DNA of 64,000 bases from Bradyrhizobium macuxiense (GTDB taxonomy: Bacteria; Pseudomonadota; Alphaproteobacteria; Rhizobiales; Xanthobacteraceae), in NCBI RefSeq assembly GCF_001542415.1, contig NZ_LNCU01000019.1, positions 103,421-167,420 of the forward strand, given 5' to 3'. Position 1 is the stretch's first letter. Every line of letters starts with the position of its first letter. A program made the translations under genes and the position numbers. Positions 1-64,000 of this stretch are shown piece by piece. The notes under the pieces are model-generated. The model saw nothing but the letters and a program-made list of their open reading frames with translations, did not search any database and was not told where the DNA came from.

Positions 1-106
1 GTACAAGCATGGAATGCGGCCGCGCCTCATGCGCCCGGAGACCGGCCGGGAAAAGCAGCGCCATCAGCAAGATGATCAGCCTGGAGAGCCGGATTGCCTT
101 ATCCAT
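1..106 (-). CDS. Partial secreted/membrane protein, HupE/UreJ-like N-terminus
   Basis: Only the first 35 codons are in the window. They start at ATG 106 and read off the left edge. The visible part is a clear signal peptide: MDKAIR, a Leu/Ile-rich core, then an Ala cleavage region ending LRAHEARP. An AHEARP motif directly after the signal peptide is typical of HupE/UreJ-2 family proteins, which are membrane proteins linked to metal supply. With so little sequence this is only a suggestion. No strong ribosome binding site is visible. The gene is divergent from the FixK-like gene at 356. Confidence 0.4.
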   Translation of the reverse strand, partial: MDKAIRLSRLIILLMALLFPAGLRAHEARPHSMLV

Positions 107-355
107 AACGTTCGGAGCCGGAGGCAAGGTCGTGGGAAAGACTAGCACCAGATTGCGGCCATGAGAATGGACCGGAGACGCGCTCCGGCAACTACGAACC
201 ATTGTCGCAATCCCGCGCATCCTGTCCTTTGGGACAATGACCTCAAGGCCAATAGCGACAGCCTGTGCGTGTATCGTAAATCAGGGCGCGGACACAGCAT
301 TTCGAGCCGCGGCTGACGACGTACTTAGTATTTGGTACAAGCAGGGGGGCTATCC

Positions 356-1024
356 ATGTTTGCTCACGTCAAGGCCAGCCCGACCTACCCTCCCGGCATT
401 CTCGGCGGTCTGACAGCCAGCCACGTCACCTTCAGCACCAGCGAATTCAACTACCGCAAGGGTACCGAAATCTACGGTGAGAAGGAGCCAGCAGAGTACG
501 TCTATCAGGTCGTTTCAGGCGCGGTCCGCAGCTATAAGCTCCTTTCCGACGGGCGCCGCCAAATCGGTGCCTTTCATCTGGTCGGGGACATTTTCGGACT
601 GGAGAACGATGACGCTCATCGTTTCACCGCCGAAGCCATCATGGACACCACGGTGCGACTGGTCAGACGGTTGAGCCTGGAGCGGGTCGCGCATTCAGAC
701 CCCGTGCTCGCTCGCAACCTTCTCGTCATGACGACCAGCAACCTGCAGCACGCCGAAGACCATATGCTGCTTTTGGGCCGCAAGACCGCGCTGGAGCGGG
801 TCGCCGCCTTCCTGCTTGAAATGGATCGTCGGTTGACGGGGGTCGACGTCGTCGCCTTGCCGATGTGCCGACGGGATATCGCCGACTATCTCGGCCTGAC
901 ACTCGAGACGGTATCGCGGGCGTTGTCCAAACTGCACGCCTACGGTGCGCTCAACTTCCTCGGCTCCAACCAGCGCGAAATCATGCTGGTGGACCGCGAT
1001 CAACTGGCTCGGCTGGATACCTAA
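356..1024 (+). CDS. fixK: FixK-like Crp/Fnr family transcriptional regulator
   Basis: A 222-residue Crp/Fnr-type DNA-binding regulator. Residues about 25 to 125 form the cyclic-nucleotide-binding-like beta-roll. The C-terminal winged helix carries the FixK/Fnr recognition helix LTLETVSRALSKL (about 181-193). The Fnr iron-sulfur cysteine cluster is absent, as in FixK and NnrR. Cys171 lies just before the helix-turn-helix, where redox-sensitive FixK2 proteins have a cysteine (family knowledge). An upstream TTG at 332 is in frame, but ATG 356 has a G-rich Shine-Dalgarno sequence 6 to 12 bases before it and is preferred. FixK boxes at 4349, 8788, 10396, 17553, 18960 and 24770 are plausible targets. 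Which paralogue (FixK1, FixK2, other) this is cannot be told from sequence. Confidence 0.85.
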   Translation: MFAHVKASPTYPPGILGGLTASHVTFSTSEFNYRKGTEIYGEKEPAEYVYQVVSGAVRSYKLLSDGRRQIGAFHLVGDIFGLENDDAHRFTAEAIMDTTVRLVRRLSLERVAHSDPVLARNLLVMTTSNLQHAEDHMLLLGRKTALERVAAFLLEMDRRLTGVDVVALPMCRRDIADYLGLTLETVSRALSKLHAYGALNFLGSNQREIMLVDRDQLARLDT

Positions 1025-1036
1025 GACGTGGACGCA

Positions 1037-2710
1037 TCAATTGGCGCGACGCTGATCTGCATCCGCTATGGTTGCAGGCTCTCGTCCGGATTTGACGGAG
1101 CTGATCGGCACCGCGATTTCAAAGATCGATCCGTTCGAGCCCGATTGGCACAATCGCAGGGATCCCCCGTGGTTCTCCATAATCGTACGACTGATTGCGA
1201 GGCCTAATCCCATGCCTGATGTCTTGGTGGTGAAGAACGCATCGAAGATCCGTTCTCGATCCCCCGCTGGAATTCCGGGCCCCGAGTCTTGAATGGATAT
1301 CAGCACGGCCGATCCCTCCCGGACTTTGGTCGTCAATCTGAGTCGCCGCATTTCGGGAGCAGAAGAGCTCGTCGCATCAATTCCATTCCTTATCAGGTTC
1401 AGAATGACTTGCTGCAATTGTGCGGCGTCGACGCTGATGTACGCCAGGCTATCCTGAAACTCGGTCAATGCCGCCACTTGACTTGCCTGCAATTCTGGTT
1501 CGGCAAGACTTAATGCTTGCCGAACGACATCTTCCACCCGCACAACCGTCCGGTGGTCTGCGGCTTCCTTGAATAGCGCGCGGACACCCGCGATCACCTG
1601 ATTTGCGCGCAAGCTGTCCGCTTCTATGTCTCCAAGTATGGCATCCACCTCCTCCAGGATGGGCGGTTTGGAACGGAGCTGAGCAAGGGCGGAGCTTGCG
1701 TTGAGAGAGATAGCGGCCAGCGGCGTGCGAACCTCATGGGCGATCGCCGCAGTCGCGGCGTCCACGCTCATAAGCCGATTGGCGCGCTCGCGACGCAACA
1801 ACGAAAACGCGTTGGCAAGGCGGGAATACAGCACCGTCATTTCGGTCAGCAACAGGCTTAACAGCATGAAGCTGGCAATGAGCGCAAAGCAACGTGCGGC
1901 GTACCAGCCAAGAGAAAATCTTGCGGAGCTGGCGAGAGCGGCCACCGCAAAGTTCGGCATCCAAGCTGCCAGGACTACGATGAGCCAAACATCCAGAATT
2001 GTGTGTCTGCGAGACAATAGCACCGCAAGGACGATGCCGTACCACAGCAACAGACCCACATTGACCCGATTTCCCAGGTTGGTTTGCCGAATGACGTCAT
2101 CCGTGTAGAAGGCCGGCAGTTTTCCGACCCCGGCGGTCACCAGCCATACCAGTGCGACTATCACGATGAGTACGGCCAAGATCGTGAGCCCGATTGAAGC
2201 TTCCGCCGGTCTTCCGGGTTGCCCGATAGGTGCCTCTTCATCCTTCAAAAGCGCGTAGATGAGTATCCCCAGCGGGAACGTCATGTGCCACAGAACGAAG
2301 AACCAGGCCGGGCTGTTAAATCCGTCGCCGATGAGGCCTGCGGGAGAATATGCCCCGGGAAAGCTGAGCGTCTGCAGGAACGCAAACGACGCACTACACA
2401 GGTAGGCGCACCCGACAGCCAGGAGGGCCCGCTTTGGCAGGATCAAATATTGCGAAAACAGCAAGACTGCCGTGATGAGGTCAGCGACGGCCAGAACCGT
2501 TTGAAGCACGGGGACAAACGCGTCAACCCGAGCCAGCTGTGTGTTGGCGAACGGTGCAACCAGTGCCGCTACGATCACCAGGACGATGATGACAGCGACC
2601 GCGGTTCGGCGCTGCGCTGCCGTAGCCGGAATTGTCGCAATCGCTATTGGATAGTCTTGATTCGGCTGCCGCGCAGCAGCCGTGTCATTTGCGAGCAAAG
2701 CTGCCCCCAA
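1037..2710 (-). CDS. MASE4-type membrane sensor histidine kinase
   Basis: A 557-residue sensor kinase. The N-terminal half has about seven hydrophobic segments (from VAVIIVLVIVAALVAPF to the stretch ending LLSLLLTEMTVLY), resembling the MASE4 sensing domain. The kinase core follows: H-box AIAHEVRTPLAAISL with the phospho-acceptor His, N-box NLIRNGIDA, G1 box QDSGPGIP, F-box FDAFFTTK and G2 box GMGLGLAI. No receiver domain or adjacent response regulator is present, so it is an orphan kinase here. It converges on the FixK-like gene with 12 bases between the stops. The proposed start is a TTG with a weak ribosome binding site, so the true start may be further in. Confidence 0.85.
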   Translation of the reverse strand: MGAALLANDTAAARQPNQDYPIAIATIPATAAQRRTAVAVIIVLVIVAALVAPFANTQLARVDAFVPVLQTVLAVADLITAVLLFSQYLILPKRALLAVGCAYLCSASFAFLQTLSFPGAYSPAGLIGDGFNSPAWFFVLWHMTFPLGILIYALLKDEEAPIGQPGRPAEASIGLTILAVLIVIVALVWLVTAGVGKLPAFYTDDVIRQTNLGNRVNVGLLLWYGIVLAVLLSRRHTILDVWLIVVLAAWMPNFAVAALASSARFSLGWYAARCFALIASFMLLSLLLTEMTVLYSRLANAFSLLRRERANRLMSVDAATAAIAHEVRTPLAAISLNASSALAQLRSKPPILEEVDAILGDIEADSLRANQVIAGVRALFKEAADHRTVVRVEDVVRQALSLAEPELQASQVAALTEFQDSLAYISVDAAQLQQVILNLIRNGIDATSSSAPEMRRLRLTTKVREGSAVLISIQDSGPGIPAGDRERIFDAFFTTKTSGMGLGLAISRTIMENHGGSLRLCQSGSNGSIFEIAVPISSVKSGREPATIADADQRRAN

Positions 2711-2762
2711 TATCGATGCGTCACGCTACCAAGTCCATGAGTCCGCGGCCCGGATCGCCGAT

Positions 2763-3200
2763 CTAGGACGACTTCACCAGCGACGCTTGCCGTTCGATCG
2801 TCTTTTGCAGCACCTCGAACAGGATCGCGGTCGACCAACCAAACATCATAACTCCGTTCATGGCCGCCATCGGCCCGATCAGGAGCCACTCCTTCACCGG
2901 CGTGACGTCACCATAGCCGAGCGTCGTGTAGTTGACAAAGGCGAAGTACAGCAAATCGCTCCCGGCAGGCGCTACTCGAAGCACCCAATAGGCCAGCGCC
3001 CATACCGCAATCTCCAACGTATGGCCCAACATCAACACCAGCGCCGCCGCGACCATCACGCCGGCGAGTTGCAACGCGTTCCGCGCAGATGCACCGAGGG
3101 CCACGGTCCGCAGGAGTCCGATCACGGCGACAGTCACGAGCGAATGAATCGCGATGTTGATCGCACTCACCACTGCTCCCATGAGAAGCTGAAACAGCAT
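2763..3200 (-). CDS. Two-TM potassium channel family protein
   Basis: A 145-residue membrane protein with several hydrophobic segments. The K+ channel selectivity filter reads TTLGYGDVTP (about 91-100), a slight variant of TVGYGD. An N-terminal hydrophobic helix, a further pair of segments around the pore and a C-terminal helix fit the Ion_trans_2 family. There is no RCK or other cytoplasmic regulatory domain. The gene follows the AI-2E permease by only 4 bases on the same strand, so the two are probably co-transcribed from the FixK-box promoter near 4349. Confidence 0.8.
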   Translation of the reverse strand: MLFQLLMGAVVSAINIAIHSLVTVAVIGLLRTVALGASARNALQLAGVMVAAALVLMLGHTLEIAVWALAYWVLRVAPAGSDLLYFAFVNYTTLGYGDVTPVKEWLLIGPMAAMNGVMMFGWSTAILFEVLQKTIERQASLVKSS

Positions 3201-3204
3201 CGCG

Positions 3205-4281
3205 TCATGTCCTCGCCCGGGGGGCGTGGTCGTCGCGTATCCACGCCGTCATCAGCTCCCAGGCCACAGCCAAAATGATCGGACCGATGAACAGACCGAC
3301 GATGCCGTGGGCCAGCGTCCCCCCGATCACGCCAACGAAGATGACCAGCGTCGGCGTGGTAAGGCCCCGTCCCATCACGAGCGGCTTGAGAACATTGTCG
3401 AGGACGCCGACCACCAGGAAAAAAACGGTCAATACCAGAGCCGGAGCAAAATCCTTCGTCGACCAGAGCCAGATGATGACCGGAAGCAGCACGATCGCGG
3501 CCCCAATCTGCACGATGGCGAACAGCATCACGACGAAGGCCAACAGGCCCGCGCTCGGAATCCCCGCCAGCTTGAAGCCGATGCCCGCCAGCAGGGACTG
3601 CAAGACGGCGACGCCGATGACGCCTTGGGAGACCGCGCGTATGGTTGTCCCGGCCAGATCCAGAAAATGCTCGCTCTGCTCGGGCACGACGCGGGAGAGG
3701 AAGCCTCGGCAAGCCGCCGCAAGCTGCGACCCATACGGAAACAGAAAGCCCGCCAGCGCCACGGCGATCAGAAACTTCAGTGTTCCCACGCCGGCATTTC
3801 CTGCGAATGCAAACAGGGTCCCGGCCAACGGCTTCAAATACGGGACGACCTCACCCAGGACAGCGCGGAGATTCGTCGATGCCTTGTCCCACAACTGGTA
3901 GAGCGGCGCGCCGATCAGCGGCCAATCCTTGACCTGATCAGGTGGAGACGGAACGGCTATGCTCCCGGCGCTCAATTGCGCGGCGATGTCCCTCACGCCC
4001 TCTACAGCCCCAACCCCGAGCCACGTCGCCGGCCCGATGACGATCCCGAGGCTGACGATGGTCAGAAACGCCGCAGCCACCCTGGGACGGCCGCCGAGCC
4101 CTCGCGAAAGCGAGGTGAAGACGGGATAGAGCGCGACGGCAAGAACGATGCTCCAGGCAAGGACCGGCACGAAAGGTTCGATGATCACGAAGGACCAGTA
4201 GATCAGAAGCGCCAGCAATCCGAGCCGGATTGCGAACTGGATGAACTCGTCTCCGGCTACGAGCTGGCGAAGGGTCCTCAC
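3205..4281 (-). CDS. AI-2E family transporter (permease-like membrane protein)
   Basis: A 358-residue integral membrane protein of the AI-2E/PerM/YdiK family. It begins with two paired hydrophobic helices (LLALLIYWSFVIIEPFVPVL and WSIVLAVALYPVF), has a long soluble loop, and ends with several Gly-rich helices. The C-terminal motif LVIFVGVIGGTLAHGIVGLFIGPIILAV is typical of the family. Members export diverse small solutes or act as Na+/H+ antiporters, so the substrate is unknown. A FixK box lies 67 bp upstream of the start and the K+ channel gene follows. Annotating it as an autoinducer-2 exporter would be overstated. Confidence 0.85.
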   Translation of the reverse strand: MRTLRQLVAGDEFIQFAIRLGLLALLIYWSFVIIEPFVPVLAWSIVLAVALYPVFTSLSRGLGGRPRVAAAFLTIVSLGIVIGPATWLGVGAVEGVRDIAAQLSAGSIAVPSPPDQVKDWPLIGAPLYQLWDKASTNLRAVLGEVVPYLKPLAGTLFAFAGNAGVGTLKFLIAVALAGFLFPYGSQLAAACRGFLSRVVPEQSEHFLDLAGTTIRAVSQGVIGVAVLQSLLAGIGFKLAGIPSAGLLAFVVMLFAIVQIGAAIVLLPVIIWLWSTKDFAPALVLTVFFLVVGVLDNVLKPLVMGRGLTTPTLVIFVGVIGGTLAHGIVGLFIGPIILAVAWELMTAWIRDDHAPRART

Positions 4282-4348
4282 GGGCGCGCCCTCAGTTGAG
4301 CGTCAGCAACCACGCCATGAGCATAGCCGCCGCCTGACGACGCCCGGC

Positions 4349-4362
4349 TTGATCCAAATCAA
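4349..4362. promoter_or_regulatory. FixK/FNR box
   Basis: The sequence TTGATCCAAATCAA is a near-perfect TTGAT-N4-ATCAA dyad. It ends 67 bp before the AI-2E permease start at 4281, a spacing that suits class II activation of the permease/K+ channel operon. Confidence 0.75.
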
Positions 4363-4525
4363 GCGGAGCGAACCACACGCCCCGGCGTAGCGGCGAAGCC
4401 GCCTCGCCGGAGTGATCGCGCGCTCGGGATATTGCGGCGGATATCCATATTACGACGGATATCCCCATCACGGCGGCTACGACTACTGCCTGTCGGAGCG
4501 TTGTCGACCACGGCGTTTCGCGGCG

Positions 4526-4795
4526 TCAGCGGAGTCCCAGCAGCGAACGTCGATAACCGCTGTCGCGCGCCTCATTTCTGCATACGAAGCTTCCGTCGAA
4601 ACCCTGCGCATACCGCTTCTGCCCCCTAAAGTAGTAGCGTCCCTTCCGAAAATCGAGCCAGACGACCGTGTCGCCGGGACAATGCCGTTGTGCCTGGGCT
4701 TGGTAGCGAAACGGGGTCAACGGTAGCGCGGCGACTTGTTGCGCGAGACACGCAAGTGCAAACACCCCTGTCCCCCATACGCTCAGCCGGGACAA
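4526..4795 (-). CDS. Small secreted Cys-containing protein of rhizobial type
   Basis: An 89-residue protein. I chose the TTG at 4795 because GGGGGAGG lies 6 bases before it. It has a signal peptide (WGTGVFALACLAQQVAA) followed by a short domain containing HCPGDTVVWLDF, GRYYFRGQKRY and FVCRNEA. This pattern (Cys-Pro-x-Asp-Thr-Val-Val-Trp, a KGQxxY-like turn, then a second Cys) matches a family of small exported proteins common in Bradyrhizobium, of unknown function. The two cysteines probably form a disulfide in the periplasm. Confidence 0.6.
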   Translation of the reverse strand: MSRLSVWGTGVFALACLAQQVAALPLTPFRYQAQAQRHCPGDTVVWLDFRKGRYYFRGQKRYAQGFDGSFVCRNEARDSGYRRSLLGLR

Positions 4796-5062
4796 AGGCC
4801 ACCTCCCCCGAACCGCGAGGCGTGCGCCGGCCAAAACAAGAGCCTCGGTACCCGCTTCGCTTTGTCGCCGTCGATTTGCGTCAAGCTCCTGCCCAAAGAG
4901 CCGCGGCACCGGAGCTGTCCGTTTGCAAATTTCAGGCTGCGTGGTACCCATATTTTGGCGCCCGAGATGCCAGAGAAATATCCCGACATGCTTTTGGCAC
5001 AAGTTGCACTGTCTCTGACAGGTACTCCAGAGTAGCTTTTTGCTTTATCGTGGGGCTACCCC

Positions 5063-5149
5063 ATGGGAAGCGAATTACTTTATCACGTGTGGATCGTGAT
5101 ACTGGGGCTTAGTCCCATCATTATCGCGGCCATCGTTATGTTCATGTAA
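5063..5149 (+). CDS. Tiny single-pass membrane protein (28 aa)
   Basis: A 28-residue reading frame starting ATG at 5063, preceded by GGGG. It encodes a short N-terminus (MGSELLYH) followed by one strongly hydrophobic helix rich in Ile and Val. Size and shape recall the small accessory subunits of membrane complexes (CydX- or KdpF-like), but no partner genes are adjacent. Homology cannot be shown from the sequence alone. Confidence 0.35.
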   Translation: MGSELLYHVWIVILGLSPIIIAAIVMFM

Positions 5150-5184
5150 GGACCGCGTCAGCCGAGTGATTTAGCTTCGCTCGC

Positions 5185-5271
5185 ATGAAGCGCGACCTGC
5201 TCTATTTTCGTCTCTCGTTGATCTGGCTGGCGATCGTCGCCGCCGCGCTCATCTGCGTTCTGGTCTTGTGA
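5185..5271 (+). CDS. Tiny single-pass membrane protein (28 aa)
   Basis: A second 28-residue frame, 35 bases after the first. It begins MKRDLLYFRL and continues into one hydrophobic helix ending ALICVLVL. Positive charges precede the helix, as expected for an inside N-terminus. No clear ribosome binding site is visible, so confidence is low. Two tandem mini-membrane proteins of equal length would be an unusual arrangement. Confidence 0.3.
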   Translation: MKRDLLYFRLSLIWLAIVAAALICVLVL

Positions 5272-5348
5272 GCAATGACGATCGCGGGCGGGCCAGACCG
5301 CCCCAGTTTCTGTGCAGGGTGCTATCCAGCCGATCAGGCGGACCCCGA

Positions 5349-6212
5349 CTATCTTGCGAGCCCTCCGAACCACGCTCCAAAATATCCTGCATAGAGTGCC
5401 GGCACTTCGAGGTTCATCGAGTGCCCCACACCTGGCACGACCACGAGCCGGCAGTCCGGCATCGCGGCTGCCATCGTCCTTAGATCGTCTGGTGGGATCC
5501 ATCCATCCGATTCGCCCCACAGTGCCAGATGTGGATGGCGCAGCTCCCGCATACGCCGCCCAAGCTCTCCACTTTCGCGCTCGCGCGTTAGATTGACCGG
5601 TGTCCCGATCCAGACGCCTTCGGAAACGGCAAAGGTCTGCTGCAGTATTCGCTCGAACAGCGCCTGCATATCGGCAATTCCATCGCGGAATTGCGGGATC
5701 GTGTTCGGCGCAAGACTGTCGGGTACGAAAAGGGAGGATGCCGCAGTCGCCATCACGGCCCGCGTCAACTCCTTGCTCGCCATCATGGCGCGGAAGAGCC
5801 CGATCTGATCGGCATTGAACGACATGCCGAGCGGCGTGACGGGGTCCAGCGCGAATACCCGCCCGAATCGTTCCGGCTGCATGAGAAGCATCCACGCGGC
5901 GATGACCCCTCCGGTCGAATGCGTAGCAAGATGACAAAACCTGACGTCCAGAGCATCGAGTGCCGCCAGCATATCCTGCGCATGCTGTTGCATTGAGTAG
6001 TTCGAATAGTCGGGCGCGGCGATCGGCCGATCGCTGTCGCCACATCCTCGCCAATCGATTCCCACCACCCTCAAGCCGCGCGGGAATAGCGGCGCAGCGA
6101 GCTCGATCCAGTCCTTGCTCGCAAGATTTCCGTGGATGAAGACGATGGTGACTTCGCCTTCGCCCCACTCGCGCCAGCCCAGCTGGATCTCGCCCGCCTG
6201 CACCCAGGGCAT
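5349..6212 (-). CDS. Alpha/beta hydrolase
   Basis: A 287-residue alpha/beta-hydrolase-fold protein. An oxyanion-hole motif FIHGNLAS is followed by the nucleophile elbow THSTGG, an acidic residue in LWGESDGWIP, and the catalytic His in GVGHSMNLE. The fold is confident but the substrate (ester, lactone or other) is not. The gene starts 9 bases after the stop of the double hydrolase gene on the same strand, so both are probably one transcript from the FixK-box promoter at 8788. Confidence 0.8.
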   Translation of the reverse strand: MPWVQAGEIQLGWREWGEGEVTIVFIHGNLASKDWIELAAPLFPRGLRVVGIDWRGCGDSDRPIAAPDYSNYSMQQHAQDMLAALDALDVRFCHLATHSTGGVIAAWMLLMQPERFGRVFALDPVTPLGMSFNADQIGLFRAMMASKELTRAVMATAASSLFVPDSLAPNTIPQFRDGIADMQALFERILQQTFAVSEGVWIGTPVNLTRERESGELGRRMRELRHPHLALWGESDGWIPPDDLRTMAAAMPDCRLVVVPGVGHSMNLEVPALYAGYFGAWFGGLAR

Positions 6213-6221
6213 GACGCCGAC

Positions 6222-8729
6222 CTACTTGTTCAGCCCGGCGGTAGGTGCCGCTCCCGCCGGGGTCGGCGCCACCGGCAATGCCGAAACCACGGCCCCCTTG
6301 ATCATGCGGTCCGTGCCGACTGGCGAGCTGGTGGCGACCGTTCCCGTGTTCACGAACTCCACCACGTCGACCGGGAATTCCACCGGATTGTCGGTATGGA
6401 TAAAATGCCCGGTCTCCGGATAGATCTTGAGGATCGGCCGGTTTCCGGCATTGTTCATGCGCGTCATGAACGGGGTGATGACATCACGTCCGAGGTCCGT
6501 CAGTCCGTTGAACGCGGGCGTCGGGATGAACGGTTCCTTATCCCCGAAGGCCAGGAAGATCGGCGCCTTGATCTGGGTGAGCCGCTCGTAAAGATTCTTC
6601 GGGTCGTCCTGCTGAAGCTCCGCGCCGATTGTATAGATGTCGTAGATGAAGACGTTGCACCACTGCTCGAGCTCCTTGGGGTTACCCTTGGTCAGCCCAA
6701 CGCGCTGCTCCGTGTGGAAACGAGCATATTCGCTGTCCCGGAAGAAATAGCCGCTCTTGGCTGCCGTCACGGCACCGGTTTCCGGATCGCGCTTCTTGAA
6801 ATAGAAGAAGTCGCGGATAGCCTGCTCGGGACGTGCAATCTCTGCAGCCAGGATTCCCGTCTGGTCCCAGGTCTGCTTCCACTTATCGAAATCATGATCA
6901 AAGGCCGGGTCGAAGAGCCTTACCTTCTTGTCCTTGGCGATCGTGATATCGCGTGGATATTCCTCCAGACCGGAGGGGGCTTCGAGCGCGAGGCCCTGTA
7001 CGGCATCCGGCCAGGTCAGGGCGTAGCCCATCACGAACTGACCACCGAGCGAGTGGCCGAGGTAATACGCCTTCTTGACGCCAAGCTGGTTGACGACGAG
7101 GTCGTAGATGACTTCGCGCATCTCCTGCATGGTGCGTGCCGGACTCTTGTCGAGATTGCCGGGGCCGGACATACCGTAGTGCGGCAGGTCGGGCACAATC
7201 ACGCGCAGTCCGCTGCGCAAGGCATACTGCATGATGTTGCCGTAGTGTCCACCGAACGCGCCCTTGCCGTGGATGATGACGAGGACCTTCGGGTCCTTGT
7301 CGTTGCCGGCATATTCATCCATGTAGCCGATCTGCCAGGACGTGCCGCGCTTGTCCTTCGCGGTCGCGTATTTGACCGGATAGGGATAGGTGACGAAATT
7401 CTTCCAGAACGACTTCGTCGGTTCGATATTCGTGGCCACTCCGGGCACACGATAGTTCTTGTCGATATATTGCTGCGCCCGGTCGAGGCTCGCAACGTCG
7501 TCCATGAAGGCGACGAATTTCGGATCGTTCTTCCGATGGTTGACGATCGAGAACACGCCGTAGTGAGCAACCGGGCTCTCCTCGGCGATCAGATCAGCTC
7601 CCGGCACCCGGTCGACGGCGCGTTCGGCCAGCTTGAAATTCAGCCAGAGATCGTTGGTGATGTGCATCACCAGGGTACGAGCCTGGATTCGGCCCAGATA
7701 GGGGTTGATGTTGTAGGTCTCGCCGACCCGGTTACGCATGACGAGATCGACAGCGTCATACAGCTTGGCGCGATTGGTCACGCTGCTGCCCGCCTTCTCG
7801 TTGGGCGGGTCCCAGTAGAACACTTCAGGCTGAACCGACGCGAAGTTCTGGCTCGTGCGGTACGCGAAATCGTAGCCGGTCAAGCCCAGCACCGACCAGC
7901 CGAACGCGAGCCCCGGCACCGGGTGCTTCTCCTTGGGGAGACTGTAGTAGTCACCCTTGGTTGATTGCCACACCGGATCGGCCTGGATGGCCGCCGTCAT
8001 CAACTGGAACGTCCAGTTGCCGACCGGATCCTCGGCGTCCGACTGCGTCGTGCCGCCGATCGGCATGAGGGCACCGATGTATTCTGGGTGCATGACCCCC
8101 CAGACATAGGTCTGGGTGCCGCCCATCGAGACGCCGGTGACAAGTGCGACGCGCGCAACCTTCAGCTCGTCGTGCAGCATGCGGTAATTCGCCTGCACCA
8201 TGTCATAGTAGCTATACTGCGGAAACTTGATCCCGAGGCCGTCGGATGGCTTGCTGGCGCCCCAGGTGCCGAGCGGATCGACCATAATTACGTAGTAGCG
8301 GTCGGTGTCGATCGGTCGCCCGGGACCAATGATCGGGACACCGCCGGACAGGGCAGCACCCTTGACCCATTGCTCGTACATGTCGGTGGAGTCGCCGGAA
8401 TAGTAGGAATTGATCACGACTGCATTGGTGATCTCGCCTGCGGCGTTGCGCCGCGGATTGCCAATAGCGATGTACGCTGTGTGCAATTTGCCGGCGCCGA
8501 GCGATTCAAGAGTGACGCCGCCCTCGCCGCCATTCTCCCATTTCGAGGGATCGGAAAGATCGTATTTGCCGCCGATACGGAAGTTCGCGATCTCAACTGT
8601 TTTCTTCAGCCCATCATGTTGCATCTGCGACGAGCGACGCGTGAACGGCTGCGCGACGGCAAGGCTGCCACCAACCAGCAGGACGATCAGGCTGACGACG
8701 CAATGCTTGATGGCGTTTTTGCCGGTCAT
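6222..8729 (-). CDS. Exported protein with two alpha/beta-hydrolase units
   Basis: A protein of about 835 residues. ATG 8729 is preferred over an upstream ATG because AGGAGGAA precedes it and a signal peptide follows directly (VVSLIVLLVGGSLAVAQP). The first half resembles homoserine-acetyltransferase-type hydrolases (MetX-like), with elbow TGVSMGGTQ. The second half is another hydrolase, with VIIHGKGAFGGHYG, elbow LGHSLGGQF, and an acid/His pair near FGDKEPF and TGHFIHTDN. Both elbows keep serine, so both sites may be active. Such tandem fusion is uncommon. A FixK box lies 58 bp upstream. Confidence 0.75.
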   Translation of the reverse strand: MTGKNAIKHCVVSLIVLLVGGSLAVAQPFTRRSSQMQHDGLKKTVEIANFRIGGKYDLSDPSKWENGGEGGVTLESLGAGKLHTAYIAIGNPRRNAAGEITNAVVINSYYSGDSTDMYEQWVKGAALSGGVPIIGPGRPIDTDRYYVIMVDPLGTWGASKPSDGLGIKFPQYSYYDMVQANYRMLHDELKVARVALVTGVSMGGTQTYVWGVMHPEYIGALMPIGGTTQSDAEDPVGNWTFQLMTAAIQADPVWQSTKGDYYSLPKEKHPVPGLAFGWSVLGLTGYDFAYRTSQNFASVQPEVFYWDPPNEKAGSSVTNRAKLYDAVDLVMRNRVGETYNINPYLGRIQARTLVMHITNDLWLNFKLAERAVDRVPGADLIAEESPVAHYGVFSIVNHRKNDPKFVAFMDDVASLDRAQQYIDKNYRVPGVATNIEPTKSFWKNFVTYPYPVKYATAKDKRGTSWQIGYMDEYAGNDKDPKVLVIIHGKGAFGGHYGNIMQYALRSGLRVIVPDLPHYGMSGPGNLDKSPARTMQEMREVIYDLVVNQLGVKKAYYLGHSLGGQFVMGYALTWPDAVQGLALEAPSGLEEYPRDITIAKDKKVRLFDPAFDHDFDKWKQTWDQTGILAAEIARPEQAIRDFFYFKKRDPETGAVTAAKSGYFFRDSEYARFHTEQRVGLTKGNPKELEQWCNVFIYDIYTIGAELQQDDPKNLYERLTQIKAPIFLAFGDKEPFIPTPAFNGLTDLGRDVITPFMTRMNNAGNRPILKIYPETGHFIHTDNPVEFPVDVVEFVNTGTVATSSPVGTDRMIKGAVVSALPVAPTPAGAAPTAGLNK

Positions 8730-8787
8730 GACGGCTTCCTCCTGGCGGTATTTTGCCGGAAGGCTAGGCAGGCCGGCGGGAGGCACT

Positions 8788-8801
8788 TTGATCTAGCTCA
8801 A
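8788..8801. promoter_or_regulatory. FixK/FNR box between divergent hydrolase genes
   Basis: TTGATCTAGCTCAA matches the FixK consensus with one mismatch. It is nearly centred between the starts at 8729 (58 bp) and 8861 (59 bp), so it could serve both directions. Confidence 0.75.
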
Positions 8802-8860
8802 GGGATTTTGGTCGCGGACGTCGAGGATCGCGATAGCTCAACACCCGCCGGGTTGCCGCA

Positions 8861-9787
8861 ATGCCCTTCCTCAATCACGGCTCATATCGGATACGCTATG
8901 AGCTCGACGGGCCGGCAGACGCACCCGCCTATGTGCTCGTCAATGGACTGACACAATATGCCGAACTGTGGAGTGCCTACCGGGACACTTTGACCGCGCG
9001 GCACTTTCGTGTCGCAACATTCGACCTACTTGGCCAGGGTGCATCGGACAAACCCGCGCTCTTCATCAGTCAGGAAGACCAGATCGCAGCGCTGGGCCTG
9101 CTCATCGACAAGCTCGGCGGTGGCCCGATCTTCCTGAGCGGCATCAGCTTCGGCGGCTTGATCGCGCTACGCTATGCGATCGCCCATGACGGGCGGCTCG
9201 CAGGCCTCGTGCCGATGAGCTGCTTTGCTGAGCTCTCACCCCAGCTTCTCTTGCTTGGCAATGCCATGCGGACGGGCCTGATCCTCGGCGGCACCAGCTA
9301 TTTGCAGGATCTGCTCCTGCCCATGAACCTTTCCGATGCGTGGCTCGAACCGCTGCTCGACAAGCTCGACTCGGTGAAACGACAGGGTTGGCTCGTCAAC
9401 GACGTTTACGCCTTGCAGAACCTGATGGAGTCCTTCCTCGACTTTCGTCCGCTGACACCACTGCTACGGGCGATCAAGGCTCCGACGATGATCCTGAACG
9501 GCGAGTTCGACTTCCTGACGCCGCGCGCCCTGCACGAAACGCTCCGCGTCCAGATCCCGAACAGTTCGCTAGTCATCATTCCAAGGGGCTATCACGCCTT
9601 CACCCTGGAGAAATCCGCCCTCACGGCCGACCTGCTCGCGCGTTTTGCGGAAGACGTGCTGGCAGGCCGCTGGCACGGCAACCAGTCAGTCTGGATCGCT
9701 CCCGAAGAACCGGGCGGCGCGCTGGCGGCATTTCCCCCCGGATACGATCATCTGCGTGCCATTCCGACACCGCGCGTGGCGCCATGA
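8861..9787 (+). CDS. Alpha/beta hydrolase
   Basis: A 308-residue alpha/beta hydrolase. It has the oxyanion motif LVNGLTQYAELW, nucleophile elbow SGISFGGLIA, acid in LNGEFDFLTP and catalytic His in PRGYHAFTLE. No signal peptide is visible, so it is probably cytoplasmic. The stop overlaps the start of the next gene (ATGA at 9784), indicating translational coupling. Its position upstream of a CoA-transferase and a MaoC hydratase suggests a role in acyl or polyhydroxyalkanoate-type metabolism, but this rests on context only. Confidence 0.8.
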   Translation: MPFLNHGSYRIRYELDGPADAPAYVLVNGLTQYAELWSAYRDTLTARHFRVATFDLLGQGASDKPALFISQEDQIAALGLLIDKLGGGPIFLSGISFGGLIALRYAIAHDGRLAGLVPMSCFAELSPQLLLLGNAMRTGLILGGTSYLQDLLLPMNLSDAWLEPLLDKLDSVKRQGWLVNDVYALQNLMESFLDFRPLTPLLRAIKAPTMILNGEFDFLTPRALHETLRVQIPNSSLVIIPRGYHAFTLEKSALTADLLARFAEDVLAGRWHGNQSVWIAPEEPGGALAAFPPGYDHLRAIPTPRVAP

Positions 9788-10386
9788 GGGAACTGCTCGG
9801 ACCACTCACGTCCGACGGCTGCGTGCCGCCACAGCAGCAGACGCGCGTGGCCGCATTCCTGATTTCCGCCCATGGAGCCCTGGCACGGCAGTATGCGCTC
9901 GCGCTGCCGATCAGGCTGGAAGCCGCCTGGCAAACCGAATTGAACGCGCAGCTTTACCGGGAGGCGGAATTCGTATCGCTACTGCAACGCGCGACATCAT
10001 GGGTGCCGGACGCCGGGCTGGGCTACCTCACCGCGCTTTGGGAAATGGCCTGGCTCCCCGCGGCTGTCGACGGGATCACGGATCGGTCGATGGCGCTGGC
10101 AGCCGATCTTACCACTCTCGCTCATGCCGTGCACGCCGGCGTACGGCCCGCGGCCCTGCTTCCACTTGAGGCCAACGCTCACGATGCGTTCGTGGCAGCC
10201 CTCCGCCGCATCGAATTCGAGAGCGGCCGGCTTCTGCAGGCGCAGATCGTCTTTCTGAAGGGACCGCAACTGGCGCCGTTCCGTCCAGCGATAAGCCCAG
10301 CTCTCGAGAGGCGCCACGCCGATGTTCGCAGACTGTGGGATGAAACGCTTGAAGGCATCGGGATCGCCAGCCCGCGCGCAGGATGA
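9784..10386 (+). CDS. Conserved hypothetical protein (200 aa)
   Basis: A 200-residue soluble, largely helical protein rich in Ala and Leu, beginning MRELLGPLTSDG. No catalytic motif or membrane segment is recognisable. The ATG overlaps the stop of the upstream hydrolase by 4 bases, so it is almost certainly translated with it. A FixK box for the next operon begins 10 bases after its stop. Function unknown. It may be a partner or chaperone-like protein of the hydrolase. Confidence 0.6.
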   Translation: MRELLGPLTSDGCVPPQQQTRVAAFLISAHGALARQYALALPIRLEAAWQTELNAQLYREAEFVSLLQRATSWVPDAGLGYLTALWEMAWLPAAVDGITDRSMALAADLTTLAHAVHAGVRPAALLPLEANAHDAFVAALRRIEFESGRLLQAQIVFLKGPQLAPFRPAISPALERRHADVRRLWDETLEGIGIASPRAG

Positions 10387-10395
10387 CCGCACGCT

Positions 10396-10409
10396 TTGAC
10401 GCAGATCAA
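10396..10409. promoter_or_regulatory. FixK/FNR box before CoA-transferase operon
   Basis: TTGACGCAGATCAA fits the TTGAY-N4-ATCAA pattern and ends 62 bp before the start codon at 10472. Confidence 0.75.
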
Positions 10410-10471
10410 GAGTCGGCGGCACGTCGGAGCCAACGATTGACCGGCTGCCCCCGTAAATCGGAGTGTCCATC

Positions 10472-11119
10472 ATGAAGCCAATCTCAGTCGAGGAAGCCGT
10501 GGCGATGATCCCGTCCGGGGCCAGCATCATGGTCGGCGGCTTCATGGGCGTCGGCACCCCGGAACGTCTGCTCGACGAAGTTGTACGCCAGCAGAAAGCC
10601 GGCCTGACATTGATCAGCAATGACGCAGCCACGCCGGGGAAGGGAGTCGGCAAGCTGTTCGATGCCGCGCTTGTTTCGCGCCTGACCGCCACGCATATCG
10701 GCCTCAATCCGAAAGCTCAGCAGCAGATGCTGGCCAACCAGATCGCCGTCGATCTCATTCCGCAGGGCACTTTCGTCGAGCGCATACGCGCCGGTGGTTG
10801 CGGCCTGGGAGGCGTGCTCACGCCGACCGGCGTCGGCACGTTGGTCGCAGACGGCAAGCGTCTGATCGAAGTACATGGAGAATCATTCCTGCTCGAAACC
10901 GCATTGCGGGCGCAATTCGCGCTGGTCCATGCCTTCCTCGCCGACTACCTCGGCAATCTCACCTACGCGCTGACCGCCCGCAATTTCAACCCGGTCATGG
11001 CCATGGCGGCCGATACGGTCATTGTGACGGCCGAGCATATCGTGCCCGTTGGAGTCATCGCACCCGACCACGTCGTGACGCCGGCGCCCCTTGTCGACTA
11101 CCTCATTGCGAACGGGTGA
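10472..11119 (+). CDS. 3-oxoacid CoA-transferase, subunit A
   Basis: A 215-residue alpha subunit of a two-subunit CoA-transferase of the AtoD/ScoA/PcaI type. These enzymes move CoA between succinyl- or acetyl-CoA and 3-oxo acids such as acetoacetate. Family landmarks are the glycine-rich MVGGFMGVGTPE near the N-terminus, NDAATPGKGVG, and GGCGLGGVLTPTGVGT in the middle. An in-frame GTG lies at 10463, but the GGAG sequence is placed correctly only for ATG 10472. The B subunit follows after 3 bases. A FixK box upstream suggests induction at low oxygen. Confidence 0.88.
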   Translation: MKPISVEEAVAMIPSGASIMVGGFMGVGTPERLLDEVVRQQKAGLTLISNDAATPGKGVGKLFDAALVSRLTATHIGLNPKAQQQMLANQIAVDLIPQGTFVERIRAGGCGLGGVLTPTGVGTLVADGKRLIEVHGESFLLETALRAQFALVHAFLADYLGNLTYALTARNFNPVMAMAADTVIVTAEHIVPVGVIAPDHVVTPAPLVDYLIANG

Positions 11120-11122
11120 ACC

Positions 11123-11773
11123 ATGGATCCGCAGATCATCATAGCCCGGCGCGTCGCTCGAGAGCTTCGCAGCGGCAACCTTGTCAATCTCGGTATCGGC
11201 ATTCCGACGCTGGTCGCCAATTATGTTCCGGCCGATCTCAAAGTGTTCTTTCAGTCGGAAAATGGGTTGATCGGCACCGGACCGATCCCCGAGCAGGGGA
11301 TGGCGCATCCCCTGCTGACCGACGCCGGTGGGCGTCCGATCAGTGCGCTGCCGGGCGCGGCCACCTTCGACAGCGCAATGTCATTCGGGCTGATCCGCGG
11401 CGGCCATGTCGATGTGACGGTCCTCGGTGGCCTGCAGGTCGATGCTGACGGACATCTCGCCAACTGGATGATCCCCGGCAAGATGGTGCCGGGCATGGGC
11501 GGAGCGATGGATCTCGTCAGCGGCGCAAGGCGGGTCATCGTTGCCATGCAGCACGCCGCCAAGGGAAAATCGAAGATCGTCGCCAAATGCTCGCTGCCGC
11601 TGACGTCGGCGCGCCCCGTCGATCTCGTCGTGACCGATTTGGCGGTGATTGGCTTCGCCCGCGGCAAGGCGACCTTGATGGAGACAGCTCCGGGCGTCGG
11701 CGTTGCAGAAGTGATGGCGGTCACCGAGGCCGATCTGACAATTCCCGGCACGGTACCCGAAATGAAGCTTTGA
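11123..11773 (+). CDS. 3-oxoacid CoA-transferase, subunit B
   Basis: A 216-residue beta subunit (AtoA/ScoB/PcaJ type). The catalytic glutamate that forms the glutamyl-CoA thioester is Glu46, in QSENGLIGTGP. The Gly-rich GLQVDADGHLANWMIPG motif is also typical. It pairs with the A subunit encoded directly upstream, giving an alpha2beta2 enzyme. With the MaoC hydratase downstream it suggests turnover of acetoacetyl/3-hydroxybutyryl units, as in polyhydroxybutyrate mobilisation or storage. Confidence 0.9.
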   Translation: MDPQIIIARRVARELRSGNLVNLGIGIPTLVANYVPADLKVFFQSENGLIGTGPIPEQGMAHPLLTDAGGRPISALPGAATFDSAMSFGLIRGGHVDVTVLGGLQVDADGHLANWMIPGKMVPGMGGAMDLVSGARRVIVAMQHAAKGKSKIVAKCSLPLTSARPVDLVVTDLAVIGFARGKATLMETAPGVGVAEVMAVTEADLTIPGTVPEMKL

Positions 11774-11786
11774 TCAGGACAGAGCC

Positions 11787-12245
11787 ATGCGGATATTCAG
11801 CAACTTCGATGACATCAAATCCGCGGTTGGAACCGAGATCGGCGCCAGCGACTGGATTGAAGTGACGCAAGATCGCATCAATCGGTTTGCCGACGCGACA
11901 TGCGATGAGCAGTGGATCCACGTCGACCAGGAGCGCGCCAAGGCAGAGCTTCCCGGGGGCAGAACCATCGCGCATGGCCTGCTCTCCCTTAGCCTCGCAC
12001 CGATGTTCATCCGATCCGTGGTCGGGCTCAAGGGTCTGCGAAACACCCTCAACTACGGGGCCGACCGGATTCGCTATCTGGCGCCGGTACCGGCCGGATC
12101 AAAGCTGCGGGGCCGCGTCACGGTCGCGGAAGCGGAGGACGTGCCGCCGGACGGCCTGCGCGTGAGCTACCATCTCGTCATCGAGATCGAAGGCGGCACG
12201 CGTCCCGCCTGCGTGGCGGAGCTGATTGCACTGCACTACCGCTGA
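11787..12245 (+). CDS. MaoC family dehydratase
   Basis: A 152-residue single hot-dog-domain protein of the MaoC/NodN/PhaJ group. The motif DEQWIHVDQERAKAEL followed by GGRTIAHGLLSLSLAP contains the conserved Asp and His of the hydratase-2 signature. These enzymes add water to trans-2-enoyl-CoA, usually forming (R)-3-hydroxyacyl-CoA. It is the last gene of the CoA-transferase operon, 13 bases after subunit B. It converges on fabI with 22 bases between the stops. Confidence 0.82.
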   Translation: MRIFSNFDDIKSAVGTEIGASDWIEVTQDRINRFADATCDEQWIHVDQERAKAELPGGRTIAHGLLSLSLAPMFIRSVVGLKGLRNTLNYGADRIRYLAPVPAGSKLRGRVTVAEAEDVPPDGLRVSYHLVIEIEGGTRPACVAELIALHYR

Positions 12246-12267
12246 TGCCGGCCTGCCATTACGATCG

Positions 12268-13056
12268 TCAGTCGATGATGTGATAGCCGCCGTCGATATA
12301 CATGACGCTCCCCGTGATCAGTTTGGCGCCATCCAGCGCCAGGAACGCCGTCGCGTTTCCAACGTCATCGATGCTGACAAGGCTGCGCGCCGGCGCCTTG
12401 GACTGGGCCTTGTCCATGAGCTCATCGAATTCGGGGATGCCCGACGCCGCGCGCGTCGCGAGCGGTCCCGGCGAGATCGCGTGAACGCGGATGCCTTTCG
12501 GGCCCAGCTCCGCGGCGATGTAGCGGACGGCGGCCTCAAGGGCAGCCTTCGCCACCCCCATCACATTGTAGTTCTCCACGACCATCTGACTGCCGTAGTA
12601 GGTCATGGTGAACATCGTTCCACCGTTCTTCATCAGCGGCTCGGCCAGATGCGCCATGCGCATGAATGACCAGCACGAGACCTCCATCGTCTTCAGGAAA
12701 CCCTCTCGGCCGACGTCAACGACACGTCCGTGCAATGCCTCCTTCGGCGCGAACGCGATCGAGTGGAGGAGGAAGTCAAGCTGACCCCACTCCTTCGAGA
12801 TGCGCTCGAAAACCTGCTCCATCTGCCCTTCAACCATGACGTCCAGCGGCAAGAAGATCGGAGCCTCCAGCGCCTGTGCGAGCGGTTCGACATGTTTCCT
12901 GGCGCGGTCGTTCAGATAGGTCACGGCCAGATCGGCACCGAGCGCGCGAAACGCCCTCGCGCAGCCCCAGGCAATCGACTGATCGTTGGCAATGCCGACG
13001 ATCAGACCCTTCTTGCCCTTCAGCGCGACCTTGGTTTCCGGAAATTGCGGGATCAT
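12268..13056 (-). CDS. fabI: Enoyl-[acyl-carrier-protein] reductase FabI
   Basis: A 262-residue short-chain-dehydrogenase-fold enoyl-ACP reductase. The nucleotide-binding motif [11 protein letters not shown] is diagnostic for FabI. The catalytic Tyr-x6-Lys reads YNVMGVAK, preceded by the second conserved tyrosine in TYYGS. The C-terminus [15 protein letters not shown] is also typical. The start overlaps the ackA stop by 4 bases. FabI with ackA and pta in one operon suggests a dedicated low-oxygen role, perhaps as a second copy besides the housekeeping fabI. Confidence 0.9.
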
Positions 13057-14267
13057 GATGCTCTCTCACGGTTTGGGCTGGACGGTTGACCATTCATCAG
13101 CAGCGCCAGCGTGTGCTGCGCAATCATCAATTCCTCGTCGGTCGGGACGACATAAACGGGAATGCGGCTGCCAGGGCGTGATATCGATCCGGCGTGGCGA
13201 GCGTTCTCGGCTGCATCCAGCTCGACGCCCAGCCACGACAGCTTCTCCCCGATCCGCGCGCGGATGTGCGCCGAATTCTCGCCAATGCCGGCTGTGAAAA
13301 CGAACGCGTCAATGCCCTGAAGCGCCGCCGCGAGCATGCCGGCGTGCAGGCCGATCCGATGGACGAAATATTCGATCGCCAGGATCGCATGCGGATCGTC
13401 ACTCTCCAGCAACTCCCGCATGTCATTGCTGATGCCGGATAGCCCCTTTAGTCCACAATCGCGATAGAGAAAGGTCTGCACGTCAGCCGCCGACATGCCC
13501 TTTCGAGCAATGAGATAGAGCACGACGCCTGGATCGATCTGTCCTGGCCGCGTGCCCATCGGAAGGCCGTCGAGCGCCGTAAACCCCATCGTGCTTTCGA
13601 CGCTGCGCCCCTCCCTTATCGCGCACATCGACGCCCCATTACCGAGATGCGCGACGATGACGCGGCCATTCGCAACCTCGGGGGCCACTTGCCTCAAGGT
13701 TTTGGCAACGTACTCATAAGAGAGCCCGTGAAACCCGTAGCGCCGAACGCCCTCGGCATATAGCTGGAACGGGACCGCGTAGTGGTCCGCCAAGGCGCCG
13801 TGCGTACGATGGAACGCAGTGTCGAAGCAGGCGACTTGCGGAATATCCGCGCGGTTTTCCAGCAGCGAACGGATGGGAGCCAGATTGTAGGGCTGATGAA
13901 GCGGCGCCAACGGCACAAATTTCTCAAGGCGCGCCACGATGCCGTGGTCGATCCGCACCGGGCGCTCGTACTCGGGACCACCATGAACGACGCGATGTCC
14001 GACCGCGATCGGATTGATGCGGAGCTCGTCTTTCAGCCAGATGCCTGCAACTTCGAGAGCTGCCGTCACGTCCGGAACGCGCTCGATCGGATAGGCACGA
14101 TCCGCCAGCGGATCTCCGTTGGCCGCGCTGGCTCGCAGCCGCGGCCGGCTGCCGATCCCATCCATCTGACCCTTGATCTGGCGCTGCAGCCTGGCGTCCC
14201 CGTCGACCGCGAAGATTTGAAATTTAACGCTCGATGAACCGGCATTGACGACGAGGATCGTATCCAT
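13053..14267 (-). CDS. ackA: Acetate kinase
   Basis: A 404-residue acetate kinase, which converts acetyl phosphate and ADP to acetate and ATP. The start is ATG 14267, giving the family N-terminus [19 protein letters not shown]. The second signature [11 protein letters not shown], the phosphate loop [10 protein letters not shown] and the C-terminal [13 protein letters not shown] are present. It follows pta by 5 bases and overlaps fabI by 4. The Pta-AckA pair gives ATP by substrate-level phosphorylation when respiration is limited, which fits the FixK box at the head of this operon. Confidence 0.93.
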
Positions 14268-14272
14268 GGCGA

Positions 14273-15238
14273 TCACGCGACGGTTGGAGCGCGCCGACGG
14301 CGCGCGTCGGCATAGAGCGCGGCGACTGCGCACGAAGCCATCCTGGCCCTCGCTGAATCGGCGCGCGACGTCAGCACGATCGGAACCCGGGCCCCGAGCA
14401 CGATGCCCGCGCCATCGGCCTTGGCGAAGTAGGCCAGGTTCTTGGCCAACATATTGCCGGCCTCGAGGTCGGGAACAACCAGGATCTGCGCCCTTCCCGC
14501 GACCTCGGACTTGATGCCCTTGATTCGCGCAGCTTCCACGTCGATGGCGTTGTCGAACGCGAGCGGACCGTCGAGCATGCCGCCGGTGATCTGACCGCGA
14601 TCGGCCATTTTGCATAGCGCGGCCGCCTCGATTGTCGACGGAATCTTGGATGTCACGGTCTCAACCGCCGACAGGATGGCGACGCGCGGCAGCGTCCCAA
14701 AGCCGGCCTGAGTGTAGAGATCGATGGCGTTCTGAATGATGTCGCGCTTGCCATCCAGGTCGGGAAAAATGTTGATGGCTGCATCTGTGATGAACAACGT
14801 ATCGGCATAGGCCGGCACGTCCATCACGAACACGTGGCTGATACGCCGATCGGTTCGAAGCCCGACCGATTTCGCTGTGACGCTCCGCATCAGCTCGTCG
14901 GTATGCAGGCTGCCCTTCATCAGCATCTCGCCCCGCGCGGCATGGATCAACTCGACGCCCCTGGCGGCCGCCGCCTCGCTGTGCGGCTCATCGATGATCT
15001 CGAAGCCGGCAATGTCGAGGCCGTGCTTGCTCGCGGTCGCCTTGATCTTTGCTTCAGGTCCGACCAAAAGCGGCTTGATGATGCCGGCCTGCGCGCTGTC
15101 CACGGCGCCGCGCAACGACGTCTCGTCGCAGGGGTGAACCACGATGGTCGGCACCGGCGGAATAGCCTTGGCCGCGGCGATCAGACGATCGTACTTGGTG
15201 TGAGCCGTACCGCTCGACTCGGATGACATGACATTCAT
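14273..15238 (-). CDS. pta: Phosphate acetyl/butyryl transferase
   Basis: A 321-residue short-form phosphotransacetylase (PTA_PTB family). It converts acyl-CoA and phosphate to acyl phosphate and CoA, supplying acetate kinase next door. Recognisable parts are the central [23 protein letters not shown] and the C-terminal Gly/Asn-rich [14 protein letters not shown]. An in-frame GTG at 15250 is possible, but ATG 15238 sits better relative to the GGAG. Whether acetyl or butyryl is preferred cannot be decided. Confidence 0.85.
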
Positions 15239-15271
15239 GGTTGCCACCACTCCGGATACTGTCAGATCGTG

Positions 15272-17494
15272 TTACGACGCCTTTGCCTTGGGATCGAAAG
15301 GGGCGACGTTCGATGCTTTCTCCGAGGCTTCTCTCCCGTCCAGGCCGAACAGCTCCGCGATCCGGCTCAATCGGCTGGCCACCTCACCTGAAATCTCGGC
15401 ACTGGCCGACAGAACATCGCGTATCGCGGCGAAGGCGGCCTGTCGCTCGTTCATATTGTCGGGGAGCAGCGTCGGGATCGCGGCCAACGCTGCTTCTCGA
15501 TCAAGGAGAAGCATGAAGAATTGCTCGCGAGCGAGCGTCTTGAATTCAGCAAGCGTCACGGGCTTGCCGACCACGTTACGGCGGATCTGGCGCAATGCTT
15601 CCAGGCTGCGCTCGTCGACCATGCCACGCGCCGAACCCGCATAGAGAAGGGCGCGGATCGCCGCCTCGCGAAGGCCCCCCTCGCCGACCCGCGACTTGAG
15701 CTCCGCGATCCTCGTCTGCAGCCGCGCTCGATACTCGGTTGACATCTCCTGTCTTCGCGACGGCGCCGAACGCGGATCGACCCCGACCGCGGCCTGCAAC
15801 GCAGGCGAGCCATAGACGGCAAGGAAGACCGCCTCGCTTAGCGCTTCCTGAGAACCGCGCCAGCTGTCGAGCGCGTGAACGATCTGCTTCGAGATGCTTT
15901 CCTGGAACGCAAGGAACGGATTGTCCGAACTCACGGGCTTGCGCTGGTCCTGGATGTGCTCGGCGGCCGCCTTGACGGCGGTCATGAACGGATTCTGGCT
16001 GCTTAATGCCTCGTATTGCACGCGCAGCGGATGGGTGTTCCGCATCCAGTCGGCCAGCTCAGGCGTCACCATGCGCTTGATCAGGGGCTGGACGAATTTG
16101 CGGTAGGCGGCAAGGTTGAGCTCGGAGACCCGCTTTGCAGCTTCGAATCGCCGCTCGTCGTCCGGCGAGTTGCCTCCCATGGCCCGGATGTCATCGAGGG
16201 TCCGGGCTTCGCAGCGCATCACCCATTGTCCCGGAGCGAGATCGGCATTTGCCGTCTCGGCGTCCTTGGCCTCAAAGGTTGCCTCATAGAGGCCGGGTGG
16301 CAGCACGTCGATCAGGTCGATGTTGCTGGAAAACTCCGCGTGTTCTTTCTTGGCCACGCCGCCCGACACGAAAATGCCGAGATGGCCGACGGTTTCATGA
16401 ACCGTGTAGACGATCGTCTGTCCGTAGGCCCTGATCTCGTCGACATCGGCATAGAGGTCGAGGATCCAGTCCAGCGCCTGCTGCGGCGGAGTGATGTTGT
16501 CGCCCTTGGAACAGAAAACGACGATCGGCGATCTGATGTTGCGCAGGTCAACGGATTCACCATCCGACATCTTGATGCGGCCGGCGGCGAGATTATTGCC
16601 GATGAACAGCTCATCGACGATGAACTGGATCTCCTCCGCGTTCAGGTTGACGTGGCCACCCCACCAACGCTCGAACTCGAGGTAGCGGCTGGCCTCCGTA
16701 TCGACCTTGGAGAAGACGTTGTATTGCTTGGTCCACAGCGTATTGGACGGATTTTGGTTCTCGAAATTCTGGACCAGCCAGGCTCCATCAAACTTTCCGC
16801 CGCCGAGGTCGCCGGCGAGCGCCGTCAGCCAGCTCCCACCGAGCAGGCCGCCCGAATATCGCATCGGGTATTTGCCGTGTACGCCCGCCCAATAGGCCAG
16901 AGGCGCTCCCGCAACAATCACCGGACCGAACAGCTCGGGCCGCAACGAGGCGAGGATCATCACGGCCCAACCGGCCTGGCAGTTTCCGATCACGCAGGGC
17001 TTGCCGTCTGCATCCGGATGGAGGCCGATGACCTTTTCGAGGAATAGCGCTTCTGCCCACGCAATGCGCTCGATGGTCTGGCCCGGCATCGGCTCCGGCA
17101 AGAATCCGATGAAGTAGCAGGGATGACCGGCCTTCATGGCGACGCCGATCTCGCTATCGGCCTTGAACCCGCCGATACCCGGACCGTGGCCGGCCCGCGG
17201 ATCGACGACGACGAACGGTCGTCGCTTCAGGTCGATCTCGATGCCCTTGGGAGGGATAATCCGCACCAGCGCATAGTTGACCGGATCATCGAGCTTGCGG
17301 CCGTCCATGATCAATTCGGCAGCATAACTCAGGACGTGCGGAGCGGTTTGCGCCACATGCTCTCGGTATTGGTCGCCACGCTGGCGCAGAACGTCGAGAA
17401 ACAGCACACTTCGCTGGCCGACATCGGTCATGTATTCCACGGCGGACGCCACCAGTCCCGATACCGGATCGCCCGACGGCGTTGTCCTGTCCAT
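15272..17494 (-). CDS. DUF3141 family alpha/beta-hydrolase-like protein
   Basis: A protein of about 740 residues of the DUF3141 family, distantly related to polyhydroxyalkanoate synthases. It contains VVVDPRAGHGPGIGGFKADSE, then an elbow-like CVIGNCQAGWAVM, where the nucleophile position resembles the Cys of PHA synthase. FCSKGDNITPP and HETVGHLGIF are candidates for the acid and His. The C-terminal 300 residues are helical. I chose ATG 17494 (GGAG 7 bases upstream). ATG 17500 is also possible. It heads the operon with pta, ackA and fabI, 58 bp downstream of a FixK box. The biochemical role is not known. Confidence 0.8.
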   Translation of the reverse strand: MDRTTPSGDPVSGLVASAVEYMTDVGQRSVLFLDVLRQRGDQYREHVAQTAPHVLSYAAELIMDGRKLDDPVNYALVRIIPPKGIEIDLKRRPFVVVDPRAGHGPGIGGFKADSEIGVAMKAGHPCYFIGFLPEPMPGQTIERIAWAEALFLEKVIGLHPDADGKPCVIGNCQAGWAVMILASLRPELFGPVIVAGAPLAYWAGVHGKYPMRYSGGLLGGSWLTALAGDLGGGKFDGAWLVQNFENQNPSNTLWTKQYNVFSKVDTEASRYLEFERWWGGHVNLNAEEIQFIVDELFIGNNLAAGRIKMSDGESVDLRNIRSPIVVFCSKGDNITPPQQALDWILDLYADVDEIRAYGQTIVYTVHETVGHLGIFVSGGVAKKEHAEFSSNIDLIDVLPPGLYEATFEAKDAETANADLAPGQWVMRCEARTLDDIRAMGGNSPDDERRFEAAKRVSELNLAAYRKFVQPLIKRMVTPELADWMRNTHPLRVQYEALSSQNPFMTAVKAAAEHIQDQRKPVSSDNPFLAFQESISKQIVHALDSWRGSQEALSEAVFLAVYGSPALQAAVGVDPRSAPSRRQEMSTEYRARLQTRIAELKSRVGEGGLREAAIRALLYAGSARGMVDERSLEALRQIRRNVVGKPVTLAEFKTLAREQFFMLLLDREAALAAIPTLLPDNMNERQAAFAAIRDVLSASAEISGEVASRLSRIAELFGLDGREASEKASNVAPFDPKAKAS

Positions 17495-17552
17495 TGCCAT
17501 GCTCCGATTTTCGCGTCGGCATCCATTGAATGTGCGCTGCGAGAAGGGGCTT

Positions 17553-17566
17553 TGATCTAAGTCAAG
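17553..17566. promoter_or_regulatory. FixK/FNR box in divergent promoter
   Basis: TTGATCTAAGTCAA lies 58 bp from the DUF3141 start at 17494 (minus strand) and 65 bp from the GNAT start at 17632 (plus strand), so it may control both. Confidence 0.78.
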
Positions 17567-17631
17567 CGTCGAAGACCAATGGCGACGCGACATGACACCC
17601 GCACAACCGACCACCCCAAGAGAAGCTCCGC

Positions 17632-18165
17632 ATGTCAGATGCCGCCCACTACACGGTGACGGAACCTGTTCGCGACGGTGCTAGCGTCATAATCCGGGCA
17701 CTTCGGCCAGAGGACGAGGCCGACATGCTGGCTGCGCTCGAACGAACCAGTGCGGAGTCGCGGCATCGGCGTTTCTTTGTGATGAAACGCGACTTCTCCG
17801 AGAAGGAGCGCACGTTCTTCATGAATGTCGACTTCAAGGAACATGTCGCACTTGTCGCCGTGGTGACGGAACATGGCCGTCCCGTCATCATCGGCGGCGG
17901 CCGCTATGTCGTCTTCGAGCCGGGACGGGCCGAAATGGCGTTCGTCGTCGTGGACGGATGGCAAGGACGCGGCGTCGGCTCGCTGTTGATGCGCCATCTG
18001 GCGAGGATCGCGCGGCAGGCCGGCCTCGAGGAACTCGTTGCGGACGTTCTGCCGGAGAATGCAGCGATGCTGAAGGTCTTCAGCAAAGCGGGCCTCACAC
18101 CCGGCGCGCGGCATGATCCCCAGACGGTTCGTTTGGCTCTACAATTGGCGCGACCAAGCGCCTAG
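17632..18165 (+). CDS. GNAT family N-acetyltransferase
   Basis: A 177-residue GNAT acetyltransferase. The acetyl-CoA binding motif A reads VVDGWQGRGVGSLLMRHL, followed by LPENAAMLKVFSKAGL, the usual last helix. The N-terminal VIIRALRPEDEADMLAAL is the standard GNAT opening. It resembles the single acetyltransferase domains found next to PHA/acetate-kinase genes, some of which acetylate metabolic enzymes, but the target is unknown. Its 3' end overlaps the convergent gene at 18162 by 4 bases. Confidence 0.85.
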   Translation: MSDAAHYTVTEPVRDGASVIIRALRPEDEADMLAALERTSAESRHRRFFVMKRDFSEKERTFFMNVDFKEHVALVAVVTEHGRPVIIGGGRYVVFEPGRAEMAFVVVDGWQGRGVGSLLMRHLARIARQAGLEELVADVLPENAAMLKVFSKAGLTPGARHDPQTVRLALQLARPSA

Positions 18166-18836
18166 CTGCCCTTCGCGCTGCTTCTGTCTCGCGCCATGCC
18201 GTCATCCTTCGGCTCCTCTCTGCTGATAGCTGCATTACAACTAAGAGAACCGCCCTTCGTCGGCTGCGTGCTTCCATGTACGGCGATCCGCGCAAAGGGA
18301 TTCCGGGCGATGACCTTGAGCGCCGCAAGCTCTTCCTTGTTCAGATATGAGATTTTTCTGGGCGGAGTGGCCACCATCTTTCCGATGGTGGAAAGTGGAA
18401 TGCCGAGCTTCGCTGACAGTCTCGCGAGTCTGATCGTGTCCCGAATGGTCCCATTATCCTCGCCCCCATGCGTGTTGCCCACTGAGTGAACTCCAACCTT
18501 CGCATCCGGTGCGACGTACCGCTTCCTGCTGGCTAGAAAGATGAAAGCGCATGCCGAATCGCATTCGTTTGAAACGTATGTAGGGACCTGTCTTTGGTGT
18601 GTAAGCATGGCGATCCGGAGGCCCTCGTAGAGAGATCCGCCCCCGGAATCAAGATCGATACCAACGATTCGCCGCTCCGCGCCAAAATGCGCGCGAAACC
18701 GAACGTAGTCTCCGTCTGCAATATCCCCGCTGAGCCTTAAGACGTCTCCGGCGCAGCCGGCCACACGCGAAATATCCATTCCGAGGCAGTCCGCTGAAGA
18801 GAGAGCGGCCGCGAGGATCACCAGATGCTTAATCAC
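18162..18836 (-). CDS. Periplasmic ClpP/SppA-like fold protein
   Basis: About 224 residues from a GTG start at 18836, which places a signal peptide (IKHLVILAAALSSADC) at the N-terminus. A longer ATG start at 18935 exists but begins with unlikely sequence. The body has LSGDIADGDYVRFRAHF, VGIDLDSGGGSLYEGLRIA, and TYVSNECDSACAFIFLAS. This matches the crotonase/ClpP-like fold of COG3904-type periplasmic proteins, with Ser in DSACAF at the nucleophile position. Proteolytic activity is not proven. Confidence 0.65.
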   Translation of the reverse strand: MIKHLVILAAALSSADCLGMDISRVAGCAGDVLRLSGDIADGDYVRFRAHFGAERRIVGIDLDSGGGSLYEGLRIAMLTHQRQVPTYVSNECDSACAFIFLASRKRYVAPDAKVGVHSVGNTHGGEDNGTIRDTIRLARLSAKLGIPLSTIGKMVATPPRKISYLNKEELAALKVIARNPFARIAVHGSTQPTKGGSLSCNAAISREEPKDDGMARDRSSAKGS

Positions 18837-18959
18837 GTGTTGGCCCGAATACGTGCATGTTGGGCAGCAGCTCTGACCAAAACACGATCGCGCTGATTCT
18901 GTGATTGCAGTCTGGCTGCCGATACCCCTCGGCATTGTAGTCGAACCCGGTGGCGAGGC

Positions 18960-18973
18960 TTGACCTAGGTCAA
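18960..18973. promoter_or_regulatory. FixK/FNR-like box, perfect palindrome
   Basis: TTGACCTAGGTCAA is a perfect 14-bp dyad of FixK form. It is 106 bp before the small gene at 19080 and about 123 bp before the gene starting at 18836, so either could be regulated. Confidence 0.65.
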
Positions 18974-19079
18974 GGGCTGGGCCGAAGGCAAGGTAGACTG
19001 TTTGGCTGGTCCAGCGACCTCAAAATCTCATCGCTTGCGGGTCGCTCCCATCTCGGCTTTTCAACTGCGCGAGCTAAAA

Positions 19080-19271
19080 ATGGATAAGCCCAAGGCAGAC
19101 GATACGCTCGAAAGCGCATACTTGCGCGGATATCAACGAGGGGCGGCCGACGCAATGAAGGCGCACGAACTGCCAATCAATGTCGAGATTTGGGATTATG
19201 CAACGGTACGGTTAGCAGACTGGTTGGGGGCCAATCCCCCTCCGCTCCCCTATCAGAAACGTCAACAGTAG
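19080..19271 (+). CDS. Small hypothetical protein (63 aa)
   Basis: A 63-residue soluble protein beginning MDKPKADDTLESAYLRGYQRG and ending in a Pro-rich tail. GAG lies about 10 bases before the ATG. No family is recognised. The YLRGYQRGAADAM helix is typical of short rhizobial hypothetical proteins. The FixK-type dyad at 18960 lies upstream. Confidence 0.5.
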   Translation: MDKPKADDTLESAYLRGYQRGAADAMKAHELPINVEIWDYATVRLADWLGANPPPLPYQKRQQ

Positions 19272-19442
19272 GCCTGAGACATTCCCGGCACGTCGGGAAG
19301 CGGGCGAATGATCAGCGCGACCGTCACATGAGACATGGGGAGTCGACAGGTTAGACTCTATACGTGAACCACGAATCGGGTGGTCGCTGCTGACAATCGA
19401 TTTCGCAACCGCAATCCTCTTCGCTTTCGGTGGGGATCGGCA

Positions 19443-20269
19443 ATGATCTTCCTGTTGTTCGCCGTAGCCTTGGCTGCCTTGTTTTTCGTCGGCTCGCTCA
19501 TCGCACTCCGATTGGGACAACACCTCGGCTTGCGCCATCGCAAGCAAAACGGCATTGACGGCTCTGGAGGATTGGCAACCGTCGAAGGCGCGATATTCGG
19601 TTTGATGGGTTTGCTGTTGGCGTTCACCATCTCTGGAGCGCTACAGCGGTTCGACGATCGGCGACAGCTGGTCATTCAGGAAGCGACCGCGGCCACTACC
19701 GCATATGACAGGCTTATCCTTTTCGGCGGCGACGATGCGCGCAGTCTTCAAAATCGCATGAAGGAGTATCTTCGTGCTCGCATCGATCTATATCGCATGC
19801 CGCATGACTTCCTGCTGCTCAAGCGGGCCGAGGACTTTTCGAACCTTCAACAGAGCAAGCTTATCGGTCTCAAAAATCAATTATGGAACGCGGTAGTGGC
19901 GGCGTGCCCGCAACCGAACTACCGTCCCGCATGCGCGTTGGCACTCCCGGCGCTGAACAGCCTCTTTGATGTCGCGCGTCAGCGCGCGGCCGCCGCAGAA
20001 AAGCATCCGCCGCAGATCATCTTCTTCATGTTGTTTGGGCTGGTCTGGCGTGCTCACTGCTGGCAGGCTTCGGCATGGCAGCGAGCGCGGGACGTAGCTG
20101 GATACACATGGTGATTTTCGCGGGTACATTGGCCGTTGCGCTCTACATTGTCACCGATATGGAATATCCCCGGCTGGGCCTCATCCGGATCGAGAGCTTT
20201 GATCACTTCCTCGACGACGCCTATGAGCAGATGCCCTCGGTTCCAGCGGGGAACGTGGGCGATCAATGA
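19443..20269 (+). pseudogene. DUF4239-type membrane protein, frameshifted
   Basis: From ATG 19443 (GGTGGGGATC upstream) the reading frame encodes an N-terminal membrane helix, LATVEGAIFGLMGLLLAFTIS, and a helical domain. This matches DUF4239 (bestrophin-like) proteins. Near 20043 the frame breaks. The original frame ends at 20114, while the expected C-terminus (two more helices, then MEYPRLGLIRIESFD) continues in another frame to a stop at 20269. One missing base around GGTCTGG explains it. This is either a true inactivating mutation or a sequencing error. Confidence 0.7.
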
Positions 20270-20531
20270 TCGCGGGTGGTCGGCGTGACCTAGGCCAAGC
20301 GTGATCGAAGCGCTGTATTGTGCTCAGTTCCTCGTCGGCGTCGGCGCGGAAGCCATCGGATCGACGGCACCTCACAATAAGGAGCGCCGATGGTTCGCTA
20401 CGGTCTGATCGGCGATTGATCTGACCTATTCGCGTGCAGGGCCGGTGGTGAAACTCACCGCCGTCCACGACGCTTCCACCGGAGTGCAACAGGCGATACG
20501 CGTCGAGGCCGAATTGAATGGTCGTCGGTGC

Positions 20532-21170
20532 TTACTGCCAACCGGGAACACCGCGCATGTCAGGCAGATGATGAGCGATCCCTTTGTGGCAATCGATGCA
20601 GGTCTTCTCGCCGGTGAACAGGAAGCGTTGGTGGGCAACGGCGGCACGTGGCGACTGCTTGGTAATGTCCATCGAATCCGCGCTGTGACAGTTGCGGCAT
20701 TCCAGGGAGTCATTGGCCTTGAACCGCGCCCATTCATGCAGCGCGAGTTCCAGCCGTTTGTCGACGAATTTTTCGCGGGTGTCGATATAGCCGAACAGCT
20801 TGCCCCAGACTTCCTGGGACGCTTGCATCTTGCGGGCGATCTTGTCCGTCCAGTTATGTGGCACGTGGCAATCCGGACAGGTCGCCCGAACGCCGGAGCG
20901 ATTGGTGAAATGAATGGTTGATTTCAGCTCCTGAAAGACGTTGTCGCGCATCTCGTGGCAGCTGGTACAGAATTTCTCGGTATTGGTGACTTCCAGCCCG
21001 GTGTTGAAGCCGCCCCAGAAGATGATGCCGGCCACAAAGCCCGCAAGCACCAGCACACCCAGGCTGAACACGGTACTCGGCCGCATCAGCACGTCGATCA
21101 GCTCGATCAAGAAACTCCAGATTCGCTTCAGTAATCCCGGTCGTGGGACCTTCGAGTCCACTTCGCTCAT
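20532..21170 (-). CDS. napC: Tetraheme c-type cytochrome NapC
   Basis: A 212-residue NapC/NirT-type quinol dehydrogenase. One N-terminal membrane anchor ([21 protein letters not shown]) is followed by a periplasmic domain with four CxxCH heme sites: CTSCH, CPDCH, CRNCH and CIDCH. It takes electrons from ubiquinol and passes them to NapB/NapA in the periplasm. The start overlaps the napB stop by 4 bases. It is the last gene of napEDABC. Confidence 0.95.
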
Positions 21171-21637
21171 CGCTTGCCACCCGGCGTCGCGCGGTCCAGC
21201 AGGGTATCGACATCGACGAAATCATTACTGACGGGGGGATCGGTGACGCTCTGCGGCACGTGGCATTCAGTGCAGAAGTACCGCCGCGGCGAGACCGATG
21301 CGAGGAACTGACCGTCGCGATCCATGAAATGCGTAATCGAGACCATCGGCGCCTGCGATTCACCCGTGCGCGCCCTGGCGTGGCAGGACAGGCACTTGTT
21401 GCTTCGAAGGTCGATCTGGTAGCCGTCGATCGAGTGCGGGATCACCGGAGGCTGCTCGGGATAGTTCCGCACCTCCTTCTCGGCCGAGTTGCGCATCGGC
21501 GTCATCGGTGGCGCCGGCCCCTCTTCGTTCAGCGGCGCCGGACCGCGCAGGCCGGAGCTTAGCGTCTGGGCGGCGAGCGTCCCGATGCCGCCCGCTATCC
21601 CGACGGTGAGCAGAACGATCGCCAGCTTCCTGATCAT
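21167..21637 (-). CDS. napB: Diheme cytochrome NapB, small subunit of periplasmic nitrate reductase
   Basis: A 156-residue exported diheme cytochrome c. A signal peptide ([19 protein letters not shown]) starts at ATG 21637, which fits the ribosome binding site GAAGGTG better than the upstream in-frame ATG. The heme sites are CLSCH and CTECH, and the usual His ligand region ([13 protein letters not shown]) is present. It relays electrons from NapC to NapA. The start lies 5 bases after the napA stop. Confidence 0.95.
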
Positions 21638-21642
21638 GGCCG

Positions 21643-24147
21643 CTACACCTTCTCGATCCGTACTGCACATTTCTTGAAGTCGGTCTGCAGCGAGATCGGG
21701 TCCGTCGCGTCAAGCGTGACCTTGTTGATCAGCTTGGACTCATCGAACCACGGCACGAACACCAGGCCGCGAGGCGGCCGATCGCGCCCGCGGGTCTCAA
21801 GCCGGGCCCGGATGAAGCCCCGGCGCGAAATCACCTTCACTTCGTCGCCGCGGCGCAGTTTTGCCTCCTGGGCATCGTCTGGATGCATGAAGCAGACGGC
21901 TTCCGGAACCGCCCGGTAGAGTTCGGGCACCCGGCGTGTCATGGTTCCCGAATGCCAATGCTCCAGCACACGACCGGTCGACAGCCAGAACGGATATTGA
22001 TCGTCGGGCGATTCCGCCGGCGGCTCGTAAGGCAACGCGAAGATGCGGGCCTTGCCGTCGCCATTGCCATAGAACTGCACGCCGGCGCCTTGGCTTACGA
22101 ACGGATCAGCCCCCTCGCGATAGCGCCACTTGGTCTCCTGCCCGTTCACGACAGGCCAGCGCAATCCCCGTTCACGGTGGTAGACGTCGAACGGCGCGAG
22201 GTCGTGGCCATGGCCGCGGCCGAAGGTGGCATATTCCTCGAACAGCCCCTTCTGCACATAGAATTCGAACGCCTTCGACTCGTCGTTGGCGTAGCCCTGC
22301 TCGATGTCGGATAGCGGGAACTTGTCGACCTGACCATTCCGGTAGAGCACGTCGAACAGGGTCTTGCCCCGGTATTCAGGCTTCTTTGCCAGGAGCTCCT
22401 CGGTCCAGACTTCCTCGGTCTTGAACCGCTTGGAGAACTCCATCAGCTGCCAGAGATCAGAGCGCGACTCTCCCGGAGCCGTCACGAGCTGATGCCAGAA
22501 TTGGGTGCGTCGTTCGGCATTGCCATAGGCACCTTCCTTCTCCACCCACATCGCAGTCGGCAAGATGAGATCGCCCGCAAGCGCGGTGACGGTCGGATAG
22601 ACGTCCGAGACGACGATGAAATTGTCCGGGTTACGAAAGCCCGGATAGGTCTCCTCGTTGATGTTGGGGCCCGCCTGCAGATTGTTGTTGACCTGAACCC
22701 AATAGGCATTGAGCAGGCCGTCTTTCAGCATGCGGCTTTGCAGCACGGCGTGGTAGCCCGGCTTGTCAGGGATAGTGCCCTCCGGCAACCGCCAGATCGC
22801 CTCCGCCTTGTCGCGATGCTCCTTGTTGTTCACGACCATGTCGGCAGGCAGACGGTGCGAGAACGTGCCGACCTCGCGCGCCGTGCCGCACGCTGAGGGC
22901 TGGCCGGTCAGGGAGAACGGGCTGTTGCCAGGCTCGGAGATTTTTCCGGTCAGCAAATGGATGTTGTAAACAAGGTTGTTGCACCAGACGCCGCGGGTGT
23001 GCTGGTTGAATCCCATGGTCCAGAAGCTGACGACCTTGGTCTTTGGGTCAGCATAAAGCTCGGCCAGCGCCTCCAGACGCTTGAGCGGAACGCCAGACAT
23101 ATTCGCCGCCTTCTCAAGCGTGTAGTCCGAGACGAATTTCGCGTATTCATCGAAGCTCATGTCGGTCGAATCGTTCGCCTTGGCGGCGCCGCTCGCCTTT
23201 TTTTGCAGGGGATGATCGGGCCGCAGCCCATAGCCGATGTCGGTCTGGCCGCGCTTGAAGACGGCGTGCGCTGCCACGAAATCCCTGTTCACACGCCCGG
23301 TCTGGATGATGTGGTTCGCGATCGCATTCAGGATAAAGAGATCGGAGTGAGGCGTAAAAACGATGCCTATGTCCGCGAGGTCGAACGAGCGATGCTCGAA
23401 GGTCGAGAGCACGGCGACCTGCACATGCGGTGCGGAGAGCCGGCGGTCGGCCACTCGCGTCCACAGGATCGGATGCATCTCCGACATATTGGAGCCCCAT
23501 AGCACGAAGGCATCGGTGGCCTCGATGTCGTCGTAGCAGCCGGCCGGCTCGTCCATCCCGAAGGTGCGCATCATGCCGGCAACGGCCGACGCCATGCAAT
23601 GGCGCGCATTGGGGTCGATGTTGTTCGAACGAAAGCCGGCCTTGAACAGCTTTGAGGCGGCGTACCCCTCCCAGACGGTCCATTGTCCCGAGCCGAACAT
23701 GCCGACGCCGCTGGGTCCGCGCTTCTTCAACGCGTCCTTGAACTTGTCAGCCATGATGTCGAAGGCTTCGTCCCAGGAGACAGGCGTGAACTCGCCATTC
23801 TTGTCGTATTTGCCGCTGGTCTTGCGCAGCATGGGCTGCGTCAACCGATCGTGGCCATACATGATCTTGGACAGAAAATAACCCTTCACGCAGTTGAGAC
23901 CGCGATTGACCTCGGACTTGATATCCCCATGGGTGGCGACGACGCGGTTATCCTTCGTTGCAACCATGACACTGCATCCGGTGCCACAAAAACGGCAGGG
24001 CGCCTTGTTCCAATTCAGTTCGCTGGCTTCGCGCTCCGCGATGAGGTTTGCCGCCAGCGCCGGCATGGGCATGCCTCCCGCGACCGAAGCGATCGCCGCG
24101 GCCTCCAGCTTCAGCATCTGCCGGCGATCGATCTTGGGTACGGTCAT
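21643..24147 (-). CDS. napA: Periplasmic nitrate reductase catalytic subunit NapA
   Basis: An 834-residue molybdoenzyme reducing nitrate to nitrite in the periplasm. The twin-arginine signal IDRRQMLK is at residues 7-14. One [4Fe-4S] cluster is bound by Cys51, Cys54, Cys58 and Cys86, and the bis-MGD molybdenum by Cys184 (ARHCMAS). ATG 24147 is preferred because GGGAG is 7 bases upstream. An earlier in-frame ATG at 24153 is too close to it. Length and motifs are those of a normal active enzyme. Confidence 0.97.
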
Positions 24148-24170
24148 GGACATTCTCCCGACGCCGGCGG

Positions 24171-24485
24171 TCAGCCCGCGTCGATGGCGTGAAAGACAAG
24201 TGAGGCAGAGTAGACGTGGGGCAGTGCGGCAATGGCGTTCAGCGTCGATCCGAGCGAGCCGGCGCCAAGTGCCTCAACCACGACGACAAGCTTGCCCCGC
24301 ACGTCGCGGCCATGAACCTCGCATCCCGGGAAGGCTGCGATCGAGGCCTCGACGTCCTGCAACTGCTCAGGACGGACCTGCACCAGGATGCTTGCGATTT
24401 CACCACCGGGCGGCACCGCGACGGGATCAACGGAGAGAGCGCGGCCGGTGATGAGAGCACGTCGATTGATTGCATTCTTGAGCAT
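24171..24485 (-). CDS. napD: NapD, chaperone for NapA
   Basis: A 104-residue cytoplasmic protein of the NapD family, which binds the NapA Tat signal peptide and delays export until the cofactor is inserted. The ferredoxin-like pattern is visible: [29 protein letters not shown], then KLVVVVEA and [21 protein letters not shown]. It begins after napE in the operon and ends 23 bases before napA. Confidence 0.92.
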
Positions 24486-24503
24486 GGCGCTCTTCTCCCG
24501 TGC

Positions 24504-24686
24504 TTAATGCGCGGCGGGCGGACCGGGAGGGCCGGCCACCATGTGATAGATCCACACCACGAGCCCGTAGCTTCCGACTACGCCGACAGCGAGCGCAGGC
24601 ATCACCACTGCAGTCAGAAATAAGAAGGCAAGTATTTCCATGCGCTGACGACGCGATCGTTCAATATCCTGACTCCCGACGGGCAT
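24504..24686 (-). CDS. napE: NapE, small membrane protein of the nap operon
   Basis: A 60-residue single-helix membrane protein with the NapE pattern: RRQRMEILAFLFL, one hydrophobic helix, then GSYGLVVWIYHMV and a Pro-rich end. The start at 24686 follows GAGAGGCGGC. An in-frame ATG at 24704 would add six residues. NapE is conserved at the head of nap operons in rhizobia but its function is unclear. A perfect FixK box is 83 bp upstream. Confidence 0.88.
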   Translation of the reverse strand: MPVGSQDIERSRRQRMEILAFLFLTAVVMPALAVGVVGSYGLVVWIYHMVAGPPGPPAAH

Positions 24687-24769
24687 GCCGCCTCTCTTTT
24701 CCATGTGAGAACTGACGGGATTCGAACCGTCGCCTGATCCAATCCTGAAGGACGGTGGCCTGACGGCTT

Positions 24770-24783
24770 TTGATCTAGATCAA
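24770..24783. promoter_or_regulatory. Perfect FixK/FNR box of the nap operon
   Basis: TTGATCTAGATCAA is a perfect 14-bp palindrome ending 83 bp before napE. It is almost certainly the activator site for napEDABC under low oxygen. Confidence 0.9.
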
Positions 24784-24808
24784 GACTGGTTGGTGGGCCC
24801 ATTGAGCG

Positions 24809-25198
24809 GTGCCTCTAGACCTTGCGGGGGCTGCATTACCTGCTTGGCGAAGCTGCCTATGCCGGACCTTCCTAACGCGATCTCGTTCCAGCCCAGGTCT
24901 TGAACAGCGAGTGCGCAACCTACAGCGTCGTTTCCGTGATAACGGACAGCGCGAGCGACACGGCATCTGGCGGTTGGCGTACCTTGATCTGCTGGGCCTC
25001 AACGTAATCGTCAAGGACGGAATTGTTCATCTCAGCGGCTTGATTGCCGAGGAGCGCTGTCGCAAGGCCGCAATCGTCGCAGCGGAGAATGTTGAAGGCG
25101 TCGTCAAGGTCCACGATCACCTGCGGTGGTTCGATCGAATCTATGGGCTCACCTCGGAGCGTTCTCCCGAGGATGAAGAATGGGCCGCAGCCGATTGA
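24809..25198 (+). CDS. BON-domain protein, possibly truncated
   Basis: The C-terminal half is a clear BON domain: LNVIVKDGIVHLSGLIAEERCRKAA then NVEGVVKVHDHL. The N-terminal part has no recognisable domain and the start (GTG 24809 or a later GTG) is uncertain. In Bradyrhizobium, BON domains often sit at the C-terminus of CBS-domain proteins, so this may be the tail of a lost CBS-BON gene. BON domains bind phospholipid or other hydrophobic ligands. Confidence 0.5.
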   Translation: MPLDLAGAALPAWRSCLCRTFLTRSRSSPGLEQRVRNLQRRFRDNGQRERHGIWRLAYLDLLGLNVIVKDGIVHLSGLIAEERCRKAAIVAAENVEGVVKVHDHLRWFDRIYGLTSERSPEDEEWAAAD

Positions 25199-25209
25199 CG
25201 GAGGGACTC

Positions 25210-25575
25210 ATGCCGTACCGCTCCAACGACGACCTTCCCCTCCTGGCTCGCGATCATTTGCCGGCTCACGCCCAGGATATCTATCGCGAGGCCTTCAACC
25301 ATTGCTTTGCCGCGCATGCGGACGATACCAGGCAGGAGGAGATCTCGCACCGAACCGCGTGGAGGCGACGAGGAAGTTTTTTGCGAATGCGCCAGCCACA
25401 GCGGGGCATCGCGCCGAGGTTGGTCTGCGATTATCGGGAGCAAATTTCGCAAGCGTTCGCCGCTGTTCACCAGCGTCTTATTCGACCAATATTCAACGAG
25501 CGCGGCGGAAGGCTACCTAAGTGCCTGAGATTGCTGGCGCTCCCTAGGGGAATCGAACCCCTGTTTCAGCCTTGA
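25210..25575 (+). pseudogene. ChaB family protein, frameshifted
   Basis: ATG 25210 follows a good GGAGG. The first 50 residues match ChaB: MPYRSNDDLPLLARDHLPAHA then DIYREAFNHCFAAHADDTRQEEISHRTAW. After HRTAW the expected AAVxRKF-type ending is found only in the next frame (VEATRKFFANAP), so one base has been gained or lost near 25365. In the original frame translation runs on without meaning to 25575, through the tRNA fragment. This is a probable pseudogene, or a sequencing error in a G/A-rich stretch. Confidence 0.6.
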
Positions 25576-25583
25576 GAGGACCG
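25535..25583 (-). tRNA. tRNA-Glu(CTC) 3' fragment, probable attachment site
   Basis: Read on the minus strand, this contains a 5-bp anticodon stem with loop CTCTCAA (anticodon CTC, Glu), a variable region, a perfect T-arm (AGGGG-TTCGATT-CCCCT), the 3' acceptor strand AGGGAGC, discriminator G and CCA. The 5' acceptor strand and a proper D-arm are missing upstream. It is therefore the 3' half of a tRNA gene, as left behind when an island integrates at a tRNA 3' end. The CCA end faces the nap operon, so the island would lie at higher coordinates. Confidence 0.7.
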
Positions 25584-26258
25584 AGAGGCGACTGCTGCAG
25601 TCCCGCCTAGAATGAATCCTTGCATTGCTTCGAGATCTCATCTGCGACGCGACACCTCGCGAGGTATCAGTCCAAGCGAAGGCGCGGATAGCAAGGATTC
25701 AATCCCAGCGGTGTCACGGCTGTTGGTGCGAGTTGCTACGGAATTGCCGCGTAGTGATTATGGTGGAGCATTTCGCTCGAAAAGTGCTCAAAACCGCCGG
25801 AAATTTGGTAGCGGGAGACCGCTACAGCCCGAAACCCACTTTTGAGAATAGTGGGGGACGCATGGTAGCGGGGGTCCGCTACATTGCTAGACCCACTATT
25901 TCCGAAGCTCCATTTTCCTACCGGAGGGCAGCCTAACTCGCGGCGTGTGCCCTTGGTAATCCGTCAAAAGCCGCCGTTCCTACGCAAACTATCGCCGGCT
26001 TAGAAATGGTCCACGATTAAAGTTAAATCCCGGAGGTGCCACCGACATCCTGTTAGGTTACGATCTAATCAACGGGTCCCTCATCGCCCAGGTGCGGTGG
26101 AAAGATTGGGATTCTCTGCCAGCGCCCCAAGGGCCTCGAAAACTGCAGTAAAATCAGCGTTTCCGGACAACCGCGGCGGGTTGCGTTGCGTGTACTGCCG
26201 GTATGTACCGATGCGCCAGCGACGTGGGCAGGACGCGCCGCCCGAAAGCACGCGATTG
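25584..26258. other. Gene-poor stretch at the presumed island edge
   Basis: No convincing gene is seen. It holds the paired hairpin repeats at 25808 to 25882 and otherwise unstructured sequence with several frames closed by stops. The composition is slightly more AT-rich than the flanking genes. It separates the tRNA-Glu fragment from the broken nuclease gene. Confidence 0.5.
25808..25882. repeat. Two hairpins with identical GTAGCGG/CCGCTAC stems
   Basis: GTAGCGG-GAGA-CCGCTAC (25808-25825) and GTAGCGG-GGGT-CCGCTAC (25865-25882) share a 7-bp stem with different loops. Between them is a further dyad, CCCACT...AGTGGG, and CCCACTATT recurs after the second hairpin, so the unit is repeated imperfectly about every 57 bp. 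Possibly a small dispersed palindromic element. Confidence 0.6.
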
Positions 26259-27316
26259 CTACTGGCTCCGCGGTCGGCCTTGAGGCGTCTCGGAAAGCGA
26301 TGTCGAGCGACTGCAAGACCGAGGCAAAGCCGGGTCCGAATTCGCGGTCATCGGCGATGCTGCCGATGGCCTGCCCTTCGCTCGCGCACCGTGCTGCTGG
26401 ATCCCGCCACTCAGACATGAATTCCAATCGGCCTGTTCCGTGTCCAGCGACTGATTGAGGAGAAAGGCTAGGCGGATGCCGGCGCGGCTGAGTTGCAGCT
26501 TCACATCCTTCTCGACTCTTTCCACGTATCCTGAATCGAGATGCTGCACCCCATCGGTGGACAGCGGCGGGCTGCCGTAGACGTCCGAAACCGCGATATC
26601 GAACGCTTCCTTCAGCCAATCCTCGGGCGTTCCCGCGGCCCACTGCCTCGCTTGTTCCGGCGTGATGTTACTCAGGAGGGATGCCGCGAGCGAGCTTGGC
26701 GGCGGGCCAAGCGCGTCCACGAACTGCGTATCCAGAAAGCCATGCAGTTCATCCTTCGACTTGTGTGGAAAGCCGTCGACGGCGACCTTCACGCTGTTGC
26801 CGCCGCGATCATGGTGGTCCGAAGAGTGTAGCGGCTGATGGATATCTCCGACAAAATGCAGAACGAACTTCAGGGCCATCACCCGTTCTTCCGCGTCCGT
26901 GTCGGCCGCGCGCAACTCCGTCCGAAATTGCTTGATTTTGTCGGTCGCGCAAACCCTGCCCGGTCCTCCGGTCGCGGCTCACCTTGAGGCAACTGAGGAT
27001 GGTCGAAACAAGCGGCATTCAGATCCGTATTGTCGATTTTCCATGTCGACGAAGTGCCAGTTCTGGGTGTGCACGTAGTGATCCTTGCGGTGGTTCGAAT
27101 CCCGAAACTTGTCGGCCCACGTCGCCGCGCTAGCTATATCATGTCTGGTGACGTCGTCCGAGTCGGACCTCAGCATTGCGGTAACCTGTTTCTTTGCCGC
27201 CGGCGTCAGGCATTGCTGAGCGATCAGCGCAACCGTCTTGTGCCCATCGTCTCCCACGCGAAGGCGCGGTTCGATAGGATCAAGAAGGCCAAGAAAGACA
27301 AAGCAATGATTCTCAT
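26259..27316 (-). pseudogene. S1/P1 nuclease, broken by at least three frameshifts
   Basis: Starting at ATG 27316 a signal peptide (MRIIALSFLAFLILSNRAFA) leads to Trp at the S1/P1 mature N-terminus. The frame then shifts (one G missing after TGG) into DDGHKTVALIAQQCLTPAAKK and HYVHTQNWHFVD. It shifts again in an A run into DNTDLNAACFDHPQLP, and again near 26955 into ATDKIKQFRTELRAAD and LHFVGDIHQPLHSSDHHDRGGN. The zinc ligands (Trp, several His and Asp) are all recognisable across frames. The last frame overruns the normal C-terminus (LLNQSL) to a stop at 26259. Confidence 0.75.
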
Positions 27317-27514
27317 GGCATCCCGAATGGATTAAGTTGAAATATTCATACTCTCGCAGCCCGGCGCTTGGCACGCCGACTGGCATTCGCACCCGCGCCG
27401 ATTTACTACTACGGCGCTGCCGGGCTCGGACCGAGGGTACCCCCTAGGGTGACAGTCCAAAAATGCCGCGTTAAGTCCTTCATCCTTCCTCACTCTCACC
27501 GGCCTCGCTGAACG

Positions 27515-28441
27515 TTGAGCGCTCGACCAGACGAAGAATCATTGGGACCTCCTCCGCCGGTACCTTCTCACCGGTTCCGCCTAACGTTGTCCGCGTGCAT
27601 TCCGACTTTCGAGATGCTCGAAGGATATGTCGCGCGAGCGCCGATCAACCTGCTGCGCAGGACCGCCGGCCAGATTACGATCTTGGTGGGAAAGGGTATC
27701 GAAGGAACGCGATCTGGTTCTCGTGGAATGTGGGCGTGCCAGATCGATCATCGTTTCCTGCAGCGGTGGACCGCTATCAGGATGAGGGTCTTCACGCGAC
27801 GTGGCGACCCGGACGCACTCGATTGGGAAGTTCTATGGCGATGCTTGTCGCCGGATATGTTCGATGACAGGGGGCTTCGTCTGGAGCTTCCCTCCGAGCG
27901 AGGCTCGTTCGGATACTACGTATTTTTCGCCCAGCCCGACGGCGGCAGCATCTACGGTAAGCGCGAGATCACCATCGGTGACCAGGACGCATTCGCCTAT
28001 CATCACCTTTTGATCGCCGATCCGCAGCCCAACGGCATCAAAGTAGCGGATCGCCTGATGAGATCGGCGGTGGAACTCTACATGAGCTTGAGATTTAGAC
28101 GCATCGAGCTTCGTGCCGGTCTGTCGGGGGGCGGACGCTTGTGGCCGAAGTACGGGTTCCGACCCAAAACGCCGGCCGATTGGAACGGCTGCAAGGACCG
28201 GATAAGAACAAATTTACGAGGCCTTGATGAATCGGTGCAACAAAGGTGGGGAACTACGGTTGAGAGGTATCTTAAGTCGAATTCACTCCGAACGATCTGG
28301 AACGTGAGTGATTTACCTCATAGAATTCAAGGGCATAAGCTCGGCGATATCTTGCTTACCGGCACCAAATGGCATGGTATACTCGATCTTGAGGATCCGG
28401 AGACGATTAGCCGTCTGGCTGCCCGATTGAACACGGTGTGA
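27515..28441 (+). CDS. GNAT-like fold protein (hypothetical)
   Basis: A 308-residue soluble protein. The central region HLLIADPQPNGIKVADRLMRSAVELYMSLRF followed by GLSGGGRLWPKYGFRP resembles the acetyl-CoA-binding and C-terminal part of a GNAT acetyltransferase, although the Q/RxxGxG/A loop is not canonical. The N-terminus (TFEMLEGYVARAPINLLRRTAGQ) is unlike known transferases. The TTG start at 27515 has no clear ribosome binding site. The next gene starts 3 bases after its stop, so they are coupled. The function is unknown. Confidence 0.55.
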   Translation: MSARPDEESLGPPPPVPSHRFRLTLSACIPTFEMLEGYVARAPINLLRRTAGQITILVGKGIEGTRSGSRGMWACQIDHRFLQRWTAIRMRVFTRRGDPDALDWEVLWRCLSPDMFDDRGLRLELPSERGSFGYYVFFAQPDGGSIYGKREITIGDQDAFAYHHLLIADPQPNGIKVADRLMRSAVELYMSLRFRRIELRAGLSGGGRLWPKYGFRPKTPADWNGCKDRIRTNLRGLDESVQQRWGTTVERYLKSNSLRTIWNVSDLPHRIQGHKLGDILLTGTKWHGILDLEDPETISRLAARLNTV

Positions 28442-28444
28442 ACC

Positions 28445-28954
28445 ATGAGAGCACTTTTTTCGGCGACTCCGAAAGTGAAATCCGACGCCAGGAGCGGTCC
28501 CGTGACCGAGGTCGACCTGTTGCAGCAAAGCTTGGACGAGATGGATCGGACCCATCCGGGTTGGGATCACGAGGCCCTCGCTGCGGCGTGCAGAGCAGCC
28601 CTGGAAGACGGCGTCGACGAGGAGGCGCTTGAGCAGACCTACGGCCAGGCAATGCTGCGGGACGCCAAGCTGGCTGCCAAGTCGAACGTGATCGATGACA
28701 TGGTATTCGTCGAACCGGTCGGCTCGGAGCCGGCCCGCTATCTCGCGGACAGCGTGCCCGGCCGCGTGGTCGGATACGGTCACATCTCGGACGAAAATCA
28801 AGGCCTGCTCAAGCTCATGCACGTCGGAGACCAAGTCGAAGTCGTCCGGACCGCCGGCGCGGTCGGCAGAGTCGTTATGAACGGCAAGAAGCTCCTGGCG
28901 GTGGGTATCACCGCCATAGCGTCGTCGCTGAACGCGAACGCGAAGGGCCGTTGA
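28445..28954 (+). CDS. Hypothetical protein (169 aa)
   Basis: A 169-residue acidic soluble protein. The N-terminal half is helical (TEVDLLQQSLDEMD through EEALEQTYGQAMLRDAKLA). The C-terminal half looks beta-rich with many Val/Gly (VPGRVVGYGHISDENQGLLKLM, VGDQVEVVRTAGAVGRVVMNG). No family is recognised. It starts 3 bases after the GNAT-like gene, and the membrane phospholipase gene follows after 233 bases. It might be a regulator or immunity-type partner, but this is a guess from context. Confidence 0.55.
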   Translation: MRALFSATPKVKSDARSGPVTEVDLLQQSLDEMDRTHPGWDHEALAAACRAALEDGVDEEALEQTYGQAMLRDAKLAAKSNVIDDMVFVEPVGSEPARYLADSVPGRVVGYGHISDENQGLLKLMHVGDQVEVVRTAGAVGRVVMNGKKLLAVGITAIASSLNANAKGR

Positions 28955-29187
28955 ACGCCGTTCGACCAAGCGGGCGACGCCTACGCCCGGACGTCCAAGC
29001 TCCCACATCGCTCTTGTAACTCATCGTCAGACCCGACCAAGCGCATGCGCGGGCGACTCCGTCGGGAAGCCGACGTGCGAGCCGAGAATCCTCCGTCCGT
29101 CGCGTCCACTGGGAAGGCTCCTAGCTTGACGAGGGTTCGACCTCTTCGGAAGCTTTCGTCGCGTCCGAAGTCGAGGGGAGAGCGCCC

Positions 29188-31896
29188 ATGGTCGAACCGA
29201 AAGGACCGAAGCCACCCGGTGCCGAAGACGGGAAACCGACCTTGCAACCGCCGGCGCCCGAATCGGAGATACTCGCTACTCCCTCGCCGGTACCGACGGC
29301 GGACGCCGATGTCTCGAGCGACGCGCAAGTCAAAAGGGCGAACGCCGAACATAAGCCGACCGATACCGAAGGCGCGCCGCTTCCTGGGTCCACCGCGACC
29401 GAGAAGGCCCCGACGGCTGGACGCCTTCAGTCGTCCCCGGAATTGATCACGGATTTCCGACGTGTCTATCTGCACGAATATTGCGAGATCACGCAGGCGA
29501 TTCCGCCCGTCGGACTGGATGCTCGGACGCCTTCGACGTCGGACGGCATGATCGGCATCGCGCTGTCGGGAGGCGGCATCCGTTCGGCTTCTTTTTGTCT
29601 GGGCGTGCTCCAGGCGCTGAACGCGGCCGAGCCGATACAACGCTTTCACTATCTGTCGACGGTCTCGGGAGGCGGGTACATCGGAACGTCGATGACGGTG
29701 TCGATGGCCTACGACGACGACTTCCCGTTCGGCAAGACGGGGCGCGATCCGGGCGAGACGGTCGAAACCGGTCATCTGCGCGACCACTCGCGCTATCTTC
29801 TTCAGGACGGTCTTCCATCCGCGATCTCCGCGGTGGCCATCTACCTGCGCGGACTCGCGATGAACATCGTCGTGATCCTGCCGTTCCTCTTGTTTGCGGC
29901 CGGGATGCTGGCCCTTGTCGCCGACACCAGGCGTCTGGACGGCCTTCCGCAATGGCCGTCATCCGCGCCGGAAGGAATAAAGGCGACGGGCTTTCCTTGG
30001 TCTATCCTCGCGCTGGGCGCGCTGTTCCTGTTGCTTGTGGTCTACGCGCTCATCGTATCCGTCTGGCCGATCGTCAAGGTTCGCAATCGAAAGATATTCG
30101 CCAGGGCCGCGGGCTACATTCTATTTTTTCTGATCACTCCGCCCGTAGTGTTGGAGGCTCACTTCGCGCTTCTGAGGCTGATGTTCGGCGTCCATACGGA
30201 TGCGGCGACATCCGCGTCGCCTTCCGGCGGTTATTTCGAGAACTGGGCGAGGATCGTGGCCTGGCTAACTCCCGTCGTGCTTGCGGTCCTTCCCTTCGTG
30301 CGTTCCCTCGCCGACAAGGCCCTGACGTCCGCGACCAAGGGAATTTCTGACGCAGCCTCGAAGTGGACGAGCCGCATCATCCTGGTTCTTCTCGCGTTGG
30401 TGATTCCTCTGTTGCTGTGGGTCGTCGTCCTTCAATTGGCGTACTGGGCCATTGGAGTCTCCGCGTGCGCGAAGGGCGCGGCGTGCGGTCCGGAGGTGAT
30501 GGATGGCTGGAGGCATGCTCCGTCGGTTCTCGTCAAGTGGTTCGGCTACTCCAACGAGGTTCCGTCGGCGGAAGTCGATCGATCGGCCGCTTTCTCCTAC
30601 TTCGGGGCCGGAGCGATCCTGCTGGTCCTGACGTGGCCCTTCTTCAATGTGAATTCCAATTCCCTGCACCAACTCTACCGAGATCGGCTCGGACGCGCTT
30701 TCCTGTTCAGGAGGGAAGAGCCCCGTGTCCGGACCGCGCGGTTTCCCAAGGTCTCGCAACTCGTCGATTGTCTGCGGCAGCTGCTCGGCGTTCCGAAACG
30801 ACAAGCGATTTCTCGGCCGAGCCAGGAATTGAGACAAGTCGACACGACCCGCTTCAGCGAGATTAAGCCGCGCAAATCGCCCTATCATCTGATCAACACG
30901 GCGTTGAACGTTCCCGGCTCCCGTTTCGCGAACCGTAGGGGTCGTAACGCGGATTTCTTCGTCTTCAGCCGCCTCTTCGTAGGAAGCGAAGCGACGGGCT
31001 ACGTCGATACGGCGCTCGCCGAAAGAGTGACTGACGGATTGAACATCGGCACCGCGATGGCGATATCAGGCGCTGCGGCGGCGCCCAATATGGGCATCGC
31101 GTCGATGCGGCCGCTGTCCCCTACGATAGCATTCTTCAACGTCAGGCTCGGTCGCTGGCTACGTCATCCCGCCGACATAGTGAGAGTTGCGGGATGGTGG
31201 GCTCCGCTGCGCTGGTGGTTGGGAAGGGCGGGTCCGGTCCACCTGCTCAAGGAAGCGTTCTTCAAGTCGGGAACGACGATAACCGACGCAGCCATCGATT
31301 CGAAGACCGGTGCCGGCTTCGTCTTCCTGACGGACGGAGGTCATATCGAAAACCTGGGGATCTACGAACTACTCCGCCGACGTTGCCGCCTCATAGTGGC
31401 GGTCGATGGCGAAGCAGATCCCGACATGATGTCATCGTCCCTGGTGCAGCTACAGCGTTTCGCGCGGATCGATCTCGGAACGACGATCACGATGGACTGG
31501 CAACCGATAGCCAAGCGTTCGCTGCAGGTATCGGAAGATGTCAAGAACAAGGTACGCGATCCGAAGCACGGACCGCATGTCGCGTTGGGCCTGATCGACT
31601 ATCCGCCGCTGCCCGGCGGTACCGAGCGGGAGACGGGTGTTCTGATCTACTTGAAATCATCGCTCAGCGGAGACGAGAACGATTATGTGGCTGCGTACAA
31701 GGCGGCACATCCGGCGTTTCCGCACGAGTCGACGATGGAACAGCTCTTCTCCGAGGAACAATTCGAGTGCTACCGCGCGCTGGGGGAGCATATAGGTCGC
31801 AGGATGATCTCCGGAGAAGATCCGGTGTCCGTATCGGGGCAGCGCCAGTTGGAGTTGCTGCGGCTTGCCCGCGAGTACTTTCCCAACATCTGCTGA
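29188..31896 (+). CDS. Membrane patatin-like phospholipase
   Basis: A 902-residue protein with a split patatin domain. After a Pro-rich, probably disordered N-terminus (1-85) come the oxyanion motif LSGGGIRSASF (Gly128-130) and nucleophile Ser160 in TVSGGGY. About six transmembrane helices are inserted (roughly 220-500). The catalytic Asp follows in LTDGGHIENLG, about 150 residues from the end. The Ser/Asp dyad is intact, so lipid acyl hydrolase activity is likely, and the insert anchors it in the membrane. GGGGAGA precedes the ATG. The large lipase-like gene downstream is on the same strand. Confidence 0.8.
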   Translation: MVEPKGPKPPGAEDGKPTLQPPAPESEILATPSPVPTADADVSSDAQVKRANAEHKPTDTEGAPLPGSTATEKAPTAGRLQSSPELITDFRRVYLHEYCEITQAIPPVGLDARTPSTSDGMIGIALSGGGIRSASFCLGVLQALNAAEPIQRFHYLSTVSGGGYIGTSMTVSMAYDDDFPFGKTGRDPGETVETGHLRDHSRYLLQDGLPSAISAVAIYLRGLAMNIVVILPFLLFAAGMLALVADTRRLDGLPQWPSSAPEGIKATGFPWSILALGALFLLLVVYALIVSVWPIVKVRNRKIFARAAGYILFFLITPPVVLEAHFALLRLMFGVHTDAATSASPSGGYFENWARIVAWLTPVVLAVLPFVRSLADKALTSATKGISDAASKWTSRIILVLLALVIPLLLWVVVLQLAYWAIGVSACAKGAACGPEVMDGWRHAPSVLVKWFGYSNEVPSAEVDRSAAFSYFGAGAILLVLTWPFFNVNSNSLHQLYRDRLGRAFLFRREEPRVRTARFPKVSQLVDCLRQLLGVPKRQAISRPSQELRQVDTTRFSEIKPRKSPYHLINTALNVPGSRFANRRGRNADFFVFSRLFVGSEATGYVDTALAERVTDGLNIGTAMAISGAAAAPNMGIASMRPLSPTIAFFNVRLGRWLRHPADIVRVAGWWAPLRWWLGRAGPVHLLKEAFFKSGTTITDAAIDSKTGAGFVFLTDGGHIENLGIYELLRRRCRLIVAVDGEADPDMMSSSLVQLQRFARIDLGTTITMDWQPIAKRSLQVSEDVKNKVRDPKHGPHVALGLIDYPPLPGGTERETGVLIYLKSSLSGDENDYVAAYKAAHPAFPHESTMEQLFSEEQFECYRALGEHIGRRMISGEDPVSVSGQRQLELLRLAREYFPNIC

Positions 31897-32239
31897 TGGC
31901 GGGCCGTGTGCTGGCGGGAACATCCTCGCGACGGACCTGAACCGCGCGGTGCTAGACAATACCACCGTCGCATTCCACGAAGGCTACGTGAACTACCCTT
32001 TCACCTGCTCCCTTAACAAGCTCGTCACGCACCACGTCGGCTCGGAGCCGCCGCACTAGCTTTCCGCTCCGGCTCCGCAGACGCGGCTGGGGAATCCCCG
32101 GGGTTGTGACCTCGGATCGCCGCCCTAGGATCGGAGGTCAGATCGACACGGCACGGTGCTCCCGGGACTGGAAGGTCAAGGCCTCGGCGCACGGTTTCGG
32201 TGCTAGAGTCGGCCGCCGTCGGGCAGGGATCGCTCCGAA
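31897..32239. other. Intergenic stretch between two lipase-like genes
   Basis: 343 bases without a convincing gene. A single CCTAGG half-site occurs at about 32124, but the second half of the 18-bp dyad seen elsewhere is absent. No clear terminator hairpin with a T run is visible. Confidence 0.4.
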
Positions 32240-35200
32240 ATGGAAGAGACAGAGCACGAGGCCGAGCGCATCATCCTCGTTCATGGCACGGGCGCCGCCG
32301 ACATCGCCGATCGCGGCAGTCGCTGGTGGCAGTTCGGCAGCCTCTTCCAATCCCACGTGCAATCGCGACTTGCGGGCTTTTGCTTTGATAAGCCCTTTCA
32401 TTGGTCGGGCGCCAACCTCGAGGATCGGCGATACCTCGCCGGCATGGAACTTCTCGCGCGGCTGTACGATCTCGAGGGAACGCGGTCGGCCTACCATCTG
32501 GTGGCGCACAGTCATGGCGGCTCCGTGGTGTGGCACTGCCTCGTCGCGTCCGCGCGGGCAGGGAAAAAGCTCAAGGGGTTGAAGAGTTGGACCACGATAG
32601 GGACGCCATTTATCGCCTTTCGTTCTCTTCAGACCGATCTGTGGCTCGTAGTCGCGTGTCTGACCGCGTGCAGCCTCTTCGCGATGTCGCTGGCGCCGGC
32701 CTCGCCGGACGAACTGCTCGAAGCCGTGAAGAGACTGCATCGGGACGGTCAGACGCTCCCGATCGCGATCTATGCGACGCTCCTGACGTTGCTTGCCCTG
32801 ATCGCGGTATTCGCGGTTCTGACGGTGGCGCAGCCCTTGATCGCTTGGTTGAAGGACCGGCACCTCGCCGGCTCGGAACGGCGTGCGAAGGACTGGTACG
32901 GTAAGCTTTGGCTGGGTCTGTGGCACACGCTGGACGAACCCATAAATCTGATCGCCGGGACGTTGGGGACGGCTCCGTACATCGCGCCGCGGTTCAGCAC
33001 GACCAGTCTCCTGAAATTCGTACCCTTCCTCGTTCCGCTGTATGACACCCTCTTCGCGCGTGCGGCCGACGAGTTCATCTGGTCGAAGATCGCCCAGAGG
33101 GCGCAAGGCAGCAACATTGTGGGCAGGAGGGTGGCATCCGTCGGTCGCGCTCTGCTCGTCATGTCGCCCGGTTGGGGACCGCTGCCAACCGACATTTCCG
33201 CGCGCTTGACCGAGCGGTCGAATCTCCGCGCGGGCGAGACGGTGGACCGCCTCCGTGCCCTGTTCGAAGGGGCGTACGATTCCCAGGGGTCGGAAGTCAT
33301 ATTCAGGACCGCCGCCCGATCAGTCACTTTCCAGGAGCTGATCCACACCTCATACTTCGATGACGACGGAGTTCGCGATCTGATCGCCAGTTGGATCCGT
33401 AGATCCTCCTCGCCGCCCGAGTCGGTCGAGGCCACTGTTTTTCCGTCCCCTCCCGATTTCCGCGCGTCCGAGACCGCCACGGCGCCGAAGAAGGGATCGG
33501 GCCTCACGCGGCTCAATCTGGTCTTCGCCCTCGCTTTGATTGCAACCAGCGGCCTTTTGGCGACCGCGACCCTTTCGTACTTCGGCGCCAGGATCGCGCC
33601 GGCGACCGATCGCTACCAGATCGAGAGCATCGCGGACGCGATGCGTCGCCCGTCGGTCACGAGTGTCGGCGCGGATAAGGCCCTTCCCGGGGTGCTCGTC
33701 CGCCTTGAGGCTCTCGGCTACGGGCCGAGGGCCGAAGCGTTCCTGGACGACATCGGCGACATCATCGCGATGCGGAATGCAGCCGAGGAGATAGGTTATG
33801 CGCTGGGTTACGCCGGAGATTTCGACAGGCTCGAAGCCGTGGCTTTGAGGTCCCGCGACAGTGAGGGCGTTTCGATCCAGATCCTGAGCGTTAAATCGGC
33901 CGCCGTTCTCGGCGCCGTTGCGGCCGGGCGCGTGCCGCCTGACGATCTGATTGCCGAGCTCAGGTCGCAATTCGTGCGCAAGGCGTCGGGCCCTTCCATG
34001 CGGACCGTCACGCGCGCCTTGATCGCTTTCTACACGAAGGCCCAGAACCACGTAGAACTCCTGACCAAGCTCGTCACCGACAGAGGTGCCTCTCCCATGC
34101 CGAGCGCGCCCATGGTCACTCCGTCCAATCTGGCCATCGATCAGACGGACGATTGCTTTTTCGCCTACTCCATAGCCCTGAGCCCCGACCTCAGTCCGGC
34201 CGAACGGCTCGACATCGTCCGGAAAGTCGATTGCCGAATCGACGACGACACGAGATTTATCGCGACGTTTCTTTCCTCGCAGATCGACGCGCCGGACTAC
34301 GAAACGATACGCACCCTTGTCCGGGGCAAACCGATCGAGTCTATTTCGGCGAAGAACGCGCTACTCGGCGACCGAGATGGCGACGACAAGGAGGAGACGG
34401 TTGAAAACGTCGTCCGCCGGGTCGTTACGGCAATCGAGATAGGGAAGGCGTTCGAGCGCTTCCGGTCCGCCGACTTGAACGACGCTTTCGATGCCGCGGA
34501 CGACAAGGTATCGACCTCCTTCGCATTGCACGTGATGAGTGGCGTGGCCGAACGGCTTGTTCGGATCGGAGACGATGAAGGGGCGAACGAACTGTATACT
34601 CGCCTGGAGCGCGACATTCCTCAATTGTACGCAGAACACCCAGCCGAAGCGTTCAAGAACGAGTTCTTCGAGGCCGACTCGATCGCCGCGTTTCGCGGGC
34701 TCGTGGCTCATCTTCGGACAATCGGGCAGCGGGAGAGAGCGGAATGGTGGACGCGGCAGACCTACGCGATCCTGCTGGACCGGAAGGATGACGACAACAA
34801 GCTCCGTCCTTGGTGGTACGCGACCATAGCGGACTCCGCTCGATCTCTGAATTTGACGAAGCTCGCGAGCGAAGCGCTGCAACTCGGATTGGCGTTGAAG
34901 GATCCGGCGCCGGAGGAGCGCAGCGTTCGGGGCGTGGTCGAACTGGCGACGGTTGCGGCAGCACTGGATGGAGCGGATCCTGGCCAGGTTACCCGATCGG
35001 CCCTGGAGAAGGCCACCGACTGGCTCAATCGCGTATCGCAGACCGAAGGGCTGGAGGTCGATCTGGTGCGGCTCGTTTCCGGATGGTCCCATATCCGCGA
35101 GCTTCCTCGTGCCCGCGAGGTGGCCGAGCACTCCCCGAGCAAGCGCGCGACCCTTGCGGGATACGTCGCAATTTTGGACACGGCCATCGACAAAATCGGT

Positions 35201-35260
35201 TCCCGAAAGCCGGCAGCCCGGTTGTCGTTAGAGCGCATTGTCTCGGGTTGGCGCGATTGA
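32240..35260 (+). CDS. Large membrane lipase-like alpha/beta hydrolase with helical repeat C-terminus
   Basis: A 1006-residue protein. Residues 10-130 are an alpha/beta-hydrolase unit with RIILVHGTGAAD and the nucleophile elbow VAHSHGGSVVW. Two or three membrane segments follow (WLVVACLTACSLFAMSLA, ALIAVFAVLTVA) and another near residue 430 (LVFALALIATSGLLATATL). The C-terminal 550 residues are helical and Ala/Leu-rich, of TPR or HEAT type (FERFRSADLNDAFDAADDKV and similar units), suggesting a protein-interaction scaffold. With the patatin gene upstream it makes a pair of membrane lipid-hydrolase candidates. No close family is recognised. Confidence 0.65.
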   Translation: MEETEHEAERIILVHGTGAADIADRGSRWWQFGSLFQSHVQSRLAGFCFDKPFHWSGANLEDRRYLAGMELLARLYDLEGTRSAYHLVAHSHGGSVVWHCLVASARAGKKLKGLKSWTTIGTPFIAFRSLQTDLWLVVACLTACSLFAMSLAPASPDELLEAVKRLHRDGQTLPIAIYATLLTLLALIAVFAVLTVAQPLIAWLKDRHLAGSERRAKDWYGKLWLGLWHTLDEPINLIAGTLGTAPYIAPRFSTTSLLKFVPFLVPLYDTLFARAADEFIWSKIAQRAQGSNIVGRRVASVGRALLVMSPGWGPLPTDISARLTERSNLRAGETVDRLRALFEGAYDSQGSEVIFRTAARSVTFQELIHTSYFDDDGVRDLIASWIRRSSSPPESVEATVFPSPPDFRASETATAPKKGSGLTRLNLVFALALIATSGLLATATLSYFGARIAPATDRYQIESIADAMRRPSVTSVGADKALPGVLVRLEALGYGPRAEAFLDDIGDIIAMRNAAEEIGYALGYAGDFDRLEAVALRSRDSEGVSIQILSVKSAAVLGAVAAGRVPPDDLIAELRSQFVRKASGPSMRTVTRALIAFYTKAQNHVELLTKLVTDRGASPMPSAPMVTPSNLAIDQTDDCFFAYSIALSPDLSPAERLDIVRKVDCRIDDDTRFIATFLSSQIDAPDYETIRTLVRGKPIESISAKNALLGDRDGDDKEETVENVVRRVVTAIEIGKAFERFRSADLNDAFDAADDKVSTSFALHVMSGVAERLVRIGDDEGANELYTRLERDIPQLYAEHPAEAFKNEFFEADSIAAFRGLVAHLRTIGQRERAEWWTRQTYAILLDRKDDDNKLRPWWYATIADSARSLNLTKLASEALQLGLALKDPAPEERSVRGVVELATVAAALDGADPGQVTRSALEKATDWLNRVSQTEGLEVDLVRLVSGWSHIRELPRAREVAEHSPSKRATLAGYVAILDTAIDKIGSRKPAARLSLERIVSGWRD

Positions 35261-35470
35261 CGGAGGAGCAGGGCCATCATGGAAAGACCCTGTTCCGATC
35301 GCTTCATGGGACCTTCGCGAGAGGCGCGAGTTGGACGCAGCCGGGCTCCGCTATTTTCACCAACCCCGAGCGACCAAGTCGGAACATTGCCCGTCGATTG
35401 TCGGCTGCCAATTTTTTGCGACGCTGGCACCGGCACCAAGCGGAAGGTCGGTAAGGAACTTGCCGCAACA

Positions 35471-36865
35471 CTAGCGCTCGAACAAGGACTGCTTCACCGC
35501 ATCGAATGTAATCGCCCAAAGCTGATGTGCCTTCCAAAGACCGAGCGCTGCCGGTGGCGTTCCGAATTTGGCCAATCCGGATCTGCTCGGAGCGAAAAGA
35601 TACGCGCCGCCGGTTGGCTTTATCCAATCCGCGACAGGAGCGGAGATCTGGATCGGGCCAGCGGGGCTCTGTATCTGCATGGTGCGCAGGGCCCCGTCGG
35701 AGCGACCGACCAGGAGATCGTTGCCGCGACCCGGATTAAGGGCACTATTCATCCAGTGCTGCGTGAGAAATTCGAACTGAGATTTCACGGAGGATTGGAA
35801 GGCGAGAAAGGCTAGACCTCTGTCGTCCTGCGGCGCCGCGTCGTAGAGCGGCCCGAACGGTACGCCTCGACGGAGTATTCGCGGTACCTCAAGCACGTCC
35901 TTGGGCCCGTTCCTCGGATTGATCTTTCTTATGTGGGCACCGAGAGGGCAAGAGGCTCCGTCGGGATCACCTTTGAAGTCGAAGTCGTTGCTGGGCGGAA
36001 ACTGGCCTGGATCCCGGGTCTGACCGGTTGCGACTGGAGTGCCCGACTGCCAACGTCCAACGATCAGGGCCCCAAGAAGGTCGGCGGTAAGTCCCGGCCA
36101 CTGCGGAGCGAGACGCATCGCTTCCGCCGCGCAGAAGGCACGAAATGCCCCGACGTCTTGAGCGAGTCGGCGGAATACGAGAAGAGATCCATTGTCGGTC
36201 AACCCTCGCGGATCGACCACGGGCCAGAAGGGGTCGGATCCCGCATCCTTCGGATAGCCGAAGAGGAAGTTGCCGGGCTGCAGTTCGCCGAGATCGTCAA
36301 AGCCGGCGACCTGCGGCTGGGAGATCCCGTCGCGAAAGCCGAAATGTTCCCGGTCGTCAAGTCTGCGCAACGTCTCGCGATACGTCGCGGACATTCCGGC
36401 TGTCAGAGCGCTCGTCTCCAGATCCTGCGCCCGCGAAGCTGCGACTGCTTCGTCGTTTGAAGCGACGATCAGGAGAACGTCCACCGGCGCTTGCGTGCCG
36501 CCGACGCGCCAACCTGAGGGGTCGGACTTGTCGCCGAGCACGGACGGAGCGCGCTTTGCCATGCCGTTGTTGAAGGCATCGTCGCGAATGAGCACATCGA
36601 ATTGCGTCTTGCTGAGAAGACGTTGACCTATTCCGACGCAAAGCCAAGGACTTACGGTCGCGGCCGACGACTTCATGGCCTCCCGCTGCGCGCGGACCTG
36701 GGAAACTGTGGTGACCGCCGGCGATAGGCTCGCCGCCCAGGCCGCCGCGCGCTGGAAATCCGCAGCATCCACCACGGTGAGCGCCACCAACTCCTGGATG
36801 TCCGTGTTGAACCCCCCGAGGACGTTCCCCTGTATGTCGTTGATATCCAGAACCCGATCGGTCAT
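35471..36865 (-). CDS. DyP-type heme peroxidase
   Basis: A 464-residue dye-decolorizing peroxidase. The family GxxDG motif is GFRDG at 176-180, with Asp179 the distal acid. The proximal heme ligand is His311 in GAHIRKINPRN. No Tat or Sec signal is visible, so it is probably cytoplasmic or exported with a partner. The ATG overlaps the stop of the 467-residue unknown gene by 4 bases, which makes it the last gene of the split-LodA operon. A peroxidase could use H2O2 made by an amine or amino-acid oxidase, or act in cofactor maturation. Confidence 0.9.
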   Translation of the reverse strand: MTDRVLDINDIQGNVLGGFNTDIQELVALTVVDAADFQRAAAWAASLSPAVTTVSQVRAQREAMKSSAATVSPWLCVGIGQRLLSKTQFDVLIRDDAFNNGMAKRAPSVLGDKSDPSGWRVGGTQAPVDVLLIVASNDEAVAASRAQDLETSALTAGMSATYRETLRRLDDREHFGFRDGISQPQVAGFDDLGELQPGNFLFGYPKDAGSDPFWPVVDPRGLTDNGSLLVFRRLAQDVGAFRAFCAAEAMRLAPQWPGLTADLLGALIVGRWQSGTPVATGQTRDPGQFPPSNDFDFKGDPDGASCPLGAHIRKINPRNGPKDVLEVPRILRRGVPFGPLYDAAPQDDRGLAFLAFQSSVKSQFEFLTQHWMNSALNPGRGNDLLVGRSDGALRTMQIQSPAGPIQISAPVADWIKPTGGAYLFAPSRSGLAKFGTPPAALGLWKAHQLWAITFDAVKQSLFER

Positions 36866-38265
36866 CTAACGACCGAACGCGGCTGGATCGCCGACATCGT
36901 TTTGGAGGCCGGCTTGACGGTCGACACCGCGACGGCGGCATTTGCAGGAAGCAGATCCGGGAAAGCGGGCCGAAAGCCATCGCTGCAGCTCCCGTCGCTC
37001 AATTCGAGCTGCGCGCCCTTTCGGCAGCATGTCGCATCACACTTCACTTCGGGGCCGACCGAAGCATCGCTCCTCTTCCACCGAGTGACGAAAAGGTGGA
37101 CCGAAAGCAACTCCGCTACCTGGCCCGGGAAGAGAACCTTGTTTCCGCCGACCAACAAATCTTGGATCGTCAACTTTTCCTTGGCCGGCACTTCGAGCTC
37201 GAGACGCAGTACCCGACTGGCGGAAGCATCCCAAAGATCGGCGCCGCGTACGACGCGCCACCATTCTCTTGGCACCTTCGTCGAATTGTCCGGCAGCAGG
37301 AGGCCGGTATCTTCGATGCCAGCGATGTACAGACCCACGGGGTTGGCCAACGTATATCGATAGCTCTGCAACACCTGGGCATAAGCCTGCTGCGAGATCA
37401 GCGGATCGCTATTGCGGTTCGGATTCCCTCCCCGATTGCAGCACAACAGCTTCTCCGCGTCGCTTCCGTCCAGCCGCGTACCGTCGGCCTTCTTCCGTAT
37501 GATTCCGGAAACGCCGGCGAGGTTGACTTCCGCGCCGAGCGAATTGGCGCGGTGCGACAGATGAACGATGCCTGGGTTGATGTTGTACCTGTTGCGGGGA
37601 TTGAAGCCACCCGGCTCGACCACAGCCTTCGTCGTGCCGTTCTTGAGACGGCGATAGATACCGTCCTTGGCGCGGAGGTCGTCGGCCTTCAGATCCGGCA
37701 GGCCCGTGAAGTCCTTGTAGAGCTCCAGAGCGCGGCCTTCGTCGTGGGCGAACAATTCGGAGAAATAGTCATATCCCTCCGCCACGAACGTGATTTTCGT
37801 AATTCTTCCCTGTTCGTCCCGCCGTGCGGCCCATTCCAGATATTCGTCTTGGCGATCGCGAACGGGAAGGTGAAGGACCCTGTCGTGCCGGTCGATGAAG
37901 ACGCCGGCAGGATGGTCCTCCTCTCCGAGATGCTCGACCGCTCTGTAGTTTCCGTCGGGATCGCCATCCGCCGGCGGATAATCAGGCCACGGGGCCCTTC
38001 GGGACACCGCTCTCGGAAATCCGTTCCATGGCTGGATCGGCAGGGTCTCGGCGCCCGCCGGCGGCGCGGTGCGGGTGGGATCGACGTAGGCGAGCGTGTC
38101 GCGCTCTGCTTCGATCTGATCGTCAGTCGGGCTTTCCACGCCCAGACTGGAAGCGGCAAGGATCGCGATGATGTCACGTGCTTCCTTTTCCATGGCGCGG
38201 TGCCAGTCGATCGGATTGCGGAAATCCTTAAGTCCGGCGGGCGCCTCGAAAATCCAATCGGTCAT
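36862..38265 (-). CDS. Unrecognised 467-residue protein of the CTQ operon
   Basis: A soluble protein starting ATG 38265, preceded by GGAGAGGTGG. Notable stretches are MTDWIFEAPAGLKDFRNPIDW at the N-terminus, RHDRVLHLPVRDRQDEYLEW and GGFNPRNRYNINPGIVHLSHRANSLGAEVN in the middle, and a Cys-rich C-terminal part (EVKCDATCCRKGAQLELSDGSCSDG). I do not assign a family. It overlaps the small gene upstream and the peroxidase gene downstream by 4 bases each. The position suggests a structural or maturation role in the same pathway. The Cys cluster could bind metal. Confidence 0.6.
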   Translation of the reverse strand: MTDWIFEAPAGLKDFRNPIDWHRAMEKEARDIIAILAASSLGVESPTDDQIEAERDTLAYVDPTRTAPPAGAETLPIQPWNGFPRAVSRRAPWPDYPPADGDPDGNYRAVEHLGEEDHPAGVFIDRHDRVLHLPVRDRQDEYLEWAARRDEQGRITKITFVAEGYDYFSELFAHDEGRALELYKDFTGLPDLKADDLRAKDGIYRRLKNGTTKAVVEPGGFNPRNRYNINPGIVHLSHRANSLGAEVNLAGVSGIIRKKADGTRLDGSDAEKLLCCNRGGNPNRNSDPLISQQAYAQVLQSYRYTLANPVGLYIAGIEDTGLLLPDNSTKVPREWWRVVRGADLWDASASRVLRLELEVPAKEKLTIQDLLVGGNKVLFPGQVAELLSVHLFVTRWKRSDASVGPEVKCDATCCRKGAQLELSDGSCSDGFRPAFPDLLPANAAVAVSTVKPASKTMSAIQPRSVVR

Positions 38266-38519
38266 TCCACCTCTCCCCACAGGTTGCAGAGTACGACATC
38301 ACGCCACTTTCGTAGAAACTTGCACCGCCGTTCGAGATAGCCGCTCGGCACGGACATAGTATCGAAGCCTGAAAGCCGACTCCTTCGCGCTTCGGCCGCG
38401 GCAGGCAAGATCATTGCCCGTAGCATTTTGCCTTGATGACCTTTGCTGCCGACCACCGCAGTTTTCGCGTCGAGTTCGAGACGATCGACATTCCGCCAAC
38501 CAGTTCCATCAGACGGCAA
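38262..38519 (-). CDS. Small protein (about 85 aa) of the CTQ operon
   Basis: The stop overlaps the next gene's ATG by 4 bases, exactly like the other junctions in this operon, which argues that it is translated. The likeliest start is TTG 38519, overlapping the end of the FAD gene by 11 bases. A longer GTG start at 38579 lacks a ribosome binding site. The product is basic and ends ERRCKFLRKWRDVVLCNLWGE, with two Cys and two Trp near the C-terminus. No family is recognised. Confidence 0.45.
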   Translation of the reverse strand: MPSDGTGWRNVDRLELDAKTAVVGSKGHQGKMLRAMILPAAAEARRSRLSGFDTMSVPSGYLERRCKFLRKWRDVVLCNLWGEVE

Positions 38520-39885
38520 CCGCAATCTCGTGTTGCCAGCACCAACCCAGTAATGCCATGGCTTTTTCTGGCGAGCCACTTTGGGACCACAGGCTGACGA
38601 CCTCCGATGCGGCGATGCCTGCCGATAGAGCGCGCATCATCGGCCCGAGGGACACGCCGTCAAAGTAAGCTACCGGCTCACCGATGTTGGGATGCATTAG
38701 AGACTTGACGCGAACCACAAGGTTATCGACGAGACAAGGCGCTTCAACGAATGTCACTTTTTCGGACATTCTGAGCACCTGCCCCGGCGACGGCAATGGA
38801 GGGTTAGTCGCTGATGAGGACGTAGCGGTCGAAGACGCTGTTGCTCGGCTATGCCAAAAGCTCGTCCGGCGCGCCGCATAAGCTTCCGCGTATCTGTGCG
38901 AGGCCCAAGTCTGATGGGTCTCGGATCGCGAAATCCGGCGATAACTCCAATATTCGTTTGCGGCGGCGTGGTCCGCCGATTCGGTGAGCAGAGTGTTGAT
39001 GACCGGGCCGGCACAAAGAGCCGATTGAATAGCCGCCTGAACCCCGCTGGACGAAAGTGGATCCAACGCAGCATCGGCGTCCCCGATTCTCAGAAGCCCG
39101 TCTTGGTCGCCTTCCGCAATATACGGTGTGGCGTCGCATACCCTTGGCGGCGTGGCCAGCTCGAGCCCGGGCTCGATGGCGTCCGCATCCTCAAGCAAGC
39201 TTCTATAGCGCTCGTCCAGCGAACCCTTCATGCGACGAAGGAGGCCCGGGTTTGTGAAGGCGACGGCGACGCGCTTCCTCCGTCCGGTCGGCGCCGCCCA
39301 GGTCCAGGAGGCGTCCGCGGCGGAGATCCGAACGGCCCGCCGAACTTCACCCTGCCATTCGCCATGAACCGCGACCGTAGGAGTTCCGCGCCGACGTCGA
39401 TCGCGATGTCCCGAACTTCGCCCTCTCGCGTCGACCAAAAAGGCGGCACGCACTTGTCGTATGCCCGTGGACGTGCCCACGTCCGCGACCCAGCCTTCTG
39501 CGGCACGCGAAAAACTCAGGACCATGGCGGGCTGGAGGACGCGCACGCGGTTTGCGGTAGCCATGGCGAGCATGTCGGAATCGAACTGCCCCCGATCGAC
39601 GAGCAATGCCTTGATAGGCGTCGGGGTAAAACTCGTCGATTCCCACCGCCGCTCGATCGGCAGCCCGATTTGATGCGCAGAATGATCGAGGATGTGTTGC
39701 ACGCCCAAAAAGTCGAGCTGTGAAATTACGCCCGGGCTGAGACAAATCCCGATGTGATCACGGGGGAAGGCGGCCGCCTCGCACAAGACCACGTCTCTGC
39801 CCAGTCGCGACAGAGCGAGTGCGCAGACCGCCCCTGCCGGGCCGCCACCGATCACCAGCACTTCTGCATCTGGCATCATCCTCAT
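38509..39885 (-). CDS. FAD-dependent monooxygenase/halogenase-like, QhpG/LodB-type
   Basis: A 458-residue flavoprotein. The ADP-binding motif is VLVIGGGPAGAVCALALSRLG near the N-terminus, and the second FAD motif GLLRIGDADAALDPLSSSG is about two thirds in. Length and motifs match tryptophan halogenase-like monooxygenases that include LodB and QhpG, which hydroxylate the precursor Trp during CTQ formation (family knowledge). ATG 39885 overlaps the radical SAM stop by 4 bases. I infer that its substrate is the split LodA-type protein encoded two genes upstream. Confidence 0.75.
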   Translation of the reverse strand: MRMMPDAEVLVIGGGPAGAVCALALSRLGRDVVLCEAAAFPRDHIGICLSPGVISQLDFLGVQHILDHSAHQIGLPIERRWESTSFTPTPIKALLVDRGQFDSDMLAMATANRVRVLQPAMVLSFSRAAEGWVADVGTSTGIRQVRAAFLVDARGRSSGHRDRRRRGTPTVAVHGEWQGEVRRAVRISAADASWTWAAPTGRRKRVAVAFTNPGLLRRMKGSLDERYRSLLEDADAIEPGLELATPPRVCDATPYIAEGDQDGLLRIGDADAALDPLSSSGVQAAIQSALCAGPVINTLLTESADHAAANEYWSYRRISRSETHQTWASHRYAEAYAARRTSFWHSRATASSTATSSSATNPPLPSPGQVLRMSEKVTFVEAPCLVDNLVVRVKSLMHPNIGEPVAYFDGVSLGPMMRALSAGIAASEVVSLWSQSGSPEKAMALLGWCWQHEIAVAV

Positions 39886-41249
39886 GAAGCCGTCCGGGAT
39901 TTCGCGCCGAATGCCCGGTCCAAACCTTCCGGGCCCAATCGCAGGTACGCTTGCAGAGCGTAGTGTAGCCACCCCCGTATGAAATCACACGCCGGTCTGC
40001 CGCGGGCGATCACCTCGTGATGACAACCGCCGCCGCAGAGATATCGCGCCCAACATGTGCGGCAGGGCTCTTGTTTGTGGACGTGACGGCGCTCCAGCCA
40101 TGCGTTCTTGCGATCATTGTCGATACCGGCGCCGATCGATCCCATCGCTCCGGCTTCGACGCCGACGAACCTGTGGCATGCGGCCAGCTCGGCGTCCGCC
40201 GAAACTGCGAGGTAGGCGCCTCCGGCCCCGCATGGATAGGGTCGATGAGTTCCCCTGTGGATCTCCCGGAGAGCGGTCGTCATGTTGGAAAATGCATATC
40301 TCTCCCCAGCCATGACCTTCCGCTCGAATTTCTGACCGCATTCGATCATCGCGGTAAGCATGTTCTGCAGCGCGACCTCGTCCATCTGTCCGCGTCCGGT
40401 CGGCGATGCAAGCATTGGAGAAAATCCGACGCTATGGAAGCCGATGCCCAGAAGTTCGTCGAGCGTCTGTTTCAGCGCCAAATTCGTCGGCGTGACGGTC
40501 ACGCGCGCAGTCGTTTGCATCCGACCGGCGCGTCCCAGCAGCGGTCCGATGCGCTCGATAATCCGCTCGTAGCTTCCGCTACCGCCTTTGAAGGGTCGCA
40601 ACTGGTCGTGTACGGCTGCCCGACCATCGAGACTGATCGTAACGGCAAATCCGTGGCGTTCGAAGAAATCAGCATCGTCGCGGTCGACCAAGGTACCGTT
40701 GGTGGTGATCGAGAAGCCGATCTTCTGACCTCTCGCAGCGGCTTTTTCCGAAGCGTAAACCGTGGCCTGACGCAAGACGGAACGATTGATCAACGGTTCG
40801 CCGCCGAGAAAGGCGATGTTGATGGATTCGTCCGCGCGAGTCTGCCCGATGAGGAGATCGATGGAGGCCAAGGCTGTCTCGAGCGACATATTTTTCGGCG
40901 ACGCTCCGAAATCGCCTTCCTGCGCGTAGCAATACGTGCAGCCGAGATTGCATTTTTGCGCAATGGCTAACGAAATGGCGCGCACGGGAACATCGGTGGG
41001 TGCTTCGTCACAGATGCGTCGTGGCTCCGTCGTCAATCCGAGCTTCGTCAAAAGACCTGAGACCTCTTCATCGTTCGTAGCCGCCACGAACTTTGCGAAC
41101 GTATCGGCATCGAGATCGAAGAGTTGGCTGCCGTCGGCGAGGAAAAGATGACCTTGTCGTCCAGTGCAGAGCAGATGCACATCGCTGAACTTCGGCTTAC
41201 CGATTTCGGCAAAACCAGACGTCATCTCCGATTGCGCCGTCCGGTTCAT
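39882..41249 (-). CDS. Radical SAM/SPASM peptide maturase, QhpD-like
   Basis: A 455-residue radical SAM enzyme. The AdoMet-binding [4Fe-4S] motif is Cys100-x3-Cys104-x2-Cys107 (CNLGCTYC). The SPASM domain has Cys340, 358, 396, 399, 405, 409 and 421 in the usual order for two auxiliary clusters. Such enzymes modify ribosomal peptides or proteins, as in sulfatase maturases, PqqE and QhpD. The start ATG 41249 overlaps the stop of the LodA C-terminal-half gene, so that protein is the most likely substrate. QhpD makes Cys-to-Asp/Glu thioethers, and a similar job is inferred here. Confidence 0.85.
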   Translation of the reverse strand: MNRTAQSEMTSGFAEIGKPKFSDVHLLCTGRQGHLFLADGSQLFDLDADTFAKFVAATNDEEVSGLLTKLGLTTEPRRICDEAPTDVPVRAISLAIAQKCNLGCTYCYAQEGDFGASPKNMSLETALASIDLLIGQTRADESINIAFLGGEPLINRSVLRQATVYASEKAAARGQKIGFSITTNGTLVDRDDADFFERHGFAVTISLDGRAAVHDQLRPFKGGSGSYERIIERIGPLLGRAGRMQTTARVTVTPTNLALKQTLDELLGIGFHSVGFSPMLASPTGRGQMDEVALQNMLTAMIECGQKFERKVMAGERYAFSNMTTALREIHRGTHRPYPCGAGGAYLAVSADAELAACHRFVGVEAGAMGSIGAGIDNDRKNAWLERRHVHKQEPCRTCWARYLCGGGCHHEVIARGRPACDFIRGWLHYALQAYLRLGPEGLDRAFGAKSRTAS

Positions 41250-42094
41250 TTTGGCGGCGGCTCCTGGATCCCGCCCACAACGAACCGAAGCACAGATTCC
41301 CAGGATTTGAACAGATCGTCGTAGCTGAGACTGGATTGGAAATCCCGATTGTCGACGATGTAGCTTCCGGTGTTTTCCCTCTGCATCCAATTGTCGCCCC
41401 TGCTAAGGCCGTCGCCCCCCGGGACAACGTTCACGTAATCGGGACGACTCGCGGCCCAGTAATAGCAAGCGCACTCGCGATAATCGTTTTGCCACGGGGA
41501 ACAGAGTCCTTGACTCAATTCTCCCGGCTTCGCGAGAGACTCCGCCAAAAGAGCGAGCCGCTCGGACGCTCCATCTGCTTCATCACGTTCGAATAGCTGC
41601 CTCACCTCCAATTCGAGCGTTTGCGTCGCCACGTCCGGGTTGCCTGGCAAGACCTCCAATTTCGCTGCTTCCTTGGTGAATTCGCAACGCACCTTCGTTC
41701 CTTGCCGTCCAACGAGCAGAGCTATCGTGTTCGACCACTCCATGAAGGAGACGGCTTCAGGGCTGTCGCCGGTGGAAAGGGTCGCCGGACCGCGGCCTGG
41801 CATGACTGGACCTTGCGTCAAGACGGACATCGGTCGATCGTTGATCTTGAGCAGGCGATGACCTACGAGATCTTTGTATTTTTCGTCTTCGTAGCCAACG
41901 ACGTAGTTATTGTTCTCCGATAGCACGATACCTACGAGGAAACGACGCCAGATGGCTCGGAAGTCGAATTCCAAGCCCGGAAAACAGTTGGATATGGCGG
42001 AAGATGGATGGGTCACCGGCGGATTGCCGCGCCCGCGGTAGCTCAGTTGCGCCGCGAGGTTGCGGGGTGTGATCTTCGCGTCATCGCCGCTCAT
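41246..42094 (-). CDS. LodA C-terminal-half protein with CTQ-like Cys/Trp motif
   Basis: A 282-residue protein that matches the C-terminal part of the LodA-like protein at 48078. Its SSAISNCFPGLEFDFRAIWR corresponds to the LHECLGGPFHPGIELTW region there, and PWQND(x3)C...YW corresponds to PWQTD(x3)C...FW. The motif contains Cys198-x5-Asp204, Cys208, Cys210, Trp213 and Asp219. The quinone Cys and Trp are probably Cys208 and Trp213. The extra Cys198 and Cys210 are absent from the LodA neighbour but occur at similar spacing in the QhpC gamma subunit. No signal peptide. It overlaps its neighbours on both sides by 4 bases. Confidence 0.65.
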   Translation of the reverse strand: MSGDDAKITPRNLAAQLSYRGRGNPPVTHPSSAISNCFPGLEFDFRAIWRRFLVGIVLSENNNYVVGYEDEKYKDLVGHRLLKINDRPMSVLTQGPVMPGRGPATLSTGDSPEAVSFMEWSNTIALLVGRQGTKVRCEFTKEAAKLEVLPGNPDVATQTLELEVRQLFERDEADGASERLALLAESLAKPGELSQGLCSPWQNDYRECACYYWAASRPDYVNVVPGGDGLSRGDNWMQRENTGSYIVDNRDFQSSLSYDDLFKSWESVLRFVVGGIQEPPPK

Positions 42095-43479
42095 TCTTCA
42101 GCACTCCCTCCGAAGAACAATCCGCTCGCAACCGATTTTCGGATCAGATCGATTTGTCGTCGCGTGAGCGTCATATAGCGTGCGTCCGCACCTCGCATCA
42201 TGGCCGGCATCTTGCGTCGTCCTTTGTCCGAAAGGTCGCCAACTTCCTCGGGTCGGCGCAAAACGTCGACGAACCACGGCGGCGTTCCGCTCTTCAGAGC
42301 AGTAAGAATAGTTTGATGCAGGGCGACCACCGAAAGGTTGTCGACGAGAGTCGTCGCCATGATCGGAGCGAACATCCGGTGGAAGTCGTTGGAGTCTTGC
42401 AAAGGCATCATGCTCTCGGCGCCGAGGCGGCCGTCGACCGGATTGCCGTTTAGGACGGCGGTGTTCAGAAGCCGGACGGTCTCGTATGCTCGTCGGACGA
42501 TGTCTTCTACCCGATCAGCCGATACGTCGGCCGATCGGACTTCCGGCCCGAACAGGGCTTGTTCAATTTCATCGGCAACCGTCCGTATCGGTAGGGAGTC
42601 CGGTGCGAACGCTGGCGGACCGGCCCCGATCCGAGCGAAGGCGCGTAGCTTCTTTTCGCCGATCTGGATCTCAGCTTCCACGATGCCGTCGCACTCGTCG
42701 TCGAGATAGCCCCAACTGACCTGCGCTCCCTTTGCGTTCGCGTATCCGGCGTAGATCTGCCCCGGATTGGTGTCGGTAGGCTCACCGGGGTCGACCCAGC
42801 CACGCCATGTCGCATGCTCCTTGGTCGGATCGTAGATGACCCGGTCCTTCACGATTTCATCGATTTCGGTTACGGGACCGTTCACGCCATCTGCAGTGAT
42901 GCGCGTTTCCGAAGCTCCGTAGACCAGTCCGGCCGCGGGCGTGTAGCGCAGACGTATTTCGGGAAAGGCCGCGTTCGGCTTGATATAGCGGGCAGAACCG
43001 AGAGGAAGAGTTTTCCCCGGAAGGAAATTGTCGCAACGACCTTCCAGCGGATGAACGTCGTGGTCGCTGAAGGAAGTCGAAGCGAGAATCTTGTCCTGCT
43101 CGATCGTCGTACGACGGAACGCCTTAAGATTGCCCAGTGAGACGGTCCATTTGACGCTGCGGGGATTGAGGCCTTCGGCGGCGAGGAGGTCTACTGTGAG
43201 CGGGACCAACTTCTCGCCATCCGTTCTGGCGAAGACCTCGAGAAAAGGAGCCACCGGCCGGATGCTCTTGCCATCACGGAACTTGATAGGCATTTCCGGC
43301 TGGTAGGACTCCGAGATTTCTCCGGTTCGTGTATTGACCCGTAGTGTCTCTGCGGCGCAGATCTGGCGATGCCCCAACGGGTCTTTTACGACGAGTTCGT
43401 AGTTCTCTAGCGGCTCTTTGGAGGAACCGAGCCGCGCGATGGCGAGCGGCGGAAGGATCCGGATTTCATGAATGCTCAT
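42091..43479 (-). CDS. LodA N-terminal-half protein
   Basis: A 462-residue protein related along its length to the first part of the LodA-like protein at 48078. The opening IRILPPLAIARLGSS matches IFPPLGVARVGN. VKWTVSLGNLKAF matches IEWKVGVANLKAG, DDECDGIVEAEI matches DDVCDGPVRATV, and the end MPAMMRGADARYMTLTRRQ matches LPQMFGDAYG...LSVTRTQ. The catalytic C-terminal part is missing and is supplied by the next gene, which overlaps by 4 bases. LodA is therefore split into two polypeptides here. No signal peptide is seen. Confidence 0.7.
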   Translation of the reverse strand: MSIHEIRILPPLAIARLGSSKEPLENYELVVKDPLGHRQICAAETLRVNTRTGEISESYQPEMPIKFRDGKSIRPVAPFLEVFARTDGEKLVPLTVDLLAAEGLNPRSVKWTVSLGNLKAFRRTTIEQDKILASTSFSDHDVHPLEGRCDNFLPGKTLPLGSARYIKPNAAFPEIRLRYTPAAGLVYGASETRITADGVNGPVTEIDEIVKDRVIYDPTKEHATWRGWVDPGEPTDTNPGQIYAGYANAKGAQVSWGYLDDECDGIVEAEIQIGEKKLRAFARIGAGPPAFAPDSLPIRTVADEIEQALFGPEVRSADVSADRVEDIVRRAYETVRLLNTAVLNGNPVDGRLGAESMMPLQDSNDFHRMFAPIMATTLVDNLSVVALHQTILTALKSGTPPWFVDVLRRPEEVGDLSDKGRRKMPAMMRGADARYMTLTRRQIDLIRKSVASGLFFGGSAEE

Positions 43480-44915
43480 GCGCCCTCCTTCGAGCGACGA
43501 ACGCCGGTGCGCACGGTGGACGCCCCGGCGTAAAGTCGCATCTCTTCCGACGCCTTCGCATCGAGGCTCAGCAACGTGGCGGCATATTCAGCGTGCTCGC
43601 CCTTGCAGATGACCTTGTCTTCGAGCAGCGCCCGACACGCCGTCAAAAGGTCGATATGCAATCGCCAAAAAGCGGCGTCGCTTTCGGGAAGCTGGAGCGA
43701 ATAGGGCATCTGAAACGGCGCCGCAGCCTTTTGTTCGCCGGCCACATTCAATGGAAGGCGGGAAAGCACGGATGCAACCGCCCTCAAAGTATACATTTCG
43801 CCGAACATCCTATTGATGACGATACCTTGCCGTCGCGTCAGGCCGCCTTCGCCCGGAGAGCTATGGGAGTGCGCAAGGTAACTGAGCAGCATGCGATAAC
43901 GGATGTTGAAGACATTTGCCCATTTGCCCGCCTCGGCGTCCTCGATCTGCGCCTGCCCCTCTGTTGCCGGCAGACCCGGGGCCACCGGATTCGACGGCAC
44001 CGGCAGCGTCGCTTCCCATTCGCCGTCCTTGGGAAAATGTCTAAAGATTGCGAGAAATCGCCTGAAATGCGAGGATTCGTCGTCCTGCGCGGCAGCCTTG
44101 TTGGGAGCTTCTCCCTGCTCCGCAATGGCAGTCAGCGCGGCCACGGCATCTGCCCTTGAGGCAGCCCGCATAACCAAGACGTCCGGCGTCTTCGTCGTTC
44201 CTGCGACCGAGGATCCACGGGCTCCCTTACCATAACCCCTTGCATATTCGTCCCAGGACGATTGCGTCGGATACGATTCCGGGTGGAATTCCGAGCTGGC
44301 GAGCTTTGAGGGGTCGCCGACGAGTTCGATAAGCTTCTTGTATAGCGCGCCGACGCGATTGACGTTCATTTTGTCGGGGCCGGCCGCCAGTTTTTCGATT
44401 TCCTTGCGTTCTGCCACGCTGACGTCATCCGGCCAGGTTTCCGGAGATTCGGTGACGATGTACTTCGCCAGCGTCGCTCGCGTGAGGCGCTCTAGAGCGA
44501 ATGGGTACGGGGCGAGCACGGAATCCCAAGGATAATCCTCGCGATCGAGCGCGAGCGGCGCTCCGAGGAAACGGATGACGTTCTGGACGGTGGCAAGATG
44601 TCCCATCTCCTCCTTCGCTATGCCAAGGATGATCTGACGCCACTTCGCGACTGCTTCGTGATGCTCCTCCGGCACTTGGGGGCCGCCTAAGGACCATCCC
44701 GCATACAGGTATTGGACCATTAGCGAATGCTCAATTTCCGCCGCGACGGTGAGAAGGAAAACGGCGAATTCGCGCCAAGTGAACTCGGGAGGCGGAGCAT
44801 CCGACGGCGCCAGCTTCGCCCCGGTGAGCATCATCATTTCGACCCTAGGGGAGGCGGATAATCTGGGCGCAGCCGAAAAAAGGCTTGCGAGGTAACGTTC
44901 GTTGCGCGCACGCAT
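43476..44915 (-). CDS. VioB-like ferritin-fold protein
   Basis: A 479-residue protein with a ferritin-like domain of the type found in the C-terminal part of VioB/RebD proteins (iminophenyl-pyruvate dimer synthase-like). Possible di-iron ligands are Glu60/Glu62/His63 (AAEIEHSLMVQYLYAGW) and Glu102/Glu103/His106 (KEEMGHLATVQNVIRFLGAP). It is the first gene of the eight-gene operon and overlaps the LodA N-half by 4 bases. The start ATG 44915 follows GGGGAT. A role in oxidative chemistry on the quinoprotein or its product is inferred. Confidence 0.75.
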   Translation of the reverse strand: MRARNERYLASLFSAAPRLSASPRVEMMMLTGAKLAPSDAPPPEFTWREFAVFLLTVAAEIEHSLMVQYLYAGWSLGGPQVPEEHHEAVAKWRQIILGIAKEEMGHLATVQNVIRFLGAPLALDREDYPWDSVLAPYPFALERLTRATLAKYIVTESPETWPDDVSVAERKEIEKLAAGPDKMNVNRVGALYKKLIELVGDPSKLASSEFHPESYPTQSSWDEYARGYGKGARGSSVAGTTKTPDVLVMRAASRADAVAALTAIAEQGEAPNKAAAQDDESSHFRRFLAIFRHFPKDGEWEATLPVPSNPVAPGLPATEGQAQIEDAEAGKWANVFNIRYRMLLSYLAHSHSSPGEGGLTRRQGIVINRMFGEMYTLRAVASVLSRLPLNVAGEQKAAAPFQMPYSLQLPESDAAFWRLHIDLLTACRALLEDKVICKGEHAEYAATLLSLDAKASEEMRLYAGASTVRTGVRRSKEGA

Positions 44916-44972
44916 GCCGACATCCCCCTAGTACAACTGGGAGCATCGAAACACGGATTGCCGTTTTCCGCT

Positions 44973-44990
44973 CCTCGGGACCTCCCTAGT
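44973..44990. promoter_or_regulatory. 18-bp dyad, candidate lux box, divergent promoter
   Basis: CCTCGG-GACCTC-CCTAGT matches the dyad CCTAGG-N6-CCTAGG found at 50220, 56156 and 56228. It lies 57 bp from the start of the CTQ operon (44915) and 85 bp from the metalloprotease start (45076), so it may act in both directions. Confidence 0.6.
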
Positions 44991-45075
44991 CTTGTCGAAA
45001 CGCATGTTGCTTTAGGATCGTCATGCGGGCGCACGGAATTCGCTCGTGACGACACGGTTCGATCCGGAGATCCGC

Positions 45076-46296
45076 ATGGGCCTTCTCGCTACGCAGACGG
45101 TGCATCCCGGTGCGCAAGTGAACGTGCTGGGCACCGAGATCTGTCAAACGATTCAGAGCCCCGCGAACGACGTCCCTCTCGTCCGCGGAAAGCGCACCCT
45201 CGTCCGAGTCTACGTCGGACCGACGGGCTTCACCGGTGCTGCCGAAGTTCAGGGCGAGATCGAGGTCGCGCCGTCCGCGGCGGCGACGGCCAAGTACGTC
45301 GCCTCGACCGGGACCATTTCCGTCAAAGCGACCGCCTATCCCGATTTGAATGCCCAGCGTCGGGATATCCGGACAAGTCTCAACTTTATTCTTCCTGCCG
45401 ATGTACTGTCCTGGTCCAGCCTGACCGTACGCGTGAAACGCCTGTTCGCGGGAGGATCCGACATTCCCGTCGGAGCGAACGCGCCGGTGACCGTTTCGAT
45501 GATCGAGGCCGCTCCCTTGCGTATCAAGGCCATCGGCCTCCGCTACTTGCTTTCGACGCCTGGTGCTCCGCCAAAGCAGATCGCGCCGGCGGCATACCAC
45601 TTCGATTATCTCCGCTCTTTCCTCGACAGAGCCTATCCCGTGTCGACGATCGAATGGTCGCAGCTCGTCGTGCAAGCCGACCCGCGCTTGGCCCCGCCTT
45701 TCTCGGGCCCGACGACCCCTGATGGCAATGACCCGCTATGGCTGGGCAAGCTCAACATCGCGCACAATCAGCTCTCCGCGATCCGCGCGAAAGACCTCGA
45801 CGCCGGAACCGATCCGCGCACCCACTACTACGGACTGATCTCGGACGCCGATCAAGGCCTGTTTTTCCGAGGGGCGGCGAAGGATATTCCTCAACAACCC
45901 AATCCGTCGATCGTAGCGGTCGGGCCGACTGGTAATCCAGCCCAATACCCCTCCCTCTCGTGGGACACCGAACGATCCTATGGCGGCTGGTACGGATCCC
46001 ACGAGCTCGGACATACGTTCGGAAGATATCATCCGGGCTTCTGCAATCAGGATGCGAGCGACCCGAGCTTTCCCTATGCAGACGGCCGGATCGGAGACGT
46101 CGCGAACGGAGACATGATCGGCGTCGACATGGGAGATCCGTCCCTGGGAATCCCGATGCGGGTCATGGCAAACGAGAGCTGCCATGATATCATGACCTAC
46201 TGCGACAACCAGTGGATCTCCGCCTACAGCTATCGGGCAATCCTCGATCGCTTGAGCCAAGAGGACACGCTCTTTGCTCCGGTAGCCGGAGCATAG
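45076..46296 (+). CDS. Zinc metalloprotease with HExxH motif
   Basis: A 406-residue protein whose zinc site is HELGHTFGRYH (His309, Glu310, His313, His319), the metzincin-like HExxHxxGxxH form. The N-terminal 150 residues are beta-rich (VRGKRTLVRVYVGP, GEIEVAPS), perhaps an Ig-like domain. The C-terminal ESCHDIMTYCDNQWIS provides the Met-turn-like part. No classical signal peptide is visible. ATG 45076 has GGAG 6 bases upstream and is preferred over GTG 45046. The gene is divergent from the CTQ operon and followed by a small partner gene. Precursor processing, like QhpE, is a possible job. Confidence 0.75.
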   Translation: MGLLATQTVHPGAQVNVLGTEICQTIQSPANDVPLVRGKRTLVRVYVGPTGFTGAAEVQGEIEVAPSAAATAKYVASTGTISVKATAYPDLNAQRRDIRTSLNFILPADVLSWSSLTVRVKRLFAGGSDIPVGANAPVTVSMIEAAPLRIKAIGLRYLLSTPGAPPKQIAPAAYHFDYLRSFLDRAYPVSTIEWSQLVVQADPRLAPPFSGPTTPDGNDPLWLGKLNIAHNQLSAIRAKDLDAGTDPRTHYYGLISDADQGLFFRGAAKDIPQQPNPSIVAVGPTGNPAQYPSLSWDTERSYGGWYGSHELGHTFGRYHPGFCNQDASDPSFPYADGRIGDVANGDMIGVDMGDPSLGIPMRVMANESCHDIMTYCDNQWISAYSYRAILDRLSQEDTLFAPVAGA

Positions 46297-46305
46297 GAGG
46301 ACACG

Positions 46306-46917
46306 ATGGGCGCCGGAGTGCTCGACGGAAACTTCGCTCACGTAAGCGGTACATTCGACCTCGACCGCAAGAAGGGAACGATCGACTATGTGACGCCGGT
46401 CAAGGTGGCGGTGCAGTCGGAAGACTTCGAGGACGAAGGGATCGAGTTGATCGGTCTGGACGGCGCGGACCAGCAGATCTTCGACAAGAAGGTGAATCCT
46501 CAGCGCAATTCCTGCGCTCCGCATGCTCAGTCCGGCACCTTCGACGAATACGTTCCCGTCTCGCCTCAGTTGCGCCGCATCAAACTCATGATCAAGGGCG
46601 TCGAGGCCGCGCAGTTCGCCCGAGGGGCATCCGTGCCATCCGGCACCGTGGCGATGGGCGGCCCCAATCCGGGTTCGCCGAACCGCTTTACGCTCGATGC
46701 AGCGCATACGCTCGCTCCCTCTCCGGGAGTGACCTACACCGTCCAGGCCAAAGCCGAACACGAGCCTAACTGGCAGACCATAGCCGTCGGTCTTCCCATT
46801 CCGAGCACGGACATCGACATGAATCAGTTTCCGGGAGCCAAGAGCGTGTCGGTCCGTGTTCTTCAGTCGGACGGCTTCTCGGAGTCGAAGGTTTTCGAGG
46901 ACAAGAAGACCTTTTAA
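46306..46917 (+). CDS. Beta-rich hypothetical protein, partner of the metalloprotease
   Basis: A 203-residue soluble protein with many beta-type stretches (YVTPVKVAVQSEDFEDEGIEL, YTVQAKAEHEPNWQTIAVG). It may hold one or two Ig-like domains. GGAGG precedes the ATG and the gene starts 9 bases after the protease stop, so they form an operon. No family is recognised. A role as substrate, inhibitor or structural partner of the protease is possible. Confidence 0.55.
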   Translation: MGAGVLDGNFAHVSGTFDLDRKKGTIDYVTPVKVAVQSEDFEDEGIELIGLDGADQQIFDKKVNPQRNSCAPHAQSGTFDEYVPVSPQLRRIKLMIKGVEAAQFARGASVPSGTVAMGGPNPGSPNRFTLDAAHTLAPSPGVTYTVQAKAEHEPNWQTIAVGLPIPSTDIDMNQFPGAKSVSVRVLQSDGFSESKVFEDKKTF

Positions 46918-47088
46918 ATCCGGTACGCCATGCGATGCCCGAGAGAGTAGCCGTGCGCGCCGGCACGAAGACAGAAGGACGGCCGGTCCAGTAGTCATTG
47001 AACGCAGCCTAGGAGTCGAGTCATCACCCACGCGGATCGGATTACTCCCAATGGTTTCGCAAGCCGGATATTTCCGCCTAGGGATCTC

Positions 47089-48078
47089 CTAAGAAGGAGG
47101 AGCCGACGGGGTGAGCTCCGTGGAGTAGCGATGCCCGCGATCGGGGAGTGTCGAATAGGTCAGCCGGCGTCCATGCTCTGCGTTTTCGAAGGTACGCCGG
47201 ACGGCCTCGGAGTAGGCTCGAGCGGCAGGCTCTCCCAAGCCGGCATTCGAAACGACCGCACCCGCGATCGCGAGCGCGGTGGACAGTGCGTTCGCGATCC
47301 CCTGCGAGCAGAGCGGATCGAATGAGGCGGCCGCGTCGCCGATAGCGGCCCATCCTGGACCGGCCGAGGGAAAGCAGAGCACAGATGACGCGTCCACGAC
47401 CTGCCCCCTCGACCCGCGCAGATCGGCCTTCGAACCCACTTCCCAAGCCTCACATCTGCCTTCCGGCCCCTCGAGGCGGTAGCTCCAGCCAGCCGAATGG
47501 CTTTCAACCAGCAAGCGACCCCTCGTATCGGTCGGGACAGCTTCTTTTCGGCACGCAAGCAGCGCTTCGTGAAGCACCCTTCGCGCACCGAGGCGCCTCG
47601 CCAGAGCAGCCGCTCGGCCTGATGCATCGACCACGGTACGGGCGAACACCGTGATGTTCAGGCCGTCCCGACGTACGCGCGCGCGGAACATCGAATGCTC
47701 GCGCTCGACCGCGACGATTCTACCGCATATGAAACGGGCGCCCGCCTTTCGGCTGACCTCGCGAAGAACTCGGTCCAGACGACGCCGATCGATGGCGTAC
47801 CCTGCTCCGCCCCGGTGGCTCAAGAACTCCTCGACCGAAACTTTGGCGCCCCAATCCCGCCGGATGCCTGAGCAGAAGCGCACCAGGTCGGGATCTCGCA
47901 ACAAACTGCCGAGACCTACCGCATCGAAGAGCCTGGTGGTGGAAGGGGCTACCAGCTCGAGCCGTTCGGTTGTCCCAACCATCGGGTCCACGACAGCAAC
48001 GTTCATTCCGCCGTTGGAAAGCAACGCCGACACCGTCGCGCCGGCGGGTCCGGCACCGCAGACCAGCACGTCCAACAT
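47089..48078 (-). CDS. LodB-like FAD monooxygenase
   Basis: A 329-residue flavoprotein with ADP-binding motif VLVCGAGPAGATVSALLS at the N-terminus and the second motif WAAIGDAAASFDPLCSQG. The ATG overlaps the last base of the LodA stop, so the two are translationally coupled, as in other LodA/LodB pairs. LodB-type proteins are needed to generate CTQ in LodA, probably by hydroxylating the Trp. At 329 residues it is shorter than the second FAD protein of this region (458). Confidence 0.8.
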   Translation of the reverse strand: MLDVLVCGAGPAGATVSALLSNGGMNVAVVDPMVGTTERLELVAPSTTRLFDAVGLGSLLRDPDLVRFCSGIRRDWGAKVSVEEFLSHRGGAGYAIDRRRLDRVLREVSRKAGARFICGRIVAVEREHSMFRARVRRDGLNITVFARTVVDASGRAAALARRLGARRVLHEALLACRKEAVPTDTRGRLLVESHSAGWSYRLEGPEGRCEAWEVGSKADLRGSRGQVVDASSVLCFPSAGPGWAAIGDAAASFDPLCSQGIANALSTALAIAGAVVSNAGLGEPAARAYSEAVRRTFENAEHGRRLTYSTLPDRGHRYSTELTPSAPPS

Positions 48079-50087
48079 CAGATCTCGCCCTGCCGATATC
48101 GGCGTTTTGGCGCTTGAGGCGCCTGCAGGACCAGTCCCCTGGACGCCTGCGCGACTTGCGTAGGCTCATCGTTACGAAGATCTTCGACGAATGCGACGAG
48201 CCCCGGCTTCGGATCGGATCCGGGAAAATCGCGATTTCGTCCCTGCTCGACACGAAAACCGTCAGGAAAATCCGGCGACGGATCTTTTACGGCGAGCACC
48301 ATTCCCAATTCCCACCATTCTTCGACCATGTGGGCTATGCGCGCATAGTAGTCGAAACCCCGGACGTCCCGCAGCCAGTCGGAGCGGGTCATCAGGTATT
48401 TGGAGAATTGCTCCTCGTTCCCCTTCTTCCCGATCGCCGCCGCGATGGAATAGTTCTCGAACGACATCACCTGGTCGGGGACGCGTGCGCCCCAGAACGT
48501 GGGCATGGACAGGAATGTGCTCGGACTATAGTCCGCGTCGGAGTTGCAGGACGCTCCATCGGTTTGCCATGGCACGCCGAGGAATCGCGTCAACGCACCG
48601 GCGGCGACGCCGTCGAACGGTCCTCCGGGGCCGCAGCATACCTGGGGCGACAATTCCGGCCCGAAGTCCTGCTTGGCCGGATCGTCGGTAGGTAGCACCT
48701 TCAGGCGATAGCCGCCCTTCCAGACGTGCGGAATACGCATGGTCCACGTCAACTCGATCCCCGGATGGAACGGCCCTCCTAGGCACTCGTGCAGAGGGGC
48801 GCGGTTCAGATGCTCGATCTGCTCAGGCGGCGAGAGCTTATCGAATTCCGCGAGCGTCGGAATACCGGTCCAGTCGTCGGCGAAGTTTCCGTCTGCCCAG
48901 CGCCCCAGATGCTCCAACTGCGTGCGCGTGACCGAAAGGTAGTTGAGCGCGTCGGGAGGCGTGCCTTTCGGACTCTCGCCATACGCATCTCCGAACATCT
49001 GCGGCAGGGCCGGCTCGTTGAAGGGTCCCGTCGCGGCCGCATCGCGGAACAGCTTGAAGACCCTTGTCCGCCACGGAGCCATTGCAGCGGCTGGATTGCG
49101 CATTTTCGCGACGACCTGCGCGTTTCGGGCGTCGAGAGGTGAACCGAATCCATGCATGACAAATAGGCCATGGTTCACCCACTGGAGGCCGCTCATCCGA
49201 TCGAAGATCGGCCAAACGTCCTTGGTGAAGGAGGTCGAGCTCGGAGCTGCGATCCAGCCTTGGCTTCGGAATACCTCTCTGACTGTGTCGTCCATAGTAA
49301 CGAGGCCAAATGTCCCCGGCGCAAAGTTCGGTGGCGTGACCGCGACGTAAGCGGGCTCCGCTTCCTTGGACGAGCCGTCGGCGAAGGTAACGGTAGCGCG
49401 CACCGGACCGTCGCATACGTCGTCGTGCCAACCGTCATTATTGGCAAAGGTCGTCGGCATGAGACCCTTGCGAAACGGGACGGAAGTGCCTCGGCCGCCG
49501 AGGAAGATCAGGCGCCCCGCATCGTCGGTTTGCAGTTCGCCGAGATAGACCGGCGAACCGGCCCAGAACGTACCGTCGTCGAGGGCGAACTCCGGACCGG
49601 ACTTGTTGGGCCCCTCGATCTCTTTGGGACTCGGAACGATGTCCAATCGGGCGCTCCGGCCCGGGACGGGTATCCTTGCGTTTCGCTTCTGTGCAGGCTT
49701 GGCGATGCCCCGCGGAAGATCCATGGCCTGATTGAATTCGTACCAGCCCGCCTTCAGGTTGGCTACGCCGACCTTCCATTCGATGCGGATCCCGTCGCTG
49801 GCCGTGACCTCGAACGTTTCGCCGTCCGTCGACGTCGCATAGATGCGGAAGCGGACCGCCTGGCGTTTGATCTTGCCGTCCGCGGTCCTGAAGTCGGATT
49901 CGTACATCGCGGCGGCGCCATTCGGGAGCGTCGGCCATCCGCCTATGACTTCCGATGCGATCACGTATTCGCCCTCGCCGTCTGCGTTACCGACCCTGGC
50001 TACGCCCAAAGGCGGGAATATCGCGAGTGAAGCGACCGTCGAGCTGGATATCCGTGGTGCGTTAGGTTCTGCCTTGGGTTCGGCCAT
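48078..50087 (-). CDS. LodA-like CTQ-dependent amine/amino-acid oxidase
   Basis: A 669-residue LodA/GoxA family protein. The N-terminus IFPPLGVARVGN is the LodA opening. The C-terminal active-site part reads LGVPWQTDGASC (Cys514) then TFWGARVPDQV (Trp532), with Cys484 and Cys485 nearby. Cys514 and Trp532 are my candidates for the CTQ pair. LodA-type enzymes oxidise the epsilon-amine of lysine or glycine and release H2O2 and ammonia, some serving as antimicrobial proteins. The substrate here is unknown. AGGGG precedes the ATG and an 18-bp dyad is 132 bp upstream. LodB follows. Confidence 0.82.
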   Translation of the reverse strand: MAEPKAEPNAPRISSSTVASLAIFPPLGVARVGNADGEGEYVIASEVIGGWPTLPNGAAAMYESDFRTADGKIKRQAVRFRIYATSTDGETFEVTASDGIRIEWKVGVANLKAGWYEFNQAMDLPRGIAKPAQKRNARIPVPGRSARLDIVPSPKEIEGPNKSGPEFALDDGTFWAGSPVYLGELQTDDAGRLIFLGGRGTSVPFRKGLMPTTFANNDGWHDDVCDGPVRATVTFADGSSKEAEPAYVAVTPPNFAPGTFGLVTMDDTVREVFRSQGWIAAPSSTSFTKDVWPIFDRMSGLQWVNHGLFVMHGFGSPLDARNAQVVAKMRNPAAAMAPWRTRVFKLFRDAAATGPFNEPALPQMFGDAYGESPKGTPPDALNYLSVTRTQLEHLGRWADGNFADDWTGIPTLAEFDKLSPPEQIEHLNRAPLHECLGGPFHPGIELTWTMRIPHVWKGGYRLKVLPTDDPAKQDFGPELSPQVCCGPGGPFDGVAAGALTRFLGVPWQTDGASCNSDADYSPSTFLSMPTFWGARVPDQVMSFENYSIAAAIGKKGNEEQFSKYLMTRSDWLRDVRGFDYYARIAHMVEEWWELGMVLAVKDPSPDFPDGFRVEQGRNRDFPGSDPKPGLVAFVEDLRNDEPTQVAQASRGLVLQAPQAPKRRYRQGEI

Positions 50088-50219
50088 GTAGGTCCCCTGC
50101 GAGAGTCCTGAGAAATCGGTTGCAAGCGGTCGGCGGGCGGCGAGGTCGCGCTCGTCATGCGCGGGCGGTACCGGCTCACGCGGCCGCTACCGATCGTGCC
50201 ACAGGCCGGGCGTTCGCGC

Positions 50220-50237
50220 CCTAGGGACCTTCCTAGG
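50220..50237. promoter_or_regulatory. 18-bp dyad, candidate lux box of the LodA/LodB operon
   Basis: CCTAGGGACCTTCCTAGG is two perfect CCTAGG halves separated by six bases. It is 132 bp upstream of the LodA-like gene on the minus strand. The same element with small changes precedes two other operons in this block. Confidence 0.65.
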
Positions 50238-50487
50238 CGACCAGCGTAGACCGAGCTGACTTCTTCGTGGTGTTCGCGTCGTAGCGTCTAGCGACTACGC
50301 GCAAGTGATCGAGCTCGGAATTTCGTGCCAGCTCGGCTCGCACTCTCTGGTCCTGTAGAACCACCGTCGGCTTTTGCATCCGCGCGGCTCCGTAGAACAT
50401 CGATCCGGCATCTTCACTATCGATGAACGTCGAGACGAGACCCAACCTGTTGACCGCGGTCTTCACGCGTGTAGGATGAGCAATCAT
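50233..50487 (-). CDS. Possible small protein (84 aa), doubtful
   Basis: An 84-residue frame (MIAHPTRVKTAVNRLG...). It lacks a ribosome binding site and its 3' end overlaps the dyad at 50220. The region between the LodA start (50087) and the hydrolase start (50561) is 473 bases and otherwise holds only the dyad and a short CTCCCC...GGGGAG hairpin just before 50561. I list this frame for completeness. It may be non-coding. Confidence 0.22.
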   Translation of the reverse strand: MIAHPTRVKTAVNRLGLVSTFIDSEDAGSMFYGAARMQKPTVVLQDQRVRAELARNSELDHLRVVARRYDANTTKKSARSTLVA

Positions 50488-50560
50488 AAATTGTAAGAAA
50501 ATCCGATTGGCCAGCAGTTAGGCGGCGTGTTGCCGCTCCCCTTTTCGGGGAGGACGACTC

Positions 50561-51373
50561 ATGATTTCGCGGAATTGTTTCGTCGGAGGACTCAACCTCC
50601 AGTTGTTCCATCGGAGAGCCGGTCGAACGGGCATACTTTTGATTCACGGGAATTCCTCCTGCAAGGAGGTGTTCGCCAGGCAATTGAAGGACCTGAGCAA
50701 GACGAAGCTGGGCATCGTGGCGCCCGATCTTCCCGGCCACGGTGGGTCCGACGATTCGCGGCGGCCCTCCACGACGTACAGTTTTCCCGGATACGCGCGC
50801 GTGCTGAGCCAGCTCATGCGGTCGCTCGGCTACTCTTCGTTCCACGTGATGGGGTGGTCGCTTGGCGGCCATATAGGCATCGAAATGCTGGCCTCTGATT
50901 CGGCCGTCCGTTCGCTGCTGATCACCGGCACCCCTCCGGTCCGATTGACCCCCGAAGGAGTAGCGCGCGGATTCCGCTGGACGGCCGCCACCGCCCTCGC
51001 CGGGCGAAAGACCTTCAGCCAGGACGACGTCCGTCGATACACGACAGCGATGATGGGCAAGAGGCTCAGGAACGACCATCGCCTGCTCGAGATGGCGCGC
51101 CGCACCGACGGCGACGCGAGACACTGGATGGTCGCTAACGGAATGGCCGGCCGCGGCGCGGACGAGATCGACGTCGTGTCGACGAGCGATCGACCGATCG
51201 CTGTCGTGCAGGGGAAATCGGATCCTTTCCTCCGCGTGGATTATCTCGAACGTGTTCCTTTCCGAAATCTCTGGCGGCGAAACCCGATTCTGATCGATGC
51301 CGGACACGCGGCACATTGGGAGACGCCGACGGAATTCAACGATGCGATGATGGATTTCGTGACGAACCACTGA
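50561..51373 (+). CDS. Alpha/beta hydrolase next to luxR
   Basis: A 270-residue alpha/beta hydrolase: LLIHGNSSCKEVF, GHGGSDDS, elbow MGWSLGGHIG, acid in QGKSDPFLR and His in AGHAAHWE. GGGGAGG precedes the ATG. It lies just upstream of luxR on the same strand (27-base gap). Because of this position it could act on acyl-homoserine lactones or on a precursor, but many such hydrolases have unrelated esters as substrates. Confidence 0.78.
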   Translation: MISRNCFVGGLNLQLFHRRAGRTGILLIHGNSSCKEVFARQLKDLSKTKLGIVAPDLPGHGGSDDSRRPSTTYSFPGYARVLSQLMRSLGYSSFHVMGWSLGGHIGIEMLASDSAVRSLLITGTPPVRLTPEGVARGFRWTAATALAGRKTFSQDDVRRYTTAMMGKRLRNDHRLLEMARRTDGDARHWMVANGMAGRGADEIDVVSTSDRPIAVVQGKSDPFLRVDYLERVPFRNLWRRNPILIDAGHAAHWETPTEFNDAMMDFVTNH

Positions 51374-51400
51374 CCGCGAACTCGAACCGCGTGGGACCCG

Positions 51401-52108
51401 ATGGGAACGAACATAGAGACTTTCATCGAATCCACACGCAGGGTCGCCACTCCGGCCGATCTAAAGAAGCTTTTCCTGAACGCAGTCGCGGATCAAGGTT
51501 ACGAGAATGCGGTTTTCGCGCGGACGAACAACCGGCGTCTCGTTTCCGTGCCTTGGAGCGTATTCCCGCCAGGCTATCTCGACACGTACAGGGCCGAGGG
51601 GTGGGACCGCATCGACCCGGTCGTACAGAAGGTACACTCGATCCGCGGACCGTTCAAATGGTGCGAGACCTGCCCGACGGGCGGCTTCACGAGACAGCAG
51701 AAGTCCTTCTTCGAGAGCTGCCGGGAGTTGGGCGTTCACTCGGGCATCACCATTCCGATCCGTGGAGCGGGCCAGGAAGTCGATCTCATTAGCCTCAGCC
51801 TGCGCGTCCGCGGCGACGCTCCGTCCGACGGAATGGCTCATATTTATATGGTGAGCCTCCAATACTGGCTGACACACTGCGAGCTCACGGACCGACGCGA
51901 GGAGAAGCCCGTTCAGCTGACGTCGCAGGAAGTGGAATGCCTCCGTTGGTGCAAGGAAGGTAAGACGAATTGGGAGATCGGTGAAATCCTGAAGATCTCA
52001 GAGAAAACGGTGGAATTCCACCTAAGCAACGGCATGCGCAAGCTCGGCGCAGGCAATCGCATCACCGCCGTCATCATGGCGATCAAGAGCGGCATCATAC
52101 CTCTCTGA
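51401..52108 (+). CDS. LuxR-type quorum-sensing regulator
   Basis: A 235-residue regulator. The N-terminal autoinducer-binding domain has the conserved pattern PPGYLDTYRAEGWDRIDPVV and later GITIPIRG. The C-terminal LuxR HTH reads LTSQEVECLRWCKEGKTNWEIGEIL then ISEKTVEFHLSNGMRKL. It is the likely partner of the LuxI at 53614 and the likely binder of the CCTAGG dyads. Its 3' end overlaps the convergent aminotransferase gene by 87 bases, which may give antisense interference. Confidence 0.88.
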   Translation: MGTNIETFIESTRRVATPADLKKLFLNAVADQGYENAVFARTNNRRLVSVPWSVFPPGYLDTYRAEGWDRIDPVVQKVHSIRGPFKWCETCPTGGFTRQQKSFFESCRELGVHSGITIPIRGAGQEVDLISLSLRVRGDAPSDGMAHIYMVSLQYWLTHCELTDRREEKPVQLTSQEVECLRWCKEGKTNWEIGEILKISEKTVEFHLSNGMRKLGAGNRITAVIMAIKSGIIPL

Positions 52109-53389
52109 GCCAGTATCTAGCGGCGTCGGTTCGCCGAAGGAGGCATCTAGCACGTCTTCGATCGCCTTTCCGACCAGTTCGAGACCCTCGTCGAATACCG
52201 CCGGCTCTATGTTCAGTGGCGCCATGATCTTCAGAACCTCGTCATGGGGTCCACAGCATTCGACGAGTACACCGCGCCTCAGAGCCGCGCCGGCGGCGGC
52301 TTCGGCCATGCCGCGATCCGCGAATTCGAGACCCTGCATCATCCCTCGTCCCTTGGGACCCAAACGGCCGCCGAAGCGCCGAACCATGCGCCTGCACCAC
52401 TCCGAGAGCATCCGAGAATTTGGAGTTACCATTGCCATCTCGCCGGACCGCCATAGACCGACCGCTGCCGTGGCGGTGGCGAACGCAAGCGCGTTGCCGC
52501 GGAACGTTCCATTGTGCTCTCCGGGTGACCAGGCGTCGTATTCCGGCTTCAACAGGAGCAGCGACATGGGTAATCCCAAGCCGCTGATCGATTTCGCTAG
52601 ACAAACGACGTCGGGCACGATGCCGCTGCGTTCGAACGCGAAGAACGTCCCGGCACGGCCGCACCCCGCCTGTATTTCGTCGACGATAAGCAAAGCTCCC
52701 ATCCTCTGGGTCATCACCCGTAACGCGCGCAGCCATTCATCGGACGCGACCGAAAGTCCGCCCTCGCCCTGGATCACTTCCACGATCACTGCCGCCACGG
52801 GCTCGATGCCGCCCGACGGATCGTCGATCATCGCTTCGAACCGCTCGAGATCGGCGACGCCTGCTCCATGATATCCGTCGAACGGCAGCCGCACCACGCC
52901 GCCGAGCAGCGGCGACGATGCTTGCCTAGCGGCCTTCGACCCCGTGAGAGATAGAGCGCCGGTGGACATCCCGTGGAAAGCATTGCTGAATGCCGCGATC
53001 GGCATGCGTCGGGTGACTTTCCGAGCGAGCTTGATCGCGGCCTCGACGCAGTTCGCGCCGGTCGGCCCCGGAAACTGCAGCTTGTAGGAAAGCCCGCGGG
53101 GCTTCAGGATATCTTCCTGAAATGCCTTCATGAACTCGAGCTTCGCGACCGTGTGAAAGTCGAGCCCGGCGACTATTCCGTCCGATGACAGGTGCTCGAT
53201 GACGGCCTGCTTGAGGCGAGGATGGTTGTGGCCATAGTTCAGCGCGCCGCAAGCGGACATGAAATCGATGAACGATCGTCCCTCCACGTCCTGTAGCTGC
53301 GCGCCACGGGCGGAGCTCAGAAGGTTCGGGAGCTTGCGGCAGTAGTAGCGAACCGCGGATTCGCTCTGAGCGAAGACGTCCAGGTGCAT
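52022..53389 (-). CDS. EctB-like class III aminotransferase
   Basis: A 455-residue PLP enzyme starting ATG 53389 (GAGGAG upstream). The core VVCLAKSISGLGLPMSLLLLKPEYD (with the PLP lysine) and WSPGEHNGTFRGNALAFATATAAV is highly similar to diaminobutyrate-2-oxoglutarate transaminases (EctB). VIVEVIQGEGGL and VDEIQAGCGR are the other PLP-binding parts. No ectA or ectC is nearby, so ectoine synthesis is unlikely. Formation of L-2,4-diaminobutyrate or a related amino acid is the probable job, perhaps as precursor or as substrate for the LodA-type oxidases. The C-terminal 25 residues overlap luxR. Confidence 0.82.
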   Translation of the reverse strand: MHLDVFAQSESAVRYYCRKLPNLLSSARGAQLQDVEGRSFIDFMSACGALNYGHNHPRLKQAVIEHLSSDGIVAGLDFHTVAKLEFMKAFQEDILKPRGLSYKLQFPGPTGANCVEAAIKLARKVTRRMPIAAFSNAFHGMSTGALSLTGSKAARQASSPLLGGVVRLPFDGYHGAGVADLERFEAMIDDPSGGIEPVAAVIVEVIQGEGGLSVASDEWLRALRVMTQRMGALLIVDEIQAGCGRAGTFFAFERSGIVPDVVCLAKSISGLGLPMSLLLLKPEYDAWSPGEHNGTFRGNALAFATATAAVGLWRSGEMAMVTPNSRMLSEWCRRMVRRFGGRLGPKGRGMMQGLEFADRGMAEAAAGAALRRGVLVECCGPHDEVLKIMAPLNIEPAVFDEGLELVGKAIEDVLDASFGEPTPLDTGSERYDAALDRHDDGGDAIACAELAHAVA

Positions 53390-53432
53390 GACCGACTTTC
53401 TCCTCTGCCGACCGTGTAAGTCGCCCGCGGCC

Positions 53433-53633
53433 TCAATGCCCGGAGCAGTGACATTCCGAATTGGCGATTTCTTCCAGCTTGCGACGGACGCCCAACAGAT
53501 CCGGGACGACGATCTCCAGTCCTTCTTCGACCGCGACGCGGCACAGGTATGAGACGGCATCGGCCATTTTGCCGGCGGTATCCTTCGGATCGGGCCGATG
53601 CCGGCGCCCTTGGTCAGGCGGCTCGTGCGGCAT
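53433..53633 (-). CDS. Small protein (66 aa) between luxI and aminotransferase
   Basis: A 66-residue protein starting ATG 53633 with GGAGG 8 bases upstream. It overlaps the luxI stop by 20 bases. A helical body (KMADAVSYLCRVAVEEGLEIVVPDLLGVRRKLEEI) ends in a Cys/His tail, SECHCSGH, which might bind a metal. Small genes after luxI are common in rhizobia. No function is known. Confidence 0.6.
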   Translation of the reverse strand: MPHEPPDQGRRHRPDPKDTAGKMADAVSYLCRVAVEEGLEIVVPDLLGVRRKLEEIANSECHCSGH

Positions 53634-54240
53634 AGGCGAAGTCCTCCGGATTCGCGAGAACGCTGCGTCCGATCCCGTACTTTTCACAATGATATTCGGG
53701 CCGAATGCATTCGGTAGGCACGAAGAAAGCTCTTTCGAGCTCGCCCTCTATCTCCGCCGTCGGGCCCAGCCACTGGATTCCGTCCCGAACGAAATGCGAA
53801 AGTAGATGTTCGCGAGTGACGCCCACCATTCCCTCGCCGCCAGTCGCACGGAGGATCTCCTGAATGGCGCAGAGCAACTCGGGAAAGACGGTGCGCCTCG
53901 ACGCCGGCGGAAGCGACTTATCTACGCAGACCCGCGTGACCTCGATAATTCCGTCCGCGCAAGGCAGCTGCCTGTCTCCGACCAGATAAGGCCAGTACGA
54001 TTGTAACATGTAGGGACGCGCGGTCGGCAGCAATCGTGCCAGACCTCGAACTACCCGTCTTTCGTCCCGCCATACGAGGTACCTGGCGGCAGGCGTATCG
54101 AACTCGTCAAATTCGAGTCCCTCGTATGAGAAATGAGGCAGACCGCGTCGCTTCACGAACACGTCGTGCCGCAAGCGCGCTTGCGAGGCCAGTGCATCCT
54201 GGAAATGATGTGCGGTGGCGAGAGAAAAGGCTTCGATCAT
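53614..54240 (-). CDS. LuxI-family acyl-homoserine-lactone synthase
   Basis: A 208-residue autoinducer synthase. Conserved residues are visible: Arg and Phe in RLRHDVFVKRRGL, the acidic cluster EFDEFDTPAARYLV, the Arg in RGLARLLPT, and Glu/Arg in IIEVTRVCVD. The enzyme joins S-adenosylmethionine with an acyl donor. In rhizobia, donors may be acyl-ACP, isovaleryl-CoA or aryl-CoA, and the type cannot be told here. It is downstream of two genes preceded by the 18-bp dyad, with 117 bases before its start, so a feedback loop is plausible. Confidence 0.88.
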   Translation of the reverse strand: MIEAFSLATAHHFQDALASQARLRHDVFVKRRGLPHFSYEGLEFDEFDTPAARYLVWRDERRVVRGLARLLPTARPYMLQSYWPYLVGDRQLPCADGIIEVTRVCVDKSLPPASRRTVFPELLCAIQEILRATGGEGMVGVTREHLLSHFVRDGIQWLGPTAEIEGELERAFFVPTECIRPEYHCEKYGIGRSVLANPEDFAYAARAA

Positions 54241-54357
54241 GCGAAAGTTCCGATTCGCGCGGAGGGGCGCACAGAAATCGAGGTTGGTCTCGGCTTGGAA
54301 CGGAGATGGATCGAGTGTCGGCGTAAGGATCCTAAGTTCTTCGTGCCCGCGCCGGGA

Positions 54358-54678
54358 TCAATCAGGGCAGCCTTGATTTATCCAATCGACGATCTCCTGG
54401 ACTTGGTCATCCGGAATGAAAGGTCCGCCCTTCGGCATCCGCAACGCAGGACTTGCGATGCCCGTACGCAGATCGATGACGAGGTTCGTCTTGTCGCCGC
54501 CGTTTCCGATTAACTCCGGTTGGATAAGCCGTTTGTTGTGGCCGCTGGCCGCCAACAGGGCCGCCTTCGTCGTCCAAGAGAATGTCGGCCCGTGGTTGGA
54601 AAGATCGGCCTTGCCGTTTTGCTTCTCCCACGCGGCCATACCCTGATCGAGGATATCCTTCACGCGTTGAAATCCCAT
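54358..54678 (-). CDS. Small cytochrome-tail-like protein (106 aa)
   Basis: A 106-residue protein starting ATG 54678 (GGAGGAGAG upstream). The C-terminus MPKGGPFIPDDQVQEIVDWINQG followed by CPD resembles the last helix and Met-ligand loop of c-type cytochrome domains in secreted multiheme or PSD-type proteins, but no CxxCH is present. It follows the secreted CxxCH protein after 13 bases. It could form a complex with that protein, the two together supplying cytochrome-like parts. Confidence 0.55.
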   Translation of the reverse strand: MGFQRVKDILDQGMAAWEKQNGKADLSNHGPTFSWTTKAALLAASGHNKRLIQPELIGNGGDKTNLVIDLRTGIASPALRMPKGGPFIPDDQVQEIVDWINQGCPD

Positions 54679-54691
54679 GGCTCTCCTCCGA

Positions 54692-56101
54692 TTATCGCGT
54701 TTCGCCAACAAACTTTGAAAATATGTGGCTTACGTTGAGCTTCTTGGCCGTCATCAGGACGTTATTCTGTAGATCCGTTACCTTACGAGCGTCATGGCAA
54801 CCGAAGCAGTTCACGAATGAGTCCTGCGTGAACGATTCCATCGCCATGCTCGACAGCCCGTCTTCGCCGACGACGACCGCGCCATCGTCGTCGGGCCCTA
54901 CGCCCTGCGGGTTGACGAGAGCTTTACCGAGTTGGAACGTGGTCTCCGGATGATCGAGCCAGACCGCTCCGACCAGCCGATAGTGCCCGCGTTCGTCTTG
55001 CCGAGCTTTGGCGGCGAAGTCGCTCCGCAAGTGACCATTAAGGCTGACGACGTCGTCGTCCTCGGGCACATTCTCTAACTTGGACGTCGGAAAGAGGCGG
55101 AATACCGAAGTTTGGAAAATGCCACCTTTCGTGAAACTTTGAGCGACGGGATCGAATGCCGCGACGAGATCAGCATCGACCGGAAGTCCGTTGGCCACGG
55201 CAGCCGAAGTACCGCCTTTGTAGAGAATTGAACTAGCTGAGTTTACTAGCGCATTGTTCGTCGAGCCATTTGGAAACGGGCCGTTTGGAGCGAGATCACC
55301 TGCGCCGGAATCATCGATGTGCTCGAAAGTCGCCCAAATCAGTTCAGGATGGCCTTCCAACGCGAAAACAACGTGGATCGCCAGAAGGGCGACGGTGACT
55401 TCCCTTGGAGCGGCACTCGCGTCGACGTCGACGGAATTGCCGACTTGCTTCAGCACGGGCACAAGGGCCTGCGTCGTAATGAAGTTGTCGGCCGAACTGC
55501 CTGTCGGTACGATCTGCCACGCGGACTTCAATTCGACCACTCCCTTCTCTAGGGACAAGTTCTCGTCCGCAGCCTGCAACGCGGCCTTGGTGATGAGACC
55601 GTTGCGACGAACGAAGTCGGCGAACGCTTGATTCATGTGGATGGCGTAGAAAACCGGATTGCCCCTCTGATCCACGAGCAACCCATTCAGACCAGCCTGT
55701 CGGGCCCCAGCGTTCACGACCGCGGCCTTTCCGGCGGGGTCGGTGGAAGGGTCGTTCGAGCCCTTGAGAGAGCGGGGTGCAAGCGCGAGCATCTTGCTGC
55801 GCTGGGGCGCGAAGCCAGACTTGATTGCCAAGTTCTGACCGAACACATCGGAGATGGTCGGATAGGAGAGGAAGGCCGCTCGCCCGTCGGCATCCGACTG
55901 CGTGGCGAACAGGAAGTTCTGCCAGGCCGGCTTGTAGAACCCGCAGTCCGGCGCGGGGTGCGGCGGCGGCTTGTCGTAGGTCGGCGCGGGCGTGTTCGGC
56001 AACCAGGTCGGCTCACTCGGACAGTCCGCCGACGCGCCGTTCGCAGAGAGCAAAACGACGATCGCCAAGACGCCGCAACGTATTCGGCTCGGAGAGTGCA
56101 T
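54692..56101 (-). CDS. Secreted protein with a C-terminal CxxCH heme site
   Basis: A 469-residue exported protein. ATG 56101 follows GGGAGGATC, with a signal peptide (CGVLAIVVLLSANGASA). The body is not recognised. Near the C-terminus NCFGCHDARKVTD is a single c-type heme attachment site, so a periplasmic mono-heme protein is likely. It is the first gene of the operon leading to luxI. The 18-bp dyads at 56156 (54 bp) and 56228 (126 bp) are upstream. It may be an electron acceptor for an amine-oxidising system. Confidence 0.65.
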   Translation of the reverse strand: MHSPSRIRCGVLAIVVLLSANGASADCPSEPTWLPNTPAPTYDKPPPHPAPDCGFYKPAWQNFLFATQSDADGRAAFLSYPTISDVFGQNLAIKSGFAPQRSKMLALAPRSLKGSNDPSTDPAGKAAVVNAGARQAGLNGLLVDQRGNPVFYAIHMNQAFADFVRRNGLITKAALQAADENLSLEKGVVELKSAWQIVPTGSSADNFITTQALVPVLKQVGNSVDVDASAAPREVTVALLAIHVVFALEGHPELIWATFEHIDDSGAGDLAPNGPFPNGSTNNALVNSASSILYKGGTSAAVANGLPVDADLVAAFDPVAQSFTKGGIFQTSVFRLFPTSKLENVPEDDDVVSLNGHLRSDFAAKARQDERGHYRLVGAVWLDHPETTFQLGKALVNPQGVGPDDDGAVVVGEDGLSSMAMESFTQDSFVNCFGCHDARKVTDLQNNVLMTAKKLNVSHIFSKFVGETR

Positions 56102-56155
56102 GACCGATCCTCCCATGCTTCGGGCTGAACATCTCACACGACGCATGTAGAGCGT

Positions 56156-56173
56156 CCTAGGATGTACCCTAGG
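56156..56173. promoter_or_regulatory. 18-bp dyad, candidate lux box
   Basis: CCTAGGATGTACCCTAGG, two perfect halves with six bases between, ends 54 bp before the start at 56101. That spacing is ideal for a regulator overlapping or flanking the -35 region. Confidence 0.7.
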
Positions 56174-56227
56174 CACGTGGGCGTACGCGTCGCATTCGCT
56201 GCATTTCGCTCTGGCCAGTCGCAACGA

Positions 56228-56245
56228 ACTAGGGACATGCCTAGG
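56228..56245. promoter_or_regulatory. Second 18-bp dyad upstream of the same operon
   Basis: ACTAGGGACATGCCTAGG differs from the consensus by one base in the first half. It is 126 bp before the start at 56101 and 54 bp from the first dyad, about five helical turns away. Confidence 0.6.
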
Positions 56246-56603
56246 TCTTGCGCCCCGCCCGTACGATAAGGTTCGCACGGGTGTCGTACGGTGATGGGTC
56301 TGTTTCGACTGCCGCGAATTGGCTGCCCGTCACCAAGCCGACCACGAAGGCACTGAGCCCAAGGTCCTGGTGCACATGCAGTGGCAGCACCGGGATTGCA
56401 AGACCGATAACGAGGAAGGCAGCCAAAACGACGGCCATAATCGGCAATAAGGCCTTCGGATTCCCACCTTCATGGCCGCCAATGTCCGGCAGAGCTCGCT
56501 TCCCGCCTTCACCATTGAGGCTTATTGAGCTTAGCTGCTCATTTTCGTAGGCTGCTTCTTGAGAAGGAGTGGTTTTCGGATGAGTCGCAAAATTGAGGCG
56601 CAT
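56241..56603 (-). pseudogene. MFS transporter, truncated N-terminus
   Basis: From ATG 56603 the frame encodes a hydrophilic start and the first membrane helix of an MFS permease (LLPIMAVVLAAFLVIGLAIPVLPLHVHQDLGL then SAFVVGLVTGSQFAA). After GSQFAA the sequence changes to VETDPSPYDTRANL, unlike any transporter, and stops at 56241. The remaining eleven helices are missing. The break near 56320 looks like a junction where foreign DNA (the luxI/CTQ block) joined a resident gene. Confidence 0.65.
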
Positions 56604-56720
56604 ATTCGTATTGTAGCAATCGGTTCGGCAGGCATTAGCCGGCAACAAACGAATACGCTAATAAGGACGGTTCATAAATCCGAGCAAATCACGCTGATGA
56701 TTTGAGAACAGTTTAAGGGG

Positions 56721-56936
56721 TTGCTTCGACGTCAGGACAACGTCGATCTCAAGCGGATGGTCGCAGACGTTTCCGAGACCTATGCCTTTCTGAAGAACTT
56801 GACCGAGGACGAGCGCGTACTGGCTGCCGATCAGCACAAGAAGGAGGAGCAACGGTATGATGTCTGTCGGGGCGCCGTCAGAGACGCGGATCCCGTTCCG
56901 GCGGAGACGGCTACGACGCTGCCGATGGGCGCGTGA
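56721..56936 (+). CDS. Small helical protein fragment (71 aa)
   Basis: A TTG-started frame with GC-rich third positions typical of coding DNA here: NVDLKRMVADVSETYAFLKNLTEDERVLAADQHKKEEQRYD. No family is recognised. It may be the tail of a lost gene or a true small protein. The rest of 56649 to 57029 has nothing I can identify. Confidence 0.3.
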   Translation: MLRRQDNVDLKRMVADVSETYAFLKNLTEDERVLAADQHKKEEQRYDVCRGAVRDADPVPAETATTLPMGA

Positions 56937-57029
56937 CGGTCGACGGAAGTATGAGTCCCGACGAGTGAAATGCGGACCGCAATGGATCGTTGCAACTTAG
57001 GAAGACAGCCGCCGACCAAGCAGGAGGGC

Positions 57030-57284
57030 ATGGAGCGTGATCATATCGCATCGCTCGTTGCCGGCGCCGACCCGCAGAAGCATACGACCGATCGCACAGC
57101 GGGCATGGTGACAACGAATACCCCTAATGCAACCAAGCTGCTCGACTTTGCTCTAAGTCAGAACTTCGTCGTCACGCGAGACGCTGAAGCCATCTATTCT
57201 TTCTGCCAGCGACCGCGGCAATTAACCACCGACCACCAGTTAGCCCAGATTCACCGACGCAGAAGGGCGAACGGCAAGCAATGA
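57030..57284 (+). CDS. Small hypothetical protein (84 aa) coupled to GGCT-like gene
   Basis: An 84-residue frame from ATG 57030 (GGAGG just before). ATG 56970 in frame is an alternative. The stop overlaps the next start by 4 bases, which supports translation. The C-terminal half (NFVVTRDAEAIYSFCQRPRQLTTDHQLAQIHRRR) is basic. No family is recognised. Confidence 0.45.
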   Translation: MERDHIASLVAGADPQKHTTDRTAGMVTTNTPNATKLLDFALSQNFVVTRDAEAIYSFCQRPRQLTTDHQLAQIHRRRRANGKQ

Positions 57285-58225
57285 ACTCGGACGTCTACAT
57301 CTTCGGCTATCAGAGTATCCTTGCAGCTGGGTCACTGGCCACCTCAATTCGACTGGCCGGCAGCGATCAACAATTCGTACCAGCCCGGCTACGCGGCTAC
57401 GTTCGCACCTGGAGAGCAGTACGCAATTTCGTAACGAACGACAGTAAGCGCTATGTGCACACGGGCGATTGGAGAATTGCAGAACGCGTCGCATTCGCTA
57501 CCCTGCAACGGTGCAGCAGCAGAACTGTTAATGGCGTTTGCTGGCGTGTTGCAAGCAGCCACTTATCGGATTTGGATTTTAGAGAGCAAGGTTACAAACG
57601 CATCGATATTGGAGAGGCAATATCGCCCTACAGCGGCTACGAGCTGGATCCGTCCATCCGGTGTTACGCCTACGTTGATCCTATTCCTGACACTACTTCG
57701 GCTGTCGTGAGCCGGGCATATTACAATATGGGGCGAAATGGCGCGGCGTCGATTGCCGAAATCGTACCGGGGTTCTTAGATGATTACCTTTCGTCCACCC
57801 TTGAGCCCGACGTTTTGGCCGACGATTTAGCGTTTGTGTTCTTCTCGAGCGAGGGCCATCGATTGTGGCTTTTGGAAGAGAGCGATTCCTCCCTGGTATT
57901 GCTTCATCGCTTCGCCTTTCCCCAACTGGCTCCACTGACCCTCGAACCGGCAGAGCAGCTACGCAGGGTGACAGCGGGCCTCGAATGGCTAGACGCTAGG
58001 CACCGGGCGCCGGCTTCCAACGAAGACAAACGCATTCCATCCGGTCTGGTTAAGGAATTGATTTTAGGTGCGGAGGGTGCGGACGTATCCGACTCATCTT
58101 ACTGGCTTTGCCGCTTACTCGCAGCAGACGCACCACTGACATCGGAATCCCAGCTAGACAAACTGTCACGCGATGCCGATTTTTGGGTCCGACGTGCCGC
58201 GCGAGCGAGAAACCTCAGGCAATAG
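57281..58225 (+). CDS. Gamma-glutamylcyclotransferase-like protein
   Basis: A 314-residue protein opening YIFGYQSILAAGSLA then RLRGYVRTWRAVRN, the Gly-Tyr-x-Ser-Leu type substrate loop of GGCT/AIG2-like folds. The rest (about 100-314) is not recognised and may be a second domain. GGCT folds cyclise gamma-glutamyl amines or release amines. The catalytic Glu cannot be placed with certainty. It is coupled to the small gene upstream and converges on the patatin gene with 3 bases between the stops. Confidence 0.55.
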   Translation: MNSDVYIFGYQSILAAGSLATSIRLAGSDQQFVPARLRGYVRTWRAVRNFVTNDSKRYVHTGDWRIAERVAFATLQRCSSRTVNGVCWRVASSHLSDLDFREQGYKRIDIGEAISPYSGYELDPSIRCYAYVDPIPDTTSAVVSRAYYNMGRNGAASIAEIVPGFLDDYLSSTLEPDVLADDLAFVFFSSEGHRLWLLEESDSSLVLLHRFAFPQLAPLTLEPAEQLRRVTAGLEWLDARHRAPASNEDKRIPSGLVKELILGAEGADVSDSSYWLCRLLAADAPLTSESQLDKLSRDADFWVRRAARARNLRQ

Positions 58226-58228
58226 CCT

Positions 58229-60187
58229 TCACTCCCAATCCCACTGGATTCGATAGGTCCAATTGCGTTTTGGGTGCTCAACTCTCCATATCAACTCCTT
58301 TTCGGCGGTTTGGTTGAGCACGATGCCATCCGTTGAGGGAGCCGGTAAAGCACTATCGTTTGGATAGCTCAGAAACACCGGTCGCTTGTACGGCAGATCC
58401 TTCGGGAAGATGATGCGCATTGATGCGGAGGCCGTATCATCGGTTATCCTCATCCCAAGCCAGGTGTTATTACGATCCCACGGCGCGTCTACAGTGCGAG
58501 CTTGTGCCTTAAGTACGAATTTCTCGTTGAGGGGATGCTGTGTGACATCCAGTTGCAGTTCGTAGGAAGTTAGTACATTTAGGCCGCCGTCAGCGGGCGG
58601 TGTGGATCGCAACAATCTGACCCCGTCCACCTGTCCGGGCGACCATGCCACGAATTGCGAAGCTGCGGTCCGATAGAGATACTTGTATTGGGTGGCGCTC
58701 GCGTCACGCCGCGCCAAGGTTGATAGCCGCGTCAGAAGAAGAGGACCGACAATATTGGGGCTGTTGCCGCTGCGCTTGAGTTGGCGTAGATCCCACACTC
58801 TGCTGTCGCTTGTTATGTCGAAGCCTTCATTGGTAGGTTGGGTGAGCTTATCCACTACTTCTACGGAGATGTGAGGCGGCTCGGTCCATTCCGGCGGCTT
58901 GTCCCTGAGCGAAGCGGCCTGAAGACCACCTCTGATGCGGTCCAGCTGAGCTGCGATTGGACCGCTAAGTGCGAGCGCTGCTCCTAACAATGCAGCGAGT
59001 ACTAGAAGCTGCATTCCGCTCACCCAATCGCGAACAGAAAAAAGGCGCCATTTTCGCACGGAACTACGCTGAAGCTTTCGTGCAAATTCGCGTTGAGCAG
59101 CAATTGGGGCATCTGCCGGAATGTCCCAGCCGGGAATCAACGGTGGAGCGGGAAGCCCCTTCTCCGAAGCCAACACTTTTGCGGTTAGATAGTAACCGTG
59201 TCTAATTAACTCACGAATTTCGAGTTCGGAGAATTTGTCCAAATCGGTGCGAACATTTTGAAGCTGTGCTTGTATTGCTATGGGGGAAGCACCGGAGACG
59301 TTTGTCTGATCTGATATTGAAATTACCTTCGTGGAAGGTGTAGCTGCACTCGCAGCCAAATCAAACAGTCTAATACGGAACATAAATATATCGACGGCCC
59401 GAAGCGCCGTACGCAATATCCCAAACTCGGCCACCTGCTGCGGGACGAAGGAACGGCCCGCATCGCTAACATAAATGTTGCTTAGCTGACCCGATGCCCC
59501 CTCCTTCAGACCATACAAGCCGAGATTGTCGAATATGCCGGCGTCGGTGAAATAGTTCCCCTGCTGAAACGAACCTTCAGGGGCGCCAACGTCTGTATGA
59601 TCGAGCGAAAGTGGCGGAAAGAAAGCCGGGTACGCTGACGATGCCGCCACCATTTGAGCTAGTGGATTCATAGCAGTGGGAATCGGAGGGGGCTTTTGTT
59701 GTTCGAACGGAATATTCAACGCCTTCTGAGGCCCAAAACACGTCAGCCCTGGTAGCGACAAGTTAGTGCTTAGAACGAGGAGGGTAGGCCGTCCTGCACC
59801 TTCAAGCTCAGAGGATAGAAGCTTTCCAAATAAATGCCTGTCGTAGTATTTTGCCAGCAGGAGCGTTGGCGTCAGACGCCATCGGCTTCGAAGAAATGGG
59901 AGCAGCCCCCAAAGCCATAAAAACGGAAGCCTTCTTTGAATGCGACCGCGGAGATCAATCTTCACAAGCGACGTCAGCTTCTGAGCGATCTTTTCGAATC
60001 GTTCGAGTGTTGAGTTGTATTCCTCCCAGTTAGCCAGGAGGTGAGCTGCAGTAATGCTGCCCCCGGAAACGCTCGTGATGTAGCCAATGTCCGCTAGACG
60101 CTTTTCTGCGGCAAGTCTGCGGATGACGCCCAAGTGAAAAAGGGAAGCCCTAAATCCCCCGCCTGACAATGTAAGACCGACCGACAC
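58229..60187 (-). CDS. Patatin-like phospholipase, second copy
   Basis: A 652-residue protein with an N-terminal patatin domain: LSGGGFRASLFHLG (Gly9-11), nucleophile Ser41 in TSVSGGS, and catalytic Asp in FTDAGIFDNLG. Around residue 405 there is one membrane helix (MQLLVLAALLGAALALSG), followed by a 230-residue beta-rich C-terminal domain of unknown type. Catalytic residues are intact, so acyl hydrolase activity is likely. It is unlike the 902-residue patatin at 29188, having no TM helices inside the catalytic part. Confidence 0.78.
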   Translation of the reverse strand: MSVGLTLSGGGFRASLFHLGVIRRLAAEKRLADIGYITSVSGGSITAAHLLANWEEYNSTLERFEKIAQKLTSLVKIDLRGRIQRRLPFLWLWGLLPFLRSRWRLTPTLLLAKYYDRHLFGKLLSSELEGAGRPTLLVLSTNLSLPGLTCFGPQKALNIPFEQQKPPPIPTAMNPLAQMVAASSAYPAFFPPLSLDHTDVGAPEGSFQQGNYFTDAGIFDNLGLYGLKEGASGQLSNIYVSDAGRSFVPQQVAEFGILRTALRAVDIFMFRIRLFDLAASAATPSTKVISISDQTNVSGASPIAIQAQLQNVRTDLDKFSELEIRELIRHGYYLTAKVLASEKGLPAPPLIPGWDIPADAPIAAQREFARKLQRSSVRKWRLFSVRDWVSGMQLLVLAALLGAALALSGPIAAQLDRIRGGLQAASLRDKPPEWTEPPHISVEVVDKLTQPTNEGFDITSDSRVWDLRQLKRSGNSPNIVGPLLLTRLSTLARRDASATQYKYLYRTAASQFVAWSPGQVDGVRLLRSTPPADGGLNVLTSYELQLDVTQHPLNEKFVLKAQARTVDAPWDRNNTWLGMRITDDTASASMRIIFPKDLPYKRPVFLSYPNDSALPAPSTDGIVLNQTAEKELIWRVEHPKRNWTYRIQWDWE

Positions 60188-60658
60188 AGCAATAATCTCT
60201 TTAACAACTGTAAGAGCGGCTTAAACTACCGAAGATTGATCTAGTTTATGCACGTTAGCAAGAGGTTGTCCTAAGAATCTCGGATGCTCCCACCGAATTG
60301 CTGAACTAAGCGCCGTTGGCGGCGACTATTGTCGCCGTAAGTAAAGTGTCGAAACGTAATTCTCGACGGACGGCTTTTTCTTCGAGGTCCCTTCGCGCGT
60401 CGACGGGCGCCATGCTGGCGCTGGGAGAAGCGAGCCGATCCCGGCGAGATTGAAATGACCCAGATCGCGCAAAGGCCACGCTGGGCGCGCGGCCCGCCCT
60501 CTCACAGCCATCAAGGCCCTTTACCTGCAGGGTGCTCCGGTCAAGCATCGTCACAATCCTCGTCGCGCCAAGCGCGTCGCGGTCGAGCGACCGCCGTCGA
60601 AGGACTCACGATCGGGCCATCCTGGACACGTCTTCGCCTGTTCGATTAGGTTGTGAGC
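60188..60658. other. Intergenic stretch, nothing identified
   Basis: 471 bases between divergent genes. Short frames on both strands show no ribosome binding site or family. The part near the patatin start is visibly more AT-rich and probably holds its promoter. Confidence 0.4.
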
Positions 60659-61513
60659 ATGAGCTTGCGCCTCACACCTCTGCCGGGCACCGCGGACGCG
60701 GATTCTTGGCGCATGCAGAACGCCGACGAGGTGGTTTCGGACGGGCGTCTTGCGACCTTCGCCATTCTCAAGAGACCGACGGCTGACAGCTTTTCCCTGA
60801 TCGGCACCGGCTTCTACCTCCAAGGTAAGGGAGGTTTCGCCACGGCGGCCCATGTCGCGCTCGAAGCGGAGCAGCACCTCGCCGAGATGCCGGACTCGGT
60901 CGGCATCGCGGGCACGCTGCCGAACGGACGGACCTGCTTCCTTCCGATCTGGAGATTCTTCGTCCACCCGACCGCCGACGTCGCGTTCGGTGTTCCGCGA
61001 TATGAATTCGTCGATGATGCGTCCGGCAATGTCGTCCGGCCCAAAGTTCTTTCGCTGACTTCCCGGACGCCCTCGATCGAGTCGCCCGTCAGCACTTGGG
61101 CCTACCCCCTTCACGCCGTCGTCGACGCGGATGAGGGAAAAGTGTTCAGATTGCAGCCCGATTTCTACGACGGCGTCATGGAGGAGTATTTCGAGGATCG
61201 CGGCCCTTCGGTGAAGTTGATGCCGCCTTACTTCCGGACCAGCATCCATCTTCACGGCGGGTCGAGCGGCGGACCCGTGCTCAACGCCGCCGGAAGGGTG
61301 TTCGGGATTGCCTCGTGCAGCTACGAGGGCGCGACCGACATCGCGTTCGTCACGCCCGCGAGCGCGCTTTTGGATCTGGAAATACCGAAGTATATTTCGG
61401 ACGCATCCGCGGGCGGACCGACGATAACCTTGCGGCACCTCGCGAAGCAAGGTTTGATTGCGATGGATGCAGGCTCGACCTGCTCTCCGGAGGAGAGCAA
61501 AGGCGATGTTTGA
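60659..61513 (+). CDS. Trypsin-like serine protease
   Basis: A 284-residue chymotrypsin-fold protein with an apparently complete triad: His65 in ATAAHVALE, Asp107 in HPTADVAFG, and Ser203 in HGGSSGGPVLN. No signal peptide is visible, so it acts inside the cell. GTG 60653 in frame is also possible. The stop overlaps the next gene by 8 bases. Cytoplasmic trypsin-like proteases are frequent parts of bacterial immune and conflict modules, where they act as effectors. Confidence 0.78.
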   Translation: MSLRLTPLPGTADADSWRMQNADEVVSDGRLATFAILKRPTADSFSLIGTGFYLQGKGGFATAAHVALEAEQHLAEMPDSVGIAGTLPNGRTCFLPIWRFFVHPTADVAFGVPRYEFVDDASGNVVRPKVLSLTSRTPSIESPVSTWAYPLHAVVDADEGKVFRLQPDFYDGVMEEYFEDRGPSVKLMPPYFRTSIHLHGGSSGGPVLNAAGRVFGIASCSYEGATDIAFVTPASALLDLEIPKYISDASAGGPTITLRHLAKQGLIAMDAGSTCSPEESKGDV

Positions 61514-62714
61514 TGACGACGTCAGAGCCCTTAGGACCGCGCTAGAGGGGGTCTCGAAAGACTACAAGCAGCAAGACCCGCAGCCGACGCTGCTCGGTGG
61601 CGGACCGAGCGCCGGAGCCGTCGCTAAGCTCGAGGCGACGATCGAACGATGCCACGCTTATCGCGCGATTGCAGGCAAGGTTCTGTTCAGCGGCGGCTCG
61701 GGGCCGATCATCGATTCCCACGGCCTGGCCGTGCGGCTGTTCGATAAAGGAGTCCATCTTGCCGACGACGTCGAGGGCGCGGTCTCCTGGCTCATGCGCC
61801 TCATGACCACGCGCGAAACGACGGGTCTGTTCAAAGCGGCCTTCTGGGGATTGCCGGTCGATGGCGACGTTCCCTTGGCGCGTCAAACCCGCCTGATGTC
61901 TTTCGACGCTCTTTCCGATTCCCACATGAAGAGAATAATTCTGGATCGGGCTCACCCCTGCTACGATGGATCCCAGTGGCTCCTGCAGACGTACTACGAT
62001 CGCCCGACCGCCGCGTTCGTCGAGACGCTGCCGGGTTTTCCTTACATCAGAGGCGACGCCGCGGCCTTCGAAGTCATGAACGGCGCGATGTGGAAGGTCG
62101 ACGAACTGTCCATCCTTCTCCAAGCCACCTGCGTCGGCAATCCGGTCGCCGTCGCCCTGCTGGTTCGAATACGCGGACGGAGATCTCGAATGGGCCGAAT
62201 GGGAGAACAGCCTCACGTGGCTGCTGCCCGAGATCCATCCATCCGTTAGACTCGTGGTTCCGGCCGACGGCGATCGGATCACCACGAGTATCGAACGATA
62301 TGCCAGCCTGGACGGCGATCAGCGCTCGCGACTTCTTCGATCGATGGAGAGGTTCCGGTTAAGCCAATCGCGCAAACAGCCGATCGATCGCGTGCTGGAT
62401 CTGGCGCTCGCGTTCGAGATCGCCTTGAGCGACCAAGGAGACAACGCTCCACCAAGCTGGAAGGTGAGCGTGAGGTCAGCGCAACCGTCGGCGGCCAGGT
62501 CGCCGTGCGCTCGCAAAACCGGCAGGCAATCGCTTCGCTCTACGAACTCCGCAATCAGGCCACGCACGGCGGCTCGTTGAAGCCTCGAGGCAAAAAGACC
62601 GTCGAAGCGATCCTGCAGGACGGCTTCGCGCTGTACGTCTCCGCAATCGGAAAGCTGCTCGATCTTGGCTCCAAGCCGGACTGGAAGACCGTGGAGTTGG
62701 AACCTCTTGGATAA
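61506..62714 (+). pseudogene. HEPN-type protein, two compensating frameshifts
   Basis: Starting ATG 61506, overlapping the protease stop by 8 bases. The frame is good to about 62160, where the coding signal moves one frame (WFEYADGDLEWAEWENSLTWLLPEIHPSV). It returns to the first frame near 62440 (KLEGEREVSATVGGQVAVRS and LYELRNQATHGGSLKPRGKK). The R-x4-H motif RNQATH in this last part is typical of HEPN domains. A +1 and a -1 change explain it, giving about 402 residues if corrected. This is either a recent inactivation or sequencing errors. Confidence 0.6.
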
Positions 62715-62818
62715 GCCGACAACGGAACGGTCGCGCTCAAACAAATCGCCTTTGGTACCTGGATCCAGGCTCATCGTGTATATCTGATCCCGACCAGAGA
62801 CGGCTTCAAGCAAGCGAC

Positions 62819-64000
62819 ATGAGCGAAGATCCCTTTTTCGGCCTATCGGAAGACAGCACCTGGAACGCCTGCATCGGGCAGCAGGGCGACGAACTTCACT
62901 ACGTCGAGGGCTATCTGGAGGCCGCGAGCGAACTCGCTAACGCGGTGATTGACAAGAACATGCTCGCCAAACGCGACACGCTCGTCCTTCCGATACTCTA
63001 CAATGCACGCCATGCCATCGAACTCGTCCTCAAATACGTGACCAGCCAACTGTTCGATTGCGGCGCCATCGCGCAGCGGCATCCGGCCAATCACGACATC
63101 AAGGGACATTGGGACTATCTGGTCACGGCCGACGTCGCCGATGAAGCGATACGAAGCCATCTGAAGGCGCTGGAGCGCTTCGTCGTCAGCCTCGATCGGA
63201 TAGACGACGACGGACAGGAATTGAGGTACCACGTCAACCGTGACGGCGAGATAAGCCTCAAGGGTGAATCCCTGGCAAACATTGTCGTCATCCGCGACAG
63301 CCTCAAGGAACTGTCGTCGGTCATCGATGGATTGATGCACCGAACGATCGATTTCGTCTCCGAGCGAAAGACCGGCACGCACACTTCCCGCTGCTCGCGC
63401 GCAGATCTCCGCGAAATCGCCTCCATGATGCCTCCGCTCGCCGAATGGAGCGGCGAAGCCTTCACAGAGGCGAAAAGAGCCGTGAGGGAGCGCTTCGCAC
63501 TCAGCAACACCCAATTCAGCAAAGCGATCGACGCGATCAAGGCCAACCGCGAATTCTATGGGATGATCGGCGGCGAGACCGACCTTCCTTATCTGCTCGA
63601 CGACGAGGTGATGCTCGTCGTAGAGCAATGGCACATTCTTCATCCCGACAGAGTAGGAAAGGAGCCTTCAGTCGTCCAAGGAAGGCGGTTCAGTTCGGCG
63701 GATCTGATCACGAGCATCAAAAAGAAGCGCGAATGCGTGGAAGCCCTGAGCGAAACAATCTTGTGCCAGGAAGCCGCGGATCTAGAAGCACTCTTCTATC
63801 TGGGCCGTGGAGATTTTTTTCCGGAGTTCTTCAACGAACGGGCCGCAACCTATCTGAAATCCTTGGGCGACGGCGCGGAGTTACGGGCTCGTACCGGACG
63901 GCTGTTGGACAAAACGAACCTGCTCACCTGTCTAGAGCGAGGCGCGCGTCGGGCTGGACGCCTTTCTCTCGCCCAGCGACTAGGCACGACACCGGCGGGG
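62819..64000 (+). CDS. HEPN-like or conserved hypothetical protein, runs off the window
   Basis: An open frame from ATG 62819 to the window end (394 codons, no stop). It begins MSEDPFFGLSEDSTWNACIG, then LPILYNARHAIELVLKYVTSQLF, a pattern of RHxxELxLK type seen in HEPN-like helical proteins. The later part is helical with many charges. It lies 104 bases after the HEPN-type gene and on the same strand as the protease, so the three may form one module. Antisense frames over this gene are shadows. Confidence 0.6.
   Translation, partial: MSEDPFFGLSEDSTWNACIGQQGDELHYVEGYLEAASELANAVIDKNMLAKRDTLVLPILYNARHAIELVLKYVTSQLFDCGAIAQRHPANHDIKGHWDYLVTADVADEAIRSHLKALERFVVSLDRIDDDGQELRYHVNRDGEISLKGESLANIVVIRDSLKELSSVIDGLMHRTIDFVSERKTGTHTSRCSRADLREIASMMPPLAEWSGEAFTEAKRAVRERFALSNTQFSKAIDAIKANREFYGMIGGETDLPYLLDDEVMLVVEQWHILHPDRVGKEPSVVQGRRFSSADLITSIKKKRECVEALSETILCQEAADLEALFYLGRGDFFPEFFNERAATYLKSLGDGAELRARTGRLLDKTNLLTCLERGARRAGRLSLAQRLGTTPAG

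What the first reader, a model, noticed from the sequence alone, without database searches (positions are those of the whole stretch)
35471..44915. Operon for a split LodA-type quinoprotein with radical SAM and flavin maturases
Eight minus-strand genes, nearly all joined by 4-base ATGA overlaps, encode a VioB-like ferritin protein, a LodA N-half, a LodA C-half, a radical SAM/SPASM enzyme, a QhpG/LodB-like FAD enzyme, a small protein, a 467-aa unknown and a DyP peroxidase. LodA-type CTQ enzymes known to me are single polypeptides with one LodB helper and no radical SAM enzyme. QHNDH uses QhpD (radical SAM) and QhpG (FAD). This operon combines both schemes. I infer a new CTQ or thioether-bearing protein system.
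Basis: partly seen in the sequence, partly recalled or inferred. Interest (0 to 1): 0.93.

Follow-up and report, generated by a model that had tools for sequence, protein, structure and literature searches.

The report
Stapled LodA-type quinone enzyme cassette
A five-gene cassette, found in the same order in bacteria of at least six phyla, encodes a two-piece relative of the LodA/GoxA amine oxidases next to relatives of the radical SAM and flavin enzymes that mature a different enzyme (QHNDH), so it is predicted to build a quinone cofactor braced by QHNDH-style sulfur crosslinks inside a LodA-type enzyme.

The parts
43476..44915 (-). FER: ferritin-like protein (PF12902), 479 aa, with conserved Glu/His as in di-iron-type sites (site type inferred)
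   Evidence: PF12902 E 1.1e-30; E62, E102, E103, H106, E156, E269, H283 in 81 of the 81 rows with a letter there, of 83 rows; present in 78 of 81 loci; a PF12902 domain is fused to the C-half in a second architecture
42091..43479 (-). LN: N-terminal half of a LodA-type chain, 462 aa
   Evidence: LodA_N E 0.0021, below cut-off; same ORF as the C-half in 41 of 79 loci; AF2/Foldseek on a natural fusion
41246..42094 (-). LC: C-terminal, cofactor-bearing half, 282 aa; includes a predicted PDZ-like insert
   Evidence: LodA_C E 4.8e-4, below cut-off; 1144 homologues, 120 listed; alignment A1 of 37 rows
41438..41503 (-). Cofactor motif of LC, residues C198 to D219: predicted thioethers C198-D204 and C210-D219, predicted CTQ C208-W213
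   Evidence: these six residues invariant in 37 of 37 rows; align with QhpC; coordinates; association and coupling
41969..41986 (-). C37-x-PG-x-E42: possible third thioether pair (counterpart of QhpC C..PGWE)
   Evidence: C.PG[LI]E in 85 of 95 proteins with C198; C.PGxE in 0 of 31 without it
39882..41249 (-). RS: QhpD-like radical SAM/SPASM enzyme, 455 aa
   Evidence: TIGR03906 330 bits, E 2e-98, below cut-off 453; rSAM_PapB 281 bits, below cut-off 340; CX3CX2C (93 of 93 rows) and eight further Cys (92-93 of 93 rows) conserved; clade apart from qhp-operon QhpD
38509..39885 (-). FAD: QhpG-like flavoprotein, 458 aa
   Evidence: NF049967 QhpG 265 bits, above cut-off 240; LodB 94 bits, cut-off 400; on the QhpG side of the tree
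36862..38265 (-). Accessory protein of unknown family, 467 aa
   Evidence: no Pfam or NCBIfam hit up to E 1; in 3 of 81 loci, each time with a DyP gene, and one homologue in L134
35471..36865 (-). Accessory DyP-type peroxidase, 464 aa
   Evidence: TIGR01413 126.7 bits, above cut-off 100.5; in 4 of 81 loci

Best explanation
The cassette encodes a relative of the LodA-fold amine oxidases, split here into two chains, whose C-half carries a QHNDH-gamma-like motif that is predicted to be stapled by Cys-Asp thioethers (QhpD-like radical SAM enzyme), dihydroxylated at one Trp (QhpG-like flavoprotein) and thereby likely to become a CTQ-dependent amine oxidase working with a ferritin-like partner. Steps: (1) the N- and C-halves assemble into one LodA fold (fold predicted on a natural fusion; pairing in this genome inferred). 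(2) RS likely forms C198-D204 and C210-D219 thioethers, and possibly C37-E42 (inferred from QhpD). (3) FAD likely inserts both oxygens into W213 and the C208-W213 link closes, giving CTQ (inferred from QhpG). (4) The mature enzyme would oxidise a primary amine or amino acid with O2, releasing H2O2, because no heme c motif (CxxCH) is encoded in the operon proteins. (5) FER, whose domain is fused to the C-half in other operons, is likely a subunit that handles the imine or H2O2; DyP may use H2O2 in this genome.
Against: Nothing chemical was measured. LC versus QhpC alone is weak (E 0.033, probability 1.5%). Pfam LodA cut-offs are missed by the window proteins. The C198/RS association is one change on the tree, so it is not replicated independently; the same holds for C210. 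The LodA-like profile did not list QhpC of the other genomes known to hold it (G027, G051, G079, G112, G625, G629, G701, G727), though whether each was drawn again is not shown and only two candidates per genome were scored. C210 lies 3 residues before W213 against 2 in QhpC, and C208-W213 spacing is 5 against 6. No QhpC-like leader was recognised in LC by eye. The solo LC model is poor (pLDDT 62), and in the fusion model too the cofactor region has low confidence (segments 667-670 and 673-689 below pLDDT 50).
Confidence: 0.7

Rival explanations
1. Stapled but not a quinone enzyme: RS makes Cys-Asp thioethers and FAD only hydroxylates W213, giving a crosslinked binding or structural protein without CTQ catalysis.
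For: Products unmeasured. W213 is kept, but the residue before PGLE (His in GoxA, as read from the alignment) is Phe, Tyr, Cys or Thr in the examples, so the substrate pocket may differ.
Against: Whole LodA fold with the CTQ Cys, Trp and Asp conserved (37 of 37 rows) and a QhpG-side flavoprotein; QhpG dihydroxylates the CTQ Trp in the qhp system (PMC7876137, passages read).
Confidence: 0.13
2. The extra cysteines are metal ligands or disulfides and RS instead closes the Cys-Trp bond, or modifies FER.
For: C198, C208 and C210 are closely spaced and could bind a metal or cluster; the radical SAM product has not been measured.
Against: Position 219 is Asp in 159 of 160 proteins with C210 and in 21 of 169 without it, as expected of a Cys-Asp pair. 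C198-D204 has exactly the spacing of the aligned Cys and Asp in QhpC. RS is kept in compact systems whose ferritin hit is absent (L099) or weak (L129, L131).
Confidence: 0.11
3. An ordinary LodA/LodB pair beside an unrelated radical SAM gene; the grouping is accidental.
For: The same window has an ordinary LodA/LodB-like pair 2.2 kb away (47089-50087), and L009 and L057 also carry ordinary pairs beside a cassette.
Against: 76 of 81 loci keep all five genes in one order; a plasmid copy stands as just these five genes between transposase genes; the cassette flavoprotein is not on the LodB side.
Confidence: 0.02

Closest known systems
LodA/GoxA family CTQ oxidases (L-lysine 6-oxidase 2ymw/3weu; glycine oxidase 6byw)
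   Different: Often two chains; a radical SAM enzyme present; QhpG-like and not LodB-like flavoprotein; Cys at 198 and usually 210, whereas none of the 31 proteins without C198 has the second extra Cys either; separate or fused ferritin-like partner in most
Quinohemoprotein amine dehydrogenase, qhp operon (QhpC gamma subunit, QhpD, QhpG)
   Same: QhpD-like and QhpG-like enzymes; CxxxxxDxxxC, CTQ Trp and a Cys-Asp pair in register with QhpC
   Different: Substrate is a 282-aa (or fused, about 750-aa) globular protein, not a QhpC of about 107 aa; no CxxCH in the operon proteins; QH_gamma 12.4 bits against cut-off 50 and RS below the QhpD cut-off; RS in its own clade
PapB-type ranthipeptide maturases (Cys-Asp thioether; recalled)
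   Same: Second-best radical SAM family, 281 bits
   Different: Below cut-off 340; the neighbouring likely substrate is an enzyme half, not a small peptide
VioA/VioB logic (amino-acid oxidase plus PF12902-type partner)
   Same: PF12902 protein with partial VioB similarity (45 bits) next to a likely amine oxidase
   Different: VioB model cut-off 1250 not met; VioB is described as having catalase activity with heme b and dimerising the imine made by the flavin oxidase VioA (PMC9705886, passages read)

Membership tests
LodA/GoxA CTQ oxidases | LodA/GoxA fold over the whole chain | tested here: met
   [not shown]
LodA/GoxA CTQ oxidases | Pfam LodA_N / LodA_C above curated cut-off | tested here: not met
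   18.6 against 26.3 and 20.3 against 25 bits; a compact relative, L099, passes both
LodA/GoxA CTQ oxidases | Cys, Trp and Asp of the CTQ site | tested here: met
   D204, C208, W213 in 37 of 37 rows. In one search the search pattern itself required D204 and C208; W213 is in place in 93 of 95, and in the other two (L129, L131) the Trp is one residue nearer
LodA/GoxA CTQ oxidases | LodB/GoxB-type flavoprotein partner and no radical SAM | tested here: not met
LodA/GoxA CTQ oxidases | CTQ formed and amine oxidase activity | not testable with these tools
   needs MS and assay
QHNDH (qhp) | gamma subunit QH_gamma (NF037958) above cut-off | tested here: not met
   12.4 against 50 bits; no match in the own genome
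QHNDH (qhp) | QhpD equivalog TIGR03906 | tested here: not met
   330 against 453 bits; separate clade
QHNDH (qhp) | QhpG equivalog NF049967 | tested here: met
   265 against 240 bits
QHNDH (qhp) | Cys-Asp/Glu and Cys-Trp positions of QhpC | tested here: met
   at sequence level only: counterparts of C27/D33, C37, C41, W43 and D49 in register (weak score); the C7/E16 counterpart is less certain
QHNDH (qhp) | diheme alpha subunit | tested here: not met
   no CxxCH in the seven operon proteins examined; the rest of the genome was not searched for it
QHNDH (qhp) | leader peptide, QhpE protease and QhpF transporter | not tested
   no dedicated search; the recurrent-neighbour list was only inspected

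The most novel reading that the evidence does not exclude
A third kind of protein-quinone enzyme: a radical SAM enzyme staples not a small leader-bearing peptide but a large globular LodA-fold enzyme, which then matures its CTQ by QhpG chemistry and works as one complex with a di-iron ferritin-like subunit; it is the missing link that makes LodA/GoxA and QHNDH branches of one family with a common stapled-quinone motif.
Probability: 0.55. Interest if true: 0.92.

Novelty: new variant of a known kind. Interest (0 to 1): 0.83.

Why it matters
CTQ is described in two settings: QHNDH (stapled 9-kDa subunit, radical SAM enzyme, QhpG) and LodA/GoxA (large oxidase, LodB/GoxB). [quoted passage not shown] This cassette carries both sets of parts in one widespread system and suggests common ancestry of the two motifs. 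It would extend radical SAM stapling to a large enzyme, offers compact versions (391-418 aa) with predicted two-staple and one-staple forms for testing what each staple does, and would give a function to proteins that RefSeq calls 'hypothetical protein' and 'tryptophan 7-halogenase'.

Tried and rejected

Corrected on rechecking: complete cassettes lie in six named phyla, not seven (both Acidobacteriota loci are incomplete); of 31 proteins without C198, 28 have no RS on either strand and three (window, L009, L057) lie beside a cassette; the ordinary LodA/LodB pair is 2.2 kb from the cassette.

Rows dropped: one search left out L001 and L082-L090 (short duplicates); 49 LodA-like ORFs without the W-x-x-D-x3-C pattern were not counted, 47 of them N-halves, one a QhpC (L109) and one an ordinary LodA cut by a contig end (L110). 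Of 126 LodA-like proteins 72 entered the tree and one (L132) was dropped by the tree program. 80 of 142 confirmed genome loci were returned. 120 of 1144, 120 of 145 and 120 of 200 protein hits were listed; 7 of 336 proteins did not match the motif pattern and were left out (one is the window's own ordinary LodA). In one search flavoproteins shorter than 300 residues were dropped and the label of L009_12218 was corrected by hand. Loci L002-L081 were found with patterns lying in the motif, so the fairer subset is L091-L138: 14 of 14 with C198 have RS, 28 of 28 without it lack RS; the 14 all come from one search, which used LC itself as query.

Full report
Observation. The window is G000:C19:103421-167420 of an 8.7-Mb genome. 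It is inferred to be a Bradyrhizobium: genome G290, labelled 'same genus', holds L099, whose product is 100% identical to a protein named Bradyrhizobium sp. NAS96.2. Seven of the eight reported minus-strand genes are supported. The core is FER (43476-44915), LN (42091-43479), LC (41246-42094), RS (39882-41249) and FAD (38509-39885), each joined to the next by ATGA. The 467-aa protein and the DyP peroxidase follow.

Conservation. A scan of one genome per species (genome contigs) with the LC alignment gave 142 loci, of which 80 were returned. With the window, 81 loci: LC 81, RS 81, LN 79, FER 78, FAD 78; all five in 76. L012, L068 and L079 are cut by contig ends; L003 and L004 are true exceptions. 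In all 76 the order by stop codon is FER-LN-LC-RS-FAD on one strand. The 76 lie in Bacteroidota 32, Pseudomonadota 29, Myxococcota 5, Actinomycetota 5, Verrucomicrobiota 2, Planctomycetota 1, with 2 unassigned, one of them the window. A plasmid copy in Mycetohabitans endofungorum is just these five genes between transposase genes; the record names them ferritin-like protein, hypothetical protein, hypothetical protein, radical SAM protein, tryptophan 7-halogenase (the same names in Bradyrhizobium septentrionale). Compact relatives, by contrast, are already named 'LodA/GoxA family CTQ-dependent oxidase'.

The cofactor motif. LC carries LCSPWQNDYRECACYYWAASRPDYVN (C198 at the second letter, D219 near the end). 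Against GoxA the window's ordinary LodA aligns as PWQTDGASC...FWGARVP with PWQSDAASC...SWWAANLP, so D204, C208 and W213 of LC take the places of the conserved Asp and the CTQ Cys and Trp (LodA Cys516 and Trp581, PMC4417212; GoxA Asp678, PMC7876137; passages read). Against QhpC (for example LCQPMEADLYGCSDPCWWPAQVADT) hhalign pairs LC C198, D204, C208, C210, W213 and D219 with the counterparts of C27, D33, C37, C41, W43 and D49 (weak alone: E 0.033). PMC7876137 states that QhpC has three Cys-to-Asp/Glu thioethers plus the Cys37-Trp43 CTQ, and names Cys41-Asp49; the pairs C27-D33 and C7-E16 are from recall. Ordinary LodA against QhpC gives E 7.7e-5, probability 62. A profile of ten LodA-like rows, seven of them cassette type, found two QhpC genes at E 1.6e-4 and 7e-4 in whole-genome searches, identified as QhpC and lying beside QhpD-clade genes; it did not list other QhpC genes. 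LC C37-x-PGLE42 may match QhpC C...PGWE as a third pair, but several ordinary LodA proteins also have a Cys ten residues before this Glu, so this pair is the least certain.

Radical SAM and extra cysteines go together. Across 126 LodA-like proteins in 129 loci, 95 have Cys at position 198 and all 95 have RS on the same strand in the locus, 94 of them within 6 kb. 31 have Ala, Gly or Ser there; 28 have no RS in the locus, and the other three (the window, L009, L057) are separate ordinary LodA proteins, each with its own flavoprotein gene, beside a cassette. In the subset not chosen by motif patterns the counts are 14 of 14 and 28 of 28. On a tree without the motif columns this is one change, so it is consistent evidence, not replicated evidence.

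C210 and D219 behave as a pair. In 329 proteins from the three homologue lists, position 219 is Asp in 159 of 160 with C210 and in 21 of 169 without it. On a tree of 208 compact relatives C210 changes once (the 40 with C210 form one side), while the D219 state needs 18 changes, and all 40 rows with C210 have Asp. C198 is Cys in 329 of 329; D204 and C208 were required by the pattern used, so they are not evidence there.

The maturases. RS has CX3CX2C and eight further Cys in 92-93 of 93 rows, best matches QhpD (330 bits) and PapB (281 bits), both below cut-off, and forms a clade apart from qhp-operon QhpD (quick tree). FAD passes the QhpG cut-off; cassette flavoproteins and QhpG lie on one side of a branch and 27 LodB-type proteins on the other (support 100; quick tree with several long branches, three qhp-operon rows plus one from L109). 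The own genome gave no QhpC match.

Architectures. The same genome has a second cassette on contig 32: LN 549 aa, LC fused to a ferritin-like domain (586 aa), RS, FAD. Compact single-chain forms of 391 aa (L099) and 418 aa (L129, L131) also sit with RS and FAD. By residue content these would bear two and one predicted Cys-Asp staples. The fusion of a ferritin-like domain to LC is the best evidence that FER is a working partner.

Mechanism. Shown: gene content, conservation, predicted fold, residue patterns. Inferred: RS staples LC; FAD dihydroxylates W213; CTQ forms; a primary amine or amino acid is oxidised with O2 (amino acid oxidases release H2O2; start of the abstracts of PMC4417212 and PMC4699246 in the listing; no CxxCH in the operon proteins); FER handles imine or peroxide by analogy with VioA/VioB (PMC9705886, passages read); DyP would use peroxide. 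Substrate unknown.

Literature. Searches showed no paper on a radical SAM enzyme with LodA. PMC4417212 (passages read) surveys lodA-like genes with lodB neighbours, has no occurrence of 'radical', and notes PF12902 ferritin-like genes beside fungal lodA-like genes.

Noticed in passing
window 47089-50087 (-): An ordinary single-chain LodA (669 aa, LodA_N 207 bits, GoxA E 1.2e-40) followed by a LodB/QhpG-like flavoprotein (329 aa), 2.2 kb from the cassette; it lacks the extra cysteines.
   Followed up: yes
L091 (own genome contig 32, 110500-129500): A second stapled-LodA cassette in the same genome, with the C-half fused to a ferritin-like domain.
   Followed up: yes
L098:4142-8029: An ordinary LodA fused to an iron-containing redox enzyme domain (PF14518, Haem_oxygenas_2); iron domains may recur with LodA proteins.
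   Followed up: no
window 45046-46296 (+): A 416-aa protein with HELGHTFGRYH, a metzincin-like zinc protease motif (motif recalled), between the two LodA systems.
   Followed up: no
[not shown]
   Followed up: no
[not shown]
   Followed up: partly
L144 (Mycetohabitans endofungorum plasmid) and L143 (Bradyrhizobium septentrionale plasmid): Plasmid-borne five-gene cassettes, the first flanked by transposase genes; the records name the flavoprotein 'tryptophan 7-halogenase'.
   Followed up: partly
L092 and L127: Cassettes in which the N-half, the radical SAM gene and the C-half (ferritin-fused in L092) are present but no FAD gene was found within 6 kb on the same strand.
   Followed up: no
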